From the NCBI GenBank assembly GCA_013003535.1, contig JABDIY010000120.1, positions 1 through 54,793 of the forward strand: DNA of 54,793 nucleotides. Reading direction: 5' to 3'. The notes beneath the pieces are model-generated. The model was not told the origin of the DNA. It saw only the letters and a list, made by a program, of their open reading frames with translations, and searched no databases. Below are positions 1-54,793 of the stretch, piece by piece. Both the position numbers and the translations under genes were made by a program. The DNA comes from Acidimicrobiales bacterium (GTDB lineage: Bacteria > Actinomycetota > Acidimicrobiia > Acidimicrobiales > SZUA-35). How positions within the stretch are numbered: the stretch's first letter is position 1; the number at the start of each line of letters is the position of its first letter.

Positions 1-380
1 TTCACCGCCTCTCGAGCGCACAGGAACGCACCCACGATGTTGACATTCACGACTTCGTTGAGTCGGTCGACGCTGAAATTTTCGAGCCGCTCGAGCTTGT
101 GAAGAATGCCGGCGTTGTTTACCAGAACGCCGGGTTGGCCGAATGCGTCGGTGCATGCGCCAAAGAGTGCTAGCACGTCCTGCTCGCTCCCGATGTTCCC
201 AGCCATGGCGTCGGCACCCACCCCATAGGAGCGGCACGCATCAACTACGGATCGTGCGGCGTCGTCATTGGTCCGGTAGTTGATGAAAACGTTGGCTCCC
301 CGTTGTGCGGCCATCACCGCAGTGGACGCACCGATTCCACGGCTCCCACCCGTGATCAAAACAGTCTTTCCTTCGAGCAT
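1..380 (-). CDS. SDR family oxidoreductase, 3' end outside the window
   Basis: Short-chain dehydrogenase/reductase, cut by the window edge after about 126 residues. The N-terminal Rossmann motif TGGSRGIG (about residues 10-17) binds NAD(P)H, and NNAG (near residue 92) is the structural Asn-Ala-Gly motif of classical SDRs. The catalytic Tyr-x3-Lys lies beyond the edge, so activity and substrate cannot be judged. The ATG at 380 is chosen because a TAGATT hexamer ends 6 bases upstream. The gene follows the DUF2207 gene on the same strand with a 38-base gap. The SDR fold is clear; the substrate is unknown. Confidence 0.85.
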   Translation of the reverse strand, partial: MLEGKTVLITGGSRGIGASTAVMAAQRGANVFINYRTNDDAARSVVDACRSYGVGADAMAGNIGSEQDVLALFGACTDAFGQPGVLVNNAGILHKLERLENFSVDRLNEVVNVNIVGAFLCAREAV

Positions 381-386
381 GGGTTG

Positions 387-392
387 AATCTA
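387..392 (-). promoter_or_regulatory. -10 hexamer TAGATT of the partial SDR gene
   Basis: TAGATT on the minus strand with a 6-base gap to the ATG at 380, implying a leaderless or near-leaderless transcript. No convincing -35 is visible. Confidence 0.45.
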
Positions 393-418
393 ACCGCAGT
401 CGGCGTGACGGGTGGCAG

Positions 419-2164
419 CTACCAGCTGCCTCCTCCGCCGCCTCCCCCACCACCACCAACGCCACCACCGCCGCCGCCTGATGACGACGACGGTGCGGTT
501 GATGCGGATTGGGTGGATCTCGAGACGGACGGACCAATTGTGGCGTGATAGAAGTGATGACGCGGAACCGACTCAAAGCGGGGGTCGGTCTCCAAGACCT
601 TTGCGATCGCCTTCCACTTCTCATCCAGTCCGAAGGCGTAGGCCCACGCGGTGTAGCCGGCGAATCGATCCGGTTCGATCATGTTGAGAGCGCTCTCCGG
701 TTCTAGCTCGCTCAGGAACCGACGCAGCGCCTCTACCTCTATCCACTTGGACGTGCCTAGCGGCGTTCGAATCCGCAGCTCCGATGACCTGGTGAGGACG
801 GTCAAGGCCGTGCCCAGGACCAGAGATGCCATGACCATGGGCAGAAGCCAGATAGGCGACCAGCGGATGCTGATTCCGCTGAACACCGCCACCGCCCCGG
901 TTGCCAGGACGCCGAACAGGATACTGAGGGCGATCGCGGCTGCGAATTGCGTATCCCCGGTCCTGTCCCAGTACCCGCTGCGTTGTCTCCAGGATTGAAG
1001 ATCGTCCTTCAGAGCATCCCATGAACGCTTGAATGCTGGGTCGTAGCCGCTCAATCTCACGGTGTCTGAATTGGCGAAAATAGAGTCGATGATTGGTTTT
1101 GTAGTTGCCCGCGCCCTACTTCCGCGACGGAGAACGGTGGTATCGCCAGGGTCCCCATCGATTCTGATCTCATCCAGCTCGGCTGCTTCCATCAACCAGG
1201 CAACCAGGTGTTGTTGAGAGACGCGCTCGTCGATGATGATGCCTCCGTGGGGAGCAGACACTCCCTGCGGCGGCGTAAGGGACGGGTAGATCAGACGGGC
1301 CATCTCCGCCTCCTCAGCCAGCCTGTGACTGTCTACCGATCCGAGGTCATCGATGAACCCGAGGGATCGTGCCGTGGTGTCCATGATTTGTTCCCTACCT
1401 CGTAAGCGAACAATTCGACCAACGAGCGGGTTGGTGATGAGCACACCGGCAAAAGCCAGCGCCATTGGAACCACAACTGAGAGGCCGCCGGTGAGCGGCT
1501 CGGGTTGTGGCGGTTTCGGCAAACTTGGAAGTTGGGTGAGGCTGGCACCGATCCCGGCGCTGACCGTAACTCCTACTCCGGACGCCAGGCGGCCAGTTTC
1601 CACAAGCAGGTGACCGGGCGAGACCTGCTCGGCAGTGCATCCGCCAATGCTCCCAAACCGCCCTGTGTCACATCTTGGATTCAACCACTCATTGGTGGAG
1701 ATCAGATGGATCTCACTAGATGAGATTGGTACCTCCCATTCGGTGCCCACTGCATTCCAGGAGAATTGGTCGCCGGCTACCAGGGTGTTCAATATGTATT
1801 CCAACTGATACCGGTGGCGGCCGCGGATGGTGATATCGGGATCACCGATTCGAATGGTAGGTGTGAATCCACTTTGGATGAGAACGTCGTCAGGAGCAGT
1901 TGCCGACGTGACGGTCAGAGGGCTGATCGGATCAAGACCTGGCACGGTGCGAAGGATTCCGCGTCGGGCGGAGAGCCCGAAGTCGTAGTCGATGACCTCG
2001 ACGATGCTTGCCGGTTCGTTGGACTGGGAGACCTGAACCGAAGTCCAATAGCTGTCGATCCGCTCGCCCGACAACCAGCGCGCTCCCGCCCACGCCGCCA
2101 GCGGAGCGATCAGCGCCATCAGGATGAATGCTATTTTTCCCGACCAGCCATGACGATCGAACAT
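419..2164 (-). CDS. DUF2207 domain membrane protein with glycine-rich tail
   Basis: Predicted membrane protein of about 581 residues. It has an N-terminal hydrophobic segment (about 10-28), a long extracytoplasmic beta-rich region matching DUF2207 in layout, a membrane segment near 230-250, a cytoplasmic stretch, two more membrane segments near 405-460, and a C-terminus of Ser then Gly runs ending in GGSW. That Gly-rich tail ending in Ser-Trp is typical of DUF2207/YciQ-type proteins, whose function is unknown. ATG 2164 is preferred to the adjacent ATG 2167 because TAGGAT ends 6 bases before 2164. The tail is coded by near-perfect GGN repeats. Confidence 0.8.
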   Translation of the reverse strand: MFDRHGWSGKIAFILMALIAPLAAWAGARWLSGERIDSYWTSVQVSQSNEPASIVEVIDYDFGLSARRGILRTVPGLDPISPLTVTSATAPDDVLIQSGFTPTIRIGDPDITIRGRHRYQLEYILNTLVAGDQFSWNAVGTEWEVPISSSEIHLISTNEWLNPRCDTGRFGSIGGCTAEQVSPGHLLVETGRLASGVGVTVSAGIGASLTQLPSLPKPPQPEPLTGGLSVVVPMALAFAGVLITNPLVGRIVRLRGREQIMDTTARSLGFIDDLGSVDSHRLAEEAEMARLIYPSLTPPQGVSAPHGGIIIDERVSQQHLVAWLMEAAELDEIRIDGDPGDTTVLRRGSRARATTKPIIDSIFANSDTVRLSGYDPAFKRSWDALKDDLQSWRQRSGYWDRTGDTQFAAAIALSILFGVLATGAVAVFSGISIRWSPIWLLPMVMASLVLGTALTVLTRSSELRIRTPLGTSKWIEVEALRRFLSELEPESALNMIEPDRFAGYTAWAYAFGLDEKWKAIAKVLETDPRFESVPRHHFYHATIGPSVSRSTQSASTAPSSSSGGGGGGVGGGGGGGGGGSW

Positions 2165-2170
2165 CATCCG

Positions 2171-2176
2171 ATCCTA
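2171..2176 (-). promoter_or_regulatory. -10 hexamer TAGGAT of the DUF2207 gene
   Basis: TAGGAT on the minus strand, 6 bases before the ATG at 2164; it decides between the two tandem ATG codons. Confidence 0.45.
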
Positions 2177-2185
2177 GGGCGATGG

Positions 2186-2321
2186 GGGCGTGCCGCGATT
2201 GTGGGCTGCCACCGGTGAGGGCGGCAGCGGAGGTTCGCGTAGGTCGGTTCTGGCATGGGAGGTTGGCGCTGGCGCGATTGTGGTCTGCCAGAAGGGCGTG
2301 CCGCGATTGTGGGCTGCCACC
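2186..2321. repeat. Cluster of inverted and direct half-units (BIME-like), subtype A
   Basis: Two identical 28-bp copies lie at 2186-2213 and 2294-2321, both containing CGCGATTGTGGGCTGCCACC. Between them are related half-units in both orientations. 2206-2213 pairs with 2220-2227 (one mismatch), and TTCTGGCA (2248-2255) pairs exactly with TGCCAGAA (2286-2293) around a further ATTGTGG unit. The order is forward, reverse, reverse, forward, forward, so the DNA can form two hairpins. It fills the space between two divergent genes. Resemblance to REP/BIME elements is inferred from structure only. Confidence 0.7.
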
Positions 2322-2360
2322 CTGAGGGTGCGTCGAGTCTTCGAAGTTCGACTGAACCAC

Positions 2361-2366
2361 TAATCT
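2361..2366 (+). promoter_or_regulatory. -10 hexamer TAATCT of the HMG-CoA lyase gene
   Basis: TAATCT followed by 6 bases and the GTG at 2373. Confidence 0.5.
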
Positions 2367-2372
2367 GATTGG

Positions 2373-3242
2373 GTGCCGAATCTGTCAATCCGTGAGGTGG
2401 GTCCGCGGGATGGACTGCAGAACGAGGAACCGGTGAACGTTGAGCTCCGGGCCGAGTTGATCAGCGCTTTGTGTCGCACCGGCCTCGCCGACATCGAGGC
2501 CGTCAGCTTTGTGTCGCCAGAAGCGGTGCCGGCGATGGCTCATGCCGCTTCGGTCCTCGAACTGGTAGACCGCCGATCCGAGGTGCGACTTTGGGCGCTC
2601 GTGCCCAATGCCCGAGGCGCGAAAATGGCGGTCGCGGCGAACGTTGACAGTCTTACGGTGACCGTGTCGGCGTGCCCGGTCTACAACCAGAAGAATGTCC
2701 GCCGTTCCATCCCTGAATCGGTTGATGCAATCGGTCAGATCGTTCAAATTGCCGACGGCCGATTGGTGGACGCAGTGATTTCCTGTGTTTTTGGCTCTCC
2801 GTACACTGGCGATGAGAACACCGCCACCGTTCCGGACCTCATGGGACAACTCGCTGACCAGGGAGTTCATCGGTTCACACTGGCCGACACCACGGGAATG
2901 GCCACACCGCACCGAATCGAAAGAGTCCTTCACAAGACCGGGATTGACGTTGGGCTGCATCTGCACGACACGCGGGGCACTGCGCTGGTGAATGCCTACA
3001 CCGCTATTGCTCTGGGCGTCACCCGCTTCGACACCGCAGTGGGGGGACTCGGCGGTTCCCCGTTTGCTGAGGGGGCGGGTGGAAACCTTGCAACCGAAGA
3101 TCTCGTGCATCTCGCCAACGATGATCCCAATCTCGAAACCGGAGTGGATCTCGATGTGTTGCTCCAGTGCGCCACCGCATTTCGAGCGGCGGTTGATCAT
3201 CCGCTGCCGGGCCGAATCGCCACACACGGGCCCGCTCGCTAG
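2373..3242 (+). CDS. Hydroxymethylglutaryl-CoA lyase family protein
   Basis: TIM-barrel of the HMG-CoA lyase family (289 residues, normal length), which cleaves HMG-CoA to acetyl-CoA and acetoacetate in leucine breakdown. The N-terminal VGPRDGLQNE carries the metal and substrate Arg-Asp pair, and LHLHDTRG supplies the metal-binding histidines. In the C-terminal loop the family signature has a cysteine (GGCP.A.GA.GN); here it reads GGSPFAEGAGGN, with Ser229 in its place. All other signature residues are kept. It may be a slow lyase or act on another acyl-CoA. The start is a GTG 6 bases after TAATCT. An acetoacetyl-CoA synthetase at 10138 could use the acetoacetate. Confidence 0.85.
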   Translation: MPNLSIREVGPRDGLQNEEPVNVELRAELISALCRTGLADIEAVSFVSPEAVPAMAHAASVLELVDRRSEVRLWALVPNARGAKMAVAANVDSLTVTVSACPVYNQKNVRRSIPESVDAIGQIVQIADGRLVDAVISCVFGSPYTGDENTATVPDLMGQLADQGVHRFTLADTTGMATPHRIERVLHKTGIDVGLHLHDTRGTALVNAYTAIALGVTRFDTAVGGLGGSPFAEGAGGNLATEDLVHLANDDPNLETGVDLDVLLQCATAFRAAVDHPLPGRIATHGPAR

Positions 3243-3283
3243 TTCGGTCTGTTCGGAACGTTCTTACCACCGGGAGAGCCCTC

Positions 3284-3289
3284 TAGCCT
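3284..3289 (+). promoter_or_regulatory. -10 hexamer TAGCCT of the alpha-galactosidase gene
   Basis: TAGCCT followed by 6 bases and GTG 3296. Confidence 0.45.
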
Positions 3290-3295
3290 TTGGGG

Positions 3296-5395
3296 GTGCA
3301 CAGGATTTCTAACGGTGGAACGGCCATGGTCATCAGCGGCGGGTCCAGGATGCCCGAGGTCATGGAGTGGGGAGTGTCGGGTGAGGTGGCGGGGGGCCCG
3401 GTAGTCGACTATGAGCACTATCGCGCCGGTCTTCCACCGGCAACACTTCAATATCACCCACCGATCGGGCTGTTCGCCCAAGAGTCCTTGGGTTTTCCGG
3501 GACGACCCGGCATCAGCGGTCACCGCCCCGATGGGACCGGTTGGTCACCACGGTTTGTACGCACCGAAGAACGGGTCCAGCCCGATGGCGTGTCCTTCGT
3601 ACTGGAGGACCATCGAGCCGGACTGCAGGTGATCGCCGCCGTGGTCATTTCCGACGGTGGCGCGATCACGATCGATGCCGTGCTCACCAACGTTGGAGAC
3701 ACCTCCTACACGTTGGCCACCATGGCCCCCACCCTGCCGTTGCCGTCGGCGGCCACCGACCTGCTCACACTGTCGGGCCGCTGGACCATGGAATTCATGA
3801 TGAATCGCCGCCCTTTCCAGGGTCAGATGATCGTGGAAAACCGGCGTGGCCGAACCAGCCACGAGAACGCACCAGTGGTTTTCGCGGGCTCGGCGGCGTT
3901 CAACGAACAGGCCGGGACGGTCTGGGGTGCACAGCTGGCATGGAGCGGCAACTTCGCGGTTATCGCCGAGGAACTGAGCGACGGTCGAAAGTTTTTCCAA
4001 TTGGGTGAGCTGCTCCTCCCTGGCGAGGTGCAGTTGGAGCCGGGGGAGGCGTACGACATGCCCCAGGTTATCGCTACGTGTTCATCCACTGGACTAACGC
4101 CGGCCACCAATCGTTTCCATGCCTATCTGAGAAATGAGTTGCGACCGAAAGAATTGGGGCCCCGGCCGGTCAATCTCAACGTGTGGGAAGCGGTGTATTT
4201 CGATCACGACGAGTCGGTTCTCATGGACTTGGCTGATGAGGCCGCAAAGATCGGAGCGGAACGTTTCGTTCTCGACGATGGCTGGTTCGGCAGCCGTCGG
4301 GATGACTCAAAGGGTCTCGGAGATTGGTACGTCAGTCCTGACGTCTGGCCGAACGGTTTGACCCCCCTGATCGAACGGGTCATCGGCCACGGGATGCAGT
4401 TTGGGATCTGGTTCGAACCTGAAATGGTGAATGCCGATTCCGACCTCTTTCGACTTCATCCCGACTGGACGCTCACCACCGATGGCTACGAGCCGGTGCT
4501 CGGCCGAAAACAGCTGGTTCTCGATTTCGGGCGGTCAGAGGTTCGGGAGAACATTTTCGATCAAATCGATGCGATTCTTTCCACCCATGACATCAGTTAC
4601 GTCAAGTGGGACATGAACCGGGTGATCGTTCAGGGATCCGGCGCCGATGGACGGGCGGGCGTGCGCAAACATGTTCTCGGCTTGTACGAACTGCTCGATC
4701 AGCTTCGCCTGAAACACCCAAAGGTCGAGTGGGAGTCCTGCGCCAGCGGCGGTGGCCGAATCGATGCTGGGATCCTGGCCCATACCGATCGGGTTTGGAC
4801 CTCCGACAGCAATGACGCCCGAGACCGCCAACTGATTCAGCGGGGCGCGTCGCTGTTGATCCCGCCCGAGTTGATGGGGGCCCACATCGGACCACCGACC
4901 ACCCACACCACCGGTCGAACCCACAGCTTCGGGTTCCGGGCGGCTACGGCGCTGTTTGGTCACTTTGGGATCGAATGGAATGTCCTGGAGATGACCGAAG
5001 ACGAACGGGCGGGCATGAGAGATGTCGTGAATCTCTACAAGAGGCATCGTGAGCTTCTGCATTCCGGGCAAGTGATCCGGCTGGATCACCCCGACAATTC
5101 GATCGTGGCCCACGGTGTTCTGGCTCATGACGGGAGTGAAGGCCTTTTCAGCGTGGCGTCGATCCATACCCGTACCGCCACCTCGTCCGCACCGCTGGTG
5201 ATTCCGGGACTGACCGGCACGTATCGGGTGGAACCGTTACTGATCGGCGGCGAACTACCAGGCAAGGATTATGCGCCACCGGCCTGGATGGCCGACGGAG
5301 CCGACCTGCCCGCAGAGTTCCTCGGCAACCATGGCCTATCCATGCCCACCTTCTGGCCCGAACGAGCGCTCCTTATCCACCTCACCCGCGTCTAA
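3296..5395 (+). CDS. Alpha-galactosidase, glycoside hydrolase family 36
   Basis: GH36 enzyme of about 699 residues, near the usual 700-730. It hydrolyses terminal alpha-galactosyl bonds (melibiose, raffinose type) with retention. An N-terminal beta-supersandwich is followed by a TIM barrel from about residue 290. KWDMNR (Asp near 439) is the nucleophile motif, and SDSNDARDR (first Asp near 504) carries the acid/base. There is no signal peptide, so it acts in the cytosol on imported sugar, consistent with the ABC transporter genes lying convergent to it. The GTG at 3296 is chosen from the TAGCCT hexamer; ATG 3326 is an alternative. Confidence 0.92.
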   Translation: MHRISNGGTAMVISGGSRMPEVMEWGVSGEVAGGPVVDYEHYRAGLPPATLQYHPPIGLFAQESLGFPGRPGISGHRPDGTGWSPRFVRTEERVQPDGVSFVLEDHRAGLQVIAAVVISDGGAITIDAVLTNVGDTSYTLATMAPTLPLPSAATDLLTLSGRWTMEFMMNRRPFQGQMIVENRRGRTSHENAPVVFAGSAAFNEQAGTVWGAQLAWSGNFAVIAEELSDGRKFFQLGELLLPGEVQLEPGEAYDMPQVIATCSSTGLTPATNRFHAYLRNELRPKELGPRPVNLNVWEAVYFDHDESVLMDLADEAAKIGAERFVLDDGWFGSRRDDSKGLGDWYVSPDVWPNGLTPLIERVIGHGMQFGIWFEPEMVNADSDLFRLHPDWTLTTDGYEPVLGRKQLVLDFGRSEVRENIFDQIDAILSTHDISYVKWDMNRVIVQGSGADGRAGVRKHVLGLYELLDQLRLKHPKVEWESCASGGGRIDAGILAHTDRVWTSDSNDARDRQLIQRGASLLIPPELMGAHIGPPTTHTTGRTHSFGFRAATALFGHFGIEWNVLEMTEDERAGMRDVVNLYKRHRELLHSGQVIRLDHPDNSIVAHGVLAHDGSEGLFSVASIHTRTATSSAPLVIPGLTGTYRVEPLLIGGELPGKDYAPPAWMADGADLPAEFLGNHGLSMPTFWPERALLIHLTRV

Positions 5396-5484
5396 CGGGC
5401 ACGCGCGAAGGCGGGTGAAGCGCCCAGCAGTGAGCAGTTCCAGCTCGGTGATCGCAGGATCTGTTGCCGGGCCGGGTTGGCGAG

Positions 5485-5512
5485 CCTCCGTGGCGGCGAA
5501 CGGCCCCGGAGG
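5485..5512. terminator. Possible hairpin between convergent genes
   Basis: CCTCCG (5485-5490) pairs with CGGAGG (5507-5512) around a 16-base GC-rich loop, in the 173-base gap between the convergent alpha-galactosidase and permease genes. There is no T-run, so terminator function is tentative. Confidence 0.3.
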
Positions 5513-5568
5513 GACCGTATTCCCGTAGCCAACTCACGTTGCGCCGCAGGCTGTTTGCAGTCCAGGCC

Positions 5569-6501
5569 CTAGCCCTTGTTGGCTCCGAGGGTGAGGCCGG
5601 CGATGAAATGTTTCTGAAGCGCGAAGTACACAATCATCACCGGGATGATCACGAAAATGGATGCCGCCGAAACCACGTTGGTATCGGTCACGAATTCTCC
5701 ACCGAGGTTGGATAGGGCTGAAGTGATGGGTCTGTCGTCGCCGCGTTGTTCGAAAATAACCGCCCAAAAGAAGTCGTTGTAGATCCAGGCGAATTCCAGT
5801 GTGGCCAGGGCCGCCAGGGCCGGGCGGGTGAGCGGCATGATGATGTGCCAGTACTGGGTCCACAGGCTGGCGCCGTCCACCATTGCCGCTTCGTTCAGCT
5901 CTTTGGGGAGCAGTTTCATGTAGTTGCTCAGCACGAAGGTGCAGAAGCCGGACTGGAATCCTACATGGAGGAGGATGATCGCCCAGTTAGAACCGTTGAG
6001 GTTGCCCGAGTTGGACATGAATTCCGGCAGCGGGATCCGTCGAAACGCCTGAAACAACGGGGCCACGATGATTTGCTGGGGGAGCAGGTTGCCGGCGGTG
6101 AACAAGACGAGAAAGAAAATGTTGAAGCGCCATGAAAATCGGCTGGCAGCAAAGGCGATCAAGGAGGCCAGGAAGAGCGTGAGTATGAGTGACGGGATCA
6201 GGATGAGGGCAGTGTTCCAGTACTTGTCGATGAAGTCGCCTTGATCAAGTGCAGCCCGGTAGTTCTCGAGACTGAAGGAGTCCGGAGCCGACAGGAACCC
6301 CTTGTTGATCGTTTCGCTGAACGGGCGGAACGACGCATAGAGCGATACCAGCAGAGGGACCATCCACAAGACGCCCAGCGTCGCGAGGAACAGATGCAGA
6401 AATACGCGGGCCGGCTTCAGCGGCGTGGTCTTCGTTTCGAACGTTCGACCTTCGGCCGTGGTGACGGTCTTGGTGGTCTTCTTTGCAGTGTCGGAGCTCA
6501 T
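5569..6501 (-). CDS. Carbohydrate ABC transporter permease, MalG/LacG type
   Basis: Inner-membrane permease of 310 residues with six predicted membrane segments. The EAA loop is recognisable around NEAAMVDGASLWTQYWHIIM (about 203-222), which docks the ATPase. It forms a heterodimer with the upstream permease, whose stop codon overlaps this start by four bases (ATGA), so the two are translationally coupled. A short cytoplasmic N-terminal extension rich in Thr and Lys precedes the first segment. The partner binding protein is encoded further upstream. The substrate is inferred to be an alpha-galactoside from the nearby GH36 gene. Confidence 0.92.
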   Translation of the reverse strand: MSSDTAKKTTKTVTTAEGRTFETKTTPLKPARVFLHLFLATLGVLWMVPLLVSLYASFRPFSETINKGFLSAPDSFSLENYRAALDQGDFIDKYWNTALILIPSLILTLFLASLIAFAASRFSWRFNIFFLVLFTAGNLLPQQIIVAPLFQAFRRIPLPEFMSNSGNLNGSNWAIILLHVGFQSGFCTFVLSNYMKLLPKELNEAAMVDGASLWTQYWHIIMPLTRPALAALATLEFAWIYNDFFWAVIFEQRGDDRPITSALSNLGGEFVTDTNVVSAASIFVIIPVMIVYFALQKHFIAGLTLGANKG

Positions 6502-7517
6502 ACCGTGTTCTCCTGCTTGCGGTAGTGGTTGGTGACGTACCAGAGAACGAAGCCGATACAGAGCAGGAACAGCATGGTGGCATAGGCGGAACCTCGGCCG
6601 ATGTTGTCTGCCCCCTCACCCACTAGAGCGTTGGTGGTGAGGTGGGAAAGAAGTTCCGTGTTCCGTGGTTCGTTGAGCACGGCGATGATGTCGTAGGCCC
6701 GCAGAGCCTCGATCACTGTGATCACCACAACGATGACATTGATGGGTTTGAGGGTGGGGAAGAGAACGTGCCGGAACGTTTGCCATTCGTTACAACCATC
6801 GAGCGAAGCCGATTCTCGTAAGGCGGCATCAACGCTCTTCATGCCGGCCAGATACAGGACCATGATGTAACCGGTGTGTCTCCATGCCATGGCGAAGAGG
6901 ATGGCGATGAAGTTTTTGGACAAGCCGTAGCCGCCAAAGCTGAACAGAAACTCTTGGTTGCCGAGCCAGTCCACCGTGCCGCCACCACCGAAGGCCACCG
7001 TGGCCAGTCCGTACTGCTGGTCATACATCACGTTCTGCCAGATGAATCCAACCACGGCGAGCGACAGCACTACCGGCGTATAGAACAGGCTTTGATAGAT
7101 CCGGGTGCCTTTGAGATTCTTGTCCAAGAGATAGGCAAGCAACATCCCTAACAGCGTTGGTCCGAAGAACAAAAAGAGGAGGAGCCAAAAGTTGTTCAGG
7201 ATCGCTTGGTACGTGTCGCCTTTGAATGCGCCTAACAGCGTCTGGTCGTAGTTCTCGACGCCGGTGATCTCGAGGCTGGAGAACCTGATCCCATTCCACT
7301 TGGTGAACGACAACAGAATCGAGAGGAACGTAGGTATCCACACGATGGCGATGTGAATGATCGAGGGAATCGCCACCATGGCGATGAAAACGGTGCGATC
7401 CCTGCCGGTGAACTGAGACCGGCCGCCTTTTTTGCCGCCAGACACGCGGCCTGCTTCATCGGCGGAACTCGAGATATCCGCATCGTCGTCAGTGATAAGC
7501 GGCGAAGCCGTTGTCAT
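6498..7517 (-). CDS. Sugar ABC transporter permease, MalF/LacF type
   Basis: Permease of 339 residues with six predicted membrane segments after a charged cytoplasmic N-terminus of about 45 residues. The EAA loop SASLDGCNEWQTFRHVLFPT (about residues 237-256) contacts the nucleotide-binding subunit. A Shine-Dalgarno sequence (AGGGGA) precedes the ATG at 7517. It is second in a binding protein-permease-permease operon, separated from the binding protein gene by a strong hairpin. No ATPase gene is present, so a shared MsmK-like ATPase encoded elsewhere is assumed. Confidence 0.92.
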   Translation of the reverse strand: MTTASPLITDDDADISSSADEAGRVSGGKKGGRSQFTGRDRTVFIAMVAIPSIIHIAIVWIPTFLSILLSFTKWNGIRFSSLEITGVENYDQTLLGAFKGDTYQAILNNFWLLLFLFFGPTLLGMLLAYLLDKNLKGTRIYQSLFYTPVVLSLAVVGFIWQNVMYDQQYGLATVAFGGGGTVDWLGNQEFLFSFGGYGLSKNFIAILFAMAWRHTGYIMVLYLAGMKSVDAALRESASLDGCNEWQTFRHVLFPTLKPINVIVVVITVIEALRAYDIIAVLNEPRNTELLSHLTTNALVGEGADNIGRGSAYATMLFLLCIGFVLWYVTNHYRKQENTV

Positions 7518-7541
7518 AAGATTCCCCTTTTGAATTCATGC

Positions 7542-7573
7542 GGGTCCTCACCGGACACTACCGGTGAGGACCC
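7542..7573 (-). terminator. Intercistronic 13-bp perfect hairpin between binding protein and permease genes
   Basis: GGGTCCTCACCGG (7542-7554) and CCGGTGAGGACCC (7561-7573) are perfect inverted arms around a 6-base loop. The hairpin lies just after the binding protein stop codon and ends about 24 bases before the permease start, covering little of its Shine-Dalgarno. Such hairpins between malE- and malF-type genes commonly give partial termination or protect the upstream mRNA, keeping binding protein in excess. That role is inferred here. Confidence 0.7.
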
Positions 7574-7600
7574 CTGCCCACCAAAGTGGTGATTGCTTCC

Positions 7601-8947
7601 TTACAGCAGCGCTTCAGCCTTGCCCTGCAGATCGGCCAGGATTGTGTCGATATTGGCCGGGTTGGCCAGGAAGTCCGCGATGGCCTGACCCGCTTCGGTT
7701 GCGAACGCCGGCAGCGTGTCACGGTCCAGGAACTGGGTGACGTTGGTGGCGTTTTGCACAGCGGCGGCGGACTTGGCCTGCATAGCGTTGTACTTGGACG
7801 TGTCGACGTTGGAGTTCGGAGCCTGAACGGAGGGGTCGCCAGCGAGATAGGCGTCCTGAGCTAGGGCCGTGCCGAAGTGGGCCACTACCTCTTTGGCGGC
7901 TGCCTCGTTGTCAGGGTTGGCCACCACGACCCAACCATCGATCGGGGCCTCCACCGTGTCCTGGCCGTGCTCGGGATTCAGTTCCGGGTACGGGAAGAAG
8001 TCGAGGTCGTCCAGCTCGTCCTGGGGGAACTGCGACCCTACGAATCCACCGATCACGTACATGGCGGCCTCACCGTTGACTAGTGCGGCGGCAGCATCCT
8101 GCCACTCACGACCGTTGGGATCGGGCTGGTGGTAGGGCAGAAGCTGTTCCCACTTGGTGAAGACTTCCTTGGTGCGGTCGTCGGTCCAGCTTTCCTTACC
8201 GGCCATCAGGTCTACGTGGTATTGATAGCCGTTGAGACGGAAGTTCAGCTGATCGAAGGTCCCCATGGCGGGCCAGCGACCATCGTTGCCAAGAGCGAAT
8301 GGTGTTACCCCGGCAGCGTCGAGCGTTTCGCACAGTGTGAGAAGTTCGTCGAACGTGGCCGGTGGAGTAGCGCCAAGCTCTTCCCAGACCGATGGCCGGT
8401 AGTGCACCTGCCACGAGTAGTAGGTCCACGGAACAAAGTACTGCTTGCCGTCATAGGTAGAGGCTTGCTTGAAGCCGCCGGAAAGAACGTCGTCGAGCTG
8501 GTTGGTCCAGACATCGCTGATGTCGAGGAGGAGGTCCTGGGAAGCGAGCGCCTGGAGCCGGAAACCGGCAAACCATGGGGCCACGTCATCTGGCGGATCC
8601 TGCAGGTACGCAACAATCTGTTCCTGGTAGGTGTTGTGGTCAACTTCGTTCAGCTCCACAACGAGGTCTTCGTTGGGAAGAACGTCGAGAGCGGCGCGAA
8701 GGGCGGCGTTGGGAATGGCGTCGGAGTAGTTCGAGCCAACTCGAACCGTTCCACTGGCCATTTCTCCGCCACCGTCGGCACTGCCATCGTCGCCACTGCT
8801 GGCTGGGTCGTCACTGCCGCAGGCGGCGAGGACGCCACCGAAGGCAGCCATGCCGCCGAGGGCGGCAGCGCCTTTGATGGCATTGCGACGGCCGAGCACA
8901 AAACCGACCTCTGAAGGACTAGGTGACTGTTGGGTTTCTGCAGTCAT
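7601..8947 (-). CDS. Extracellular sugar-binding lipoprotein of the ABC transporter
   Basis: Family 1 extracellular solute-binding protein (448 residues). The N-terminus has a twin-arginine pair (GRRNAIKG, Arg20-Arg21) followed by a hydrophobic stretch and a lipobox ending in LAAC with Cys43. This suggests Tat-dependent export and lipid anchoring, common for actinobacterial sugar-binding proteins. A Gly/Ser/Asp-rich linker follows, then the two-lobed binding domain. A good Shine-Dalgarno (GGGGAG) precedes the ATG. It is the first gene of the transporter operon; its upstream region shared with the divergent DeoR gene holds several inverted repeats. Confidence 0.93.
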   Translation of the reverse strand: MTAETQQSPSPSEVGFVLGRRNAIKGAAALGGMAAFGGVLAACGSDDPASSGDDGSADGGGEMASGTVRVGSNYSDAIPNAALRAALDVLPNEDLVVELNEVDHNTYQEQIVAYLQDPPDDVAPWFAGFRLQALASQDLLLDISDVWTNQLDDVLSGGFKQASTYDGKQYFVPWTYYSWQVHYRPSVWEELGATPPATFDELLTLCETLDAAGVTPFALGNDGRWPAMGTFDQLNFRLNGYQYHVDLMAGKESWTDDRTKEVFTKWEQLLPYHQPDPNGREWQDAAAALVNGEAAMYVIGGFVGSQFPQDELDDLDFFPYPELNPEHGQDTVEAPIDGWVVVANPDNEAAAKEVVAHFGTALAQDAYLAGDPSVQAPNSNVDTSKYNAMQAKSAAAVQNATNVTQFLDRDTLPAFATEAGQAIADFLANPANIDTILADLQGKAEALL

Positions 8948-8988
8948 ATTTCTCCCCTGATCTCAAAGCGATGAACGCTTGTTCTACC

Positions 8989-9054
8989 GCCGAGAAATCT
9001 GCATCTCTCGGCGTCCCGCACCGTGCGGACAATCCCACAGAATCTTTCAGATTC
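8989..9054. promoter_or_regulatory. Three consecutive inverted repeats upstream of the sugar-binding protein gene
   Basis: GCCGAGA (8989-8995) pairs with TCTCGGC (9006-9012); CCGCAC-C-GTGCGG spans 9016-9028; GAATCT-TTC-AGATTC spans 9040-9054. All three are perfect. They lie 42-107 bases upstream of the binding protein start, where an operator or structured leader would be expected. The neighbouring DeoR-type protein is the natural candidate to bind, but this is inference. Confidence 0.5.
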
Positions 9055-9349
9055 GGACGCCCTCGTCAAGTACCCGACGCCGCCACATTTTCCGCTGAGC
9101 CGTTGAATTGCCGGAAAATCAACGGTTTCCATGCATCGCTTGTGTTCTTCGCCGGCGTTCGTCATCATTCATCACTATGTTCGATAATGTTCAGATCGTC
9201 GTCGGGCGCTTGCGGGCCCCCGGTCACTTCGTTCCGATTTCCGCTGTCTATGCAGCGTCGCCTTCGAAGGCTGTTTGTGATGGTGTGTGCTATCGCTTTT
9301 CAAACGTGTTCGATTGGGGCTTCATGCTTCCTTCCAGAAAGGGAGCCTG
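9055..9349. other. Remainder of the divergent control region, no gene seen
   Basis: This is the DeoR-proximal part of the 402-base space between the binding protein and DeoR genes. It has no credible ORF of its own. ATGTTCGATA is followed directly by ATGTTCAGAT near 9177-9196, a direct repeat that could be another regulator site. Confidence 0.35.
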
Positions 9350-10114
9350 ATGCTGGCCCGCCGGAGACATGACGAAATCGTGAAAATCCTCCGAAACTCT
9401 GGAGTTGTGAGGGTCTCGCTGCTCGCAACGGAGCTTTCCGTCTCCGAGATGACGATTCGGCGAGACCTTGAATTGTTGGAGGGCGTTGGGATCGTGGAGA
9501 AGTTTCATGGCGGTGCAATCTTGGTTGGCCGACCAACTACGGATGAACCGGGCTTCGATGTGAAACGCAGACTACAAACAGGCGTCAAGGAGTCGATCGC
9601 GCAGCATGCTGCGGCTCGCGTCCGCCCGGGCAGCTCCGTGGGGCTGACCGCCGGTACCACTACGTGGATGTTGGCCAAGTATTTGGATATGCGTCCGTTG
9701 ACCGTCGTCACCAACTCGATCTCGGTGGCTGAAGTCCTCTATCCCGCAGCGTCGCCATCTTTGGACGTCGTGCTGACGGGCGGTGTGAGAACGCCATCCG
9801 ACGCGTTGGTCGGGCCCGTAGCGGTATCCAGCCTCTCGTCGTTGCATGTGGACGTTTTGTTCATGGGTGTTCATGGGATGACAGAGCGGGCTGGTTTCAC
9901 CACCCCCAACCTCCTGGAGGCCGAAACGAACCAAGCGTTCATTCGCAGTGCCGCCGAACTCGTGGTTGTCGCCGACAATACGAAATTCGGCGTGACCGGG
10001 TTGAGTACCATCTGTCCGCTCGAGCGGGCCGATGTTCTCATTGTTGACTCTGAGCTTGACCCCACGGCCACTGAGGTGCTGAGGTCGCGGATAGCAAGCG
10101 TCGAATTGGTCTGA
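9350..10114 (+). CDS. DeoR family transcriptional regulator
   Basis: Sugar-responsive regulator of 254 residues. The N-terminal winged helix (LLATELSVSEMTIRRDLELL, about 23-42) is the DeoR signature; the C-terminal sugar-isomerase-like effector domain includes GLTAGTTTWMLAKYL. DeoR proteins usually repress sugar genes and respond to a phosphorylated intermediate. The ATG at 9350 follows a strong Shine-Dalgarno (GAAAGGGA). The upstream reading frame to 9287 is left out because it has no such site and the family starts at MLARRRHDEI. Divergence from the sugar-binding protein gene suggests it controls that transporter. Confidence 0.9.
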   Translation: MLARRRHDEIVKILRNSGVVRVSLLATELSVSEMTIRRDLELLEGVGIVEKFHGGAILVGRPTTDEPGFDVKRRLQTGVKESIAQHAAARVRPGSSVGLTAGTTTWMLAKYLDMRPLTVVTNSISVAEVLYPAASPSLDVVLTGGVRTPSDALVGPVAVSSLSSLHVDVLFMGVHGMTERAGFTTPNLLEAETNQAFIRSAAELVVVADNTKFGVTGLSTICPLERADVLIVDSELDPTATEVLRSRIASVELV

Positions 10115-10137
10115 GGACCGGAAGGAAGTCTCCGAAC

Positions 10138-12096
10138 GTGACCGCAGCCAACGAACTGTCCGAGCTCCTTTGGACGCCAACGCCGGGACGGGTAGAGCGG
10201 TCTCACATGGATCGCTTCCGGCGGGCCGTGAAGCCTGAGCTGGCTGACAGTGATGAGTTGTGGAAGTGGTCAGTGGACAACCCTGGTGAGTTCTGGCGAG
10301 CTGTCTGGAACTACTGCGGCGTCATCGGTGACCCGGGCGAGCGTGACCTTGAGTCGGCCAACGAATTCTGGAAGTGGCGGTTCCTGCCAGACGCCAAACT
10401 CAACATGGCTGAGAATCTTCTTGCAGGACGGGCCGGTGCAGGGCCAAATGCCATCGTCGCAATCGCCGAGGACGGTTCAACCGACATTTGGTCCTGGGGT
10501 CGACTCCGCTCCGAGACCGCCGCCGCCGCAAATTGGTTGCGTTCTGTTGGTGTAGAAAAGGGCGATTGTGTAGCGGCATGGATGCCACACCTACCGGAAA
10601 CAGTGGTGCTGTTCTTGGCTGTCGCGTCCATCGGCGCCGTTTACACCACTACGTCGGCCGATTTCGGAGTCGATGGTGTTGTGGACCGTTTCGGTCAGAC
10701 TGCACCCAAAGTGTTGCTGGCCGCTGATGGTTACACCTACGGCGGGAAGCCGTTCGGATTGGGCCAGCGGGCCGCGGATATTGCCACCGCCCTGCCATCG
10801 GTTGAGCACGTGCTCGTTGTGGAGGGACCATCAGGCTCCGGGACCGCCGTCGGCGAGACCAATGCGGCCGTGCATCGGTGGGACGATGCAGTTGGGGCGC
10901 TCCGAGGCGCCGAACTCACCTTCGAGCAGCTTCCAACTGATCATCCGATGTACATCCTCTACTCCTCCGGTACCACCGGCAAACCGAAGTGCATCGTCCA
11001 CCGCACCGGTGGGGTCTTGCTCAAGCATCTGAGCGAACAACAGCTGCATTGCGACGTTCATGCCGGCGACAAAGTCTTCTACTTCACGACGTGTGGCTGG
11101 ATGATGTGGAACTGGCTTGTGAGCGGACTGGCAACGGGTGCCACCATCGTGCTGTATGACGGAAATCCCGTCTACCCCTCGCAAACGCGACTATTCGAAG
11201 AAGCAGAGAACCACAGTTTCAGCCTCATGGGGGTGTCAGCGAAATTCATCGACGGCTCGCTGAAGGCCGGGTTGACTCCGGGCCAGTCCTTCGATCTCGC
11301 TTCGGTCCGAACAATCTGCTCCACTGGCTCCCCTTTGAGCAACGATGGATTCGGTTGGGTCTATGACGCTGTTGCACAAGATGTCCATCTTGCTTCAGTC
11401 AGTGGCGGAACGGATCTGTGTGGCTGTCTGGTTGGCTGCGACCCCACGAAGCCGGTGGTAGTGGGCGAACTACAGGGCAAGTGTGTCGGCATGAATATCA
11501 ATATCTTCGATCCCGACGGCCGGCCGATCACCGACCTTCACACGAAAGGTGAATTGGTATGCACCACACCATTCCCGTCGATGCCTTTACATTTCTGGGA
11601 CGACCCCGGCGATGTCCGCTATCGAGCCGCGTACTTCGACCGGTTTCCCGATACGTGGGCGCACGGCGACTTTGCCAGCTGGGAAGCTGGCGGTGGCATC
11701 GTGATCCATGGCCGGTCCGATGCCACGCTGAACGCGTCGGGCGTTCGTATCGGTACTGCGGAGATCTACAACGTGGTGGAGCAGCTCCCGGAGGTCGCCG
11801 AGGCCATCGCCATCGGCCAGCAATGGGACAATGACACCCGAGTTGTCCTTTTCGTTCGGCTTGCTGAGGGTGCTGTGCTCGACGACCTTCTGGAGCGAAA
11901 GATTCGCACAGAACTCCGCACCAAACGCACGCCCCGTCATGTGCCGGCCATTATTCGGGCGGTGCCCGACATTCCCCGCACCCGGTCGGGCAAGATCACC
12001 GAGCTGGCGGTTACCGACGTCGTTCATGGTCGGCCCATCAACAATACCGAAGCCCTCGCCAACCCCGAATCGCTCAAACACTTCACCCTCGACTAA
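10138..12096 (+). CDS. Acetoacetate--CoA ligase (acetoacetyl-CoA synthetase)
   Basis: Member of the acyl-adenylate-forming superfamily, 652 residues as usual for acetoacetyl-CoA synthetases. It activates acetoacetate to acetoacetyl-CoA with ATP. The P-loop-like motif YSSGTTGKPKCIVHRTGG lies near residues 278-295, and the C-terminal TRSGKITE carries the conserved adenylation lysine (Lys619). The N-terminal region WTPTPGRVERSHMDRFRR is characteristic of this subfamily rather than acetyl-CoA synthetase. The GTG start is preceded by GGAAGGA. It lies 23 bases after the DeoR gene and could be co-transcribed, though no functional link is evident. Confidence 0.92.
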   Translation: MTAANELSELLWTPTPGRVERSHMDRFRRAVKPELADSDELWKWSVDNPGEFWRAVWNYCGVIGDPGERDLESANEFWKWRFLPDAKLNMAENLLAGRAGAGPNAIVAIAEDGSTDIWSWGRLRSETAAAANWLRSVGVEKGDCVAAWMPHLPETVVLFLAVASIGAVYTTTSADFGVDGVVDRFGQTAPKVLLAADGYTYGGKPFGLGQRAADIATALPSVEHVLVVEGPSGSGTAVGETNAAVHRWDDAVGALRGAELTFEQLPTDHPMYILYSSGTTGKPKCIVHRTGGVLLKHLSEQQLHCDVHAGDKVFYFTTCGWMMWNWLVSGLATGATIVLYDGNPVYPSQTRLFEEAENHSFSLMGVSAKFIDGSLKAGLTPGQSFDLASVRTICSTGSPLSNDGFGWVYDAVAQDVHLASVSGGTDLCGCLVGCDPTKPVVVGELQGKCVGMNINIFDPDGRPITDLHTKGELVCTTPFPSMPLHFWDDPGDVRYRAAYFDRFPDTWAHGDFASWEAGGGIVIHGRSDATLNASGVRIGTAEIYNVVEQLPEVAEAIAIGQQWDNDTRVVLFVRLAEGAVLDDLLERKIRTELRTKRTPRHVPAIIRAVPDIPRTRSGKITELAVTDVVHGRPINNTEALANPESLKHFTLD

Positions 12097-12106
12097 ACCT
12101 TCGCTG

Positions 12107-12182
12107 AAATTCCTGTTGATAGCTACACTAATTGTGGTTGTCAACAGGGATTTCACCTGATTGTGGTCACCAACAGGAATTT
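12107..12182 (+). repeat. Left terminal inverted repeat (76 bp)
   Basis: It begins AAATTCCTGTTGA and has the near-complementary TCAACAGGGATTT inside (12141-12153), then a 5-base spacer CACCT and another forward half-unit GATTGTGGTCACCAACAGG. It starts 10 bases after the acetoacetyl-CoA synthetase stop codon. Confidence 0.65.
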
Positions 12183-12443
12183 GAGCGGGTTTACATCCTA
12201 GGAAGGCAGATCGAGGGTGATCGACGCCGACAGCGAGCCAGCGGACTAGCCGGCAACCGATGCTTCGCCGATGTTGCTCCGCTGGATGTCCTCAACTGCC
12301 TAGTAGCTCGTCAGGGAAACGTTGGGCCTTTGCCTCGCCTTGACGCAGCTGTTCAGGCTGCGATTGAGTCGAATGCCGTCGCCGAAGAGTTGAGTCCTGC
12401 ACTCGAGGAGTGCGAGTACCCCGACGGCTCCTGAGCGCCATCC

Positions 12444-12519
12444 AAATACCTGTGTAGGACCACATTCGGGTCAAATCCCTGTCAGTAGCAACGACAATTG
12501 TGGCTGAGAACAGGAATTT
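12444..12519 (-). repeat. Right terminal inverted repeat (76 bp)
   Basis: It has the same length and half-unit order as the reverse complement of the left copy, and ends in ACAGGAATTT. It ends 39 bases before the homoserine kinase start, so the kinase promoter lies just outside the element. Confidence 0.65.
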
Positions 12520-12543
12520 GGGGAGGGCGCAAGATTGGAACTC

Positions 12544-12549
12544 TAGGAT
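12544..12549 (+). promoter_or_regulatory. -10 hexamer TAGGAT of thrB
   Basis: TAGGAT followed by 8 bases and GTG 12558. Confidence 0.45.
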
Positions 12550-12557
12550 TGAGGCTC

Positions 12558-13382
12558 GTGACTGTCGTTCGAGCCCCTGCATCTTCGGCCAACCTGGGAC
12601 CGGGGTTTGATGTGCTTGGCCTGGCCCTGGACCGGTACGCGTACGCCAGCGACGAGGGCGACGGCGGCGGCTCCGCCGACCATTGCTGGGATAATCACAT
12701 CGCTCGCGTCGCCTACGAACTTGCCGGCGGCAAGGGTGATGTCTGGTTTCGCTTCGAGTTCCCACCAGCCCGGGGAATGGGCTTCTCCGCAGCTGCTCGC
12801 GCCGCCGGGGCCGGTCTGGCCTTTGCCCAGCAAGGAGCCGAAACCGAAGAGCTTCAAGACGAGACCTACCGGATCGTTTCCGAGCTGGAGGGTCACGCCG
12901 ACAACGCCGCGCCCGCCGTATTTGGCGGGATCCACGTCGTAACGTCCGAAGGTTGCCACCGCCTGGCGGCCCAGCTTCCCGGCGAACTTCTCATCTGGGT
13001 TCCCCACGAGGCGTCAACCTCCACCGATGAGAATCGCGCCACGCTCACCCCGACGGTTGCCCGGGAGGACGCAGTATTCAATCTGGGCCGATTGGGACTT
13101 CTGCTAGCAGCGCTGTATGAGCAGAACATCGACCTTCTCCATCAGGCCACTGGTGACCGCCTGCATCAGGCCGGCCGTTTCGCGTTGCAGCCTCTCTCGG
13201 CTGAGGCGTATGAGGCAGCGATTGGCGCCGGAGCGGCTGCCGCATGGTTGAGCGGTTCAGGGCCGTCGGTTGGCATCGTGGCGCACCCCGGTCGGGCGCA
13301 CGTAATCGAAACGGCGCTTCCCAAAGATGGCGACCTGCTTTACGTTGCCACCGACCTTGCGGGCACCATCGAGGTCTTGTAG
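12558..13382 (+). CDS. thrB: Homoserine kinase
   Basis: GHMP-family kinase of 274 residues that phosphorylates L-homoserine in threonine synthesis. VRAPASSANLGPGFDVLGLA is the N-terminal ThrB/GHMP signature. PPARGMGFSAAARAAGAG (about 73-90) is the glycine/serine-rich ATP loop, normally PxxxGLGSSAA. LSGSGPS near 230 is the third GHMP motif. The GTG at 12558 is chosen because the protein then begins with the family N-terminus and TAGGAT lies 8 bases upstream. It stands alone here, without hom or thrC. ThrB is somewhat shorter than the usual 300 residues. Confidence 0.85.
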   Translation: MTVVRAPASSANLGPGFDVLGLALDRYAYASDEGDGGGSADHCWDNHIARVAYELAGGKGDVWFRFEFPPARGMGFSAAARAAGAGLAFAQQGAETEELQDETYRIVSELEGHADNAAPAVFGGIHVVTSEGCHRLAAQLPGELLIWVPHEASTSTDENRATLTPTVAREDAVFNLGRLGLLLAALYEQNIDLLHQATGDRLHQAGRFALQPLSAEAYEAAIGAGAAAAWLSGSGPSVGIVAHPGRAHVIETALPKDGDLLYVATDLAGTIEVL

Positions 13383-13401
13383 CTACGGGTCCCATCCACT
13401 G

Positions 13402-14538
13402 CTATCGGAACCGGTCGGCCAGAATGGCGGCGAGGTCGACGGCGGCCAGATCGATCGGCAATTGCTCACAGGAAGTCAGCAGCGCCGTGAGTCTTCCCGC
13501 CGCAGGGGACGTTTGGATCCCAGTTCCACCCTGGCCAACGCACCAGATGAACCGCCGGTTGGCTGGGTCAGGACCGATGACCATGGACTCATCGGGAGCG
13601 AACGTACGCAGTCCGGCCCACGATGACACAACCGAACGAATTTGGAAACGGGTGTACTTGTTGATGATGTCGATGGCCCGGGCGATGTCCAGTTCTTCGG
13701 GTCGGGCGTCCATTGGTTCCGATGGAGTTTGGTCTGCCGGCGAGCATAGGAATTGTTGTCCATCGGGTTTCACGTACCAGTCATGCGCCACGTTGATGAG
13801 CATTGGCCATTCTGATGATCGCGACATATCGGCATCAGGTAATGCCGATCCGTTCACCATGAAGGCGGTGCGGCGGCGAGGCTGCAAACCCACTGGTTGA
13901 ATCCCTGCGGCCTCCGCTACCACGTCCCCCCACGCTCCGGCCGCGTTGACAAGGTAGTCGGCGACGATAGGTCCAGCAGTGGTGTGAACCGACCAGCGAT
14001 CGGCCGTGGGCGTGGCTGCGTTGACCTTCGTAGAGGTTGCGATCGTGCCGCTGTTTCGCTTGAGCATCCGGACGAACGCCTGATGGGTGGCGGCGACGTC
14101 TATATCGAATGAACCGTCCTCGATCATGACGAATGCGGTTGTCTCAGGATCTACACCGGGATTGAGGACGGCGGCCTCCTCGGGCGTCAACTGACGAGCC
14201 GGCGGGACCGAGTCCTGTCCGGCTGCGAGCAACTCGCGAAATCCCTCCTCTTGGTGCTCGTTCCCAATGAGCAGCACAGCCCGGTCGTGGAGCAGTGCGC
14301 TATCAACCAGCCCTTCTGGAGGGGAGGCGAAGAAATCGAAACTTGCCTTTGTCAGGGCACGAGTTGCGGGCACGCCGTAGTTCTGGATCCATTGAGCCGC
14401 CGATCGGCCGGTCGTGTGGTGAGCCAGGTTTCGCTCTTGTTCCACCAACGTGACGTGGAAATCGGCGTTCTCGGACAGGAACGCGGCTGCGCTCGCTCCG
14501 GCGATCCCACCACCTACGACAACGACTCTTTCAGCCAT
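13402..14538 (-). CDS. FAD-dependent amino-acid oxidase/dehydrogenase (DAO family)
   Basis: Flavoprotein of 378 residues in the DAO family. VVVVGGGIAGASAAAFLSE (residues 5-23) is the FAD dinucleotide-binding motif, and HHTTGRSAAQWIQNYG (about 40-55) resembles the substrate/FAD loop of D-arginine dehydrogenase-like enzymes. The C-terminal GPDPANRRFIWCVGQGGTG is the closing FAD motif. It probably oxidises a D-amino acid or sarcosine-like amine; the exact substrate is not visible. It is convergent with thrB and divergent from the next gene. The start fits TAGTCT ending 6 bases upstream. Confidence 0.85.
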   Translation of the reverse strand: MAERVVVVGGGIAGASAAAFLSENADFHVTLVEQERNLAHHTTGRSAAQWIQNYGVPATRALTKASFDFFASPPEGLVDSALLHDRAVLLIGNEHQEEGFRELLAAGQDSVPPARQLTPEEAAVLNPGVDPETTAFVMIEDGSFDIDVAATHQAFVRMLKRNSGTIATSTKVNAATPTADRWSVHTTAGPIVADYLVNAAGAWGDVVAEAAGIQPVGLQPRRRTAFMVNGSALPDADMSRSSEWPMLINVAHDWYVKPDGQQFLCSPADQTPSEPMDARPEELDIARAIDIINKYTRFQIRSVVSSWAGLRTFAPDESMVIGPDPANRRFIWCVGQGGTGIQTSPAAGRLTALLTSCEQLPIDLAAVDLAAILADRFR

Positions 14539-14544
14539 AGCGAA

Positions 14545-14550
14545 AGACTA
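14545..14550 (-). promoter_or_regulatory. -10 hexamer TAGTCT of the DAO-family gene
   Basis: Minus-strand TAGTCT, 6 bases before ATG 14538. Confidence 0.45.
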
Positions 14551-14612
14551 GAAGAGTCGAGCCCGTGCGTAAGAGTTGATGCCGACCTCGCTGGGTAGCC
14601 CATACTGTCACC

Positions 14613-15560
14613 GTGGAAATCGATGAACTTCGCTCCTCCGAACAAAGCTCAGGGGCGCACTTGTCGGTGCTGGCGAGGGCGTTGATCATCGTGGGATCGC
14701 TGCTCTGCGCCGCCATATTCTTTGGTGCGCTGTTCGCGGCCTTTCTTGCGTATGCAGATAATCAGGAGTCCTCGTCACCGGTGCAAACACCACCGGCGAT
14801 AGAAAGCGATCAGTTCCGGTGCGATCCCGACGTGATCGGTGAGCAGGATGGTCCAGTCGTGGCGGTCTATGAGGTGAACGATTCTGCACTCGGTTCGTTG
14901 TGTTTTGGCCGGGCCAATCCCGCGGTTATCGGTGCGTGGGAAGCTCTCGAGGTGGTGGCGCCGTCACCGTTCCTCGAGCCGGTGGTGTCGTTGGCGGGAT
15001 ATGACTTCGATGGGCCAGTTGACACGATGGCCTTTGCCGGTCCGATCGATTTTCGGGGCCTCGACTTCACCGTGGCGCTCGAGGTGGACGCCGCAGTAGC
15101 TGACCCGGAGGAACTGCGCCTCACGATGATGCATGAACTCGCCCACGTCTTCAGCCAAGACTCGTCGCAGTTCTTCGCGGATGTTGCTCGAGACGACTGC
15201 GAGACATTCCACAACGGGTTTGGATGCTTTGCCGAAGAGAGCTACGTGAATCTTTGGGTCACCCGCTTCTGGGATCAGGCCGCGATCGACGCGCTTCCCG
15301 ATGACGGCAGTCCCGACCAGGACGCAGGCGATGAGCGATGTCTGAATGACTCGGCCTTCCCCGGGTCCTACGGTGCGTCCCACCCTGAAGAAGATTTTGC
15401 CGAGTCTTTTGCGGCCTTCGTGTATGGCGTCGAAATGCTACCTGACGTCCAGCCACGTTTGGATTTCTTCGCTGAGTTTCCCGAGCTTGCCGAATTTCGA
15501 TCGAACGCCCGCAAAGCTGGCCTGTCCAACTTGCCGAACAATTATGACGACTGCGGCTAG
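14613..15560 (+). CDS. Membrane-anchored putative zinc metallopeptidase (HExxH)
   Basis: Protein of 315 residues with a single N-terminal membrane segment (about 22-47), so the rest should be extracytoplasmic. HELAHVF (His174-Glu175-His178) is a gluzincin-type zinc motif, and HPEEDFAESFAAFV (about 257-270) supplies a second Glu-rich motif like the third-ligand helix (EDFAE) of several M4/M48-like folds. Four cysteines in the mature part could form disulfides. No named family is recognised. The GTG start has CATACT/TACTGT just upstream. Metallopeptidase function is inferred from these two motifs only. Confidence 0.65.
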   Translation: MEIDELRSSEQSSGAHLSVLARALIIVGSLLCAAIFFGALFAAFLAYADNQESSSPVQTPPAIESDQFRCDPDVIGEQDGPVVAVYEVNDSALGSLCFGRANPAVIGAWEALEVVAPSPFLEPVVSLAGYDFDGPVDTMAFAGPIDFRGLDFTVALEVDAAVADPEELRLTMMHELAHVFSQDSSQFFADVARDDCETFHNGFGCFAEESYVNLWVTRFWDQAAIDALPDDGSPDQDAGDERCLNDSAFPGSYGASHPEEDFAESFAAFVYGVEMLPDVQPRLDFFAEFPELAEFRSNARKAGLSNLPNNYDDCG

Positions 15561-15582
15561 GTCGTTCGCCAGGGCCGCGAAG

Positions 15583-15588
15583 TACTGT
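15583..15588 (+). promoter_or_regulatory. -10 hexamer TACTGT of the SDR gene at 15596
   Basis: TACTGT, then 7 bases, then ATG 15596. Confidence 0.5.
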
Positions 15589-15595
15589 CGATCAA

Positions 15596-16444
15596 ATGGA
15601 CGTACAGAATCGGGTGGCAGTCATAACCGGGTCGGGGTCGGGGATCGGGGAAGCGTTGGCGAAGGCCTTTGCTCTATCAGGAGCTCGGCATGTCGTGGTC
15701 GCCGACCTGGACGGCTCTGCGGCCGAGCGAGTGGCACGGGAGATCACTGCAACGGGCGGTAGCGCAAGCGCCGCGTCGGTGGACGCTGCAGTGGAAGCCA
15801 AAGTGGTCGACCTGGTGGAGTCCACCGAGTCAAGCCGCGGGCCAATAGACATATTCGTATCCAACGCGGGGTACGTGACCGTTGCCGGGTTGGAAGACCC
15901 CAACGCCAGCATCCAGAGGATGTGGGAGGTGCATGTGATGGCCCACATCTACGCAGCCCGGGCGGTCATCCCATCGATGGCCGCTCGAGGCGAGGGCTAC
16001 CTGCTGAACACTGCCAGCGCCGCCGGCTTGCTCAGCCAGATCGGTTCCATGAGCTACACGGTGACCAAACACGCAGCGGTGGCACTGGCGGAATGGTTGG
16101 CGATCAGTCATCACCATCAAGGAATCCGAGTCAGTGTCCTGTGCCCTCAGGCTGTCCGTACCAACATCATCGCCAATTCGCCGGATCGGGTACCGGGTCA
16201 GGCTGTTGGCATTGATGATTTTGGTGTTGCTGCGGCCGATGGGATCGTGGAAGCCGATGACGTTGCGCAGTTGTGCATCGAAGCGATGGCCGAAGAACGA
16301 TTCCACATCCTGCCTCATCCTGAGGTTGGGGAATACATCAAGATGAAGGCGGCGGATCCTGATCGCTGGTTGAGTGCCATGAGAAAGTTTCAATCGCGAC
16401 TTCATGGCGATGGTCAACTTCCTGGAGACGAAATCCTCTCTTGA
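15596..16444 (+). CDS. SDR family NAD(P)-dependent oxidoreductase
   Basis: Classical short-chain dehydrogenase of 282 residues, slightly long for the group. TGSGSGIG (about 11-18) binds the nucleotide, SNAG is the NNAG-type motif, and SYTVTKHA contains the catalytic Tyr-x3-Lys. Asp37-type acidic residue after beta2 (VVADLDGS) favours NAD(H). Substrate unknown. The next gene (nitroreductase) has its own -10 26 bases downstream, so the two may be transcribed together or separately. Confidence 0.9.
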   Translation: MDVQNRVAVITGSGSGIGEALAKAFALSGARHVVVADLDGSAAERVAREITATGGSASAASVDAAVEAKVVDLVESTESSRGPIDIFVSNAGYVTVAGLEDPNASIQRMWEVHVMAHIYAARAVIPSMAARGEGYLLNTASAAGLLSQIGSMSYTVTKHAAVALAEWLAISHHHQGIRVSVLCPQAVRTNIIANSPDRVPGQAVGIDDFGVAAADGIVEADDVAQLCIEAMAEERFHILPHPEVGEYIKMKAADPDRWLSAMRKFQSRLHGDGQLPGDEILS

Positions 16445-16458
16445 CCGATCCGCCTTCC

Positions 16459-16464
16459 TAGGAT
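16459..16464 (+). promoter_or_regulatory. -10 hexamer TAGGAT of the nitroreductase gene
   Basis: TAGGAT followed by 6 bases and ATG 16471. Confidence 0.5.
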
Positions 16465-16470
16465 TCTGGG

Positions 16471-17115
16471 ATGGGTCTGAATCTGTCCGCCGAAGAACTG
16501 CTCACAACTACGCGAAGCGTACGGAAACGCCTTGATTTCGATCGGCCCGTCGACCGATCGATCGTGGTGGAATGCATCGATCTTGCGTTGCAGGCCCCAT
16601 CGGGGTCCAACTCCCAGGGGTGGCAGTGGGTGGTTGTCGAGGACCAGGCGAAGAAAGATGCCATCTGCGCTCTTTACGCCTCCAACTACTTTGCCTACTC
16701 GAAGGGGCCCCGGCCAGAGTATGGCGAGGGCGATGTCCGAAGGGAGTCGATGCCGAAAGTGGTCGATTCGGCCACCTATCTGGCAGAGAACTTCTCGAAG
16801 GCGCCCTTCCTGGTGATTCCGTGCATCGCGGGACGGATGGGCGAAGGCGTCCCTTCCGCAGCTCAGGCCGGAACCTGGGGATCAATTCTTCCGGCCGTCT
16901 GGAGCTTCATGCTGGCCCTTCGCAGCCAAGGACTGGGCTCAGCCTGGACCACACTGCACTTGCCCAGCGAGGCCGAAGCGGCCGAGATCATCGGTATCCC
17001 ATATGACGACTACACCCAGGCTGGCCTCTTCCCCGTGGCCTACACCAAAGGGACAGACTTCAAACCGGCCAAGCGGTTGCCGGCCAAAGACTTGATTCAC
17101 TGGGACACCTGGTAG
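16471..17115 (+). CDS. Nitroreductase family protein
   Basis: FMN-dependent nitroreductase-like protein of 214 residues. The N-terminal TRSVRKRLDFDRPV (FMN phosphate contact Arg-Ser-x-Arg) and APSGSNSQGWQWVVV (about 45-59) match the family, as does AGTWGSILPAVWSFMLALRS in the central helix. Members reduce nitro compounds, quinones or act in flavin and cofactor chemistry. The natural substrate cannot be told. It is convergent with the following small membrane protein gene (9-base gap). Confidence 0.88.
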   Translation: MGLNLSAEELLTTTRSVRKRLDFDRPVDRSIVVECIDLALQAPSGSNSQGWQWVVVEDQAKKDAICALYASNYFAYSKGPRPEYGEGDVRRESMPKVVDSATYLAENFSKAPFLVIPCIAGRMGEGVPSAAQAGTWGSILPAVWSFMLALRSQGLGSAWTTLHLPSEAEAAEIIGIPYDDYTQAGLFPVAYTKGTDFKPAKRLPAKDLIHWDTW

Positions 17116-17124
17116 CGGACCGGG

Positions 17125-17616
17125 TCAGCTTGGGTCCCAACGCTGTCGCCGAAGCACGGGAATCAACGTGATCACCAGAATCGGGAACAGTAACCACAGG
17201 AGTCCGGGGCCCAGGAACCATGGATCTCCGGCCGGAATGGCTCGCACCCCTGGAGCGAGGTCCGCTTGGTTGAGCGAGCGTACCTGTGTCCCCTCGACCG
17301 CTGTGAAAACTTCCTGTTCGACGCGAAGCTCCTGGAGACGAGCGATCATTTGATCGTCCTGAGGTATCAGGAGCGGCGCCTCGCGGGCGCGCAGCTCCAC
17401 CTGCAGCGCCACGGGCCCGGTGACGTCTTCGTTCCTCCCGTCGCGGGCCTGAATTGCGACCAGGACAACCATGGCGAGGATGAGTGCGAACAGCGGTCCG
17501 CCGATGGCCATCGCCACGCGGCGACGGTGCCGGTCGTTCGAATCATCGAAGTCTTCGTACTCAGCATCGACTACGGCGTCGGGCCGCTTGTGTTCCGATC
17601 GATCGAACTCCGCCAT
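17125..17616 (-). CDS. Small membrane protein, two predicted membrane segments
   Basis: Protein of 163 residues, not recognised. A charged N-terminus rich in Asp, Glu and Arg (1-34) is followed by a membrane segment (about 35-56), an extracytoplasmic loop of roughly 75 residues with predicted helix (QMIARLQELRVEQEVFTAVE), and a second segment (about 134-152) ending in RRQRWDPS. It lies 51 bases downstream of the DUF4214-M15 peptidase gene on the same strand. No function is proposed. Confidence 0.7.
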   Translation of the reverse strand: MAEFDRSEHKRPDAVVDAEYEDFDDSNDRHRRRVAMAIGGPLFALILAMVVLVAIQARDGRNEDVTGPVALQVELRAREAPLLIPQDDQMIARLQELRVEQEVFTAVEGTQVRSLNQADLAPGVRAIPAGDPWFLGPGLLWLLFPILVITLIPVLRRQRWDPS

Positions 17617-17667
17617 GGGCCTAGAGTGGCGCAGGACCAGGCGTTTGGAAAGGGGTAGTGGTCACCA

Positions 17668-18702
17668 TCAACGGTTTCCAAGACTGAAGTGCTGGTAGTC
17701 CTTCAAGCTGTTCCATCGCCCACCCCAAGCCCAACCGATTGAATCGAACGCTTCCACCACCGCGTCACCCTCCCGGATGAGGGCGGGGCTGTGAACGGAC
17801 CGGTTCGCGAACTTACGCCCGGCCTCCGGCAGTACCACGAAACCTTTCACATACGGGTTGACCAACGGGTTCAGGTCGAGCGCCTGCCCGTAGGCATGTG
17901 CCGACCACGACGTGCTGAACACCGCTTTGCGGCAGTTGAACGCCGAGGTGTTGTTGGCCTCCATGCTGGCATCGTCGGATCCGCCGAACTCGTCGATGGT
18001 CCGCATCGACTGAATCGGGTAACGGGCAATGAAGAGCCGTTCGAAAACCACCGAGATGTCCTCCGCCGAATCGGCATGGACCACGATCTCGCCGGTTGAT
18101 GCCGTTCCGCTGAAATTCACATACGACACAGTCAGCAAGCGGAGGTCTTTGGGAGCTACCGGGCACCCGGGTTGCCACGAGACGCCCAGATCCGCTTCGG
18201 TAACGCGGCTGACGCTGGACTGGAACGGCGGCAGTGCCCCAGCCTGGAGTCCGGTCCTCTCTGAGAATTCGGCGGATTCGGAGAACCACAAAACAATGTG
18301 GGATCGGGGCACTCCGGCCTCGAGCAAGTCATTCCAGTATTGGCGACCCGCCGCATCAGGCGATCGTCCAAGAACGTTCAGATACACCTGATCAAGAAAG
18401 CGCAAATCCCCCGATGGTCCCTCGACAACCCCGAAGCGCAATGCGAATTCTGCTGACTTGGCAAACGCATCGGCAATCTGGACCGGATCCGCTCCGGTAC
18501 TCAGGAGTGAATACCAGTAGGCCATGCCCTTCGTATCGGGCTCGCGATCCAGAACGGCACGGTAGAAGCGCGTGATCCGCAGTTCGTTTGGGGTGAGTGA
18601 TTCCATTTCGCCGGGAACCGAGGGGTCACTCTGGCTCGCAGCCGGCGGGATGCCTAAACCTACGAAGGCTAAAGCGATGAGGAGGAGGATCAGCTTGCGC
18701 AT
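17668..18702 (-). CDS. Secreted DUF4214 - M15 peptidase (VanY-like) fusion
   Basis: Exported protein of 344 residues. It has a signal peptide (about 1-25, ending near AAS), two DUF4214 repeats (about 40-145; REPDTKGMAYW and RSPDAAGRQYW are the repeat cores), then a C-terminal peptidase M15 domain. SAHAYGQALDLNPLVNPY holds the zinc His-x6-Asp, and DYQHFSLG supplies the third ligand His. M15 enzymes cut peptidoglycan peptides (D,D-carboxypeptidase or L-Ala-D-Glu peptidase). The ATG at 18702 is chosen because the signal peptide starts there, with AAGAGG upstream. DUF4214 is often linked to surface or polysaccharide proteins, so wall binding is inferred. Confidence 0.85.
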   Translation of the reverse strand: MRKLILLLIALAFVGLGIPPAASQSDPSVPGEMESLTPNELRITRFYRAVLDREPDTKGMAYWYSLLSTGADPVQIADAFAKSAEFALRFGVVEGPSGDLRFLDQVYLNVLGRSPDAAGRQYWNDLLEAGVPRSHIVLWFSESAEFSERTGLQAGALPPFQSSVSRVTEADLGVSWQPGCPVAPKDLRLLTVSYVNFSGTASTGEIVVHADSAEDISVVFERLFIARYPIQSMRTIDEFGGSDDASMEANNTSAFNCRKAVFSTSWSAHAYGQALDLNPLVNPYVKGFVVLPEAGRKFANRSVHSPALIREGDAVVEAFDSIGWAWGGRWNSLKDYQHFSLGNR

Positions 18703-18769
18703 ACCTCTTGATCGGCCCACACGCCAAAGACTACAGCTCCCTGACATCGTAGAATCGCAGGGCAATCCT

Positions 18770-18852
18770 GGAACGTGGCAGCGCAGAAGTGCGCCAGCGC
18801 GAAGCTCAGCTGCCAGAACGGGTGAGCGCGAACCTCAGCTGCCGGAACGTGA
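18770..18852. repeat. Cluster of half-units (BIME-like), subtype C
   Basis: Two forward units are directly adjacent: 18797-18825 and 18826-18852, sharing GCGCGAA-CTCAGCTGCC-GAACG with two substitutions. A weaker reverse unit precedes them (about 18770-18794). The scaffold GCGCGA...CTGCCAGAA is also present in the cluster at 2186-2321, with a different interior. It fills the gap between two minus-strand genes, 15 bases beyond the acyl-CoA dehydrogenase stop. Confidence 0.6.
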
Positions 18853-18866
18853 TCTGCAGTGGCGGG

Positions 18867-19967
18867 CTAGAGCCCGATGCGTTGGGCGAGCTGTTCGCGA
18901 TGGTAGGCGGGGTCGCCGAACATCAACTCCGAACTCTTGGCTCGCTTGAAGTACAAGTGGGCGGGGTGCTCCCAGGTAAAGCCGATCCCACCATGAATCT
19001 GGATGTTCTCGGCTGCGGCATGGAAGTAGGCATCGGAGCAATAGGCCTTGGCGAGGCTCGCCACCGAGGGAAGCTCGTCGTTCATTTCACTCGCACACCA
19101 CAGCCCGTAGTAAGCAGCGCTCTTGGCGCTTTCCACCTCCACCAACATGTCTGCCAACTTGTGTTTGATCGCTTGGAACGATCCGATGGGGCGGCCGAAT
19201 TGGACCCGATCCTTGGCGTATTGGGTTGCCATCTCCAGGACGAACTGAGCCCCACCAACCTGCTCGGCTGCCAGGGCAATTGCCGCCAGATCCAAGACCT
19301 GCTGGATGATCTCCCACCCCTTCCCATCGGTTCCGATAAGAGTGGCCGGAGAGCGGTGGAAGTTGACCTTGGCCTGCTTGCGAGTCTGGTCCATCGTGGC
19401 CAGTGGCTCCACCGACACACCGTCGGCCTGTCCATCCACAGTAAACAGACTGATTCCGGCGCTGGTTTGTGCGGCAACGATGAACAAGTCGGCGATCTGG
19501 CCGTCGATCACGAAGCTTTTCGCGCCAGTGACGGTCTTGCCGTCAGAGGTCGCCTCGATTCCCGATGCGTCCCATTTCCCGTTTTCCTCGGTGTAGGCCA
19601 AGGTGGCGAGGGTTTCGCCTGAGGCGATCCCGGGCAGGTGAGTCTTTGTGGCGTCGTCGTCTCTGGAATGCAAAAGGGCCAACGTGGCGAGCGTCGTTGA
19701 GAAGAACGGCGCACACAACAGCGCCCGTCCCATCTCTTCCAGCACAATGCCGAGCTCGACGAATGTGAAGCCCTGGCCACCGAATTCTTCGGGAATGATC
19801 AGACCGGGCAACCCCATCTGCTCGCTCATCTGGCTCCAGACCGCTACGTCGTAGCCAGCCTGGGTTTCCATTTGCTCGCGTACCGCTTCCTCCGAGGACT
19901 TCTCAGTCAGAAATGCCCGCACAAATTCGCGAAGTTGGTCTTGTTCTTCGGAGAAGGCAAAGTTCAT
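18867..19967 (-). CDS. Acyl-CoA dehydrogenase family protein
   Basis: FAD-dependent acyl-CoA dehydrogenase of 366 residues with the N-terminal helical domain (MNFAFSEEQDQLREFVR), middle beta domain and C-terminal four-helix domain (KDRVQFGRPIGSFQAIKHKL, about 249-268). It introduces a trans-2 double bond into an acyl-CoA and passes electrons to ETF. The C-terminal IQIHGGIGFTWEHPAHLY is the usual late motif; the general base Glu of long-chain enzymes is not clearly placed, so chain-length preference is open. ATG 19967 is preferred since earlier in-frame codons do not fit the family. A 26-bp palindrome lies about 40 bases upstream. Confidence 0.88.
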   Translation of the reverse strand: MNFAFSEEQDQLREFVRAFLTEKSSEEAVREQMETQAGYDVAVWSQMSEQMGLPGLIIPEEFGGQGFTFVELGIVLEEMGRALLCAPFFSTTLATLALLHSRDDDATKTHLPGIASGETLATLAYTEENGKWDASGIEATSDGKTVTGAKSFVIDGQIADLFIVAAQTSAGISLFTVDGQADGVSVEPLATMDQTRKQAKVNFHRSPATLIGTDGKGWEIIQQVLDLAAIALAAEQVGGAQFVLEMATQYAKDRVQFGRPIGSFQAIKHKLADMLVEVESAKSAAYYGLWCASEMNDELPSVASLAKAYCSDAYFHAAAENIQIHGGIGFTWEHPAHLYFKRAKSSELMFGDPAYHREQLAQRIGL

Positions 19968-20007
19968 GGCAGAGATCAAAGCAGACCGTTCGGCCGGCAC
20001 CAAATTC

Positions 20008-20033
20008 CAATGAGTACGCATGCGTACTCATTG
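20008..20033. promoter_or_regulatory. 26-bp perfect palindrome, probable operator
   Basis: The half CAATGAGTACGCA is mirrored exactly by its complement, giving an uninterrupted 26-bp palindrome. It lies between the acyl-CoA dehydrogenase gene (minus) and the antitoxin gene (plus), 27 bases before the latter. Phd- and VapB-type antitoxins autoregulate by binding such sites, so this is probably the operator of the module. It could also affect the divergent dehydrogenase. Confidence 0.65.
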
Positions 20034-20034
20034 C

Positions 20035-20053
20035 TGGTACGAGATCGGTACCA
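20035..20053. promoter_or_regulatory. Second inverted repeat TGGTAC-n7-GTACCA overlapping the antitoxin promoter
   Basis: TGGTAC (20035-20040) and GTACCA (20048-20053) are exact inverted arms. The right arm overlaps the putative -10 TACCAT, so a bound repressor would block transcription. GTAC is also in the adjacent 26-bp palindrome. Confidence 0.55.
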
Positions 20054-20054
20054 T
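20049..20054 (+). promoter_or_regulatory. -10 hexamer TACCAT of the toxin-antitoxin operon
   Basis: TACCAT, then GGAGGG, then ATG 20061. The GGAGGG could alternatively be a very close Shine-Dalgarno. Confidence 0.45.
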
Positions 20055-20060
20055 GGAGGG

Positions 20061-20360
20061 ATGGCCGACCACCCGTCTCGTCGCATCGGAGTACGGGAGC
20101 TTCGTGAAAAGTTGGCCCATATTGTTCAGTCCGCCGTTGCGGGTGAGCGAATCACCATCACGATGCGCGGGAATCCGGTGGCGGTGCTGGGGCCAACCGA
20201 GCCCCGCCCGGGCACTCGGCCGGATTTGGACACACTCGCCGCCGCCAGCCTGGTGGAGCCGCCGCGCCGGCGGGACCAGCCAGCCACTCCTGCGCCGCTG
20301 CTCCTACCTGTCGATGTTCGTATTGACCGTGTCTTGGACCAACTCCGCGGTCGCTCATGA
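20061..20360 (+). CDS. Antitoxin, Phd/YefM family
   Basis: Protein of 99 residues. IGVRELREKLAHIVQ and ERITITMRGNPVAVLGP (about 8-46) are the DNA-binding Phd/YefM N-terminal domain, which forms dimers on palindromic operators. The Pro-, Arg-rich C-terminal half is predicted disordered and would wrap the toxin. Its stop overlaps the start of the PIN toxin gene by four bases (ATGA), so the pair is coupled. The ATG at 20061 is chosen because it follows the -10/GGAGGG and gives the family N-terminus. Phd antitoxins with VapC toxins are a known mixed type II arrangement. Confidence 0.9.
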   Translation: MADHPSRRIGVRELREKLAHIVQSAVAGERITITMRGNPVAVLGPTEPRPGTRPDLDTLAAASLVEPPRRRDQPATPAPLLLPVDVRIDRVLDQLRGRS

Positions 20361-20785
20361 GCGGCGGCTTGCTTTACGTCGACACATCTGCGCTGCTCCG
20401 ACGGTATGTGGCTGCACCGCACAGGCTGATGGTTGTCGAGGCAATGGAGGCCACCAGCGTTTGGGTGGCATCCACCCTCACTCGCACCGAAATTCTGCTC
20501 GCACTGCAGGAAGTTGTTGTCTCTCCCGAACAACTCTCGGTGCTGTGGGCGACGGTCCGGGGTGAATGGGACGCGTTTTGGGAAGTTCCGATTGATCAGC
20601 GCTGCCTGAACCGCGCCGTTGACATCGGGGGACAATTCGGTCTTGGAACAATCGACGCACTGCAATTGGCTGCCGCCGATCGCCTGCCCCGTCCTGCCCG
20701 CTTTCTCACGCTGGAACGTCAGCAGATTCCGGCCGCAGCAGAGTTGGGCTTCGAGGTGATCAGCGCACTCGATGCCACCCAGTAG
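20357..20785 (+). CDS. vapC: PIN domain ribonuclease toxin, VapC type
   Basis: PIN-fold nuclease of 142 residues, the toxin partner of the preceding antitoxin. Acidic active-site residues are visible: Asp9 in LLYVDTSAL, Glu45 in LTRTEILLAL and Asp100 in TIDALQLAAA. The fourth position, usually Asp in a VTFDR-like strand, reads FLTLERQQ with Glu120. VapC toxins cut tRNA or rRNA when the antitoxin is degraded. The cellular target is not predictable. Confidence 0.9.
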   Translation: MSGGLLYVDTSALLRRYVAAPHRLMVVEAMEATSVWVASTLTRTEILLALQEVVVSPEQLSVLWATVRGEWDAFWEVPIDQRCLNRAVDIGGQFGLGTIDALQLAAADRLPRPARFLTLERQQIPAAAELGFEVISALDATQ

Positions 20786-20788
20786 CCT
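20783..20788 (+). promoter_or_regulatory. -10 hexamer TAGCCT overlapping the vapC stop codon
   Basis: The TAG stop of the toxin gene is the first half of TAGCCT; 8 bases separate it from ATG 20797, giving the next gene a possible own promoter. Confidence 0.4.
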
Positions 20789-20796
20789 GCTGTGGC

Positions 20797-21315
20797 ATGG
20801 TCGTTCTGATACTGGGGCTCGGAGTGTTGGCCGTTGTCGCAATCGCATTGGTAGCGGTGGGCGGTGGCGTGGCCAAAACCGCGGCGATGCCCGACCAAGT
20901 GGTTTATGACGTGATGGAGAGCATCGACTTCTGCGCTGAGGCACTTCCGGACAACGTTACTGCCACCCTCTCCTACGACGATCTTCGCCGAACCCTTCGC
21001 TTGCACTTGGAGTGGATACAGGCATACCACTTCACCCCCGACGGTGATCCCGAGGGTCCCATCGTCTTCAACAGCGATGACGCACTGAGTTACGTCATGG
21101 AGCGGGCCGCCGTCACCGGTCTACCAATCTCGGCCGATCACGCCAAACAAGTCATCGACGCACACCTGGCGTATTTCCAGTTCACTGGGGCGGTCCATAT
21201 AGAGGATCCCGAGTTGGTTACGCGAGACTTGACGGACTTCGGCATTCTGGAGATCGGCGATGAAACTCCCTCGATACCGCCGGCAAATGATTCCTCCACC
21301 GATCCAACTGCGTAG
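20797..21315 (+). CDS. Membrane-anchored protein of unknown function
   Basis: Protein of 172 residues with an N-terminal membrane segment (about 2-24), then a mostly helical domain (FCAEALPDNVTATLSYDDLR near 47-66, helices to about 150) and a low-complexity acidic Pro/Ser/Thr tail. It contains one cysteine in the mature part. No family is recognised. It starts 11 bases after the toxin gene. It is unlikely to belong to the toxin-antitoxin module because it has its own -10. Confidence 0.7.
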   Translation: MVVLILGLGVLAVVAIALVAVGGGVAKTAAMPDQVVYDVMESIDFCAEALPDNVTATLSYDDLRRTLRLHLEWIQAYHFTPDGDPEGPIVFNSDDALSYVMERAAVTGLPISADHAKQVIDAHLAYFQFTGAVHIEDPELVTRDLTDFGILEIGDETPSIPPANDSSTDPTA

Positions 21316-21318
21316 TAT
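21313..21318 (+). promoter_or_regulatory. -10 hexamer TAGTAT of the small gene at 21327
   Basis: TAGTAT, 8 bases, then GTG 21327; its TAG is also the stop of the preceding gene. Confidence 0.4.
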
Positions 21319-21326
21319 TGGTTTCC

Positions 21327-21530
21327 GTGGAACGCCCAACGAACTTCGCCCACCATCGTTTCGTCGGTGACAAGCGGACCCTCGTGGTCTATGACGTCGA
21401 CAGACTTGTAGACCAGTCGATCATGAACGAACTGCTCGAGGCTCGCACGTTTCTCTGTTTCGCACCTGACACCGTCGTGGAAGCTCGAAATCGCGGCTAC
21501 CGCCTTTATGAAGGCCCTGGCGCTGGCTGA
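21327..21530 (+). CDS. Small protein of unknown function (67 residues)
   Basis: The reading frame codes 67 residues starting VERPTNFAHHRFVGDKRTL and containing LVVYDVDRLVDQ and FLCFAPDTVVEARNRGYRL. The mix of charged and hydrophobic residues looks like a small globular domain. It is not recognised. Support comes from the promoter placement and the overlap of its end with the hydrolase start. It could regulate or assist that hydrolase, but nothing in the sequence shows this. Confidence 0.5.
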   Translation: MERPTNFAHHRFVGDKRTLVVYDVDRLVDQSIMNELLEARTFLCFAPDTVVEARNRGYRLYEGPGAG

Positions 21531-22305
21531 GTCGATTCAACTCGTTTCCCGGGCGAACGGGGTCCAACCGCCGACAGCGATGTTGACCCTGGAAGCGACG
21601 GTATCCCACCCGGTTCGACGGACGCGACGACCGCCGGTAGCCATCCTGGTGCATGGATTCCCCTCGGGTACCGTGCACGCCTCCAAGATTGGTGCCGATC
21701 TTCCCGAACTCGGCGACCGATTGGCGATCACAATGGGCTGGCAGGCAATCTGCCCGCGACTGAGGGGCTGTGGTACCAGTGAGGGGAACTTCAGCCTGGC
21801 TGGCTGGGTTTCCGACGTGATGGCGGCAGCGAACTACAGTGCCGTGAACTTTCCGGACTCTCCTATTTACATCGTTGGTTTTGGCACCGGGGGAGCGGTT
21901 GGGCTCGAGGCGGCGAGAAGACTGCCAGAGGTTGCCGGGGCGGCCGTTCTGGCGACCCCCGCAGATTTCGAGGACTGGGCGAATCGACCCGATCAGCTCA
22001 TCGTGCACAGTCGCAAGGTCTCGGTGATCAAGGATCCGGCCTTTCCCGAGGACCGCAAGGGCTGGCGTAATGAGCTCCAACAGATTCGCGCGGTAACCGC
22101 AGCTGGAGGCTTTCGCGAGCGGCCTCTGCTCGTGCTGCATGGATCCGAGGATGATCTTGTTCCAACGCTCGATGCCAGGGCGGTTGCTGATGCCCACGGC
22201 GGAGCCGATCTGCGCATCATCACCGGAGCGGGTCATCAGTTACGACATGATCCTCGTGCGCTCGCAATGTTGTTGGGTTGGATGGACCGCCACAGCCAAG
22301 TGTGA
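21508..22305 (+). CDS. Alpha/beta hydrolase with Thr at the nucleophile elbow
   Basis: Alpha/beta-fold hydrolase of 265 residues. HGFPSG (about 50-55) is the oxyanion motif, HGSEDDLVP carries the catalytic Asp region, and GAGHQLRHDP the catalytic His. The nucleophile elbow, normally G-x-S-x-G, reads GFGTGG with Thr127. A Thr nucleophile is rare and would lower or change activity, but Asp and His are retained. The start at 21508 overlaps the upstream gene by 23 bases; ATG 21580 is an alternative. It is convergent with the HAD gene. Confidence 0.82.
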   Translation: MKALALAESIQLVSRANGVQPPTAMLTLEATVSHPVRRTRRPPVAILVHGFPSGTVHASKIGADLPELGDRLAITMGWQAICPRLRGCGTSEGNFSLAGWVSDVMAAANYSAVNFPDSPIYIVGFGTGGAVGLEAARRLPEVAGAAVLATPADFEDWANRPDQLIVHSRKVSVIKDPAFPEDRKGWRNELQQIRAVTAAGGFRERPLLVLHGSEDDLVPTLDARAVADAHGGADLRIITGAGHQLRHDPRALAMLLGWMDRHSQV

Positions 22306-22371
22306 CCATCAAGGCGGATGCTGCGAGCTGACGGGTCAACCACCAGCAGCGTAGAATGGCGCGTGAGCGAT

Positions 22372-22989
22372 CTACAGCAGGGCCCGCAGCGAGCCGATCA
22401 CGGCATCGGCCCGGGCAGCATCTGGCCAGGAGGCGTGCACGTGGCCCCAAGGCCCACGACGGATCAGCACCGCCCGGATTCCTAGGTCGAGGGCCGGCAG
22501 GATGTCGTGGTCCACTCGATCGCCGACGTAGACGATGTCTCCCGGCGGGACCGCGGCCTCTCTGATCAGACGGCGGAAGAACCGACGCGTGGGTTTTCGT
22601 GCGCCCCACTGTTCTGCCCCCCGGATGAGGTCGACCGGAAGATTCATCGCGTCCAGTGCATGGGAGGTGCGCTTGTTCTGGTTTCCGGCCACCACTACCC
22701 GATGACCGACGCGCTGCAGTGTTTCGAGGGTTGGAATGACATCTGGGTAGAAGTCGTCTGGCAAGATCACATCCTCGGGCCGGTTTCGCCACGCCAAATT
22801 CGCCTCAAACCGATCCAGATCCACATCGAAATGTTGAAAGACGTCTCGCTGGTCGCGGCCCTCTGCTATGGCAGCGCCCAAGACGCCGATGAAAGTGAGC
22901 GGCGGAACACCGATCTGGTGGGCGTATCGCAGCCAGAGCCTACTCTCGTCGACGAGGGTCTCGCCGACATCGAAGGCGTAAACGACCAT
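22372..22989 (-). CDS. HAD superfamily hydrolase
   Basis: Haloacid dehalogenase-like phosphatase of 205 residues. Motif I is AFDVGETL: the nucleophile Asp7 is present but the second acid of DxD is Gly, a variant seen in several HAD groups. YVGDRVDHDILPA (near 153-165) is motif IV with the metal-binding GDxxxxD. A cap domain lies between. It may be a phosphatase or a dehalogenase-like hydrolase; the substrate is unknown. ATG 22989 is chosen for TACGGT 7 bases upstream and because the core strand starts right there. Confidence 0.82.
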   Translation of the reverse strand: MVVYAFDVGETLVDESRLWLRYAHQIGVPPLTFIGVLGAAIAEGRDQRDVFQHFDVDLDRFEANLAWRNRPEDVILPDDFYPDVIPTLETLQRVGHRVVVAGNQNKRTSHALDAMNLPVDLIRGAEQWGARKPTRRFFRRLIREAAVPPGDIVYVGDRVDHDILPALDLGIRAVLIRRGPWGHVHASWPDAARADAVIGSLRALL

Positions 22990-22996
22990 TGGCGCC

Positions 22997-23002
22997 ACCG
23001 TA
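22997..23002 (-). promoter_or_regulatory. -10 hexamer TACGGT of the HAD gene
   Basis: Minus-strand TACGGT, 7 bases before ATG 22989. Confidence 0.4.
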
Positions 23003-23039
23003 GTCACACCCGATTGTCAACTCGTGACTCATCGTCTGC

Positions 23040-23416
23040 ATGGCCCACCATGCTGCCAAAACGCAGTAGTGGAGCGGCTCACTATGCCACTCCACTACCA
23101 CTTTGCTAATCCATACCCGAACGCTTTTTGTATCGAGCGGGACGCACTCGACGTTTGGGCTGGGGTGACCGGCGGGGTTTCCGCCAGCGAAATAGCTGTG
23201 CCGCTAGCGGCCAGCCACCTCCAAGGTCCCGACAATTATGTGAATCTGGACCACCTCCTTCCTCTTGGTGTTCAAGATGGTAGAACACCTTCGGCCGATG
23301 ATGCGAGATTTTCCATGGGGAATCGATCCCGCCGAAAAATCAAGTGATGCAGGGCTTGGCCGATACAGAAGTTGTGGGTTTGGCCCACGCGGATACCGCT
23401 TGCCCGAAAGACCCCT
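23040..23416 (+). other. Hairpin-rich leader region upstream of the conservon, no gene seen
   Basis: About 375 bases without a credible ORF. They contain several perfect inverted repeats: GTAGTGGAG/CTCCACTAC (23066-23098), GGCGG-GGTTT-CCGCC (23171-23185), the palindrome CCGCTAGCGG (23201-23210) and GGTGTTC/GAACACC (23267-23289). It may hold operators or a structured 5' leader for the kinase operon. No known riboswitch motif is recognised. Confidence 0.4.
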
Positions 23417-26035
23417 ATGCCCTCACCACTTCAGCGACTGGCTCGACTGCCCCTACGGTCCAAACTTGCACTCCTCGCAGTCGTTCCGTTGCTGGGACTG
23501 TCGATATTGGGCGGACTTGTAATCTTGTCGAATTTGCAGGCGAGGAACGACGCACGTACCGAGCAGGGCGAGATCAATCGAATCGGAGTGGCTGCCGACC
23601 TGGCCCAGGCGCTCGTTGCCGAACGGGATCGGGCGTTCAGCGCTGTCACCAGCGCCAGGGACTTGGAAAAGGCCCGTGCCGCCACAGACGCTGCCATCGA
23701 CGTCTACCGAGACTTCGGGCTAGCAGCGGACGATGAGGACGAACTCTCGGCCATCGAATCTGAACTCCAGGCTTTGCGGGAGCTTCTCGGCGGCTTGGAC
23801 GAGATGATGGTGATGCAGGACGAGGCCGTTGGCCTACAGGCTGGCGACGTGTTCGAGGAATTCCAGCGTTTCAACGTCCTCACCGACCGTGCAACCGTCC
23901 TCGTGCGTGCTGATCCCGATCGCCTCGCCAACCCAGAAGTAGCGCTCGATGCTGCGGCCGTTCAGTTGCTGGCTGAATTCAACGTATCCGTGCGAAGCGA
24001 GTTGCTGGCCTATGTCGCCATCGGCCGAGCCGACGGTCCCCAGGCTGCGGAACGAGCTCGCACAACCGCAATCCGAACCGCCGGGTCTACTCTCGGCCTC
24101 CAGCGCCAGCTGCTATCCACGGGTGACGACGCTACGCAGGAGACATTCCGCACCGTGATTACGAGTGAGAACTATCAGCTGCTCACGATCTTCAGGACCC
24201 GTATCGCAGGTAAGTCACTCGACGCTGACCTGGCGCCGTCTCCAATCTTGATGCCGGCCTTTGAGAAGTTGTTCAAAGACATTGCCGCCTCCCAGGACAC
24301 TCTCGTCGCCAACGCCACGGTGGCAACGGAAGCGAAGGCTTCTGAAGCGATCCGGACCCTCCTCGCTGCAGTCGGGTTGGTCGTCTTGTTGGTGGCGATG
24401 ATCGCCGTCATGACGGTCTCCCTCTTGCAATCCATCAGCGGACCGTTGGTAAGACTCACGAATCAATCACGCCGAATCGCCAAAACTGATCTCCCTAGCA
24501 TGGTTGCGACAATTCGCGAGCTGGGCGGGGATGCTCTTATCGAAATGCCCGAGCCAATCATCGCGGAAACCGACGATGAGGTTGGTGAGTTGGTTGATGC
24601 ATTCAACCAACTCCACAGTACGGCGGTGCAGTTGGCGTCCGAGCAAGCTGCTTCCCGCAGGACGGTCTCGGAAATGTTCGTGAATTTGGGCCGGCGAAAC
24701 CAGAAGCTTCTGATGCGACTGTTGGCTTCACTCGAGCAATTGGAACAAACGGAGCGGAATCCCGAAACACTGCGGAAGCTTTTCACCATCGACCATCTCG
24801 CTACACGAATGCGCCGGAATGCCGAGTCTCTCCTCGTTCTCGCGGGCGCCAAAACCAGTCGTTCGTTCGGCCGGGCGGTGCCGGTTGGTGACGTGGTTCG
24901 GGCTTCGCTGAGTGAAGTGGAGGGTTATGAACGAGTGACGGTGCGGGATAATTCGCAGGCACTCCTGAACGGTAAAGCCGTGTCCGACGTTGCTCACCTC
25001 TTGGCTGAACTGATCGAGAATGCTCTTCAGTTCTCACCCCCGTCAACTCCAGTCGAGGTAGTGGCCATACAGGCAGATGATGGTCTTGTCATCACGGTTG
25101 GGGATCACGGCATTGGTCTGACGCCCGCCGAATTGGAAGCCAATAACCAACGGATAATCAGCGCTGCGGGCTACTCGGAAACACCGTCCCGATTCCTGGG
25201 GCTCTATGTTGTTGGCCGCCTGGCCGCCCGTCACCATCTCTCGGTGCAACTGACCAGCGGTGTACCAAACGGTCTTCTCGCGCGGATCACGATTCCGGGA
25301 AACCTCTGTGATCCACTCCCTGAGAAGAATCGGTTCGGTGATGATCTTGGAACCACCGCTTCGGTTCCTCCGGCTGCCCCTGTTGACGTGGCACCGCCCC
25401 CTACCAGAGCAGACTCTGCGACCGGCTCGCTCCAAAACGTGGGACCGGAAAACGGCGAGCGGCCCTCTAGTCGGGCGTCTCGAGCCCCGGTTTCAGCCGC
25501 CGCTCAGATGTCGCCTTTGGGGCTGCAGTCCGAGGGCCCGCCACTGGAACGTCGCCGACCCACCGCTGCTGCCGCCGATCCCGGTCCAGCATCGATTGCC
25601 CCCCAGCGCCGCGCAGCCCAACATCAGAGTGCACCCGAGCATCAGAGTGCACCTGAGCATCAGAGTGCACCTGAGCATCAGAGTGCTCCCCAGCAGCAGA
25701 GTGCTCCCCAGCATCACAGTGCGCTGAACCACCCGGACTTGCCCGCGGCTCCGAGTCACCGGATGACTAGCCCCGCGCCGCCAGCTGGACCCCTACCCTT
25801 CGTTACGTCCAAGCGGATTCCTGGTGCGTCGGCGCTCACTCGTCGGCCCCAACCGAACCCTCCGGTTGAACGCAGGGCTAGCGAATTGCCGTCCCCTCCG
25901 GCGGGTGGTCAATCGGCCTCCGAATTCGGGAACAATATCTCCGGATTTCAGCGCGGCGTCAAACGTGCCGATACGGAACGCACCACTGAGACATCGGTTG
26001 AAGCCGATGATGCCTCCCCCGGAGACCATTCATGA
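23417..26035 (+). CDS. Conservon sensor histidine kinase-like protein with nitrate/nitrite-sensing type domain (CvnA-like)
   Basis: Membrane sensor of 872 residues. It has a transmembrane helix (about 16-38), an extracytoplasmic helical domain of NIT type (about 40-300), a second membrane helix (about 310-335), a HAMP-like linker, a helical dimerisation region with IDHLATRMRRNAESLLVLAG, and an HATPase domain with N-box LLAELIENALQFSPP and G1 box DHGIGL. A disordered C-terminus of about 230 residues, rich in Pro, includes six tandem HQSAPE-like repeats. CvnA proteins head four-gene conservons that act through a membrane-associated G protein. The stop overlaps the next ATG. ATG 23417 fits the positively charged N-terminus. 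Confidence 0.88.
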   Translation: MPSPLQRLARLPLRSKLALLAVVPLLGLSILGGLVILSNLQARNDARTEQGEINRIGVAADLAQALVAERDRAFSAVTSARDLEKARAATDAAIDVYRDFGLAADDEDELSAIESELQALRELLGGLDEMMVMQDEAVGLQAGDVFEEFQRFNVLTDRATVLVRADPDRLANPEVALDAAAVQLLAEFNVSVRSELLAYVAIGRADGPQAAERARTTAIRTAGSTLGLQRQLLSTGDDATQETFRTVITSENYQLLTIFRTRIAGKSLDADLAPSPILMPAFEKLFKDIAASQDTLVANATVATEAKASEAIRTLLAAVGLVVLLVAMIAVMTVSLLQSISGPLVRLTNQSRRIAKTDLPSMVATIRELGGDALIEMPEPIIAETDDEVGELVDAFNQLHSTAVQLASEQAASRRTVSEMFVNLGRRNQKLLMRLLASLEQLEQTERNPETLRKLFTIDHLATRMRRNAESLLVLAGAKTSRSFGRAVPVGDVVRASLSEVEGYERVTVRDNSQALLNGKAVSDVAHLLAELIENALQFSPPSTPVEVVAIQADDGLVITVGDHGIGLTPAELEANNQRIISAAGYSETPSRFLGLYVVGRLAARHHLSVQLTSGVPNGLLARITIPGNLCDPLPEKNRFGDDLGTTASVPPAAPVDVAPPPTRADSATGSLQNVGPENGERPSSRASRAPVSAAAQMSPLGLQSEGPPLERRRPTAAAADPGPASIAPQRRAAQHQSAPEHQSAPEHQSAPEHQSAPQQQSAPQHHSALNHPDLPAAPSHRMTSPAPPAGPLPFVTSKRIPGASALTRRPQPNPPVERRASELPSPPAGGQSASEFGNNISGFQRGVKRADTERTTETSVEADDASPGDHS
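25622..25729 (+). repeat. Six 18-bp tandem repeats coding HQSAPE-like units
   Basis: Six units of 18 bases (25622, 25640, 25658, 25676, 25694, 25712) code HQSAPE, HQSAPE, HQSAPE, HQSAPQ, QQSAPQ and HHSALN. The second and third units are identical at DNA level, indicating recent expansion. They lie in the Pro-rich tail of the kinase and stay in frame. Confidence 0.9.
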
Positions 26036-26439
26036 ACGCAGTAGACCTAGACTTCATGCTCGAGCGTTTCGTTCAGGAAACGCCTGGCGTCACGCATGCC
26101 CAGACGGTGTCCGCTGATGGCATGCATCTGGCTTCAAGCTCAGGGATCGACACAACCCAGGCCGACCAGTTCGCGGCGATTACGTCGGGGCTCGCCAGTC
26201 TTACGGACTCCGCGGCCGAAACATTCGATATGGCGCCCGTGGTCCGGCAGGTCATCGAGACGGCCAGGGGCTGGATTCTCGTTGCTCGGATCAACGATCG
26301 AGCCAGTCTCGGGGTGGTTTGCGACTCTACGGTGGATCTGGGGTTGGTCGGATACGAGATGACGCTGTTGGCTGAGAAAGCCGGGACGATGCTTTCGCCC
26401 GAGGTCATCGAACGTCTCAAGAATTCGCTGGGAGTATGA
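26032..26439 (+). CDS. Roadblock/LC7 domain protein (CvnB-like)
   Basis: Single roadblock/LC7 domain of 135 residues, starting MNAVDLDFMLERFVQETPGV. In conservons and in Myxococcus MglB, roadblock dimers bind the cognate small GTPase and regulate its nucleotide state. It begins with a 4-base overlap with the kinase stop and is followed after 6 bases by the DUF742 gene, as in Streptomyces cvn operons. Confidence 0.92.
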   Translation: MNAVDLDFMLERFVQETPGVTHAQTVSADGMHLASSSGIDTTQADQFAAITSGLASLTDSAAETFDMAPVVRQVIETARGWILVARINDRASLGVVCDSTVDLGLVGYEMTLLAEKAGTMLSPEVIERLKNSLGV

Positions 26440-26445
26440 CGACGA

Positions 26446-26808
26446 ATGCGATTTGGTGACGATGAGGTAGTAGGGAAGGACGTGGTTCGTTCCTTCGTGC
26501 TCACGCGGGGCCGGACTCAGCCTCGTGAATCGGTGATCGACCTCAAGTTCGAGACACGAGTGGAACTACGGATGAAGCCCAACGTGCCGCTCCAATTCGA
26601 ACGACTCGACATCACCCGATACGTACAGTCAGAGCGGGTCATCTCTGTTGCGGAGATATCGGCCGCTCTCGGCTTGCCGATTCTGACAACCCAAGTCTTG
26701 GTTTCGGATCTGGTGGCTGACGACGTGCTCCATGCCCACGACACGCTCGATTCTGAAATAGATCTGTCTTCCCTGTCTGATATTCGCGCCGCAATCATGA
26801 GTCTGTAG
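26446..26808 (+). CDS. DUF742 family protein (CvnC-like)
   Basis: Protein of 120 residues in the DUF742 family. DUF742 resembles a winged helix; QSERVISVAEISAALGLPIL (near 60-79) with the following VLVSDLVADDVL fits a helix-turn-helix. N-terminal DDEVVGKDVVRSFVLTRGRT is the usual family opening. It sits third in the conservon and is thought to bridge roadblock protein and GTPase; its biochemical role is not settled. Confidence 0.9.
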   Translation: MRFGDDEVVGKDVVRSFVLTRGRTQPRESVIDLKFETRVELRMKPNVPLQFERLDITRYVQSERVISVAEISAALGLPILTTQVLVSDLVADDVLHAHDTLDSEIDLSSLSDIRAAIMSL

Positions 26809-26813
26809 GACCG

Positions 26814-27494
26814 ATGAACCACGAAAACACACCGCCGCCGACTCACCGGAACCCTGGTCCTCCGCCAGCATCGACGGCGCCGGATCGCCGTCGCCCAACC
26901 TCGGCGAAATTCGTAGTTGCCGGCGGCTTCGGGGTCGGCAAGACCACGCTCGTTGGAGCTGTTTCGGAGATTCCGCCGTTGCGCACTGAGGAGACCCTCA
27001 CGAGTGCTGCTTCGGGAATCGATGATGTGAGCAAGATTGACTCGAAGGTGTCGACCACCGTTGCGATGGACTTCGGTCGGATAACGGTCTCTCCAGAACT
27101 CGTTCTTTATCTCTTCGGCACACCAGGCCAGACCCGCTTTTCATTCATGTGGGACCGCATCTCGGATGGCGCTCTCGGTGCGGTGGTTCTGGTGGATACC
27201 CGGCGTTTCGAGGAGTCCTTCGGGCCGGTCGACTACTTCGAGTCTCGAGGTATCCCGTTCGTGGTCGCGGTGAACGATTTCCCCGGCTCGCCGGTCACGA
27301 CTCCCAATGACATTCGCGAAGGACTTTCTCTAGCGGCTTCGGTGCCGGTGATGCACGTTGTTGCTCACAACAAGGAGGAGGTCAAGGTGGTGCTCGTTTC
27401 CCTCATCGACCTTCTGATGCAGCGCATGGCCACTCGATCCCGAGCAGCTGCTCCCCGGCGAAGCCAACTGGGCCGAGTCCCAGTTGCCCCCTGA
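26814..27494 (+). CDS. Conservon GTP-binding protein (CvnD-like, MglA-related)
   Basis: Small GTPase of 226 residues. A disordered Pro-rich N-terminus (1-27) precedes the P-loop GGFGVGKTT (about 38-46), the G3 motif LFGTPGQTRF (about 99-108), and VAVNDFPGSPVT at the G4 position. The canonical NKxD is replaced by Asn-Asp-Phe-Pro, so guanine selectivity may differ; altered G4 motifs are a feature of this GTPase group. In the conservon it is the output switch controlled by the sensor and roadblock proteins. Confidence 0.9.
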   Translation: MNHENTPPPTHRNPGPPPASTAPDRRRPTSAKFVVAGGFGVGKTTLVGAVSEIPPLRTEETLTSAASGIDDVSKIDSKVSTTVAMDFGRITVSPELVLYLFGTPGQTRFSFMWDRISDGALGAVVLVDTRRFEESFGPVDYFESRGIPFVVAVNDFPGSPVTTPNDIREGLSLAASVPVMHVVAHNKEEVKVVLVSLIDLLMQRMATRSRAAAPRRSQLGRVPVAP

Positions 27495-27526
27495 GGGCGA
27501 TCACCCCCCGCATAGGCCCCGCCCAC

Positions 27527-27532
27527 TACAAT
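27527..27532 (+). promoter_or_regulatory. -10 hexamer TACAAT of the ruvCAB-queA operon
   Basis: TACAAT, 7 bases, then ATG 27540. This is one of the best matches to the consensus in the window. Confidence 0.55.
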
Positions 27533-27539
27533 CAAACGT

Positions 27540-28073
27540 ATGTTCGTGATGGGGGTCGACCCCGGACTCACCCGGTGCGGATTCGCCATCGTCGAGCCGG
27601 GCCGCGGCGGATCGGTTCGTCCCATCGCGATGGGAGTAGTCACCACAGAGCCAGCCATGCAAGCCGCCTACCGCTTGTCGGAGTTGCAACGTGAGATACG
27701 CAACCTGATCAACGAATTCACTCCGAAGATCGTGGCGGTCGAGCGACTCTTCCTCCAGAAGAACACCCGCACCGGGATTCGCGTGGCCCAGGCCGCCGGC
27801 ATCATTATTACCGAGGCGGCGGCCATGGGGTGTCATGTGCGGGAGTACTCTCCGAACGAGGTGAAGTCGGCTGTCACCGGGGATGGCCGAGCAGACAAGG
27901 TGATGGTGCAAACCATGGTTCAGCAGTTGTTGGGGTTGACCAGCCCTCCGAAACCCGCCGATATAGCAGACGCGGCGGCCGTCGCGCTGTGCCATCTCGC
28001 GTTCGACCCCACTGGAGCGTTGTTGGGCCAGCGGGAGATGGCTGATTCGGCCGTGAAAGGAGTTGTGGCATGA
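27540..28073 (+). CDS. ruvC: Holliday junction endonuclease RuvC
   Basis: Resolvase of 177 residues that cuts Holliday junctions symmetrically. MGVDPGLTRCGFAIVE carries the first catalytic Asp, VAVERLFLQKNTRTGIRVAQ the catalytic Glu and DNA-contact loop, and ADIADAAAVALCHL the C-terminal Asp pair. It is first in a four-gene operon with ruvA (4-base overlap), ruvB and queA. The usual actinobacterial order ruvC-ruvA-ruvB is kept. Confidence 0.96.
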   Translation: MFVMGVDPGLTRCGFAIVEPGRGGSVRPIAMGVVTTEPAMQAAYRLSELQREIRNLINEFTPKIVAVERLFLQKNTRTGIRVAQAAGIIITEAAAMGCHVREYSPNEVKSAVTGDGRADKVMVQTMVQQLLGLTSPPKPADIADAAAVALCHLAFDPTGALLGQREMADSAVKGVVA

Positions 28074-28696
28074 TCGCATCGCTCCGCGGCCGAGTGGTTC
28101 ACCTCGATCGCAGCAGACACGAGGCCCTGATCGAATTACCCTCCGGTGTTGGTTACAAAGTAATTCTCAACGACCGCACCATGAGTCAGATCGACATGAA
28201 CGGCGAGACACTCTTGTATACGCACCACCAGTACGGACGAGAGGGTGATCAGCGTCTCATCGGTTTCCTGACGCGAGACGAAGTAGTGACACTCGAGACG
28301 CTGGTAGCCACCCCGAAGGTCGGCCCCTCGATGGCCTTGTCCATTCTCAACACCTACGGTCCGTCAGAGCTCGCCATCATCGTCAGCACCGACGACGTTG
28401 CGGCCCTCTGTGATGTGAGCGGGGTAGGAAAGACAACAGCACAGCGGTTGCTGGTCGAGATGAAGGACAAACTGGTCGTAGATCTGACCAATCCCAAAGT
28501 GGGCCGGATCGGCTCAGCCGATGTAGCTTCGGTTGGTAACGCAGCCACGGACGTCACCGATGCACTACTGGCTTTGGGATACACCGTTGCTTCGGCCCGC
28601 TCCGCCGTAAAGGAACTGCCGTCGGATCTCCTGGAAGAAGGAGACACCGGCCGACTTCTCAAACGGGCTCTCCAGTACATGGAGCCGGGGAACTGA
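28070..28696 (+). CDS. ruvA: Holliday junction DNA helicase subunit RuvA
   Basis: Junction-binding protein of 208 residues that forms tetramers and loads RuvB. The OB-fold N-terminus (MIASLRGRVVHLDRSRHEAL) is followed by helix-hairpin-helix motifs (LVATPKVGPSMALSILNTYG and LCDVSGVGKTTAQRLLVEMK) and a C-terminal domain (ALLALGYTVASARSAVKELP) that touches RuvB. It overlaps ruvC by four bases and ruvB by one. Confidence 0.96.
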   Translation: MIASLRGRVVHLDRSRHEALIELPSGVGYKVILNDRTMSQIDMNGETLLYTHHQYGREGDQRLIGFLTRDEVVTLETLVATPKVGPSMALSILNTYGPSELAIIVSTDDVAALCDVSGVGKTTAQRLLVEMKDKLVVDLTNPKVGRIGSADVASVGNAATDVTDALLALGYTVASARSAVKELPSDLLEEGDTGRLLKRALQYMEPGN

Positions 28697-29745
28697 TGGG
28701 TCGCGAAGATTTCACTCTCGGAGCTGCGGATGGCCCGGACGAAGACCCGATTGAGTTCGACGAAACCCGCATTCGGCCGCAAACCATGGACGAGTTCGTT
28801 GGCCAGTCCCAGCTGAAGGAGCGGCTCAGCATCATTCTCGAAGCCGCCAATGCTCGGAGCGAGCCGGCCGACCACCTTCTCTTCGTGGGGCCGCCTGGCC
28901 TCGGCAAGACCACACTGGCTGGCATCGTCGCAAACGAGATGGGAGCCGAGCTGCAGATCACCAGCGGTCCGGCCTTGGTGAAACCGGGCGACGTAGCGGC
29001 AATCCTCTCCAAGGTGCAGACCGGTGACGTGCTCTTCGTGGACGAAATCCACCGGGTTCCCACCCAGGTGGAGGAGGTGCTGTATCCGGCCATGGAGGAC
29101 CTCATGATCGACGTAGTGATCGGGCAGGGTCCGGCGGCCCGTTCCATTCGAATGCCGGTGGAACCGTTTACGTTGATCGGCGCCACAACCCGGGCCGGCA
29201 TGATCGCCGGCCCGCTTCGCGATCGATTCGGTGATGTGTTCCGGTTGGATTTCTACACTACCGACGACCTGCGCGCCATCATCGAGCGAACCGCAGGGAT
29301 CCTCGGGGTCGAGATCACCCCAGAAGCCGCCAACGAGATTGCCAGTCGGAGCCGACGCACACCGCGTATCGCCAACCGACTGCTCCGCCGAGTACGTGAC
29401 TGGGCTGAGGTCAGAGGCACCGGCAGCGTGGATCTCGAGGCCGCTCGAGAGGGTCTGAAAATGAATCAAGTAGACGAGGGTGGTCTCGATAAGGTCGACC
29501 TTCTGCTCTTAGACGCACTCTGTAACAAGTTCAGTGGCGGTCCGGTGGGTCTATCTAACCTTGCAATCTCGGTGAGTGAACCCAAAGACACGGTCGAAGA
29601 TGTGATCGAACCCTTCCTGATCCAGCAAGGTTTCGTGATTCGTACCCCAACCGGTCGGGTGGCAACCGAAAAGGCCTGGAATCACTTGGGCCTCACCCCC
29701 CGCAGAACCTCTGACGGTATCGAGATTTCTATCTTCGACCAGTGA
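28696..29745 (+). CDS. ruvB: Holliday junction DNA helicase ATPase RuvB
   Basis: AAA+ motor of 349 residues that drives branch migration. It shows Walker A GPPGLGKTT (about 65-73), Walker B VDEIHR, sensor 1 GATTRAG, the arginine finger region LRDRFGDVFRLDFY, and the C-terminal winged helix PRRTSDGIEISIF. All catalytic elements are present. The stop overlaps the queA start by four bases. Confidence 0.97.
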   Translation: MGREDFTLGAADGPDEDPIEFDETRIRPQTMDEFVGQSQLKERLSIILEAANARSEPADHLLFVGPPGLGKTTLAGIVANEMGAELQITSGPALVKPGDVAAILSKVQTGDVLFVDEIHRVPTQVEEVLYPAMEDLMIDVVIGQGPAARSIRMPVEPFTLIGATTRAGMIAGPLRDRFGDVFRLDFYTTDDLRAIIERTAGILGVEITPEAANEIASRSRRTPRIANRLLRRVRDWAEVRGTGSVDLEAAREGLKMNQVDEGGLDKVDLLLLDALCNKFSGGPVGLSNLAISVSEPKDTVEDVIEPFLIQQGFVIRTPTGRVATEKAWNHLGLTPRRTSDGIEISIFDQ

Positions 29746-30770
29746 GTGCGCCCACTCCCGAAATATCCAACTACGACTATGCCTTGCCTCCCGAGGCGAT
29801 TGCCCAGGTCCCTGCAGAGCCGAGAGACTCGGCCCGACTGCTCGACGCCCGCCAGCTCAAGGAGCCATCAGATCGTACGGTGTCCGACCTCCCAGAATTG
29901 CTGAAGAAAGGCGACGTGTTGGTGGTGAACAACACGAAAGTTCGCCAGGCTCGTTTGCAGCTGAGAAAGGAAACCGGCGGCGCGGCCGAAGTGCTTCTCC
30001 TGGCACCGACCGGCGATCCGGCGATCTGGACAGCGCTGGTGAAGCCGGGACGTCGACTGCCGCCGGGCACCGTGCTCCTGGCCGATCAGACACCGGTAGT
30101 GGAGATCGGTGCCGCGAACGGAACTGGACAACGACAAGTCCGGATTCTCAACGACACCCTCGTATCAAGCATCGGCGTGCTACCGCTCCCTCCGTACATT
30201 CGTCAGAGACCTCGCGATCCGAACCGCTATCAAACCGTCTATGCCGACCGAGTCGGCTCTGTTGCGGCTCCAACCGCGGGCCTCCACCTGACCCACGAAG
30301 TATTGGATCAACTGACCAGGCGAGGGGTCCACGTAGAAACGATCGATCTCGAGGTAGGGCTTGGAACGTTTGCACCCGTTACGGCCGCCACGCTCGATGA
30401 GCACGTCATGCACACCGAGTCCTATTCCGTTCAACCCGAAACGTGGGACCGAATCAAACGGGCCCCGAGGGTGGTGGCGGTCGGAACCACCGTTGTCCGG
30501 ACCGTAGAAACCATCGCTCAGACGGGTGCCCTCGCCGGCGAAACCGACATCTTCATTCGTCCAGGCTTCCGATGGGCCGTGGTAGACCTGTTGCTCACCA
30601 ACTTCCACATGCCTCGAAGCACCTTGCTGGTGCTGGTCGAGGCCTTCGTTGGTCCGGGCTGGCACCAGCTTTATGCTGATGCCATTCGTCGGGGCTACCG
30701 AGTTGGCTCCTTCGGTGACGCGATGCTCCTCGAGCGGGCCGAATCGGCCGAAAGCGACCCTCTGGCATAA
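29742..30770 (+). CDS. queA: S-adenosylmethionine:tRNA ribosyltransferase-isomerase
   Basis: QueA (342 residues) transfers and isomerises the ribose of SAM onto preQ1 in tRNA to make epoxyqueuosine. NYDYALPPEAIAQVPAEPRD, VVNNTKVRQARL, PTAGLHLTHEVLDQLTRRGV and VGLGTFAPV are family signatures. The GTG start overlaps the ruvB stop. The tgt gene for the preceding step lies about 2.4 kb away on the other strand, linking both to queuosine synthesis. Confidence 0.96.
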   Translation: MSAPTPEISNYDYALPPEAIAQVPAEPRDSARLLDARQLKEPSDRTVSDLPELLKKGDVLVVNNTKVRQARLQLRKETGGAAEVLLLAPTGDPAIWTALVKPGRRLPPGTVLLADQTPVVEIGAANGTGQRQVRILNDTLVSSIGVLPLPPYIRQRPRDPNRYQTVYADRVGSVAAPTAGLHLTHEVLDQLTRRGVHVETIDLEVGLGTFAPVTAATLDEHVMHTESYSVQPETWDRIKRAPRVVAVGTTVVRTVETIAQTGALAGETDIFIRPGFRWAVVDLLLTNFHMPRSTLLVLVEAFVGPGWHQLYADAIRRGYRVGSFGDAMLLERAESAESDPLA

Positions 30771-30857
30771 GCAGGGTTACCCAACAGATCCACTCCGGAC
30801 TCAAGATCCGTGGCGCGTTCAACCGACTACTAGGTGTGCACAATCTCTCGAACCCCG

Positions 30858-30863
30858 TAGGCT
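30858..30863 (+). promoter_or_regulatory. -10 hexamer TAGGCT of the DUF4214-glycosidase gene
   Basis: TAGGCT, 8 bases, then ATG 30872; it decides for this start over the GTG at 30836. Confidence 0.45.
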
Positions 30864-30871
30864 CCCGCTCG

Positions 30872-32116
30872 ATGAATTCTCGATCCGGGCTGCGGCGGAG
30901 AATCGGTGCATCCTCGGTTGCTCTTGCCTGCCTGCTCAGCGCAGTGGTTGGTCTGCAGCCGGTCTCAGCAGAGGAGAGCTTGCCCCCTCTGGATGCGGTC
31001 TTGTGCGGTCAACCCGGCGAAGTCACCACCCGCTTGTACCGCCTCTACTTCAACCGCGAACCCGATACCAGAGGCCTCACCTACTGGAGTGGCATCTACC
31101 AGCAGACCAGGAGCTATGACGACGTAGCGTTCTGGATGGCAAAGTCGCCGGAGTATCGAGCACAGTGGGACGGAGTCAGCGATGAGGAGTTCGTCAGCGG
31201 TCTGCTCTACAACAACCTGCTCAATCGCCCGCCGGATTCCACCGGTTTCGCATACTGGGTGGGCCTCCTCAAGACCCACGAGCGTTCCAACCTCTCACAG
31301 TTCTGGGTCGTTCAACCCGAACTGACCGACCGGCATCCGGTGAATGAGCCGGCGCAATGCGCTCTGCTGGACCAGATTCAAAACATTCCGGGTGGTCGAG
31401 CCCTGGAAATCGACTACAGCACGACGGATCTGAAAACATCGGCCACCCGTTGCTCTGTGATGTCGATCAATACCAACTGGGTCCACCGAGATGGAGCCGT
31501 TCCATTCTCCGAGCACATCGGCTTCGCAAATATCGACGGCGTCAACGTTCCGTCACGTGGCAACGTGAACGATGACAACAGTCGGGGTATTTTCGGTGCT
31601 CGTCGACTCGGTGAGGGTGGCGAAGTCCCGAACTTCACTCATACATTCGACGCCAATGTGGGACCACTCAATCTGCTGAGCAACCTGACGCAGAAGAACA
31701 GCAGCATGCTTCAGCTCCACGCCAACTATTGGGACAGCCCCACCTTCGCCAACGGATCACCAAACCCCTGGTACGACGAAGCGAAGTTTGGTGGCCAAGA
31801 AGACGGCTGGGACTGGGCCGTTGGCGGGATCTCCATGGTTGTCGCCGGCCAACAGAATGTCGTCACAGCCGGCCAGTCGTACACCTTCGACACCACCCGC
31901 CACTCCTTTGCCGCCTTCAAGGCACCCAGCACTGTGATGCTTGGCTCCACTACTACCATGACCGCTCAGCAAATGGTCGATTGGCTCAGGGCCAAGGGCT
32001 ACACCGACATCATGAAGATGGACGGTGGTGGCTCGGTCGAGTTCAACGAGGGCGGGTTGGCAACGGTGGCTGGAACCTCCCGCCCACTGCCGGTCTGGCT
32101 TGGCGTCGGCTGCTGA
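30872..32116 (+). CDS. Secreted DUF4214 - phosphodiester glycosidase family protein
   Basis: Exported protein of 414 residues. It has a signal peptide (about 1-33, ending QPVSA), two DUF4214 repeats (about 50-150; REPDTRGLTYW and RPPDSTGFAYW cores), then a C-terminal domain like the phosphodiester glycosidase family (NAGPA-type). Its late motif MKMDGGGSVEFNEGG matches the family's DGGGS-type active-site strand. Relatives remove GlcNAc from phosphodiester-linked sugars; the substrate here is not known. The N-terminal half parallels the M15 peptidase protein at 17668. It is convergent with tgt. Confidence 0.8.
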   Translation: MNSRSGLRRRIGASSVALACLLSAVVGLQPVSAEESLPPLDAVLCGQPGEVTTRLYRLYFNREPDTRGLTYWSGIYQQTRSYDDVAFWMAKSPEYRAQWDGVSDEEFVSGLLYNNLLNRPPDSTGFAYWVGLLKTHERSNLSQFWVVQPELTDRHPVNEPAQCALLDQIQNIPGGRALEIDYSTTDLKTSATRCSVMSINTNWVHRDGAVPFSEHIGFANIDGVNVPSRGNVNDDNSRGIFGARRLGEGGEVPNFTHTFDANVGPLNLLSNLTQKNSSMLQLHANYWDSPTFANGSPNPWYDEAKFGGQEDGWDWAVGGISMVVAGQQNVVTAGQSYTFDTTRHSFAAFKAPSTVMLGSTTTMTAQQMVDWLRAKGYTDIMKMDGGGSVEFNEGGLATVAGTSRPLPVWLGVGC

Positions 32117-32139
32117 GTTCTCCGTAGCCGCAACGGCAA

Positions 32140-33255
32140 CTATACCGCCGGGCCGTCATCCCAGACCGAGTAGATCTCGGCGCGGAGTTCTCGAAACGTC
32201 CCCGCGGCGATTGCAGTTCGCATCTGGTTGGTCAGATCAGCCAACCAGGCGAGGTTGTGAAGTGTGATGATGCGTCCTGCAGTGGGTTCGCCCGTTTTGA
32301 GAAGGTGGCGCAAGTAGCCCCGGCTGTAGCGACCGCTGAGAGGGTGTTTGAAACTCGGGTCGATAGGGGAGTCGTCAGTCTGGAATTCGGCTCGTTTCAG
32401 GTTGAGCCGACCCGAAGAGGTCAAGGCGGTGCCATGGCGGGCTAGGCGGGTTGGAAGCACGCAGTCGAACATGTCTATTCCATGATTCACTGCCTCGACG
32501 AGCCCGATGGGATCGCCAAGCCCCATGAAGTAACGCGGGAGGCGCTCGGGCAGTTCCGCCGTCGCCGCCGCCAACGCGGGGACCATGACATCACGAGACT
32601 CGCCAACACTCAGCCCCCCTACGGCGTATCCATCGAATCCAATTTCAACCGTTCGCGACGCAGACTCCGCCCGCAGGTCCAGGTTGGTGCCGCCTTGAAC
32701 GATCCCGAATTGAGCCTGGGTCGGGTGTGAGTGAGCCTGTTTGTTCCGCTCGGCCCACCGCAACGTGCGTTCCATTGCATCTCGCACGACCTCATGGGGT
32801 GCCGGGAGGGCGGGCACCACGTCTAGCGCCATCGCGATATCGGCCCCCAACTGTTGTTGTACTTTCACCGCTCGCTCCGGGGTCAGATGCTGCAGTGAGC
32901 CGTCGTAGATACTACGAAACGTTGCCCCATCTTCGGACACCTTGGGCTTCAGAGAGAAGACCTGAAATCCTCCGGAGTCGGTGAGGAGGTGGCCACCCCA
33001 GTCAAGGAAGCGATGCAGCCCACCCAACTCTTCGATGACCTCGGCGGAGGGACGTTCCATGAGGTGGTAGGTGTTTCCCAGCAGGATCTGGGTGTCGAGC
33101 GCCTCCAAATCTCTGGTATCGAGTGTCTTCACCGCTCCCCGGGTGCCAACCGGCATGAAGACCGGGGTTTGGATTTCGCCTCGTGGCGTAGAGATGGTGC
33201 CCGTCCGCGCCGCCCCGTCGGTGTGATGGATCGTGATCGGGAGGGCTGTTCCCAT
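32140..33255 (-). CDS. tgt: tRNA-guanine transglycosylase family protein lacking the zinc cysteines
   Basis: TGT-family protein (371 residues) that exchanges guanine 34 of tRNA for preQ1. RGEIQTPVFMPVGTRGAVKT, LLTDSGGFQVFSL (catalytic-pocket Asp), LALDVVPALP and GGLSVGE are present. Near residues 301-310 the family has a CxCxxC zinc site followed by a conserved His; here the stretch reads SFKHPLSGRYSRGYLRHL, so the three cysteines are Phe302, His304 and Ser307, while the later His (LHNLAWLADL) is kept. It follows secF by 11 bases, and a TAGCCT hexamer lies inside the secF stop. ATG 33255 is preferred to an upstream start at 33312. Confidence 0.88.
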   Translation of the reverse strand: MGTALPITIHHTDGAARTGTISTPRGEIQTPVFMPVGTRGAVKTLDTRDLEALDTQILLGNTYHLMERPSAEVIEELGGLHRFLDWGGHLLTDSGGFQVFSLKPKVSEDGATFRSIYDGSLQHLTPERAVKVQQQLGADIAMALDVVPALPAPHEVVRDAMERTLRWAERNKQAHSHPTQAQFGIVQGGTNLDLRAESASRTVEIGFDGYAVGGLSVGESRDVMVPALAAATAELPERLPRYFMGLGDPIGLVEAVNHGIDMFDCVLPTRLARHGTALTSSGRLNLKRAEFQTDDSPIDPSFKHPLSGRYSRGYLRHLLKTGEPTAGRIITLHNLAWLADLTNQMRTAIAAGTFRELRAEIYSVWDDGPAV

Positions 33256-33263
33256 AGGCGGAG

Positions 33264-33269
33264 AGGCTA
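33264..33269 (-). promoter_or_regulatory. -10 hexamer TAGCCT of tgt, overlapping the secF stop codon
   Basis: Minus-strand TAGCCT starting at the secF TAG stop, 8 bases before ATG 33255. It could let tgt be transcribed alone. Confidence 0.4.
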
Positions 33270-34196
33270 AACCCGCTCTGGTAGCGGATCGGGGTAACGC
33301 TCCTTGACCCAAGCCAGCAGTGGCGCCGCCAAGAAGACGGACGAGTATGCCCCCAGGAAGAGCCCGATCATCAACGCGATCGCGAAGCTGCGAAGGCTGT
33401 CGCCACCCAAGACGAAGGCACCGATCAGCAACATTGACGCCACCGGCAAGATTGTTGTGATCGTGGTGTTGATCGACCTCATGATGACCTGGTTCATCGA
33501 CCGGTTCACCAGTTCGGTGTAGTCGGGCTTCTTACCGGTTACTTCTCGCCAGTTCTCCAGCACCTTGTCGTAAACGACGACGGTGTCATAGAGCGAGTAC
33601 CCCAGGATGGTTAGCAATGCGATCACCGTGGCGGGACTCACCTCGAAGCCGAACAGAGCATAGATGGCCACCGTCACGATCAGATCGTGCACCACAGCTA
33701 CCAGTGCGCCGAAGGCCATCTTGGGTTCCAGGCGCACAGCCAAGTAGATAGCCACCACCACGAAGAATGCCAGCAACGCTCGGATCGCGGAGTTGGTGAT
33801 CTGATCACCCCATGTTGGGCCCACCTGATCTCGGCTGATCGTTTCACCCGGTAGGACGAGCTCATCCAGTTTGGTTCCGATCTCGTCAAACTGACTGGAG
33901 AGCTCCGTTGGGATCTGGACCCGCATGCCGACCGAACCGTCAGCGTTTTCGACCCGCTGTATTCGTGCTTCTGCAACGCCGATCGCACTGCGGACGTCGC
34001 CCACTTCTGTTGAGGCTGCAACGGGTACATCGAACAGGGCGCCGCCCTCGAACTCGATGCTCTGATTCAGGGGGCGAACCAACACAATCAGGAGACCGAG
34101 GACGATCAGGCCCAGCGAGAGCGGCAGCGATTTCCTCCAGATTGGTCGAAAATCGATATTGGACCGGGAGTTGTAGAGGTCGGTTGCCAGACTCAT
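33267..34196 (-). CDS. secF: Protein translocase subunit SecF
   Basis: Six-segment membrane protein of 309 residues. IEFEGGALFDVPV (near 49-61) is the F-type D/GG motif; an extracytoplasmic domain (about 45-135) precedes membrane segments 2-6, with GYSLYDTVVVYDKVLENWRE in the conserved cytoplasmic region. With SecD it uses the proton motive force to help proteins leave the Sec channel. Its start overlaps the secD stop by four bases. Confidence 0.95.
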   Translation of the reverse strand: MSLATDLYNSRSNIDFRPIWRKSLPLSLGLIVLGLLIVLVRPLNQSIEFEGGALFDVPVAASTEVGDVRSAIGVAEARIQRVENADGSVGMRVQIPTELSSQFDEIGTKLDELVLPGETISRDQVGPTWGDQITNSAIRALLAFFVVVAIYLAVRLEPKMAFGALVAVVHDLIVTVAIYALFGFEVSPATVIALLTILGYSLYDTVVVYDKVLENWREVTGKKPDYTELVNRSMNQVIMRSINTTITTILPVASMLLIGAFVLGGDSLRSFAIALMIGLFLGAYSSVFLAAPLLAWVKERYPDPLPERV

Positions 34197-35914
34197 TTCT
34201 TGGCCTTCTTTTTCTTCATCGGAGCGCCGGGTTTCTTCTCGGGCTCCGCCGATGGACGGCCGGGTTTGGCGGTCACGCCTTGCTTGATGAGTGCCGCAGT
34301 GATGGCGTTATCGGGTAGGCCGAGCAGGCGGGGGTTTTCCTGAACCGCGGCACGCTGGGCGAGCCACAACAACATCGGTTTCATGAACACCATGGCGATC
34401 AGAAGGTCAAGAAGTGTGGCCACCCCCAGGTACAGAGCGAATCCCTTCACCGCGCCGACAGTGAGGAAGTAAAGGAGACCGGCAGCGATGAGACTGACCA
34501 CGTCGGCTTTGATGATCGTGGAGATCGAGTTGCGGTAGGCGCGTTCCACGGACGTGGAAACCCGTTTGCCGCTCGCAACAGCGTCTTTCACGTTCTCGAA
34601 ATACACGATGTTGGAGTCGGCTGAGACACCGATTGCCACGATCAGACCCACGATTCCAGAAAGCGAGAGGGCGAGGCCTAGTTGTTGGCCCATGAGCGCC
34701 ACGATGGACCATAACAACATGGCTGAGATGAGAAGTCCGGCGATGGCGATCAGACCGGCCAGGCGGTAATAGGAGATCAGGAAGATCGCAACGAGGAGCA
34801 CGCCGATGATTCCGGCGATCAAACCGGACTCCAGAACGTCAGTACCGATGCTGGCGCTGATCGTACGGATCTGTTGAGCTTCCAGCTCCACCGGCAGGGC
34901 ACCAAAGCGAAGTGCGGTGGCCAGATCAGTAGCTTCTTCGGGCGTGAAATCGCCGGTGATTTCGATCTGGTTTCGATTGAAGAACGGTGAGTTGATAGCG
35001 GGGGCGGACTGCACAAGACCGTCGAGCACGATCGCCAATCGGCCAACCGAGGACGTGGTGGGCGGGCACTGCTCAGCTCCGGCATTGCAGAGGGCCGCGG
35101 CAGCGTTGAACAGATCGATGCCCTCGGGGCCTTCCTTGAAGACCGGGTTCACCTGCCAGCCCACGCCGCCACCGGTTCCGGCCGATGCGGTCTCCAACGC
35201 GGTGCCTGTGAGCAGGGTTGGTCCCAAACAGAGCCAGCTTCCGTCCTCGCTGGCGAGCAGCACCACCTGATCGGCGATGTCTTCCTCTGGTGGGGTGAGT
35301 TCGCCGGTGGAAAGGCAGCGTTCGGTAATAGCGGCCTCCAAAGGCGTGAGTTCTGCGGGAACATCTGGTTCTTCTTCGCCCGTGGCGGGGTCAGTTGGGT
35401 CGGGTTCTTCCTCCGGCTGAGTTTCGTCGGTCTGACGGCTGCGCCGAAGTGGCGCTAGACCTTCCTCGGATCCACCATCGGCGGCGTCAGGGTCCACCGC
35501 ATCGGGATCGATGTCCGGAGTGAAGCCGCCATCGCCCGTGTCGTCGGACTCAGGTGCCAGTCCGACCGGACCAAAATCGATGAGCACGGGTCGGAAACGA
35601 AGCTCTGCGGTTTGGCCAACCAGATCCAGGGCTCGTTGTTGCTGCTCGACACCTGGAAGATCAACCACGATTGTGTTCCCCTGCCGGCTGATCTCGGGTT
35701 CGGCAACACCGAGGGCGTCCACCCTGCCGCGTATGATGTCGGTGGCTTCATCGAGGGCCTCCTCGGTGGGGTTGCCGGTGGGCTGATACACCACCGAAAC
35801 ACCGCCTTGGAGATCCAGGCCGAGAAGCGGTTCATTTCCCGAGATGAGGGTGGCCGCGAAGAGTCCAATGCTGATGATGACCAGCCCCATCGCTCGGGCG
35901 AACTGTGAATTCAC
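34193..35914 (-). CDS. secD: Protein translocase subunit SecD
   Basis: Partner of SecF, 573 residues. GLDLQGGVSVVYQP (about 32-45) is the D-motif, an extracytoplasmic P1 domain follows, and five further membrane segments start near residue 365, with SGIVGLIVAIGVSADSNIVY marking segment 4. The extracytoplasmic domain carries an insertion rich in Asp, Glu, Pro and Thr (about 120-205), longer than in model SecD proteins, as often seen in actinobacteria. The C-terminus is Lys-rich. The start overlaps yajC by four bases. Confidence 0.95.
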   Translation of the reverse strand: MNSQFARAMGLVIISIGLFAATLISGNEPLLGLDLQGGVSVVYQPTGNPTEEALDEATDIIRGRVDALGVAEPEISRQGNTIVVDLPGVEQQQRALDLVGQTAELRFRPVLIDFGPVGLAPESDDTGDGGFTPDIDPDAVDPDAADGGSEEGLAPLRRSRQTDETQPEEEPDPTDPATGEEEPDVPAELTPLEAAITERCLSTGELTPPEEDIADQVVLLASEDGSWLCLGPTLLTGTALETASAGTGGGVGWQVNPVFKEGPEGIDLFNAAAALCNAGAEQCPPTTSSVGRLAIVLDGLVQSAPAINSPFFNRNQIEITGDFTPEEATDLATALRFGALPVELEAQQIRTISASIGTDVLESGLIAGIIGVLLVAIFLISYYRLAGLIAIAGLLISAMLLWSIVALMGQQLGLALSLSGIVGLIVAIGVSADSNIVYFENVKDAVASGKRVSTSVERAYRNSISTIIKADVVSLIAAGLLYFLTVGAVKGFALYLGVATLLDLLIAMVFMKPMLLWLAQRAAVQENPRLLGLPDNAITAALIKQGVTAKPGRPSAEPEKKPGAPMKKKKAKK

Positions 35915-36186
35915 TTTTCGTCTCCGGACTCATCGGTATCGCCCAACAAGCGGGCGGCTACTGAGCTGCGGGCGTATTTCATTTCCACCCCCTCGCTCAC
36001 CTCCAGATAAATGATTCCTCCGTCCAGGGCCGTGATGATCCCGTGGAGGCCTGAGTCCAATATCACCTCGTCTCCCTCGCTGAGCGACGCCAACAAGTCC
36101 CGCGCCTCCCGCTTCCGCTTGAGACCCGGAAGTACAAGAACGGCGTATACAACGAGAAACAGGCCAAAAAGAATGATTGTTTCCAT
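35911..36186 (-). CDS. yajC: Preprotein translocase accessory subunit YajC
   Basis: Small protein of 91 residues with one N-terminal membrane segment (about 3-21) and a cytoplasmic domain with the family motif EGDEVILDSGLHGIITALDG (about 37-56). YajC associates with SecDF. First gene of the yajC-secD-secF-tgt run. A possible -10 TACCGT lies 10 bases upstream, divergent from the rel promoter. Confidence 0.92.
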   Translation of the reverse strand: METIILFGLFLVVYAVLVLPGLKRKREARDLLASLSEGDEVILDSGLHGIITALDGGIIYLEVSEGVEMKYARSSVAARLLGDTDESGDEK

Positions 36187-36251
36187 AACGCCGGAAACGG
36201 TACTGCCAAAAGGGCCCGATCTTGGGGAGCCAAGGTCCCCAACCCTTGATC

Positions 36252-36257
36252 TAGACT
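36252..36257 (+). promoter_or_regulatory. -10 hexamer TAGACT of rel
   Basis: TAGACT, 6 bases, then ATG 36264. Confidence 0.5.
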
Positions 36258-36263
36258 GTGAAT

Positions 36264-38480
36264 ATGGTCATGACCGTCCAGCGGGTTCTTCCATGGCGTA
36301 GGGAACGCCCGTTACCGGAGGTCGCCCTAGAACCAGTCCTCGAAGCCTTCACCGGACCAAACCGTCGAGCCAGTCACGATCTCATCATGCGGGCCTATCA
36401 GATGGCATCGGAAGCGCATGCCCCTCAACGTCGTAAGAGCGGCGAACCCTACATTACCCATCCGATCGCGGTCGCCAAGATCGTGGCCAGCCTCGGAGTC
36501 GACGCCACCACGGTGGCTGCTGCACTTCTCCACGATGCCGTCGAGGACACGGGAATTACTTTGGGCGACATCGAGGCCCAAGTGAGCGCTGACGTTGCAG
36601 CTCTGGTCGATGGAGTTACCAAACTCGACCGCATTCGCTTCGATTCCAAGGAAGCCCAGCAGGCCGCCACGTTCCGCAAGATGCTCGTTGCGATGAGCAA
36701 AGACATCCGAGTCCTCATCATCAAACTCTGCGATCGCCTCCACAATCTTCGGACCATTGGTGCCATGCCCGAGTGGAAGCAGCAGCGAACCGCCCGAGAA
36801 ACGCTCGAGGTCTACGCACCCCTCGCCCACCGCCTTGGTATGCAAGAGGTAAAGACCCAGCTGGAAGACCTCTCGTTTGCGGCGCTCCACCCCAAGCGGT
36901 ATGCCGAGATCGAAGACATGGTGGCCGTGAGGGCCCCCGAACGGGATCTCCTTCTCACCCAGCTGGTCGGCGAGGTGGAGATGAAGCTTCACGAGCTCAA
37001 CATCGTTGGTCAGGTCAATGGTCGAGAGAAGCATCTCTACAGCATCTACGAAAAAATGATGCTCAAAGATCGGGCCTTTGCGGAGATTCACGATCTGATC
37101 GGCATTCGGGTCGTGGTCGAGTCGATCCGCGACTGTTACGCCGCCCTGGGGTCCATCCATGCCACCTGGAAACCGGTGCAAGGGCGATTCAAAGACTACA
37201 TCGCAATGCCGAAATTCAACCTCTACCAGTCGTTGCACACCACTGTGATCGGGCCGCTCGGCAAGCCAATCGAAGTGCAGATCCGAACGAGGGAAATGCA
37301 CTATCGAGCCGAGCGCGGGGTGGCGGCCCACTTCGCGTACAAGGACCGCTCAGACAGTGAGGCATCTCCATGGCTGGAGCGCATCATCGATTGGGATACC
37401 GATACTTCAGATCCGTCGGCGTTCATGAGTAATCTGAAGACTGATCTCGAAGACGACGAGATCTATGTGTTCACCCCCGCCGGCGATGTCATGACGTTGC
37501 ATAGCGGTGCCACGGCTATCGACTTTGCCTACTCCATTCATACCGACGTTGGCCACAAGACCATCGGTGCCAAGATTGACGGCCGGCTCCTGCCGCTGTC
37601 GGAGAAACTGGAGAGTGGCCAGACCATCGAGATCCTCACCTCGAAGGCCGAAGGTGCATCGCCCAGTCGGGATTGGCTGAACTTCGCTACCACACCACGG
37701 GCAACCTCCAAGATCAAACAGTTCTTTTCCAAGGAACGACGGTCCGACGCAATAGCCAGTGGTACCGAGGCGGTGTCCAAGGCGCTGCGAAAGGAGAACC
37801 TCCCCGCTCGAAAGCTGGTGGACGATGGGATCCTCGACCAGGTAGCGGTCGAGTTCAACTACGACGATCTCGCCGCGCTCTATGCTGCGGTAGGGGAACA
37901 TCACGTTTCCGCCGAAGCGGTGATCCAAAGGCTCCAAAGGATGCTGGCTGGTCCGGTTGAGGAAGCGGCCGATTTCGTGCCAGCCATTACGGCTCGGCGC
38001 TCGCGGCGCAAGGGCAACGATACCGGCGTCCACGTTGAAGGTTTGGACGATGTGCTGATTCGATTGAGTCGCTGTTGCACGCCGGTACCCGGCGATGAAA
38101 TCCAAGGGTTTGTAACGCGGGGGAGAGGCGTGTCGGTTCACCGGGCGGATTGCGCGAATGCCGTTTCACTCACGCAATCACAAAATGACCGTCTGATTGA
38201 TGTTGACTGGTCCGGTGACGGGGCCAACGATCTCTACGTGGCCGCGATCGAAGTGAAGGCCTATGACCGCTCCCACCTTTTGAGCGATCTTTCTTCGGTG
38301 TTCGCCGAGCATCAAATCAACATCATCGGCTCCAGCACGGTCACCGGCTCCGACCGCATCGCCCGTTTCCAGTTCGAGTTCGAATTCGCCGACCCCAGCC
38401 ACCTTGACACGTTGCTGGGAAGGCTGCGGCGTATCGAGGCGGTCTACGACGCCCACCGCATACTCCCTGGCAGCAGCTAG
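36264..38480 (+). CDS. rel: Bifunctional (p)ppGpp synthetase/hydrolase, RelA/SpoT family
   Basis: Long RSH protein of 738 residues, full length. The hydrolase domain has HPIAVAKIVASLG and the HD motif LLHDAVEDTG. The synthetase domain carries GIRVVVESIRDCYAALG and RFKDYIAMPK; the RxKD form is typical of bifunctional enzymes. TGS (IYVFTPAGDVMTLHSGATAI) and a C-terminal ACT domain follow. It makes and degrades the alarmone (p)ppGpp. ATG 36264 is chosen from the -10; GTG 36258 and ATG 36270 are in frame. Position between secDF and hisS is normal for actinobacteria. Confidence 0.95.
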   Translation: MVMTVQRVLPWRRERPLPEVALEPVLEAFTGPNRRASHDLIMRAYQMASEAHAPQRRKSGEPYITHPIAVAKIVASLGVDATTVAAALLHDAVEDTGITLGDIEAQVSADVAALVDGVTKLDRIRFDSKEAQQAATFRKMLVAMSKDIRVLIIKLCDRLHNLRTIGAMPEWKQQRTARETLEVYAPLAHRLGMQEVKTQLEDLSFAALHPKRYAEIEDMVAVRAPERDLLLTQLVGEVEMKLHELNIVGQVNGREKHLYSIYEKMMLKDRAFAEIHDLIGIRVVVESIRDCYAALGSIHATWKPVQGRFKDYIAMPKFNLYQSLHTTVIGPLGKPIEVQIRTREMHYRAERGVAAHFAYKDRSDSEASPWLERIIDWDTDTSDPSAFMSNLKTDLEDDEIYVFTPAGDVMTLHSGATAIDFAYSIHTDVGHKTIGAKIDGRLLPLSEKLESGQTIEILTSKAEGASPSRDWLNFATTPRATSKIKQFFSKERRSDAIASGTEAVSKALRKENLPARKLVDDGILDQVAVEFNYDDLAALYAAVGEHHVSAEAVIQRLQRMLAGPVEEAADFVPAITARRSRRKGNDTGVHVEGLDDVLIRLSRCCTPVPGDEIQGFVTRGRGVSVHRADCANAVSLTQSQNDRLIDVDWSGDGANDLYVAAIEVKAYDRSHLLSDLSSVFAEHQINIIGSSTVTGSDRIARFQFEFEFADPSHLDTLLGRLRRIEAVYDAHRILPGSS

Positions 38481-38506
38481 ATCATCCCCCCGGAGCACCG
38501 AGGTCT

Positions 38507-38531
38507 TCCCGAGAGCTCGAGATCTACGGGA
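38507..38531. terminator. Possible bidirectional terminator between rel and tRNA-Leu
   Basis: TCCCGAGA (38507-38514) can pair with TCTACGGGA (38523-38531) with a one-base bulge, between the convergent rel and tRNA-Leu genes. The segment also contains AGATCT palindromes. No clear T-run. Confidence 0.35.
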
Positions 38532-38548
38532 GAGTCTGAGATCTCCAG

Positions 38549-38632
38549 TGCGGACGGAGGGACTTGAACCCTCACACGCGTTAGCGCACTAGGACCTAAA
38601 CCTAGCGTGTCTGCCAATTCCACCACGTCCGC
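38549..38632 (-). tRNA. tRNA-Leu (anticodon TAG)
   Basis: 84-base class II tRNA on the minus strand. Acceptor arms GCGGACG and CGTCCGC pair fully, with discriminator A. The anticodon loop TTTAGGT between CTAGG and CCTAG arms gives anticodon TAG, reading CUA/CUN leucine codons. The long variable arm GCGCTAACGC is typical of leucine tRNAs, and GGTTCAAGTCC is the T loop. The 3' CCA is not encoded, which is usual in actinobacteria. Confidence 0.95.
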
Positions 38633-38695
38633 GTGGTCTGGTGAACGATAACGCTTCGGCCGAACCAATTCACTGCAAATACTCTGTCAAGGGCA

Positions 38696-38701
38696 TAGCC
38701 T
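38696..38701 (+). promoter_or_regulatory. -10 hexamer TAGCCT of hisS
   Basis: TAGCCT, 9 bases, then ATG 38711. The spacing is slightly longer than at the other genes. Confidence 0.4.
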
Positions 38702-38710
38702 CAAAGGTTC

Positions 38711-39967
38711 ATGGCGCAGCCCCTCTTTCAAGCTCCCCCGGGCACCAGGGATCTCATGCCGCCGGTCACCGACCGAATGCGAGCGATGGTGGCGATATTC
38801 GCAGACGAGGCCACCAAAGCAGGTTTTGGTCAGGTCACACCACCGATGTTTGAAGATGTTGGCGTGTTCGTGCGAATCGGCGAATCCACTGACGTCGTGA
38901 ACAAAGAGCTCTACACCTTCGAAGACAAGGGCGGACGGACGATCGCTCTGCGGCCAGAGCAGACCGCAAGTTTGTGCCGAGTCTTTGTCCAACGCCGTCC
39001 GCTGACGCCATGGAAGGCGTGGTATTTCGGTGCCAACTTCCGATACGAGCAGGCTCAGAAGGGGCGTTACCGGCAATTTGACCAGGTGGGGGCCGAGGTC
39101 ATCGGCTCCTCCGACCCCGACATCGACACCGAAATCATCGCATTGGCCTGGCGGTTCTACGAGCGAATCGGCCTGACCAACGTGACCCTCTTGCTCAACT
39201 CGCTGGGCGATGCGGCCGATCGCGGTCGTTATACCAATGCGCTCCGGACCCATTTCACCGAACACCGGGGCAGTCTCACGGAGCAATCGCGAGAAACGCT
39301 CGACCGAAATCCGTTGCGGGTGATGGATTCGAAGCGCCAGCCCGATCAGGCGATCATCGATGCTGCGCCGCTGCTCGGCGATTTCTTGTCCGACGACGCC
39401 AGGACCGCGTTCGACCGGGTGCAGGCCGGACTCACGGCACTCGCAATTCCCTTTGAGATAGCACCCCGGTTGGTGCGGGGCCTCGACTACTACAACCGCA
39501 CCACTTTCGAGTTTGTTGCCCCCGGGCTGGATGCGGCCCAAAATGCCGTGGGCGGGGGTGGTCGCTATGACGGTCTGGTGGCCAACCTTGGTGGTCCGGA
39601 TGAGCCGGGAATCGGCTTCGCTCTCGGCATTGATCGGACACTTCTTGCCTGTGATGCCGAAGATGCTATGCAAGGACCCGACACTACGGCGCAGGTTTGG
39701 GTGGTGGTCACCGCAGAAGGAATCGAGGGCCTGGAGGTTGCCGATCGGCTCCGACGCGCCGGCATTCGGGCCGACCGTACCGAGTCGGGTCGTTCCATGA
39801 AAGCGCAGATGAAGGCCGCCAACAAGAGTGGGGCCGCGGTTGCCGTCGTGATAGGGCCAGACGAGGTCCGAGACGAGCAAGCCGGAATCAAACCGTTGCG
39901 GGGACAGGGCGATCAGACCACCGTCGACAACCAACAGATCGTGCAAGCAGTTCAGGAGTTTTTGTAA
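38711..39967 (+). CDS. hisS: Histidine--tRNA ligase
   Basis: Class II synthetase of 418 residues. APPGTRDLMPP at the N-terminus, motif 2 YFGANFRYEQAQKGRYRQFD (about 103-122), the histidine motif RGLDYYNRTTFEF, and motif 3 GGGGRYDGL with GIGFALGIDR are all present, followed by the anticodon-binding domain. It charges tRNA-His. It is followed by aspS after two bases, an order common in bacteria. Confidence 0.97.
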   Translation: MAQPLFQAPPGTRDLMPPVTDRMRAMVAIFADEATKAGFGQVTPPMFEDVGVFVRIGESTDVVNKELYTFEDKGGRTIALRPEQTASLCRVFVQRRPLTPWKAWYFGANFRYEQAQKGRYRQFDQVGAEVIGSSDPDIDTEIIALAWRFYERIGLTNVTLLLNSLGDAADRGRYTNALRTHFTEHRGSLTEQSRETLDRNPLRVMDSKRQPDQAIIDAAPLLGDFLSDDARTAFDRVQAGLTALAIPFEIAPRLVRGLDYYNRTTFEFVAPGLDAAQNAVGGGGRYDGLVANLGGPDEPGIGFALGIDRTLLACDAEDAMQGPDTTAQVWVVVTAEGIEGLEVADRLRRAGIRADRTESGRSMKAQMKAANKSGAAVAVVIGPDEVRDEQAGIKPLRGQGDQTTVDNQQIVQAVQEFL

Positions 39968-39969
39968 CC

Positions 39970-41703
39970 ATGATGCGTACCCATACCTGCGGTGAACTCC
40001 GCGCCGAAGACATCGGCAAGACGGTGTCCCTCACCGGCTGGGTCAATACCCGCCGGGAGCACAGCCAACATCTGGCCTTCGTGGACCTCCGGGACCACAC
40101 CGGTCTGGTGCAATGCGTTGTGGACAACGACGTCGATGTTCGCAGCGAGTATGTGCTGCGAATTACCGGCACGGTGGAGGCGCGGTTCGAAGGTAGTGAA
40201 AACGCCGATCTCGCAACTGGCGCTATTGAGGTGCGGGAATGCACCGTGGAGGTTTTGAATTCGGCCACACCTCCTCCCTTTCCCATGGACGAACGGGCCG
40301 ATGACGTTGATGAGCTAATCCGCTTGAAGCACCGCTACATCGACCTTCGCCGCCATCGCATGCAGAAGAATCTTCGCATTCGTTCCACGGTCAACACCGC
40401 TATCCGCAACGCCATGGTGGCCCAAGACTTCGTGGAGGTGGAGACGCCCATGCTCATGCCGTCCACACCCGAAGGCGCCCGCGAGTTCCTGGTCCCCAGC
40501 CGTCAACGGCCCGGCTCGTTCTACGCACTACCGCAATCACCTCAGCTCTATAAGCAGCTCCTGATGGTGGGCGGTCTCGATCGTTACTACCAGATCGCTC
40601 GCTGCCTACGTGACGAGGATCTGCGGGCCGACCGCCAATACGAGTTCATGCAGTTGGACATGGAGATGAGCTTCGTCGAGGTCGACGACGTATTGACCGC
40701 CGTCGAGCGAGGGGTCCTCGATGCGGCCGAGGCGGTAACCGGCGAGCGTCCTCCCACCATTCCGCGGATCACCTGGCACTATGCGATGAACACCTACGGC
40801 TCGGACAAACCGGACCTCCGTTTCGGTGTGGAATTGAAAGAGCTCACCCCGATCTTCGCCGAGACAGAATTCAAAGCATTCGGAACCGCCGAATCCATCA
40901 AGGGCATCAACTACCCCGGGGGTGCCGCTCAATTCGGCCGAAACAAGCTGGACGCATTGACCGACTTCGCCAAGTCGAACGGCGCCAAGGGAATGGTGTG
41001 GCTGAAGGTGACCGATGATGGCACCCTCGAATCCCCGGTTGCCAAATTCCTGTCTGACGCCGAAAAGTCTGCCCTGGCCGCAGCCCTTGAAGCCAGCCCG
41101 GGCGATCTTCTGTTGATCATCGCTGATGACTGGACCACCACCTGCGAAGTATTGGGCGAGCTGCGAAATCGGGTGGCCCGGCCGCCAGTCTCCCAAGGGC
41201 CATACCGGTATGTGTGGGTGGTGGATTTCCCGCTGTTCGTGGGAATAGACCGGGCGACCGGTAAGCCCAAGCCTGGTCACCATCCGTTTTGTCACCCCGT
41301 TCCTGAGGACATTCCCAAGATGGAAACTGACCCGATGTCGGTGCGGGCGTGGGCCTATGATCTTGTGCTGAACGGGTGGGAGCTGGGCTCGGGCAGCATT
41401 CGAATTCATGATCCTGCGCTGCAGAGCAAAGTATTCGAACTGCTGGGCATAACAACTGAGGAGGCCGACAAGCGGTTCGGATTTTTCCTGAAGCCTTTTG
41501 CCTACGGCGCCCCACCTCATGGCGGCTTCGCCTACGGAATCGACCGGCTCGCCGCCATTTTGGCCGGTGAAGAAAACATCCGCGAAGTCATAGCTTTTCC
41601 CAAACCCCAAAGCGGGCTTGACCCACTGACGGGCGCTCCGACCGAGGTTGGTTCGGCCCACCTCGAAGAGCTTGGGCTCCGCGTTCTGCCCCCGACGGAG
41701 TAG
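39970..41703 (+). CDS. aspS: Aspartate--tRNA ligase
   Basis: Class IIb synthetase of 577 residues. The N-terminal OB fold (VSLTGWVNTRREHSQHLAFV) binds the anticodon; motif 2 YQIARCLRDEDLRADRQYEF, the large bacterial GAD insertion, and motif 3 GGFAYGIDRLAAIL follow. Two tandem ATGs (39970, 39973) are possible starts; the longer upstream frame is hisS antisense-free overlap and is discarded. It begins 2 bases after the hisS stop, so the two are an operon. Whether it also misacylates tRNA-Asn cannot be judged here. Confidence 0.97.
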   Translation: MMRTHTCGELRAEDIGKTVSLTGWVNTRREHSQHLAFVDLRDHTGLVQCVVDNDVDVRSEYVLRITGTVEARFEGSENADLATGAIEVRECTVEVLNSATPPPFPMDERADDVDELIRLKHRYIDLRRHRMQKNLRIRSTVNTAIRNAMVAQDFVEVETPMLMPSTPEGAREFLVPSRQRPGSFYALPQSPQLYKQLLMVGGLDRYYQIARCLRDEDLRADRQYEFMQLDMEMSFVEVDDVLTAVERGVLDAAEAVTGERPPTIPRITWHYAMNTYGSDKPDLRFGVELKELTPIFAETEFKAFGTAESIKGINYPGGAAQFGRNKLDALTDFAKSNGAKGMVWLKVTDDGTLESPVAKFLSDAEKSALAAALEASPGDLLLIIADDWTTTCEVLGELRNRVARPPVSQGPYRYVWVVDFPLFVGIDRATGKPKPGHHPFCHPVPEDIPKMETDPMSVRAWAYDLVLNGWELGSGSIRIHDPALQSKVFELLGITTEEADKRFGFFLKPFAYGAPPHGGFAYGIDRLAAILAGEENIREVIAFPKPQSGLDPLTGAPTEVGSAHLEELGLRVLPPTE

Positions 41704-41711
41704 TCGGCTAC

Positions 41712-41717
41712 TACCAT
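41712..41717 (+). promoter_or_regulatory. -10 hexamer TACCAT of the gene at 41725
   Basis: TACCAT, 7 bases, then GTG 41725. Confidence 0.45.
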
Positions 41718-41724
41718 CCCTATT

Positions 41725-42213
41725 GTGTCGTCTGCAACTATGGATCTGCTCCGCTACGGGCTCTACGCGCTGACGGTCCTCCTTGGAATTGCGCTCCTCC
41801 TCTGGGTCAGGAAGACGCAGCAGGACCAGCGCCAAATCCAGGTCACCAGGTCCACTCGATCCGGGGTAACAGGTGCACGGCCTCCCACCATCACGGCAAT
41901 CCGAGGCCTCCCTTCCAAGCGCCCGATGGCTGCGGCCTTGGAAGGCATCAGGCTTCCTGCGCACTGGCAGCCAGACCCGCCCAGCCAGGTTGGCAACCCC
42001 GTGCTCCTCACCACCAACGTCGAAACGCCGGAGGAGATGGCCCAGCTATTGTCAGACGAACTGGTTCGCCTGGGCTACACGCTTATTGGAATGGGAGCGA
42101 ATGCGGCCCGGGCGGTTAAGGACAGCGACTGCCTCACGCTCGAAGTCGAGGCCCACGAAGACGGTACATTCGTATCCACCCGAATCGCTCTCACCGACGC
42201 CGGCCGTGGCTGA
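41725..42213 (+). CDS. Membrane-anchored protein of unknown function
   Basis: Protein of 162 residues: one membrane segment (about 7-28), a basic linker rich in Thr, Arg and Pro, and a small domain from about residue 90 (ETPEEMAQLLSDELVRLGYT) ending in an alpha/beta-looking stretch LTLEVEAHEDGTFVSTRIAL. Not recognised. Its end overlaps the rarA start by 8 bases, so the two genes are probably co-translated. Confidence 0.7.
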   Translation: MSSATMDLLRYGLYALTVLLGIALLLWVRKTQQDQRQIQVTRSTRSGVTGARPPTITAIRGLPSKRPMAAALEGIRLPAHWQPDPPSQVGNPVLLTTNVETPEEMAQLLSDELVRLGYTLIGMGANAARAVKDSDCLTLEVEAHEDGTFVSTRIALTDAGRG

Positions 42214-43462
42214 CCTGTTTGCTGCCGCCGCTGAGGAGCGGTTGAAGAGCCGTTCTCCATTGGCAGCCCGTCTACGCCCGAGCAGGCTTGAAGACGTGGT
42301 TGGCCAAGCCCACCTGCTAGGCCCCGACGGACCCTTACGGCGACTGATCAAGGCGGACCGCCTGACGAGCGTTTTGCTGTGGGGTCCACCTGGTACCGGC
42401 AAGACCACCCTTGCCGAACTCATCGCCAACGAGACCACGGCCGCATTCGTGAAGCTGAGCGCTGTGAACGCAACAGTCAAGGATGTTCGGGAAACGATCC
42501 AAGCGGCGAAGGACCGGCTAGGCACGGACGGTCGACGAACCATCCTGTTTCTGGACGAGGTTCATCGTTTCAACAAGGCTCAACAGGATGCGTTGCTGCC
42601 TGCGGTTGAGACCGGCGTACTTACACTCATTGGCGCCACAACGGAGAACCCGTTTTTCGAAGTGAATGCTCCGTTGCGAAGTCGCAGCACGTTATTTCGC
42701 CTCGAATTGTTGGAACCCACGGAGTTGGCCGAGCTCTGCCGTCGAGGCCTTCAGATGGAGCGGGCGGAAGCGTCGGACGAAGCGATTGCACATCTCTCCA
42801 ACAATGCTGCCGGGGATGGGCGACAGGTATTGACCACCCTGGAGGTGGCGATCGCCCTTGCCGCTACGGCCGACCCGCCGGGTCCAATTACCCTGCAACA
42901 CGCCGAGGCGGCTACGGACCTGAAGTCGCTGCGGTATGGCCGGGATGAGCACTACGACATCGTGAGCGCTTTCATCAAGAGCATCCGGGGCTCAGACCCT
43001 GATGCCGGGCTGTACTGGCTGGCGCGCATGATTGTCGCCGGTGAGGATGCTCGCTTCATTGCGCGCCGATTGGTGATTCTGGCGTCGGAGGACATTGGAA
43101 TGGCCGATCCTATGAGCTTGTTGATCGCCAATGCCGCGGCCCATGCTGTGGAGTTCGTGGGACTACCGGAAGCTCGAATCAACTTGGCCCACGCCGTCGT
43201 TCATATGGCGACGGCGCCAAAGTCGAACTCTGCATACCAGGGCATCAACCGAGCGATACAAGATGTGGCTGATCTGCCAGCTGGTGAGGTGCCGATGCAC
43301 CTGCGCGATGCCCATTATCAGGGGGCGTCGCAACTTGGCCATGGCGCGGGATATGACTACCCCCACAACCACCCTGATGGCTACGTCGAACAGGAGTACC
43401 GACCCGACGAAGTGGCCAAACGCCGGTACTACGAACCCACAAGTCGCGACGTCCATCGCTAG
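42206..43462 (+). CDS. rarA: Replication-associated recombination protein A
   Basis: AAA+ ATPase of 418 residues (RarA/MgsA, related to the clamp loader and WRNIP1) acting at stalled replication forks. Walker A WGPPGTGKTT, Walker B LFLDEVHRFNKAQQDALLPA, sensor 1 GATTENPFFEVN and Arg finger RSRSTLF are visible; the C-terminal RarA domain includes KSIRGSDPDAGLYWLARMI and the PKSNSAYQGI motif. The GTG at 42206 starts the family sequence VADLFAAAAEERLKSRSPLA. The longer frame to 41873 only overlaps the upstream gene. Confidence 0.95.
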   Translation: MADLFAAAAEERLKSRSPLAARLRPSRLEDVVGQAHLLGPDGPLRRLIKADRLTSVLLWGPPGTGKTTLAELIANETTAAFVKLSAVNATVKDVRETIQAAKDRLGTDGRRTILFLDEVHRFNKAQQDALLPAVETGVLTLIGATTENPFFEVNAPLRSRSTLFRLELLEPTELAELCRRGLQMERAEASDEAIAHLSNNAAGDGRQVLTTLEVAIALAATADPPGPITLQHAEAATDLKSLRYGRDEHYDIVSAFIKSIRGSDPDAGLYWLARMIVAGEDARFIARRLVILASEDIGMADPMSLLIANAAAHAVEFVGLPEARINLAHAVVHMATAPKSNSAYQGINRAIQDVADLPAGEVPMHLRDAHYQGASQLGHGAGYDYPHNHPDGYVEQEYRPDEVAKRRYYEPTSRDVHR

Positions 43463-43513
43463 TCGCCTCCAAGGGGTTTGCACCCACCCTGACCTCTGTT
43501 TGCTGGGATTGGG

Positions 43514-43519
43514 TATCCT
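43514..43519 (+). promoter_or_regulatory. -10 hexamer TATCCT of the gene at 43526
   Basis: TATCCT, 6 bases, then GTG 43526 (GTG 43520 abuts the hexamer and is less likely). Confidence 0.5.
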
Positions 43520-43525
43520 GTGGGA

Positions 43526-43981
43526 GTGAGTGTTACCGAGTTTGCCGCCATCATCGTGGCGGTTGCCGTTGTGGCTACGGCTGTTTTCCTGATCGTGGCG
43601 GTGAACAACCTCAACAACACGCTCGCTCGGTTGTCCGACACGGCACAGGAATTGCGAGGTGAAGGGCTGGCCGCGTTCACCGAACTCAGGGCGTTGATCG
43701 CCGATGCCGATGCTGAACTGGACAAGGTGGACCTTGTCCTGGACCGTGCCGATCATGCCACCTCAGCGATTTCCGAGACCTCTCGCCGAACTCACGAAGC
43801 TGTTCAGGACCCGGTGATACGAACGCTGGCCCTCGCTTCGGGTTCGTCCAAAATGGGTCGTGCCTGGTTGTGGAGTCGGCGTAAGAAGAACCGTGCCGCC
43901 GCTGCTGAAGTTCTCCCGCCCCTGGTGGAATCCCCGGCGATGGGACGACCATCGCGGCGGGCCCAGAACGCCGCGCGATGA
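43526..43981 (+). CDS. DUF948-like membrane protein
   Basis: Protein of 151 residues with an N-terminal membrane segment (about 4-26), then a long amphipathic helix rich in Asn, Leu, Ala and Asp (residues 27-85; NNTLARLSDTAQELRGEG, ADAELDKVDLVLDRADHAT) suggestive of coiled coil, and a basic C-terminus. The layout resembles DUF948 proteins that follow rarA in many actinobacteria. Function unknown. It is coupled to the next gene by a 4-base overlap. Confidence 0.75.
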   Translation: MSVTEFAAIIVAVAVVATAVFLIVAVNNLNNTLARLSDTAQELRGEGLAAFTELRALIADADAELDKVDLVLDRADHATSAISETSRRTHEAVQDPVIRTLALASGSSKMGRAWLWSRRKKNRAAAAEVLPPLVESPAMGRPSRRAQNAAR

Positions 43982-44526
43982 TCGCTTTCTTCATCCGTCG
44001 TTTCCGGTGGATGCTGATCGGTGCCGCCGGCCGACAGTTGGCCAAGCGGCTTACGGCACGCCAGATCGCCGAGGCCACCAACGAGTTGGCAGATCGACTA
44101 CCCGATCGTGCCGTAAGTATCGCCGATGCTTTGCCCGGTGATCTTCTCCGCACCGCGGGAACGGCCCAAGTAGCCACCCGTACGGCCCTGAAATCGGCTC
44201 AGAAATCGCGAAGCGCCCTCCAGATCTCAAGAGAAGCGGTCAATAGCCCGGAACGGGCTCGTCAGCGGTTGAGCGAGATGGGGGAGGAGTGGCGCACCAC
44301 CGTTGCCGAAGATGACCGCACGCTTCGCGCCCGTCTTATTGCCATCACGCGAGGTCGAGACGCCGCTACCGACGTCCTGTTGGGCGGCAGGACATCGTGG
44401 GAAGACCAACCGCTGCCCAAGGTTCCCGATTCGGTGCCACCCGGTCGGCACTCGCCGCGTCCCCGTCGTTCACTGGTTCGCCGGGTCCAGCGTTCGTATC
44501 TCCAGCGCAAACACAGCTGGCAATGA
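43978..44526 (+). CDS. Hypothetical protein with N-terminal membrane segment
   Basis: Protein of 182 residues, opening MIAFFIRRFRWMLIGAAGRQ; a short membrane segment or amphipathic helix lies within residues 2-18. The rest is charged and helical (LTARQIAEATNELADRLPDR, SPERARQRLSEMGEEWRTTV) and ends Arg- and Pro-rich. The position resembles the DUF6167-type gene between the DUF948 gene and alaS in other actinobacteria, but assignment is weak. alaS itself is absent here. Confidence 0.65.
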   Translation: MIAFFIRRFRWMLIGAAGRQLAKRLTARQIAEATNELADRLPDRAVSIADALPGDLLRTAGTAQVATRTALKSAQKSRSALQISREAVNSPERARQRLSEMGEEWRTTVAEDDRTLRARLIAITRGRDAATDVLLGGRTSWEDQPLPKVPDSVPPGRHSPRPRRSLVRRVQRSYLQRKHSWQ

Positions 44527-44540
44527 GCGTCAAAAAAGCG

Positions 44541-46160
44541 TCAACGGACCTGTAGCGGCAGTTTGATCGAACGTTGTGCGCCAGTGGAAACGCTGGTGAC
44601 AGTCAAGATTCCTTCGCCGGGTTTGCCCAGGTTCACCACTACCTCACCACCCGCCTCGGTGCGGACCACTCGGAGCGGTGCAACGAGGAGGTCGGGCGGA
44701 TCGGATGCAACCGAAACTTCCCACGGCCCTTTGCCGGGACTTGGATAGCCCAGTCGCAACGGAAGTCCGGCGTTACCCCGGACAGTGGGAGCGGCGCCCA
44801 TGGACAGCACCCGCTCCATCCCGTCGAGCCGCATTACGCAGGCCGATGACTGATCGGCGTCCACCAGCACCAAACGGTGATTGCCGGTGTCGGCTACGAT
44901 CACGGAACCATCGATCAGCGCACACGCAGCTTCGGGACGGAGCAAACCTCGTGCGCCGATCGTGGCGATCCGTCCTCCATGAAGCGACCGCAATCGGTTG
45001 TTCAACTGGTCGACGATTACCAGCGAGCCATCGGGTCGGCCGGCGATATCGGCCGGTCGAGTTAGCAGCGCCGAAGGAGCTGGACCATCCACGAGACCGT
45101 GATGAGTGGGGGAGTTGTTCGTGATACTGAAGACCCTGCCATCGTTTGTGAGAATTCGAATGTTGTGACTGGCCGAATCGGTGAACAAGACACCTTTGGT
45201 GGTACGACACATACCGTTCGGTTGTGACAGGCTCGCCCGTCCCGCCGGTCCATCGCTTTGTCCGGTGAACCCGCTGCCGGCGATATGAAGCGGTGTGCAT
45301 TCGGTCCCCGACGCCACGGCTTCGGCTGGAATTCGAAAGAGCTTGTCGGCGCCGGCATCGGCCACCACGACGGATCCGTCCAGATCCACGCAAACTGCGG
45401 TTGGTCGAACCATGCCGGTGCACAAGGGACTGACCGATCGACTGTCAGGGTTGACCAGTAAAACCGTGCCTGCGTCGGGCTGGGTCACCACGAAGGAGCC
45501 ATCTCCGGTGGCTTCCAATCGGCCGGGGGCCGAAATGCCCTCCAGGATGCTGGTCACGGTGACGGTATGGCTGATCGGGTCGGCGATGGCGAGGACGATC
45601 CGGTCGTGCCCCCGATCGGAGATCGCCACCAAGCCTGTGCCGTTGAGGAGGGCTACGCCACTGGGCCACGCCAGTTCCGTGGCGGGACGGGGCGGTTTGT
45701 AACCAACCCGAAACTTCGGCGGCTGGTGTGACGGCTCGACTTGCAGGTGCGAAACCACGTCGGCATGGATGTCGGACTCGGCCCCCAACACAACTCCAGC
45801 CACGCGCTGATTTGCGTGAACGAAGACGGTGGCGGGCCAGCCGCCCGGCGCGTATCGGTGGAAAGTCTCCAACTGGGGGTCGTGCAGGACCGGTATGGAA
45901 AGCTTGAGGCTGGCAACGGTTTCGGCGACTTGTTCCACCTCGCCACCGGCCTCGAATCGAGGGCTGTGAACTGCGATAACCTGTATGGAAGCACCAAACT
46001 GGTGTTGGAGTTTTTGGAGCTTCCGGAGTAGGACGACGGACGCATCACAGCCGATCGACCAGAAGGCCAGAACGGTGGGAATCCCGTGAAGGTCTTCCCA
46101 ACGATGTGCTGGTGTGTTGATCCAGACCGATCCGACGGCGGGGGGTGCGATGGCTGCCAC
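44541..46160 (-). CDS. Thioredoxin-like and NHL repeat protein
   Basis: Protein of 539 residues like NHLRC2. An N-terminal thioredoxin-like domain (about 8-145) is followed by NHL beta-propeller repeats (about 170-460; for example VVADAGADKLFRIPAEA, GRPDGSLVIVDQLNNRLRSL, DGSVIVADTGNHRLVLVDAD) and a beta-sandwich-like tail. The redox motif of thioredoxins (WCxxC) is reduced to WSIGCDAS with a single Cys38, so disulfide exchange by the normal route is unlikely. No signal peptide is seen. The GTG at 46160 is forced because an in-frame stop precedes it. Confidence 0.82.
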   Translation of the reverse strand: MAAIAPPAVGSVWINTPAHRWEDLHGIPTVLAFWSIGCDASVVLLRKLQKLQHQFGASIQVIAVHSPRFEAGGEVEQVAETVASLKLSIPVLHDPQLETFHRYAPGGWPATVFVHANQRVAGVVLGAESDIHADVVSHLQVEPSHQPPKFRVGYKPPRPATELAWPSGVALLNGTGLVAISDRGHDRIVLAIADPISHTVTVTSILEGISAPGRLEATGDGSFVVTQPDAGTVLLVNPDSRSVSPLCTGMVRPTAVCVDLDGSVVVADAGADKLFRIPAEAVASGTECTPLHIAGSGFTGQSDGPAGRASLSQPNGMCRTTKGVLFTDSASHNIRILTNDGRVFSITNNSPTHHGLVDGPAPSALLTRPADIAGRPDGSLVIVDQLNNRLRSLHGGRIATIGARGLLRPEAACALIDGSVIVADTGNHRLVLVDADQSSACVMRLDGMERVLSMGAAPTVRGNAGLPLRLGYPSPGKGPWEVSVASDPPDLLVAPLRVVRTEAGGEVVVNLGKPGEGILTVTSVSTGAQRSIKLPLQVR

Positions 46161-46202
46161 GAGTTTCTATCGGCACTTTTTTCCTCCCCGTCAGTAATCA
46201 AG

Positions 46203-46208
46203 TAGGTT
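46203..46208 (+). promoter_or_regulatory. -10 hexamer TAGGTT of the acyl-CoA synthetase gene at 46216
   Basis: TAGGTT, 7 bases, then ATG 46216. Confidence 0.45.
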
Positions 46209-46215
46209 CGGGGCC

Positions 46216-47751
46216 ATGAAGGTGCAAATGACGATCAATCACTTCCTCGACCGGGCGGCTGCGGTCTATCCAAATCGGGTTGCGATCATCGATGAGCCGA
46301 ACCAGCCAGCGCCGCCGATGCCGGCGATCACCTATGCAGAGATGGCCGACCGGCGCCGTCAGATGGGCGTGGCAATGGACCGAATGGGGATCCCTTTTGG
46401 AGGTCGGGTCGCCATGGTTTCTCACAACTCCGGGCGGTTGCTGCAGAGTTTCTTCGGCGTCAGTGGGAATGGCAGGATCTTCGTACCGATCAATTTCCGG
46501 CTCAACCGCACCGAGGTCGCCTACATCGTGGAGCATTGCGGTGCCGAGGCTTTGCTGATCGATCCGGAGTTGACTGATGAACTTGGTGATATCGCTTGCG
46601 AACGAAAGTGGATCATCGGCGAAGAGTCTGATGCGGCATGGTTCGGCGCCGAGGGTGAGCCTGAACCGTGGGAACCGAACGAAGACGCCATTGCCAGTAT
46701 CAACTACACCAGTGGAACTACCGCCCGCCCCAAGGGCGTTGAGCAGACCCATCGAGCCCGTTGGGTCAATGCGGTCACCTTCGGATGGCACACCGGCGTG
46801 AATGATCGAGACGTTTACCTTCACACGTTGCCAATGTTTCATTGCGACGGGTGGGGAATGCTCTACACCGTCACAGCCATGGGTGTTCCGCACGTCGTGA
46901 TCCGCAAGGTCGACGGGGCCGAGATCCTCCGTCGAGTAGAGAAGCATGGAGTCACGTTGATGTGTGGTGCTCCGGCGGTGGTTGCTGCGGTGTTGGACGC
47001 GGCGCAGAAGTGGGATGGCCCGGTCCCCGGGGCGGGTCGGGTGCGGGTGGTGGTAGCCGGGGCGCCTCCTCCAACTGCGGTGATCGAGCGCGTTGAGACC
47101 GAATTGGACTGGGAGTTCATTCAGATCTATGGCTTAACCGAGACCGCTCCACTACTTACGATCAATCGCAACAGATCCGAGTGGGATCATTTGACTCCCG
47201 GCGAGCGAGCCAGTCGCTTGAGTCGCGCTGGTGTACCGGCAATCGGCATCGCCATGAAGGTGTCCGAAAGCGGTGAACTGTTGGGCAAGGGCAACCACGT
47301 TTTGGAGAGCTATCTGGACAATCCTGAGGCCACCAGGGAAGCACTGGAGGGAGGTTGGTTCCACACCGGCGACGGCGGAATCTGCGACGAGGAGGGATAC
47401 TACGCAATTACCGATCGGAAGAAAGACGTGATTATCTCCGGGGGCGAGAACGTCAGTTCCATTGAGGTGGAAGACGCGCTCTTCTCGCACCCGGATGTGA
47501 ACGAAGTGGCGGTTATTGGCGTGCCGCACGAGAAGTGGGGTGAGACGGTGAAGGCTCTCGTAGTTCTTGCGCCAGGCTCCACCGCAACCGAGAACGAACT
47601 GATCGCGCATTGCCGGGAACGGCTCACACACTACAAATGTCCAACATCTGTGGAAACACGGAAAGAACTGGCGCGCACGGCAACGGGCAAACTACAGAAG
47701 TTCAAGCTGCGCGAACCCTACTGGGCCGATCGAGAGAAGTTGGTCAACTAG
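46216..47751 (+). CDS. Acyl-CoA synthetase (AMP-forming), FadD-like medium/long-chain group
   Basis: AMP-dependent ligase of 511 residues. INYTSGTTARPKGVEQTHRA (near 161-180) is the phosphate-binding motif, YGLTETAPL the A5 adenine motif, and WFHTGDGGICDEEGYYAITD the A7-A8 hinge; ARTATGKLQKFKLRE holds the catalytic Lys. It activates a fatty or aromatic acid to its CoA ester. It belongs to the fatty-acyl-CoA synthase group. Substrate undetermined. Confidence 0.9.
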   Translation: MKVQMTINHFLDRAAAVYPNRVAIIDEPNQPAPPMPAITYAEMADRRRQMGVAMDRMGIPFGGRVAMVSHNSGRLLQSFFGVSGNGRIFVPINFRLNRTEVAYIVEHCGAEALLIDPELTDELGDIACERKWIIGEESDAAWFGAEGEPEPWEPNEDAIASINYTSGTTARPKGVEQTHRARWVNAVTFGWHTGVNDRDVYLHTLPMFHCDGWGMLYTVTAMGVPHVVIRKVDGAEILRRVEKHGVTLMCGAPAVVAAVLDAAQKWDGPVPGAGRVRVVVAGAPPPTAVIERVETELDWEFIQIYGLTETAPLLTINRNRSEWDHLTPGERASRLSRAGVPAIGIAMKVSESGELLGKGNHVLESYLDNPEATREALEGGWFHTGDGGICDEEGYYAITDRKKDVIISGGENVSSIEVEDALFSHPDVNEVAVIGVPHEKWGETVKALVVLAPGSTATENELIAHCRERLTHYKCPTSVETRKELARTATGKLQKFKLREPYWADREKLVN

Positions 47752-47792
47752 GCCGGCCGGTCAGGAGACCGACCGAGGGTCAGGCAGTCCAG

Positions 47793-47798
47793 TACCCT
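47793..47798 (+). promoter_or_regulatory. -10 hexamer TACCCT of the lipoprotein gene at 47807
   Basis: TACCCT, 8 bases, then ATG 47807. Confidence 0.45.
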
Positions 47799-47806
47799 GG
47801 CCGTCT

Positions 47807-48484
47807 ATGTCCCGCTGCGTTCTGCTGGTCTTGGTGATCGTCACATTGCTTGCTGGCTGCTCAAAAGATCCAGACGGTGGAGACTTCGTTGGAGCGCTTC
47901 GTGAGGCTCGTCCGGACCTGAGTGAGTCCGATGCTCAATGCGTTGTTGGGGAGTTGCAGAAGGCCTTCACCGATGAGGAGCTTGCAGTTCTGATCTCCAA
48001 TGAGGAGGGCAGCAACACCGCCGGCGGGCCGGACCAGTCGGGCTTTTCATCTGTCCAATTCGCCGCCGTCCGGTCGTGCGGCCTCGAGGACCAGGTGTCG
48101 CCTGCGCTCGTTGAGTCGTTCGCCGCCGCCAACAACGTCAGCGGCGAGACCGCATCGTGTGCGGTCGGTCTTTTACAGGAACAGTTTGGTTTTTGGGAAC
48201 TGACCGATCGGCTGATCGAAGCCGATGACAGTCTTCGGTTCCAGCGGCGCCAGTTCGAGGCCATCTTCAACTGCGGTGATCGCTCCACAATTGCCAAGCA
48301 GCTCGAACCGCAGCTAATCAACCAAGGGGTGAGCAGCAACGATGCCTCCTGCGTGGCCACCCGCATTGCCGATGAGATGGGCGCCGACGATCTCGGCGTC
48401 CTTTATTCGGGCAACACGACCGACTCGTTCTACTCTCTCTATTTCGCGGCGCTAGAACACTGTGATGCGCTGCCGGGTTCCTAA
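47807..48484 (+). CDS. Lipoprotein with three cysteine-paired repeats, function unknown
   Basis: Exported lipoprotein of 225 residues: signal peptide with lipobox LLAGC (Cys18). The mature part has three repeats of about 60 residues, each opening with an Asp/Ser-x-Cys helix (SDAQCVVGELQKAF, ETASCAVGLLQEQF, NDASCVATRIADEM) and closing with a second Cys (AAVRSCG, EAIFNCGD, AALEHCDA). Each repeat probably holds its own disulfide. The family is not named here. It is 2 bases upstream of the frame of the next lipoprotein and likely co-transcribed. Confidence 0.78.
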   Translation: MSRCVLLVLVIVTLLAGCSKDPDGGDFVGALREARPDLSESDAQCVVGELQKAFTDEELAVLISNEEGSNTAGGPDQSGFSSVQFAAVRSCGLEDQVSPALVESFAAANNVSGETASCAVGLLQEQFGFWELTDRLIEADDSLRFQRRQFEAIFNCGDRSTIAKQLEPQLINQGVSSNDASCVATRIADEMGADDLGVLYSGNTTDSFYSLYFAALEHCDALPGS

Positions 48485-48525
48485 CAATGCGGAACCAAGC
48501 GGACCGGGCCGTCGTCAGAAGAATC

Positions 48526-49059
48526 ATGAACACCCAACAATTGCGCAACGCCGTTCTCGTTCTCTTTTTCGCTTTGGCTATGGCCGCCACGGCGTGCGGT
48601 GCATCTGATCCTGATGGCGCCGGACCACCCGATGATGATCAGAGTGGGAGCGATGATGGCGGCCTGCCCGCTGACGACGGCAATCCTCTGGGTGGTGGGT
48701 CCTACGCTATTGCCACTCTCACCGTTGTTGTGGAGCACCCTGACCGAGAGACGATCAGCTACGAGCTGGCGTGTTTTGGAGATACCGCCACCCTCACGCC
48801 TGACGCCATCACCGGAGTTTCCGGCCCGCCTGCTTGTACGGCCCTGGCCCGGTTCGAGGTAGAGAATTATCTGGTGGACGGCCCGCCTTCAGATCAAGTT
48901 TGCACTGAGATCTATGGTGGCCCGGACACCGCCCACCTCGTCGGTCGTGTCAATGACCGGCCGGTGGATATCGTGGTTGACCGGACCAACGGGTGTGGCA
49001 TCAACAGCTGGGATGTGCTGTTGGCTGAGATCTTGCCTCCGGCAGCAGGTGTGCTGTAA
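48526..49059 (+). CDS. Lipoprotein with subtilisin-inhibitor-like (SSI) domain
   Basis: Secreted lipoprotein of 177 residues: signal peptide and lipobox AATAC (Cys near 22), an Asp/Gly/Ser-rich linker (about 25-55), then an SSI-like domain. VCTEIYGGPDTAHLVGRV and VVDRTNGCGINSWDVLL carry the cysteines and NGC motif of Streptomyces subtilisin inhibitors. Protease inhibition on the cell surface is plausible but the reactive-site loop is not clear. ATG 48526 gives a compact signal peptide; the frame opens at 48487, two bases after the previous gene. Confidence 0.75.
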   Translation: MNTQQLRNAVLVLFFALAMAATACGASDPDGAGPPDDDQSGSDDGGLPADDGNPLGGGSYAIATLTVVVEHPDRETISYELACFGDTATLTPDAITGVSGPPACTALARFEVENYLVDGPPSDQVCTEIYGGPDTAHLVGRVNDRPVDIVVDRTNGCGINSWDVLLAEILPPAAGVL

Positions 49060-49096
49060 CTACTGAGCGGCGTGCACAATCGGATGTGGTGCTTGG

Positions 49097-49102
49097 CACA
49101 AT
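49097..49102 (+). promoter_or_regulatory. -10 hexamer CACAAT of the gene at 49109
   Basis: CACAAT, 6 bases, then ATG 49109. Confidence 0.4.
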
Positions 49103-49108
49103 AGGACC

Positions 49109-50893
49109 ATGAAATCCTTCACCGGCCCGAAGTTGACCGTTACCCCGAAGCCGCATCTCGTCCAGATCCTGAGCGACGCAGTTGCCGCGGATCCCGGAGC
49201 GGCCATCGCCGCCTCCCGGGACGGAGACAGCTTCAGGGACGTGAGCTCCAAAGACTTCCAGGATCGGGTCCGGGCGGTTGCCCAGGGTCTGATCGCCTCG
49301 GGCGTTGCCGCGGGGGATCGGGTTGCTCTCATGAGTGCCACCCGCATGGAATGGGCGATCGCCGATTTTGCCATCATGTCTGCGGGAGCAGTCACCGTCC
49401 CTATCTACGACAGCTCTTCCGCCGAGCAGGTGGCATGGATCGTGGGAAACAGCGAGTCGGTGCTGACACTTGTGGAAACCGACGCCATGGCCACAGAATT
49501 CGACTCCGTCGCCTCAGGACTTTCCTCTTGCCGTGAACGCTTGGTGATCGAGGGAGGAGCGTTGGACACCTTGATTGCCCGCGGCGCCGAGGTTCCCGAG
49601 TCTGAGGTGGAGGCCCGGATCGCGGGGATCACGCCAGACTCACTGGCCACGGTGATCTATACGTCAGGCACAACTGGCCGTCCAAAGGGGTGCATGCTCA
49701 CGCACCGCAATCTGGCCACCAACGTTGCTCAAGGGGTCAGTGCTACCGACGACATGTTTCAAGATGGTGACTCGGCTCTCATCTTTCTCCCCTTGGCCCA
49801 TATTCTCACCAAGACCACGTTCCTCTTCTGCCTTCAGCGAGGGGTTCGAGTTATCTTTGCCACCGACGTAGCGCATCTCGCTGAAGAGCTGAAGATGGCT
49901 TCGCCCGAATTCATGTCGGCGGTCCCTCGCATTTTCGAGAAGATCTACAACGGTGCCCAGAAAAAGGCGTACGACGAGGGCAAGGGCAAGATTTTTGACC
50001 GGGCTGCCGACGTGGCAATTGCGTATAGCCGTCAGAAGCAGAGCGGGAGCGTGTCGCTTCCCATCAAGATCCAGCATGCGATCTTCAACAAGCTGGTGTA
50101 CAGCAAACTGGCCGCAGCCTTTGGCGGCAAGATGCGGGTTGCGGTCAGTGGTGGCGGTCCACTCGGTGAGCGGCTGTGTTCGTTCTTCGATGGCGTCGGC
50201 GTGAAGATCTACGAGGGGTATGGACTCACAGAAACGTCGCCCACACTCACGATCAATACGGCCAAGGCCTGGCGACCCGGTACTGTGGGCATGCCATCTG
50301 CTGATACCGAGATTCGTATCGCCGAAGATGGCGAGATACAGGCCAAAGGGCCTCAGGTGTTCAGCGGGTACTGGAAGAATCCTGAGGCGACCGCCGAAGT
50401 CTTCGATGATGGCTGGTTCGCCACTGGCGACATCGGTGAGATCGACCCCGACGGCTTCGTGAAGATCACGGGACGGAAAAAGGAGCTGATCGTGACGGCA
50501 GGCGGCAAGAACGTGGCGCCGGCTCCGCTGGAGGATCGCCTCAGGGCCCATCCGTTGATCAGTCAGGCGATGGTGGTGGGCGACAATCAACCGTTCATCG
50601 CGTGCTTGATCGCTATTGACGCCGATTCGTTCCCCGGGTGGGTGAAGTCCAACGATCTTGGAGATCTCAGCATGGCCGACGCCGCAGACAACGAGGCGCT
50701 GCGAGCCGAGGTGCAGTCTGCGATAGATGAAGCCAACAAGTCTGTTTCCAAGGCTGAGTCGATCCGCAAGTTTGCGATCTTGCCGAGTGATCTCTCTATT
50801 GAGAACGGTGAACTCACCCCCACCTTGAAGGTGAAGCGCATGGTTGTGGCCGATCACTACAAGCAACAATTGGACGCTCTGTACTCCAGCTGA
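49109..50893 (+). CDS. Long-chain fatty acid--CoA ligase (FadD15-like)
   Basis: AMP-forming acyl-CoA synthetase of 594 residues, the length of FadD15-type actinobacterial long-chain ligases. VIYTSGTTGRPKGCMLTHRN (about 180-199), the gate segment IFLPLAHILTKTTFLFCLQR, YGLTETSPTLTIN, WFATGDIGEIDPDGFVKITG and GRKKELIVTAGGKNVAP (with the adenylation Lys region) are all present. It activates long-chain fatty acids for degradation or lipid synthesis. It stands apart from the other acyl-CoA synthetase at 46216 and is much longer. Confidence 0.92.
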   Translation: MKSFTGPKLTVTPKPHLVQILSDAVAADPGAAIAASRDGDSFRDVSSKDFQDRVRAVAQGLIASGVAAGDRVALMSATRMEWAIADFAIMSAGAVTVPIYDSSSAEQVAWIVGNSESVLTLVETDAMATEFDSVASGLSSCRERLVIEGGALDTLIARGAEVPESEVEARIAGITPDSLATVIYTSGTTGRPKGCMLTHRNLATNVAQGVSATDDMFQDGDSALIFLPLAHILTKTTFLFCLQRGVRVIFATDVAHLAEELKMASPEFMSAVPRIFEKIYNGAQKKAYDEGKGKIFDRAADVAIAYSRQKQSGSVSLPIKIQHAIFNKLVYSKLAAAFGGKMRVAVSGGGPLGERLCSFFDGVGVKIYEGYGLTETSPTLTINTAKAWRPGTVGMPSADTEIRIAEDGEIQAKGPQVFSGYWKNPEATAEVFDDGWFATGDIGEIDPDGFVKITGRKKELIVTAGGKNVAPAPLEDRLRAHPLISQAMVVGDNQPFIACLIAIDADSFPGWVKSNDLGDLSMADAADNEALRAEVQSAIDEANKSVSKAESIRKFAILPSDLSIENGELTPTLKVKRMVVADHYKQQLDALYSS

Positions 50894-50901
50894 GAAAGGC
50901 G

Positions 50902-51075
50902 TCAGGCCGCCCGCTTCTGTGATGGCAACGAAGATGGGTGAGGGTTTGATGAGATCAGCCGCGGTTTTGCAGCGGCCGCCGGGTCGACCCATTGGATAGG
51001 ACCGAAGGCGGCCATGAGCCGGGCCGCCGCGCCGGCCACGTCAGTGGGCGTTGGGGATAACACGTGATCGTTCAT
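50902..51075 (-). CDS. Possible small protein (57 residues), unverified
   Basis: Minus-strand frame from ATG 51075 to TGA 50902, with residues MNDHVLSPTPTDVAGAAARL at its start and GPIQWVDPAAAAKP in the middle. Codon choice looks like the neighbours, and a CATGCT hexamer lies 6 bases upstream. No homology is recognised and the C-terminus is Ser/Pro-rich. It is the only candidate gene in the 243-base gap; it could equally be non-coding. Confidence 0.3.
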   Translation of the reverse strand: MNDHVLSPTPTDVAGAAARLMAAFGPIQWVDPAAAAKPRLISSNPHPSSLPSQKRAA

Positions 51076-51136
51076 GGGTTCAGCATGACCAGGGGGTGTG
51101 ACAGATTTCGTCCGGGCGGGATCCGCGGTGCCGCTC

Positions 51137-51760
51137 CTACGTCTTCAGGACTGCGGTGAACCCTGCGAGAAGTCGTCCAACTGCACCTTCAAATTGTTCG
51201 CTGTCGTTATGTAGACGGGCGAGCAGCATCGCCCCCTCGAGTTCGCTGAGCACAAACCGTGCAATTTCGCTGGTCTGACCCTCGAATCGTAGTGATCCGT
51301 CCAACCGCCCGTCATCGAGTACGTGTGCGAGCCACGTTTCGTTACGGTCAAAGAACTCCATAACGGCTTGCTGAACGGCCGAAGGTAGGGTTTGGTATTC
51401 GGCGGCGAGCATTCCGCACAAACACATTCGTCCACTTCGGACGACGTCCACATAGATTTGCGTGTAGTTCGCCAGCATGCCCCGGGAATCGAGACGCAGA
51501 GCATCGATGTCAGCCAGCGACCGGTCGAACCGCTCGGTGTAGCGGGCGACCAGCGAACGCACCATTTCGGCCTTGTTGGGGAAATGATAATGCAGGGCGG
51601 GTTTCGTTAGTTCTAGCTCAGCTGCGATGTGGGCATAGCTGAACCCATTGAACCCTCGGGTTTGGACCAGTCGCTCGGCGACGTCGAGGATGCGCTCCGA
51701 GGTCTCGATTTCCTGTGCGGCGTTTTGGTTCATGGTTGGAACTTCGACATACCCCATCAT
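51137..51760 (-). CDS. TetR/AcrR family transcriptional regulator
   Basis: Regulator of 207 residues. The N-terminal helix-turn-helix (GFSYAHIAAELELTKPALHYHFPNKAEMV in pattern; core AHIAAELELTKPALHYHF, about 40-57) is typical of TetR. The C-terminal ligand domain contains a Cys-x-Cys (RMCLCGMLA) and is of the TetR_C type found in repressors of small-molecule operons. AAGGTG precedes ATG 51760; ATG 51757 and 51733 are alternatives. An ACTTAC-CA-GTAAGT palindrome 17 bases upstream suggests self-regulation and control of the divergent cupin operon. Confidence 0.88.
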   Translation of the reverse strand: MMGYVEVPTMNQNAAQEIETSERILDVAERLVQTRGFNGFSYAHIAAELELTKPALHYHFPNKAEMVRSLVARYTERFDRSLADIDALRLDSRGMLANYTQIYVDVVRSGRMCLCGMLAAEYQTLPSAVQQAVMEFFDRNETWLAHVLDDGRLDGSLRFEGQTSEIARFVLSELEGAMLLARLHNDSEQFEGAVGRLLAGFTAVLKT

Positions 51761-51777
51761 AAACACCTTGACCACTG

Positions 51778-51791
51778 ACTTACCAGTAAGT
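51778..51791. promoter_or_regulatory. TetR-type operator ACTTAC-CA-GTAAGT
   Basis: Perfect 6-bp inverted arms with a 2-base centre, between the TetR gene and the divergent cupin operon. Symmetry and size fit TetR-family operators. Confidence 0.65.
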
Positions 51792-51866
51792 AAAATCCGA
51801 CTCATTCGCTCTCGTGCACCCACCCAAAGGCTTGCTGCGGGGGCCCAGTTTTTGGAAGGTGTCAAG

Positions 51867-52220
51867 GTGCACAACACAGAGCACAGAAGCTTTGGCGAGC
51901 CAGACGAGACGCGCAAGTTCCCGCACGGTCGCGCCGAAATTGTCAAGATTGGCGGAGGAGAAATTGGGAGACTGATCTTCGAGCCTGGTTGGCGGTGGTC
52001 TACCGACGTGAAACCCCTTGCCAACACCGCGAGCTGCGAAGCACCCCACTTCCAGTACCACGTGAGTGGCCGGCTGGGAATACTGATGGATGACGGCACC
52101 GAGTTCATTGCTCAACCCGGTGACGTGACGTCACTACCGAGCGGGCATGATGCCTGGGTTGTGGGCGACGAGCCGGTCACTGTCGTCGATTGGTTCGGGG
52201 CCTCCTCGTATGCCAAATAG
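51867..52220 (+). CDS. Cupin domain protein
   Basis: Small cupin of 117 residues. The beta-barrel holds HFQYHVSGRLGILMDDG and AQPGDVTSLPSGHDAWV, the two half-motifs around the possible metal site; His residues are partial relative to canonical cupins. The GTG start at 51867 follows GGAAGG at good spacing. First gene of a three-gene operon with SnoaL-like and DinB-like proteins; the order suggests handling of a small hydrophobic or aromatic compound under TetR control, which is inference. Confidence 0.75.
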   Translation: MHNTEHRSFGEPDETRKFPHGRAEIVKIGGGEIGRLIFEPGWRWSTDVKPLANTASCEAPHFQYHVSGRLGILMDDGTEFIAQPGDVTSLPSGHDAWVVGDEPVTVVDWFGASSYAK

Positions 52221-52572
52221 AACAGAACACCAACTGAACGCAAGGGAGGTCGTGGATCAGTTCGGCTTCGCGTGGGCAAGCCATGATCTCGACGCATCTC
52301 TGAGGCTGATCACCACTGACTGCATTTTCGAGACTACAAGTCCTGCCCCGAATGGCGTTCGATGCCAGGGGCGAGACGCTATACGAGATGCCTGGCAGCC
52401 AATTTTCGACGATCCCCAAAGTCGATTTGAGATCGAAGAAACGATCGACGCCGGCGACCGAGTCGTCCAGCTCTGGCGTTATAACTGGGCCGACGGTCAT
52501 GTGCGTGGTGTCGATGTCTATCGGGTACGAGATGGCCTCGTAGCCGAGAAACTCTCCTATGTGAAAGGTTGA
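52210..52572 (+). CDS. SnoaL-like / NTF2-fold protein
   Basis: Protein of 120 residues in the SnoaL-like (NTF2 fold) group. VVDQFGFAWASHDLDASLRL, IFETTSPAPNGVRCQGRDAI and DGHVRGVDVYRVRDGLVAEK match the pattern of such polyketide-cyclase or isomerase-like domains. The Asp pair common in the active cleft is present. ATG 52210 lies 11 bases inside the cupin gene. Substrate unknown. Confidence 0.82.
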   Translation: MPNRTEHQLNAREVVDQFGFAWASHDLDASLRLITTDCIFETTSPAPNGVRCQGRDAIRDAWQPIFDDPQSRFEIEETIDAGDRVVQLWRYNWADGHVRGVDVYRVRDGLVAEKLSYVKG

Positions 52573-53186
52573 TGATAACTACTCACACTCCGCTCCGAGA
52601 GACTGACCTCCCTGCCTTGCATCGTCGAGCGCTGAGTTCAACCCGCAGGTTCCTCGTTGCTGTCGAGGCGAATCAGTGGAGCAACATGACCCCGTGCGAT
52701 GACTGGGACGTCAGGTCTGTTGCCAATCACATCGTGGCTGGCAATCTGTGGGCGGCAGAGCTTGCCTCGGGTCGAACAATCGACGACGTGGGCGACCGGC
52801 TCAATGGGAACCAGCTCGGAGACAATCCCATCGAGGCCTTCGACCGATCCGCCGAGATGGCGGCTCACGCATTCGAGACTCCCGGAGTTCTCAGAGCGCC
52901 TTGTGCCGTTTCCTACGGACCAGTGCCGGGCTCGGTGTACCTCGGACATCGCTTCCTCGACGTGTTGATCCACGGGTGGGACATCGCCGTGGCGACGGGG
53001 CAGGAGCCAGCCCTCGATCCCAGCCTCGTCGAGGCGTGCCAAACTGTCATCGAGCCGCAGATCGAGCAGCTCCAGGCGAGCGGCATGTTCGGCTCAGTTC
53101 GCGGAACGGGCCAGTCGACCGACCCCCAAGCTCGATTGCTTCAGGCGCTCGGTCGCACCGTGCCGCAACCAATGCCCGTTCTCTAG
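52572..53186 (+). CDS. TIGR03086 family metal-binding protein (DinB/mycothiol isomerase-like)
   Basis: Protein of 204 residues in the four-helix DinB-like fold. [20 protein letters not shown] (about 42-61) carries the first His ligand, and [20 protein letters not shown] the downstream His pair, as in mycothiol-dependent maleylpyruvate isomerase and related actinobacterial proteins. A link to mycothiol conjugation or isomerisation is a family-level guess. ATG 52572 overlaps the previous stop (TGATG). The stop overlaps the convergent CaiB-type gene by four bases. Confidence 0.85.
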
Positions 53187-54325
53187 CCGATGGCGCCGCA
53201 CGCCCGTAGCTCGCTGAGCCGGTCTTCCCAGCCGATGAGGGCCAATACCTCGGCGGTGTCGGCGCCCGGGGCCACAGGCGGCCCCTGGATCGCTCCGGGC
53301 GTTCTGGTGAACCGTGGCATCGGGCTTGGCTGGGTGACGCCGCCGACCTCGGTAAACACCCCGCGAGCAATGTTGTGCGGGTGTCGGGTGGCCTCCTCCA
53401 TGGACAGAACGGGGGCGAAACACACATCGGTTTGTTCCATGAGGTCACACCATTCCGCTCGGGTCTTCTGAGCGAATACTTCGGCCAGCCTCGCCTTCAG
53501 CTCTGGCCACCGCTCGCGGTCCATCTGGTGGGCAAATTGCGGATCAGAGACCAGTTCCGTGATCTCCATGAGCTGGGCGTAGAACTGCGGTTCGATCGAT
53601 CCGATGCTCACGTATTCTCCGTCGGCGCACTGGTAAACGTCGTAGAAGTGCGCACCTGTGTCCAGCATGTTGGTCCCGCGCTCATCGGACCAGATGCCCA
53701 TCGCTTTGAAACCCCACATCATGTTCATGAGGCTGGCAGCCCCTTCGACCATGGCGACGTCTACCACCTGACCCTTCCCGCTGCCTCGAGCTTCCAGAAT
53801 CCCGCAGACGATCCCAAAAGCACAAAACATTGCGCCGCCACCGAAGTCCCCAACCAGGTTGATCGGGGGGACGGGGGCCTCGCCAGCACGACCGAGTGCG
53901 TGGAGTGCTCCAGACAACGCGATGTAATTGATGTCATGGCCAGCGGAGGCGGCATACGGCCCATCCTGGCCCCAGCCCGTCATGCGGGCATAGACCAGCG
54001 CAGGGTTGGCAGCTAGGCAGTCATCAGGACCCAAACCGAGGCGTTCAGTAACCCCAGGACGAAACCCCTCCAGCAGAGCTTCGGCATTGCGAACCAGTTC
54101 GAGAACCAGATCTCGGCCTTCGGGAGTCTTCAGATTCACAGCAATGGATTTGCGGCCTCGATTCAGGGTGTCGAACGCGGCGGCAGGATGAGGCGAGTTC
54201 GGGTTGTCAGTAGTGCGATCCACCCGAATCACCGTGGCTCCCATGTCGGAGAGCAGCCCGGCGGCGAAGGGACCGGGCCCGATTCCGGCAAGTTCCACAA
54301 TGGTCACGTCGTGTAAGGGTCCCAT
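53183..54325 (-). CDS. CaiB/BaiF CoA-transferase family protein, alpha-methylacyl-CoA racemase-like
   Basis: Class III CoA-transferase fold of 380 residues. [40 protein letters not shown] and [17 protein letters not shown] are family motifs. [13 protein letters not shown] (His) and [11 protein letters not shown] (Asp) with [10 protein letters not shown] (Glu) match the catalytic trio of alpha-methylacyl-CoA racemase rather than formyl-CoA transferase. It would invert the 2-methyl centre of branched acyl-CoAs before beta-oxidation. TAGCGT ends 9 bases upstream of the ATG. Confidence 0.9.
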
Positions 54326-54445
54326 GGACAGCGGACGCTAATTGCTGGGTTCGTCGGGGTCAAAACTCTCAAGCCCTCTGTGGTCTTTGCCGAAGATTGT
54401 TGCAGCAACACGATTGGATCGTCAGTACCTGACCCGGCTCGCGTT

Positions 54446-54469
54446 CGGGGCTGTCCGCCGCCAGCCCCG
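54446..54469. promoter_or_regulatory. 8-bp perfect hairpin in the leader of the last gene
   Basis: CGGGGCTG (54446-54453) and CAGCCCCG (54462-54469) are exact inverted arms around an 8-base loop. Located 143 bases before the ATG at 54612; either a leader structure or a terminator of something outside this strand. No long T-run. Confidence 0.4.
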
Positions 54470-54611
54470 GGCGCATTTCTCTAGCCCGTAGGTAACGATT
54501 CCCTGACAGTATGAGTCATTCGGACGGATTGCCTACATGAATGCCAAATGGTGTCGTAGTGTGACGGTACGGCCGCTCAACGGAGCGCGGTCAGAAAAGG
54601 TAAAATCATCA

Positions 54612-54788
54612 ATGCATACCCCAATTGATCCCTCCCGATTGCTCGGACGAAACTCTGAAGTCCACACCGGGACCGGCGTGATTACTGGAACAATCCTTGC
54701 GGTTGGCATGACGGGCGTGAGCGTCCAATGTGTCGATCAGGTGATCCGGGTCGCATCTGCAGACTTGCGAAGCATCCGCCCGATCTAG
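54612..54788 (+). CDS. Small protein of unknown function (58 residues)
   Basis: The 58-residue product MHTPIDPSRLLGRNSEVHTG...SIRPI has a Gly/Val/Ile/Thr-rich middle (GVITGTILAVGMTGVSVQCV) that looks like a small SH3- or KOW-type barrel, but no family is recognised. ATG 54612 follows AAAAGG and TAAAAT; an upstream in-frame ATG at 54537 would add 25 residues. The stop is inside the window. Confidence 0.5.
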   Translation: MHTPIDPSRLLGRNSEVHTGTGVITGTILAVGMTGVSVQCVDQVIRVASADLRSIRPI

Positions 54789-54793
54789 GGCCA

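Follow-up and report, generated by a model that had tools for sequence, protein, structure and literature searches.

The closest described counterparts of the locus considered here are REP and BIME elements and the insertion sequences (ISs) that break them. In the sections of PMC3733652 cited here, REPs are mostly sorted into GTAG and CGTC superfamilies; they are short, imperfect, extragenic palindromes that occur in clusters and mosaic composites, and larger palindromes with REP dimers nested inside them are known there as well. RAYT genes, according to the part of PMC6006769 drawn upon, are flanked by their REPs. For the insertion sequences, Tobes and Pareja (PMC1525189) described a type-1 association, with REPs interrupted by all copies of an IS at a single point, and the portion of their account used here gives target duplications in such cases of 3 bp for ISPsy8, 2 bp for ISPpu9 and ISPpu10, 6 bp for ISRm22, and none for ISPa11, with ISPsy8 and ISRm22 inserting at the symmetry axis. 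The duplication range for most ISs is put at 1 to 14 bp in the excerpt cited of PMC11708052. A study that searched for REPs names Acidimicrobium ferrooxidans in one of its tables (PMC12306157, table excerpt), and the open-access literature searched names neither the present palindrome family nor an IS-REP association in Acidimicrobiales.

The window, a stretch of 54,793 nucleotides from an Acidimicrobiales bacterium (contig JABDIY010000120.1), belongs to a genome (G000; C-numbers denote its contigs) that carries a family of palindromes with fixed geometry, extragenic at the loci examined, patchily distributed among relatives, and joined at some loci to an IS with duplication of the 16 bp at the palindrome centre. 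In the window, a cluster of the family occupies 136 of the 205 bp separating the starts of two genes. Its features, with the two kinds of arm called L and R, are as follows.

419-2167, minus strand: DUF2207 membrane protein gene flanking the cluster, its start 18 bp away
2186-2213, plus strand: first 28-mer, with a spare R arm inside at 2194-2211
2222-2319, no strand assigned: nested four-arm composite of 98 bp, arms starting at 0, 29, 51, and 80
2222-2239, plus strand: outer L arm, from the arm scan
2251-2290, no strand assigned: inner 40-bp imperfect palindrome, L arm 2251-2268 and R arm 2273-2290
2263-2278, no strand assigned: middle 16 bp of the palindrome, TTGGCGCTGGCGCGAT, which on the opposite strand reads as a 16-bp target duplication common to C16 and C159
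2294-2321, plus strand: second 28-mer, with the outer R arm inside at 2302-2319
2373-3242, plus strand: HMG-CoA lyase-like gene flanking the cluster, its start 51 bp away
18776-18844, no strand assigned: a further locus of the family within the window, L-R-R arms at 18776, 18798, and 18827

A sequence-only reading of this DNA had seen two identical 28-bp copies here, with inverted partners in the order forward-reverse-reverse-forward-forward. Both points are borne out: 2186-2213 and 2294-2321 carry the 28-mer GGGCGTGCCGCGATTGTGGGCTGCCACC without change, a related copy (75% match) lies at 2265-2292, and the arms located by a scan are R 2194, L 2222, L 2251, R 2273, and R 2302. The outer arms, L and R, start 29 bp farther out than the inner arms they accompany; the first R arm is a spare. 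The inverted partners are imperfect, and a repeat search at default settings returned no inverted pairs. The 18-mer core, at ≤3 mismatches, is found three times in the window, versus a mean of 0.10 in shuffles (none of 100 shuffles reaching three), and a model of the palindrome (R1) matches the inner one at 2249-2292 with an E value of 6e-11. The same reading took the identity to suggest a recent duplication or selection on this DNA. A recent duplication is plausible: the identical 28-mers lie 108 bp apart, both are followed by TGAGGG (with a one-base difference in length), and another locus of the family is present with four and with three tandem copies. That locus, in C90 and C173 (L045:1-300 and L046:2000-2299), was assembled in two versions, of 4 and 3 tandem 60-bp units with flanks otherwise near-identical, which suggests a change of copy number within the sampled population.

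Further copies are found throughout the genome. At ≤2 mismatches the core matches 14 places, versus 1 for a reversed control; judging from the flanks, 13 of these are arms of the palindrome family, and the one in C130 is a lone match in a coding frame. The other arm, at ≤3 mismatches, matches 60 places, but since the control matches 23, the weaker of them include chance matches. Model R1 gave at least 49 matches at E≤1 among the best 150 of 4145 first-look candidates, and these represent the two strands of at least 26 sites, 23 of them complete and 3 interrupted by an IS. About 18 loci were counted in G000: two each in the window, C90, C64, C46, and C159; one each in C161, C192, C80, C190, C146, and C18; and two split by the IS between contigs (C17/C36 and C19/C150). 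One of the C90 loci is the one assembled also in C173, and C16 carries the opposite half of the second C159 locus.

The window holds other repeats besides. Positions 5453-5552 carry a multi-copy repeat of the form GTTGGC...GCCAAC, which 17 other rows in the genome match, and a third repeat family (CAACAGGAATTT-type), at 12102-12190 and 12440-12530, has about 11 further places. On the minus strand, 23105-23268 matches the actinobacterial sRNA Ms_IGR-5 of Rfam with 59.7 bits.

The geometry of the palindromes is fixed. Of the rows in the G000 stretches analyzed that begin and end exactly as TGGCAG...CTGCCA and contain 5 or more inner pairs, 12 of 12 measure 40 bp (lengths 34-47 scanned); among rows whose ends are mismatched, many are background and differ in length. 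Neighboring arms of the same direction are 29 bp apart in 19 of 19 instances (11 L-L and 8 R-R), a count that omits tandem arrays and treats arms outside clusters as background; one outer arm, that of C17, fell under the score line of the scan. The step from inner L to inner R in composites is 22 bp. The four-arm layout of the window recurs at C159:16.1k (L060) and C64:5.0k (L049), while the tandem arrays in C80, C90, and C173 have a period of 60 or 61 bp. The 60-bp array was also considered as a CRISPR array and rejected as such, its spacers being near copies of one another, not unique.

Seven contigs, plus C18, end inside a palindrome by running into one of two shared sequences, taken as the two ends of an IS. 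Searches with these two ends, which would miss copies whose ends have diverged, found four right ends (C36, C146, C150, and C159) and four left ends (C16, C17, C18, and C19). All eight abut a palindrome after base 28 of 40, and the outer arm is present in the flanks of all eight. When each left end is paired with each right end, 3 of the 16 combinations have a 16-bp sequence in common without mismatch, and for the remaining 13 the overlap is 0 or 1 bp; the ends in C18 and C146 are without partner. Each of these three perfect target duplications coincides with the middle 16 bp of a whole 40-bp palindrome, and the three sites, when rejoined, are complete palindromes within four-arm composites like that of the window. 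The window's own center, 2263-2278, is the 16-mer duplicated in C16 and C159, read on the opposite strand, and the window copy would appear to be an unoccupied target.

The right ends in C159 and C150 are identical at 124 of 124 positions, and that in C146 departs from them at 5 of 124. The three target sites, by contrast, are unlike one another at 12, 13, and 17 of 48 positions, even in the better orientation. Near-identical ends within divergent palindromes suggest that the IS spread recently into palindromes that were already old. One might suppose instead that the palindromes are the ends or deletion remnants (MITEs) of the IS, as a palindrome is present at every observed junction. The IS termini, however, which resemble each other at 16 of 23 bases, are by eye unlike the arms; they are near identical among copies, yet the palindromes differ; and the centers of the palindromes are duplicated as targets, 16-bp duplications being strong evidence against a MITE origin. 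We regard that origin as very improbable.

The body of the IS is unassembled in the contigs, and its sole readable coding part is a 47-aa stub, which matches nothing in Pfam and whose likeness to an IS481-like frame is about as weak as that to IS66 accessory proteins. The first of these likenesses is an alignment of 26 aa (53.8%, E 0.1) with a stretch of plasmid DNA that falls within a 431-aa frame of M. alvei, whose best NCBIfam match is NF033577 IS481, at 203.8 bits (cut-off 224). Possibly, then, the IS is IS481-like, an assignment resting on a 47-aa stub whose matches fall short of significance. Five plasmid records matched the stub protein at E≤1, none strongly, and no match was found in phages. 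As for the DNA of the IS end, matches of 24-36 bases occur in 4 other genomes of a 396-genome sample of the phylum, with none among plasmids, and a 22-base piece of it has no match in viral contigs.

The relationship to genes was judged for 21 elements (C18 left out) with a basic gene caller that scores codons and had 19 frames of the window as its training set. Fourteen overlap no called gene, and 5 overlap the end of one by 2 to 17 bases; in 4 of those 5 the borders of the element had been padded past the arms, and in the fifth, the second C159 locus, the stop codon falls within the first arm. The remaining 2 lie within called frames: that of C173 has 95 aa and sits at a contig end, the same locus being intergenic in C90, and that of C190 is a 562-aa call spanning the element, where the frames make it appear that an aminotransferase-like protein starts downstream of the element. 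The loci examined look extragenic; of the two outcomes that would have refuted the sequence-only reading, neither an absence of further genomic copies nor an equal frequency inside coding sequence was encountered.

The palindromes might instead act as RNA, as terminators or as mRNA-stabilizing hairpins under selection for base pairing. Several of the loci either lie between genes that converge or follow closely on a stop codon (C80, C161, C192, C46:92.5k, and C90:718); the palindromes of a related genome, G022, are bounded by AAAC and GTTT(T), ends that would suit a terminator also; and the minus strand of the window cluster, folded over 2170-2372, does better than shuffles (z -2.72; 1 of 200 as good). 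The plus strand, however, is ordinary over the same span, its fold being no better than that of shuffled sequence (z -0.94; 40 of 200 as good). The two hairpins proposed earlier can be drawn (2194-2239 and 2251-2290). The window cluster and C159:16.1k lie between divergent gene starts, as does C190 on the above reading of its frames. A terminator-like site was not found at window positions 2000-2500, a statement about the window locus only, and Rfam gave no match to the cluster at gathering scores.

Covariation provides no evidence for an RNA stem either. Over 18 aligned palindromes, base pairs fill 74.5% of cells versus 77.0% in shuffles (495 of 500 shuffles as high). Pairing likewise fails to exceed shuffles in each genome: 256 of 378 pairs versus 276.2 for 21 distinct palindromes of G000 (1000 of 1000 shuffles as high or higher), 206 of 288 versus 222.8 in G022 (1000 of 1000 as high), and 121 of 133 versus 120.2 in G615, a genome of another family (441 of 1000 as high). 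A function at the level of RNA is in our estimation quite unlikely.

Values below those of shuffles are what one would obtain from unlike arms taken in arbitrary, mixed orientation. The two arms of one palindrome are in fact less alike than arms re-paired among loci: in G000 (14 loci, one palindrome each), 174 of 252 positions are identical versus 189.9 after re-pairing (0.12% of 5000 as low), and with the three rejoined IS sites added, 209 of 306 versus 229.2 (0 of 5000 as low). G022 gives 129 of 180 versus 138.8 (10 loci; 3.4% of re-pairings as low), and G615 shows no polarity (121 of 133 versus 120.0). These statistics leave the kinship between loci in place. The comparison suggests that the palindrome is a polarized DNA site with two unlike arms and not an RNA stem; of the main claims this is the least secure, because the copies are related and because polarity is lacking in G615.

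The distribution of the family among relatives is patchy. Model R1 matches 2 of 39 genomes of the taxonomic family, G000 itself and G022, which belongs to another genus, and it matches none of 4 genus-mates. A gap-tolerant pattern (10-38) matched G022 at 13 sites, which do not differ in length, and G006 at 1, with control patterns finding 9 sites over five other genomes. The G022 stretches contain 16 palindromes of 40 bp: of 20 rows at ≤1 mismatch, 15 are exact-ended and 40 bp long, a sixteenth with one mismatch (C26 of G022) was kept, and four others with one mismatch (37, 40, 41, and 47 bp) were taken as background. Six neighboring pairs there are 61 bp (5) or 62 bp (1) apart. The palindromes of G022 and G000 have their ends in common (TGGCAGC), and their centers are unlike.

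Four of 397 genomes sampled from the order match under stricter filters, G000 included. Two matches look like chance and were set aside: that of G482 falls in a 421-aa frame, and that of G664 is the G482 sequence on the opposite strand. In G615, CTGGCACCAG palindromes number 7 in the 284,615 bases of the 20 stretches covered (in stretches L190, L197, L202, L205, and L206). All 7 are 45 bp long, from CTGGCA to TGCCAG (43 bp if the outermost C and G are not counted), and none has any other length from 36 to 51. A degenerate pattern of the full palindrome had no exact match in genome_contigs or viral_contigs, from which records near the window's own genome were possibly excluded, while CTGGCAGCT-N24-AGCTGCCAG matched 14 stretches, 8 of them G022 contigs and the other 6 with one site each. 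Upstream of the lyase gene no empty site was found in G009, G011, and G012, where the gene order is not kept.

It is against this distribution that canonical REP/BIME elements mobilized by the RAYT (Y1 HUH) transposase of this genome should be weighed. The genome has one match to Y1_Tnp, a 277-aa frame (C209:1353-2186) with 27.5 bits to PF01797 (cut-off 23) and 55.6 bits to NF047646 REP_Tyr_transpos, under the cut-off of 80 for that model, and the polarity of the palindromes may be likened to the bulges of REPs. Yet within 6 kb around that gene (1.35 kb upstream and 3.8 kb downstream) there is no arm at ≤3 mismatches, only three strays at 4-5. Nor does the Y1 gene track the palindromes across the family: the genus-mates G011 and G012 have the gene and no palindromes, and G022 (81% complete) has palindromes and no Y1 match. 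By eye, the 8-nt flanks of the palindromes contain no GTAG, so the tag is absent from their ends, and CGTC solely at C90:720. RAYT-driven mobilization does not fit this distribution, and we consider it unlikely.

The palindromes share with REPs their short, multi-copy, extragenic character, and with BIMEs, as portrayed in the cited sections of PMC3733652, clustering in mosaic composites of defined orientation and spacing. "BIME-like", the term of the sequence-only reading, is thus a fair description of the cluster, a multi-copy set of inverted palindromic modules at fixed spacing, but membership in the RAYT-linked, GTAG/CGTC-tagged class is not supported. The palindromes differ from REPs of that class in having neither tag, in occupying at least 26 model sites in the assembly, and in nesting their arms at 0, 29, 51, and 80 bp. 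No RAYT gene flanked by the same repeats was found, the sole Y1 gene here, unlike the RAYTs treated in the cited part of PMC6006769, not being flanked by palindromes in the 6 kb covered. The IS falls in with the type-1 cases in the cited portion of PMC1525189 in that each detected copy breaks the palindrome at one position (8 of 8 ends), at the symmetry axis like ISPsy8 and ISRm22; it differs from those cases in its 16-bp duplication. The nested, fixed geometry and the IS lodged in the palindromes go beyond what the earlier reading could see.

Probably, then, these lineage-restricted extragenic palindromes are polarized, two-arm DNA recognition sites that multiply as non-autonomous units and are the target of an IS. 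According to this model, the palindrome would work at the level of DNA, its two arms presumably read by some enzyme. The units would multiply non-autonomously, giving rise to nested composites and to tandem arrays of 60-61 bp, and their patchy occurrence would reflect movement rather than repeated loss. An insertion sequence, possibly IS481-like, would use the palindromes as its target. A more far-reaching version, which we put forward tentatively and hold to be somewhat doubtful, is that polarized palindromes apart from the RAYT-linked REPs exist within a single actinobacterial order in three genera or more, with a fixed length peculiar to each, that they are moved by an undescribed enzyme, and that an IS, cutting with a 16-bp stagger centered on the dyad, can land solely on their nested four-arm form.

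The finding adds a REP-like family that stands outside the tagged, RAYT-linked class. Its most interesting part is the association with the insertion sequence, whose target is an exact palindrome and whose target duplication is long. From such a system one might learn how symmetric DNA is recognized by a transposase specific for its target, and what leads that enzyme to extragenic positions.

Follow-up and report, generated by a model that had tools for sequence, protein, structure and literature searches.

Opposed 77-bp palindromic blocks behind gene ends in uncultured Acidimicrobiales, best read as a new family of REP-like repeats

The acetoacetyl-CoA synthetase–thrB locus

The window is the whole stretch of 54,793 nucleotides analysed here, contig C84 of an Acidimicrobiales genome designated G000 (3.99 Mb in 221 contigs, 95.8% complete). 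A 413-bp stretch at 12107-12519 lies between two genes of the same strand and is composed of two opposed blocks and a core; the features of the locus are listed below.

10138-12096, plus strand: acetoacetyl-CoA synthetase gene, upstream neighbour, with a TAA stop codon at 12094-12096
12097-12106, plus strand: AACC and pyrimidine-rich leader from the stop codon to block 1, frequent in the family
12107-12182, plus strand: block 1, a left-handed copy of the 77-bp family (covariance model, 79.5 bits)
12107-12115: outer tag AAATTCCTG of block 1
12107-12129, minus strand: block 1 unit 1 (unit pattern and weight matrix)
12131-12153, plus strand: block 1 unit 2 (unit pattern and weight matrix)
12160-12182, plus strand: block 1 unit 3 (unit pattern and weight matrix)
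12183-12443, no strand assigned: single-copy core of 261 bp containing an open frame with its stop at 12434
12444-12519, minus strand: block 2, same family in the opposite orientation (covariance model, 67.3 bits)
12444-12466, minus strand: block 2 unit 3 (unit pattern and weight matrix)
12473-12495, minus strand: block 2 unit 2, degenerate (weight matrix)
12497-12519, plus strand: block 2 unit 1 (unit pattern and weight matrix)
12511-12519: outer tag of block 2
12520-12530, no strand assigned: purine-rich tract outside block 2, mirroring the pyrimidine leader
12558-13382, plus strand: thrB-like homoserine kinase gene, downstream neighbour, its start placed by eye from the comparison with the related genome G003

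The initial annotation described the two arms as imperfect 76-bp inverted repeats, and this was reproduced: 12107-12182 and 12444-12519 are identical at 54 of 76 positions in inverted, ungapped alignment, a repeat search returns the same pair, and lengthening each arm by one base (12107-12183 and 12443-12519) gives 55 of 77. Across 200 dinucleotide-shuffled versions of the 801 bp around the locus, the best inverted 76-mer match without gaps reached a mean of 39.5 identities and a maximum of 45. The common inner order of half-units and spacer proposed for the arms is likewise present in both; 24-bp direct units start at 12131, 12160 and 12497 and minus-strand units at 12107, 12444 and 12473, and a weight-matrix map resolves each arm, from its outer end, into a minus unit, a plus unit, a gap and a second plus unit, each unit being 23 nt long. 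For block 1, a 21-bp stem closed by a 5-nt loop is predicted from units 1 and 2. The open frame of the core ends 9 bp short of the second arm; the core gave no match in a Pfam search and no second copy when searched against G000.

A dispersed family of 77-bp blocks

The arms belong to a repeat dispersed through the genome, a family beyond what the initial annotation could see. A search of G000 with the 434-bp region returned many more copies of the arms, the best of the others at E = 3e-15 to 1e-8, and the unit pattern matches 54 times in this genome against none for the reversed pattern used as a control. Weight-matrix mapping places nearly all units of G000 in blocks of 76-77 bp with a fixed geometry (an outer minus unit, a 31-bp middle containing the second unit, and an outer plus unit); about 27 full blocks are present, both window arms included. 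Each opens with the outer tag AAATTCCTG and has three palindromic units, with 4-5 nt separating the first two and about 7 nt the second from the third. Thirty-one canonically oriented blocks from three species align readily in the order AAATTCCTG, stem, ACA, about 5 nt, TGT, stem, GGNAGAANG or GGAATTT, about 7 nt, TGT, stem and end; the tag is identical in all 31.

Through covariance-model searches, with matches confirmed on fetched loci, the family was followed into related genomes. Match rows number 55 in G000, where they comprise the roughly 27 full loci, reverse-strand echoes and a few partial loci, 76 in G001, 15 in G002, 1 in G004 and 9 in G012; full blocks amount to several tens in G001, about 13 in G002, one in G004 and about eight in G012. 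G001 and G002 are species of the same genus as G000, and G012 belongs to another genus of the family. By the same model G003 contains no block, and neither do 35 further relatives. In a genome contig collection the block pattern matches only the sister record CALHFG01; a viral origin was discarded, as the pattern has no match in viral contigs. No Rfam model matches a block at E up to 1, and GTAG and CGTC tags are not the constant part; the initial view that the element is of no recognised named family is upheld.

Several variant arrangements were observed. At L053:3946-4050 a 105-bp array resembling a palindrome is built from four units (minus, minus, plus, plus), which make two 77-bp blocks that overlap on opposite strands. 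G001 carries a second subfamily (L196, L219, L220, L223, L225) with the tag AAATTTCTG and TGCTGGCCACTACA-like stems, a form nearer to the copies of G012. On contig C1 of G074, a genome of the same taxonomic order, seven same-strand TGTRGGGAATTTCAGGAATTT-like motifs occur (L102, L107-L109, L111, L112, L114); they are probably a repeat unrelated to the 77-bp blocks.

Stem sequences and folding

The constant part of the blocks is AAATTYCTG together with ACA-N5-TGT; the stems vary by genome yet stay complementary. The stem is GATAGCCACA/TGTGGCTATC in G000, GGGGACTACA in most copies of G001, CGAAAATGACA/TGTCGTTTTCG or GGGAACACA/TGTGTTCCC in G002, and AGGTGACA/TGTCACCT in most copies of G012. Units accordingly start with TGTGG in G000, TGTAG in most G001 copies, TGTGT, TGTCG or TGTGG in G002, and TGTCA in most G012 copies.

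The pairing of unit 1 with units 2 and 3 far exceeds that in slid controls, and folding z scores average about -4 to -5 for both strands in the block-rich genomes other than G002, in which the mean is about -3. When pairing was scored row by row in G000, G001 and G012, a copy's own arm paired no better than the arm of another copy, so no constraint on single copies to keep a hairpin is visible. A strand-specific RNA hairpin was considered on the basis of G-T versus A-C mismatches and set aside; G-T exceeds A-C in most shifted controls too. From these two comparisons, selection for a hairpin is evident neither for a strand nor for a copy.

Position at gene ends and stop codons

The inspected blocks lie between genes or run a few bases into the end of one, and they are strongly polar. 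Of 81 cases, 63 have the tagged outer end turned towards the 3' end of a gene (P = 3e-7 relative to the inner side, which is random), usually 4-30 bp past the stop codon; the other 18 face a 5' end, and several sit directly behind the 3' ends of tRNAs. An AACCC motif precedes the tag in 39 of 82 blocks and is found at 13 of 273 gene ends (P = 2e-18).

TAA is the stop codon of 39 of 57 genes followed by a block and of 58 of 273 controls (P = 1e-11). Where an orthologue has no block, its stop is mostly TGA or TAG. The gene at L198 has TGA in G003 and G000 and TAG in G004 where the block is missing; the gene at L189 has TGA in G000 and TAG in G003; both flanks of an AbiEi-like locus have TGA in G003; and the acetoacetyl-CoA synthetase gene, TAA in the window, has TAG in its block-free orthologues in G001, G002 and G003. 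Exceptions, with TAA although no block was found, are a thiolase in G001 and rplL in G002. Judged by the TAA excess and the stops of block-free orthologues, the final bases of the stop codon tend to come with the element; GTAG repeats are likewise tied to TAG stops (PMC3733652). At rplL the block sits between the stop codon and an intrinsic-terminator-like sequence, which argues against the block as the rplL terminator.

Empty sites in related species

Joined flanks were used as queries for empty sites, and the loci were then fetched. G000, G003 and G004 lack the block that G001 has at L198; G001 and G004 lack the L056 block of G000; and of the G001 pair at L189, whose blocks stand about 3 kb apart, nothing is present in G000 or G003. 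Empty sites in sister species can thus be read at base level. At the window locus G003 has about 90 bp from acetoacetyl-CoA synthetase to thrB and the repeat is absent. Since the arms recur elsewhere and this site is empty in a relative, neither of the outcomes named beforehand as speaking against a mobile repeat (arms confined to one place, and the same 413 bp conserved in all relatives) was found. In G001 (L127) and G002 (L128) the same intergenic site is occupied by two genes, by eye for a signal-peptidase-like and a secreted protein, on some 3 kb of unrelated inserted DNA, which is also absent in G003.

Neighbour genes of the blocks are common to the species at few loci only. One of these is the AbiEi-like locus, where G003 has 14 bp between aligned convergent genes, and G000, G001 and G002 have a block, a gene and a second block at the same convergent site; the AbiEi_4-like gene between the opposed blocks lies at L065:5985-7212 in G000, L152:1668-2450 in G001 and L153:1584-2839 in G002. 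Its orientation in G000 is opposite to that in G001 and G002 with the same flanks, which would reflect either inversion between the blocks or independent insertion. The flanks are only about 70-74% identical, and the block sequences follow the species, not the locus; a simple old insertion is therefore insufficient, and gene conversion, renewed insertion or selection would be needed. No target-site duplication was seen at block flanks or empty sites, where sequence divergence limits the test, and no event of excision was identified.

Opposed pairs and their contents

Of the 12 close opposed pairs, G001 has six, G002 one and G000 five, those of G000 spanning 413, 733, 1014, 1228 and 1908 bp; the tags are outermost in all 12 (P = 5e-4). 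Neighbouring blocks less than 4 kb apart occur six times in G000 against 0.7 expected (P = 1e-4); single blocks are commoner than pairs. The content between paired blocks is varied: the short frame without a Pfam match in the window, an uncharacterised 148-aa protein, a DUF899 protein, an aldo/keto reductase with a tRNA-editing domain, metabolic genes in G001, and the AbiEi_4-like protein (24.5 bits, just below the 25-bit cut-off). The L098 pair of G001, whose two blocks are 96% identical, encloses a tRNA-Thr that is native in G003 without either block; this pair is thus read as two separate local insertions, and the notion that every pair is a cassette is contradicted. Separately, a PIN-type toxin and a small antitoxin-like partner (by eye) lie between two same-facing blocks at L060:4744-5375.

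Y1 transposase genes

A Y1 (RAYT-type) transposase gene is present once each in G000, G001 and G002 and twice in G012; none was found in G003 or G004. All four block-rich genomes carry such a gene as compared with 6 of 37 others (Fisher P about 0.002, computed by hand), and this co-occurrence initially favoured the RAYT as mobiliser. The inverted repeats that bound the Y1 genes of G000, G001, G002 and G012 (beginning GGGACAGGC, GGTGACGGGTC, GGGTCAAGTCTC and GGGGACAGGCC) are, however, unrelated to the blocks; by genome they are AGGGACAGGC in G000 and G001, GGTGACGGGTC/GACCCGTCACC in G002, and GGGTCAAGTCTC and GGGGACAGGCC in G012. The covariance model finds no block in the Y1 flanks, and no transposase was found between or beside the blocks inspected. 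A Y1 gene with its own inverted repeats is the layout of TIRYT genes (PMC3733652), and the GGGGWSAS motif of TIRYT repeats described there fits one Y1 repeat of G012. A Y1-type transposase gene, which the initial annotation proposed to look for, is present in every block-rich genome; since these genes are bounded by repeats of their own, the link between repeat and transposase is not supported. The single Y1 genes at L096:1230-2183 (G000, contig C209) and L235 (G001), each with its own AGGGACAGGC repeat, apparently occupy the same place in both species, behind a VWA-domain-like gene.

Origin of the blocks and of the pairs

The arms are best explained as two facing copies of a REP-like palindromic repeat, some 77 bp long plus a short AACCC/pyrimidine leader, that is dispersed, non-autonomous and spread by insertion; the probability of this reading is put at about 0.78. 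Copies would insert at the 3' ends of genes and tRNAs with the tagged end towards the gene end, and in many cases would contribute the two final bases of a TAA stop codon. Close opposed pairs such as 12107-12519 may arise when a second copy inserts near the first, and at some loci extra genes may be acquired too. A transposase or recombinase supplied in trans would most likely recognise the units, probably in the form of a single-stranded hairpin. The family with its copy number, palindromic structure and polarity, and the lineage-specific empty sites, are directly observed; transposition, the hairpin intermediate, the acting enzyme and the way pairs arise are inferred.

It is doubtful, though a reasonable alternative, that the 413 bp moved as one piece, as a MITE or gene cassette bringing cargo between 77-bp terminal inverted repeats; comparable pieces would then be those with the AbiEi-like gene, the DUF899 gene, the aldo/keto reductase and tRNA-editing genes or a 3-kb islet. 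The outermost tags in all 12 close opposed pairs and the over-representation of close neighbours speak for it, as do the absence of the whole block-cargo-block arrangement at the AbiEi-like locus (G003), L189 (G000, G003) and the window locus (G003), cargo stop codons that in several cases fall 7-9 bp short of the second block's inner side, and the inverted AbiEi-like gene in G000; against it stand the native tRNA-Thr of L098, the excess of single blocks, cargo types with nothing in common, and window arms that are no more alike (0.71) than random family members (mean 0.72). Given the varied contents and the native tRNA-Thr, pairs may or may not be true units, and the window fits both readings; of the initial description as a non-autonomous element or mosaic REP pair, the mobile REP-like repeat is retained, and movement of the 413 bp as one terminal-inverted-repeat element is unproven, each arm being a complete 77-bp element. 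A more elaborate and rather improbable reading makes the block a site for structure-guided recombination or transposition in an as yet undescribed inverted-cassette system, in which opposed blocks bracket gene islets behind host genes and allow them to flip or be exchanged, with a species-specific enzyme reading the stems around the fixed AAATTYCTG tag. Mobilisation of the blocks as REPs by the genome's own RAYT is unlikely: Y1 co-occurrence, a layout, stop-codon overlap and 3'-end preference like those of REPs (PMC3733652), and units starting TGTGG in G000 and TGTAG in most G001 copies are in its favour, but the Y1 genes have the TIRYT layout with other inverted repeats and no blocks nearby, and the unit-start tag is not conserved, being TGTCA in most G012 copies.

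Two further readings would have the host retain the blocks for a function. It is improbable that they are 3'-end elements (terminators, mRNA stabilisers or translation-stalling hairpins) under selection at particular genes; the strong polarity, the short distance from stops, the copies directly behind tRNAs, the stable folds and the report that REPs within 15 nt of a stop lower translation (PMC12306157) are consistent with such a role, but orthologues in sister species do without blocks, a U tract is absent, 18 of 81 blocks point to a 5' end, and stem pairing is not preserved in single copies. The terminator form of this idea is contradicted by the empty orthologues together with the terminator-like sequence past the block at rplL. 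Least probable is that the blocks are clusters of nucleoid or regulon sites bound by a host protein whose specificity drifts by species; the fixed three-site geometry and the species-wide change of all units would suit this, but the blocks have no common neighbour genes, differ in presence between sister species, and lie behind genes, not at promoters. A toxin-antitoxin operator or other regulon site was rejected as no neighbour family recurs.

Relation to known repeat families

The preferred reading, insertion of a REP-like repeat, places the blocks closest to the REP, BIME and REPIN repeats of the GTAG and CGTC super-families (PMC3733652, PMC3116915). Both are intergenic and palindromic with opposed units in tens of copies or more, lie mostly near gene 3' ends where they can supply the stop codon, and differ between relatives with species-specific sequence types; the blocks also consist of short repeated extragenic palindromic units, often in inverted doublets. 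They differ in that the constant part is AAATTYCTG and ACA-N5-TGT, not GTAG or CGTC, in their three-unit plan of fixed polarity, and in that no RAYT gene is bordered by a block. In the block alignments neither a GTAG (or GTGG) tag conserved at the hairpin foot of each unit nor a CGTC tag at one end was found, and the Y1 flanks carry no block; lacking the tag and a repeat-bordered RAYT gene, the blocks fall outside the RAYT-REP group.

Terminal inverted repeats of TIRYT genes (PMC3733652) are comparable as families unrelated to the GTAG and CGTC REPs in genomes with a Y1 transposase, but here the repeats of the Y1 gene differ in sequence from the block family. Bacterial MITEs such as Correia/NEMIS and RUP (PMC2229807) are likewise under 200 bp, non-coding and dispersed with inverted terminal repeats; the blocks, however, lack TA ends and a visible target-site duplication, show polar insertion at gene ends, and have differing outer and inner ends in G001 and G002, inverted ends being present in G000. 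The blocks also invite comparison with two systems of other kinds. Mycobacterial interspersed repetitive units (MIRUs) are oriented intergenic repeats of about 77-101 bp that overlap stop codons, resembling the blocks in size and position; they carry a small open frame and are not known to be palindromic, whereas the blocks are palindromic. The attC sites of integron cassettes are structured imperfect palindromes of about 60-140 bp just behind stops, with genome-specific types as in the blocks, and are characterised by RYYYAAC ... GTTRRRY core motifs, direct arrays and IntI. An attC identity was rejected; the core motifs were not found by eye in the block alignments, and block pairs are opposed, not direct arrays.

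Significance

The blocks are best regarded as a new family of REP-like (REPIN/BIME-like) intergenic repeats of an uncultured Acidimicrobiales genus and one neighbouring genus, a poorly studied host lineage. Because the constant part is neither of the described tags and the Y1 genes have other ends, the family offers a test of how REP-like repeats disperse where no RAYT is flanked by them. Judging from the differing stop codons, host genes, among them that for acetoacetyl-CoA synthetase, seem to have had their ends altered by small mobile DNA; the change of stems from species to species at fixed positions, together with empty and filled sites at base level, makes the family a ready substrate for enzyme tests.
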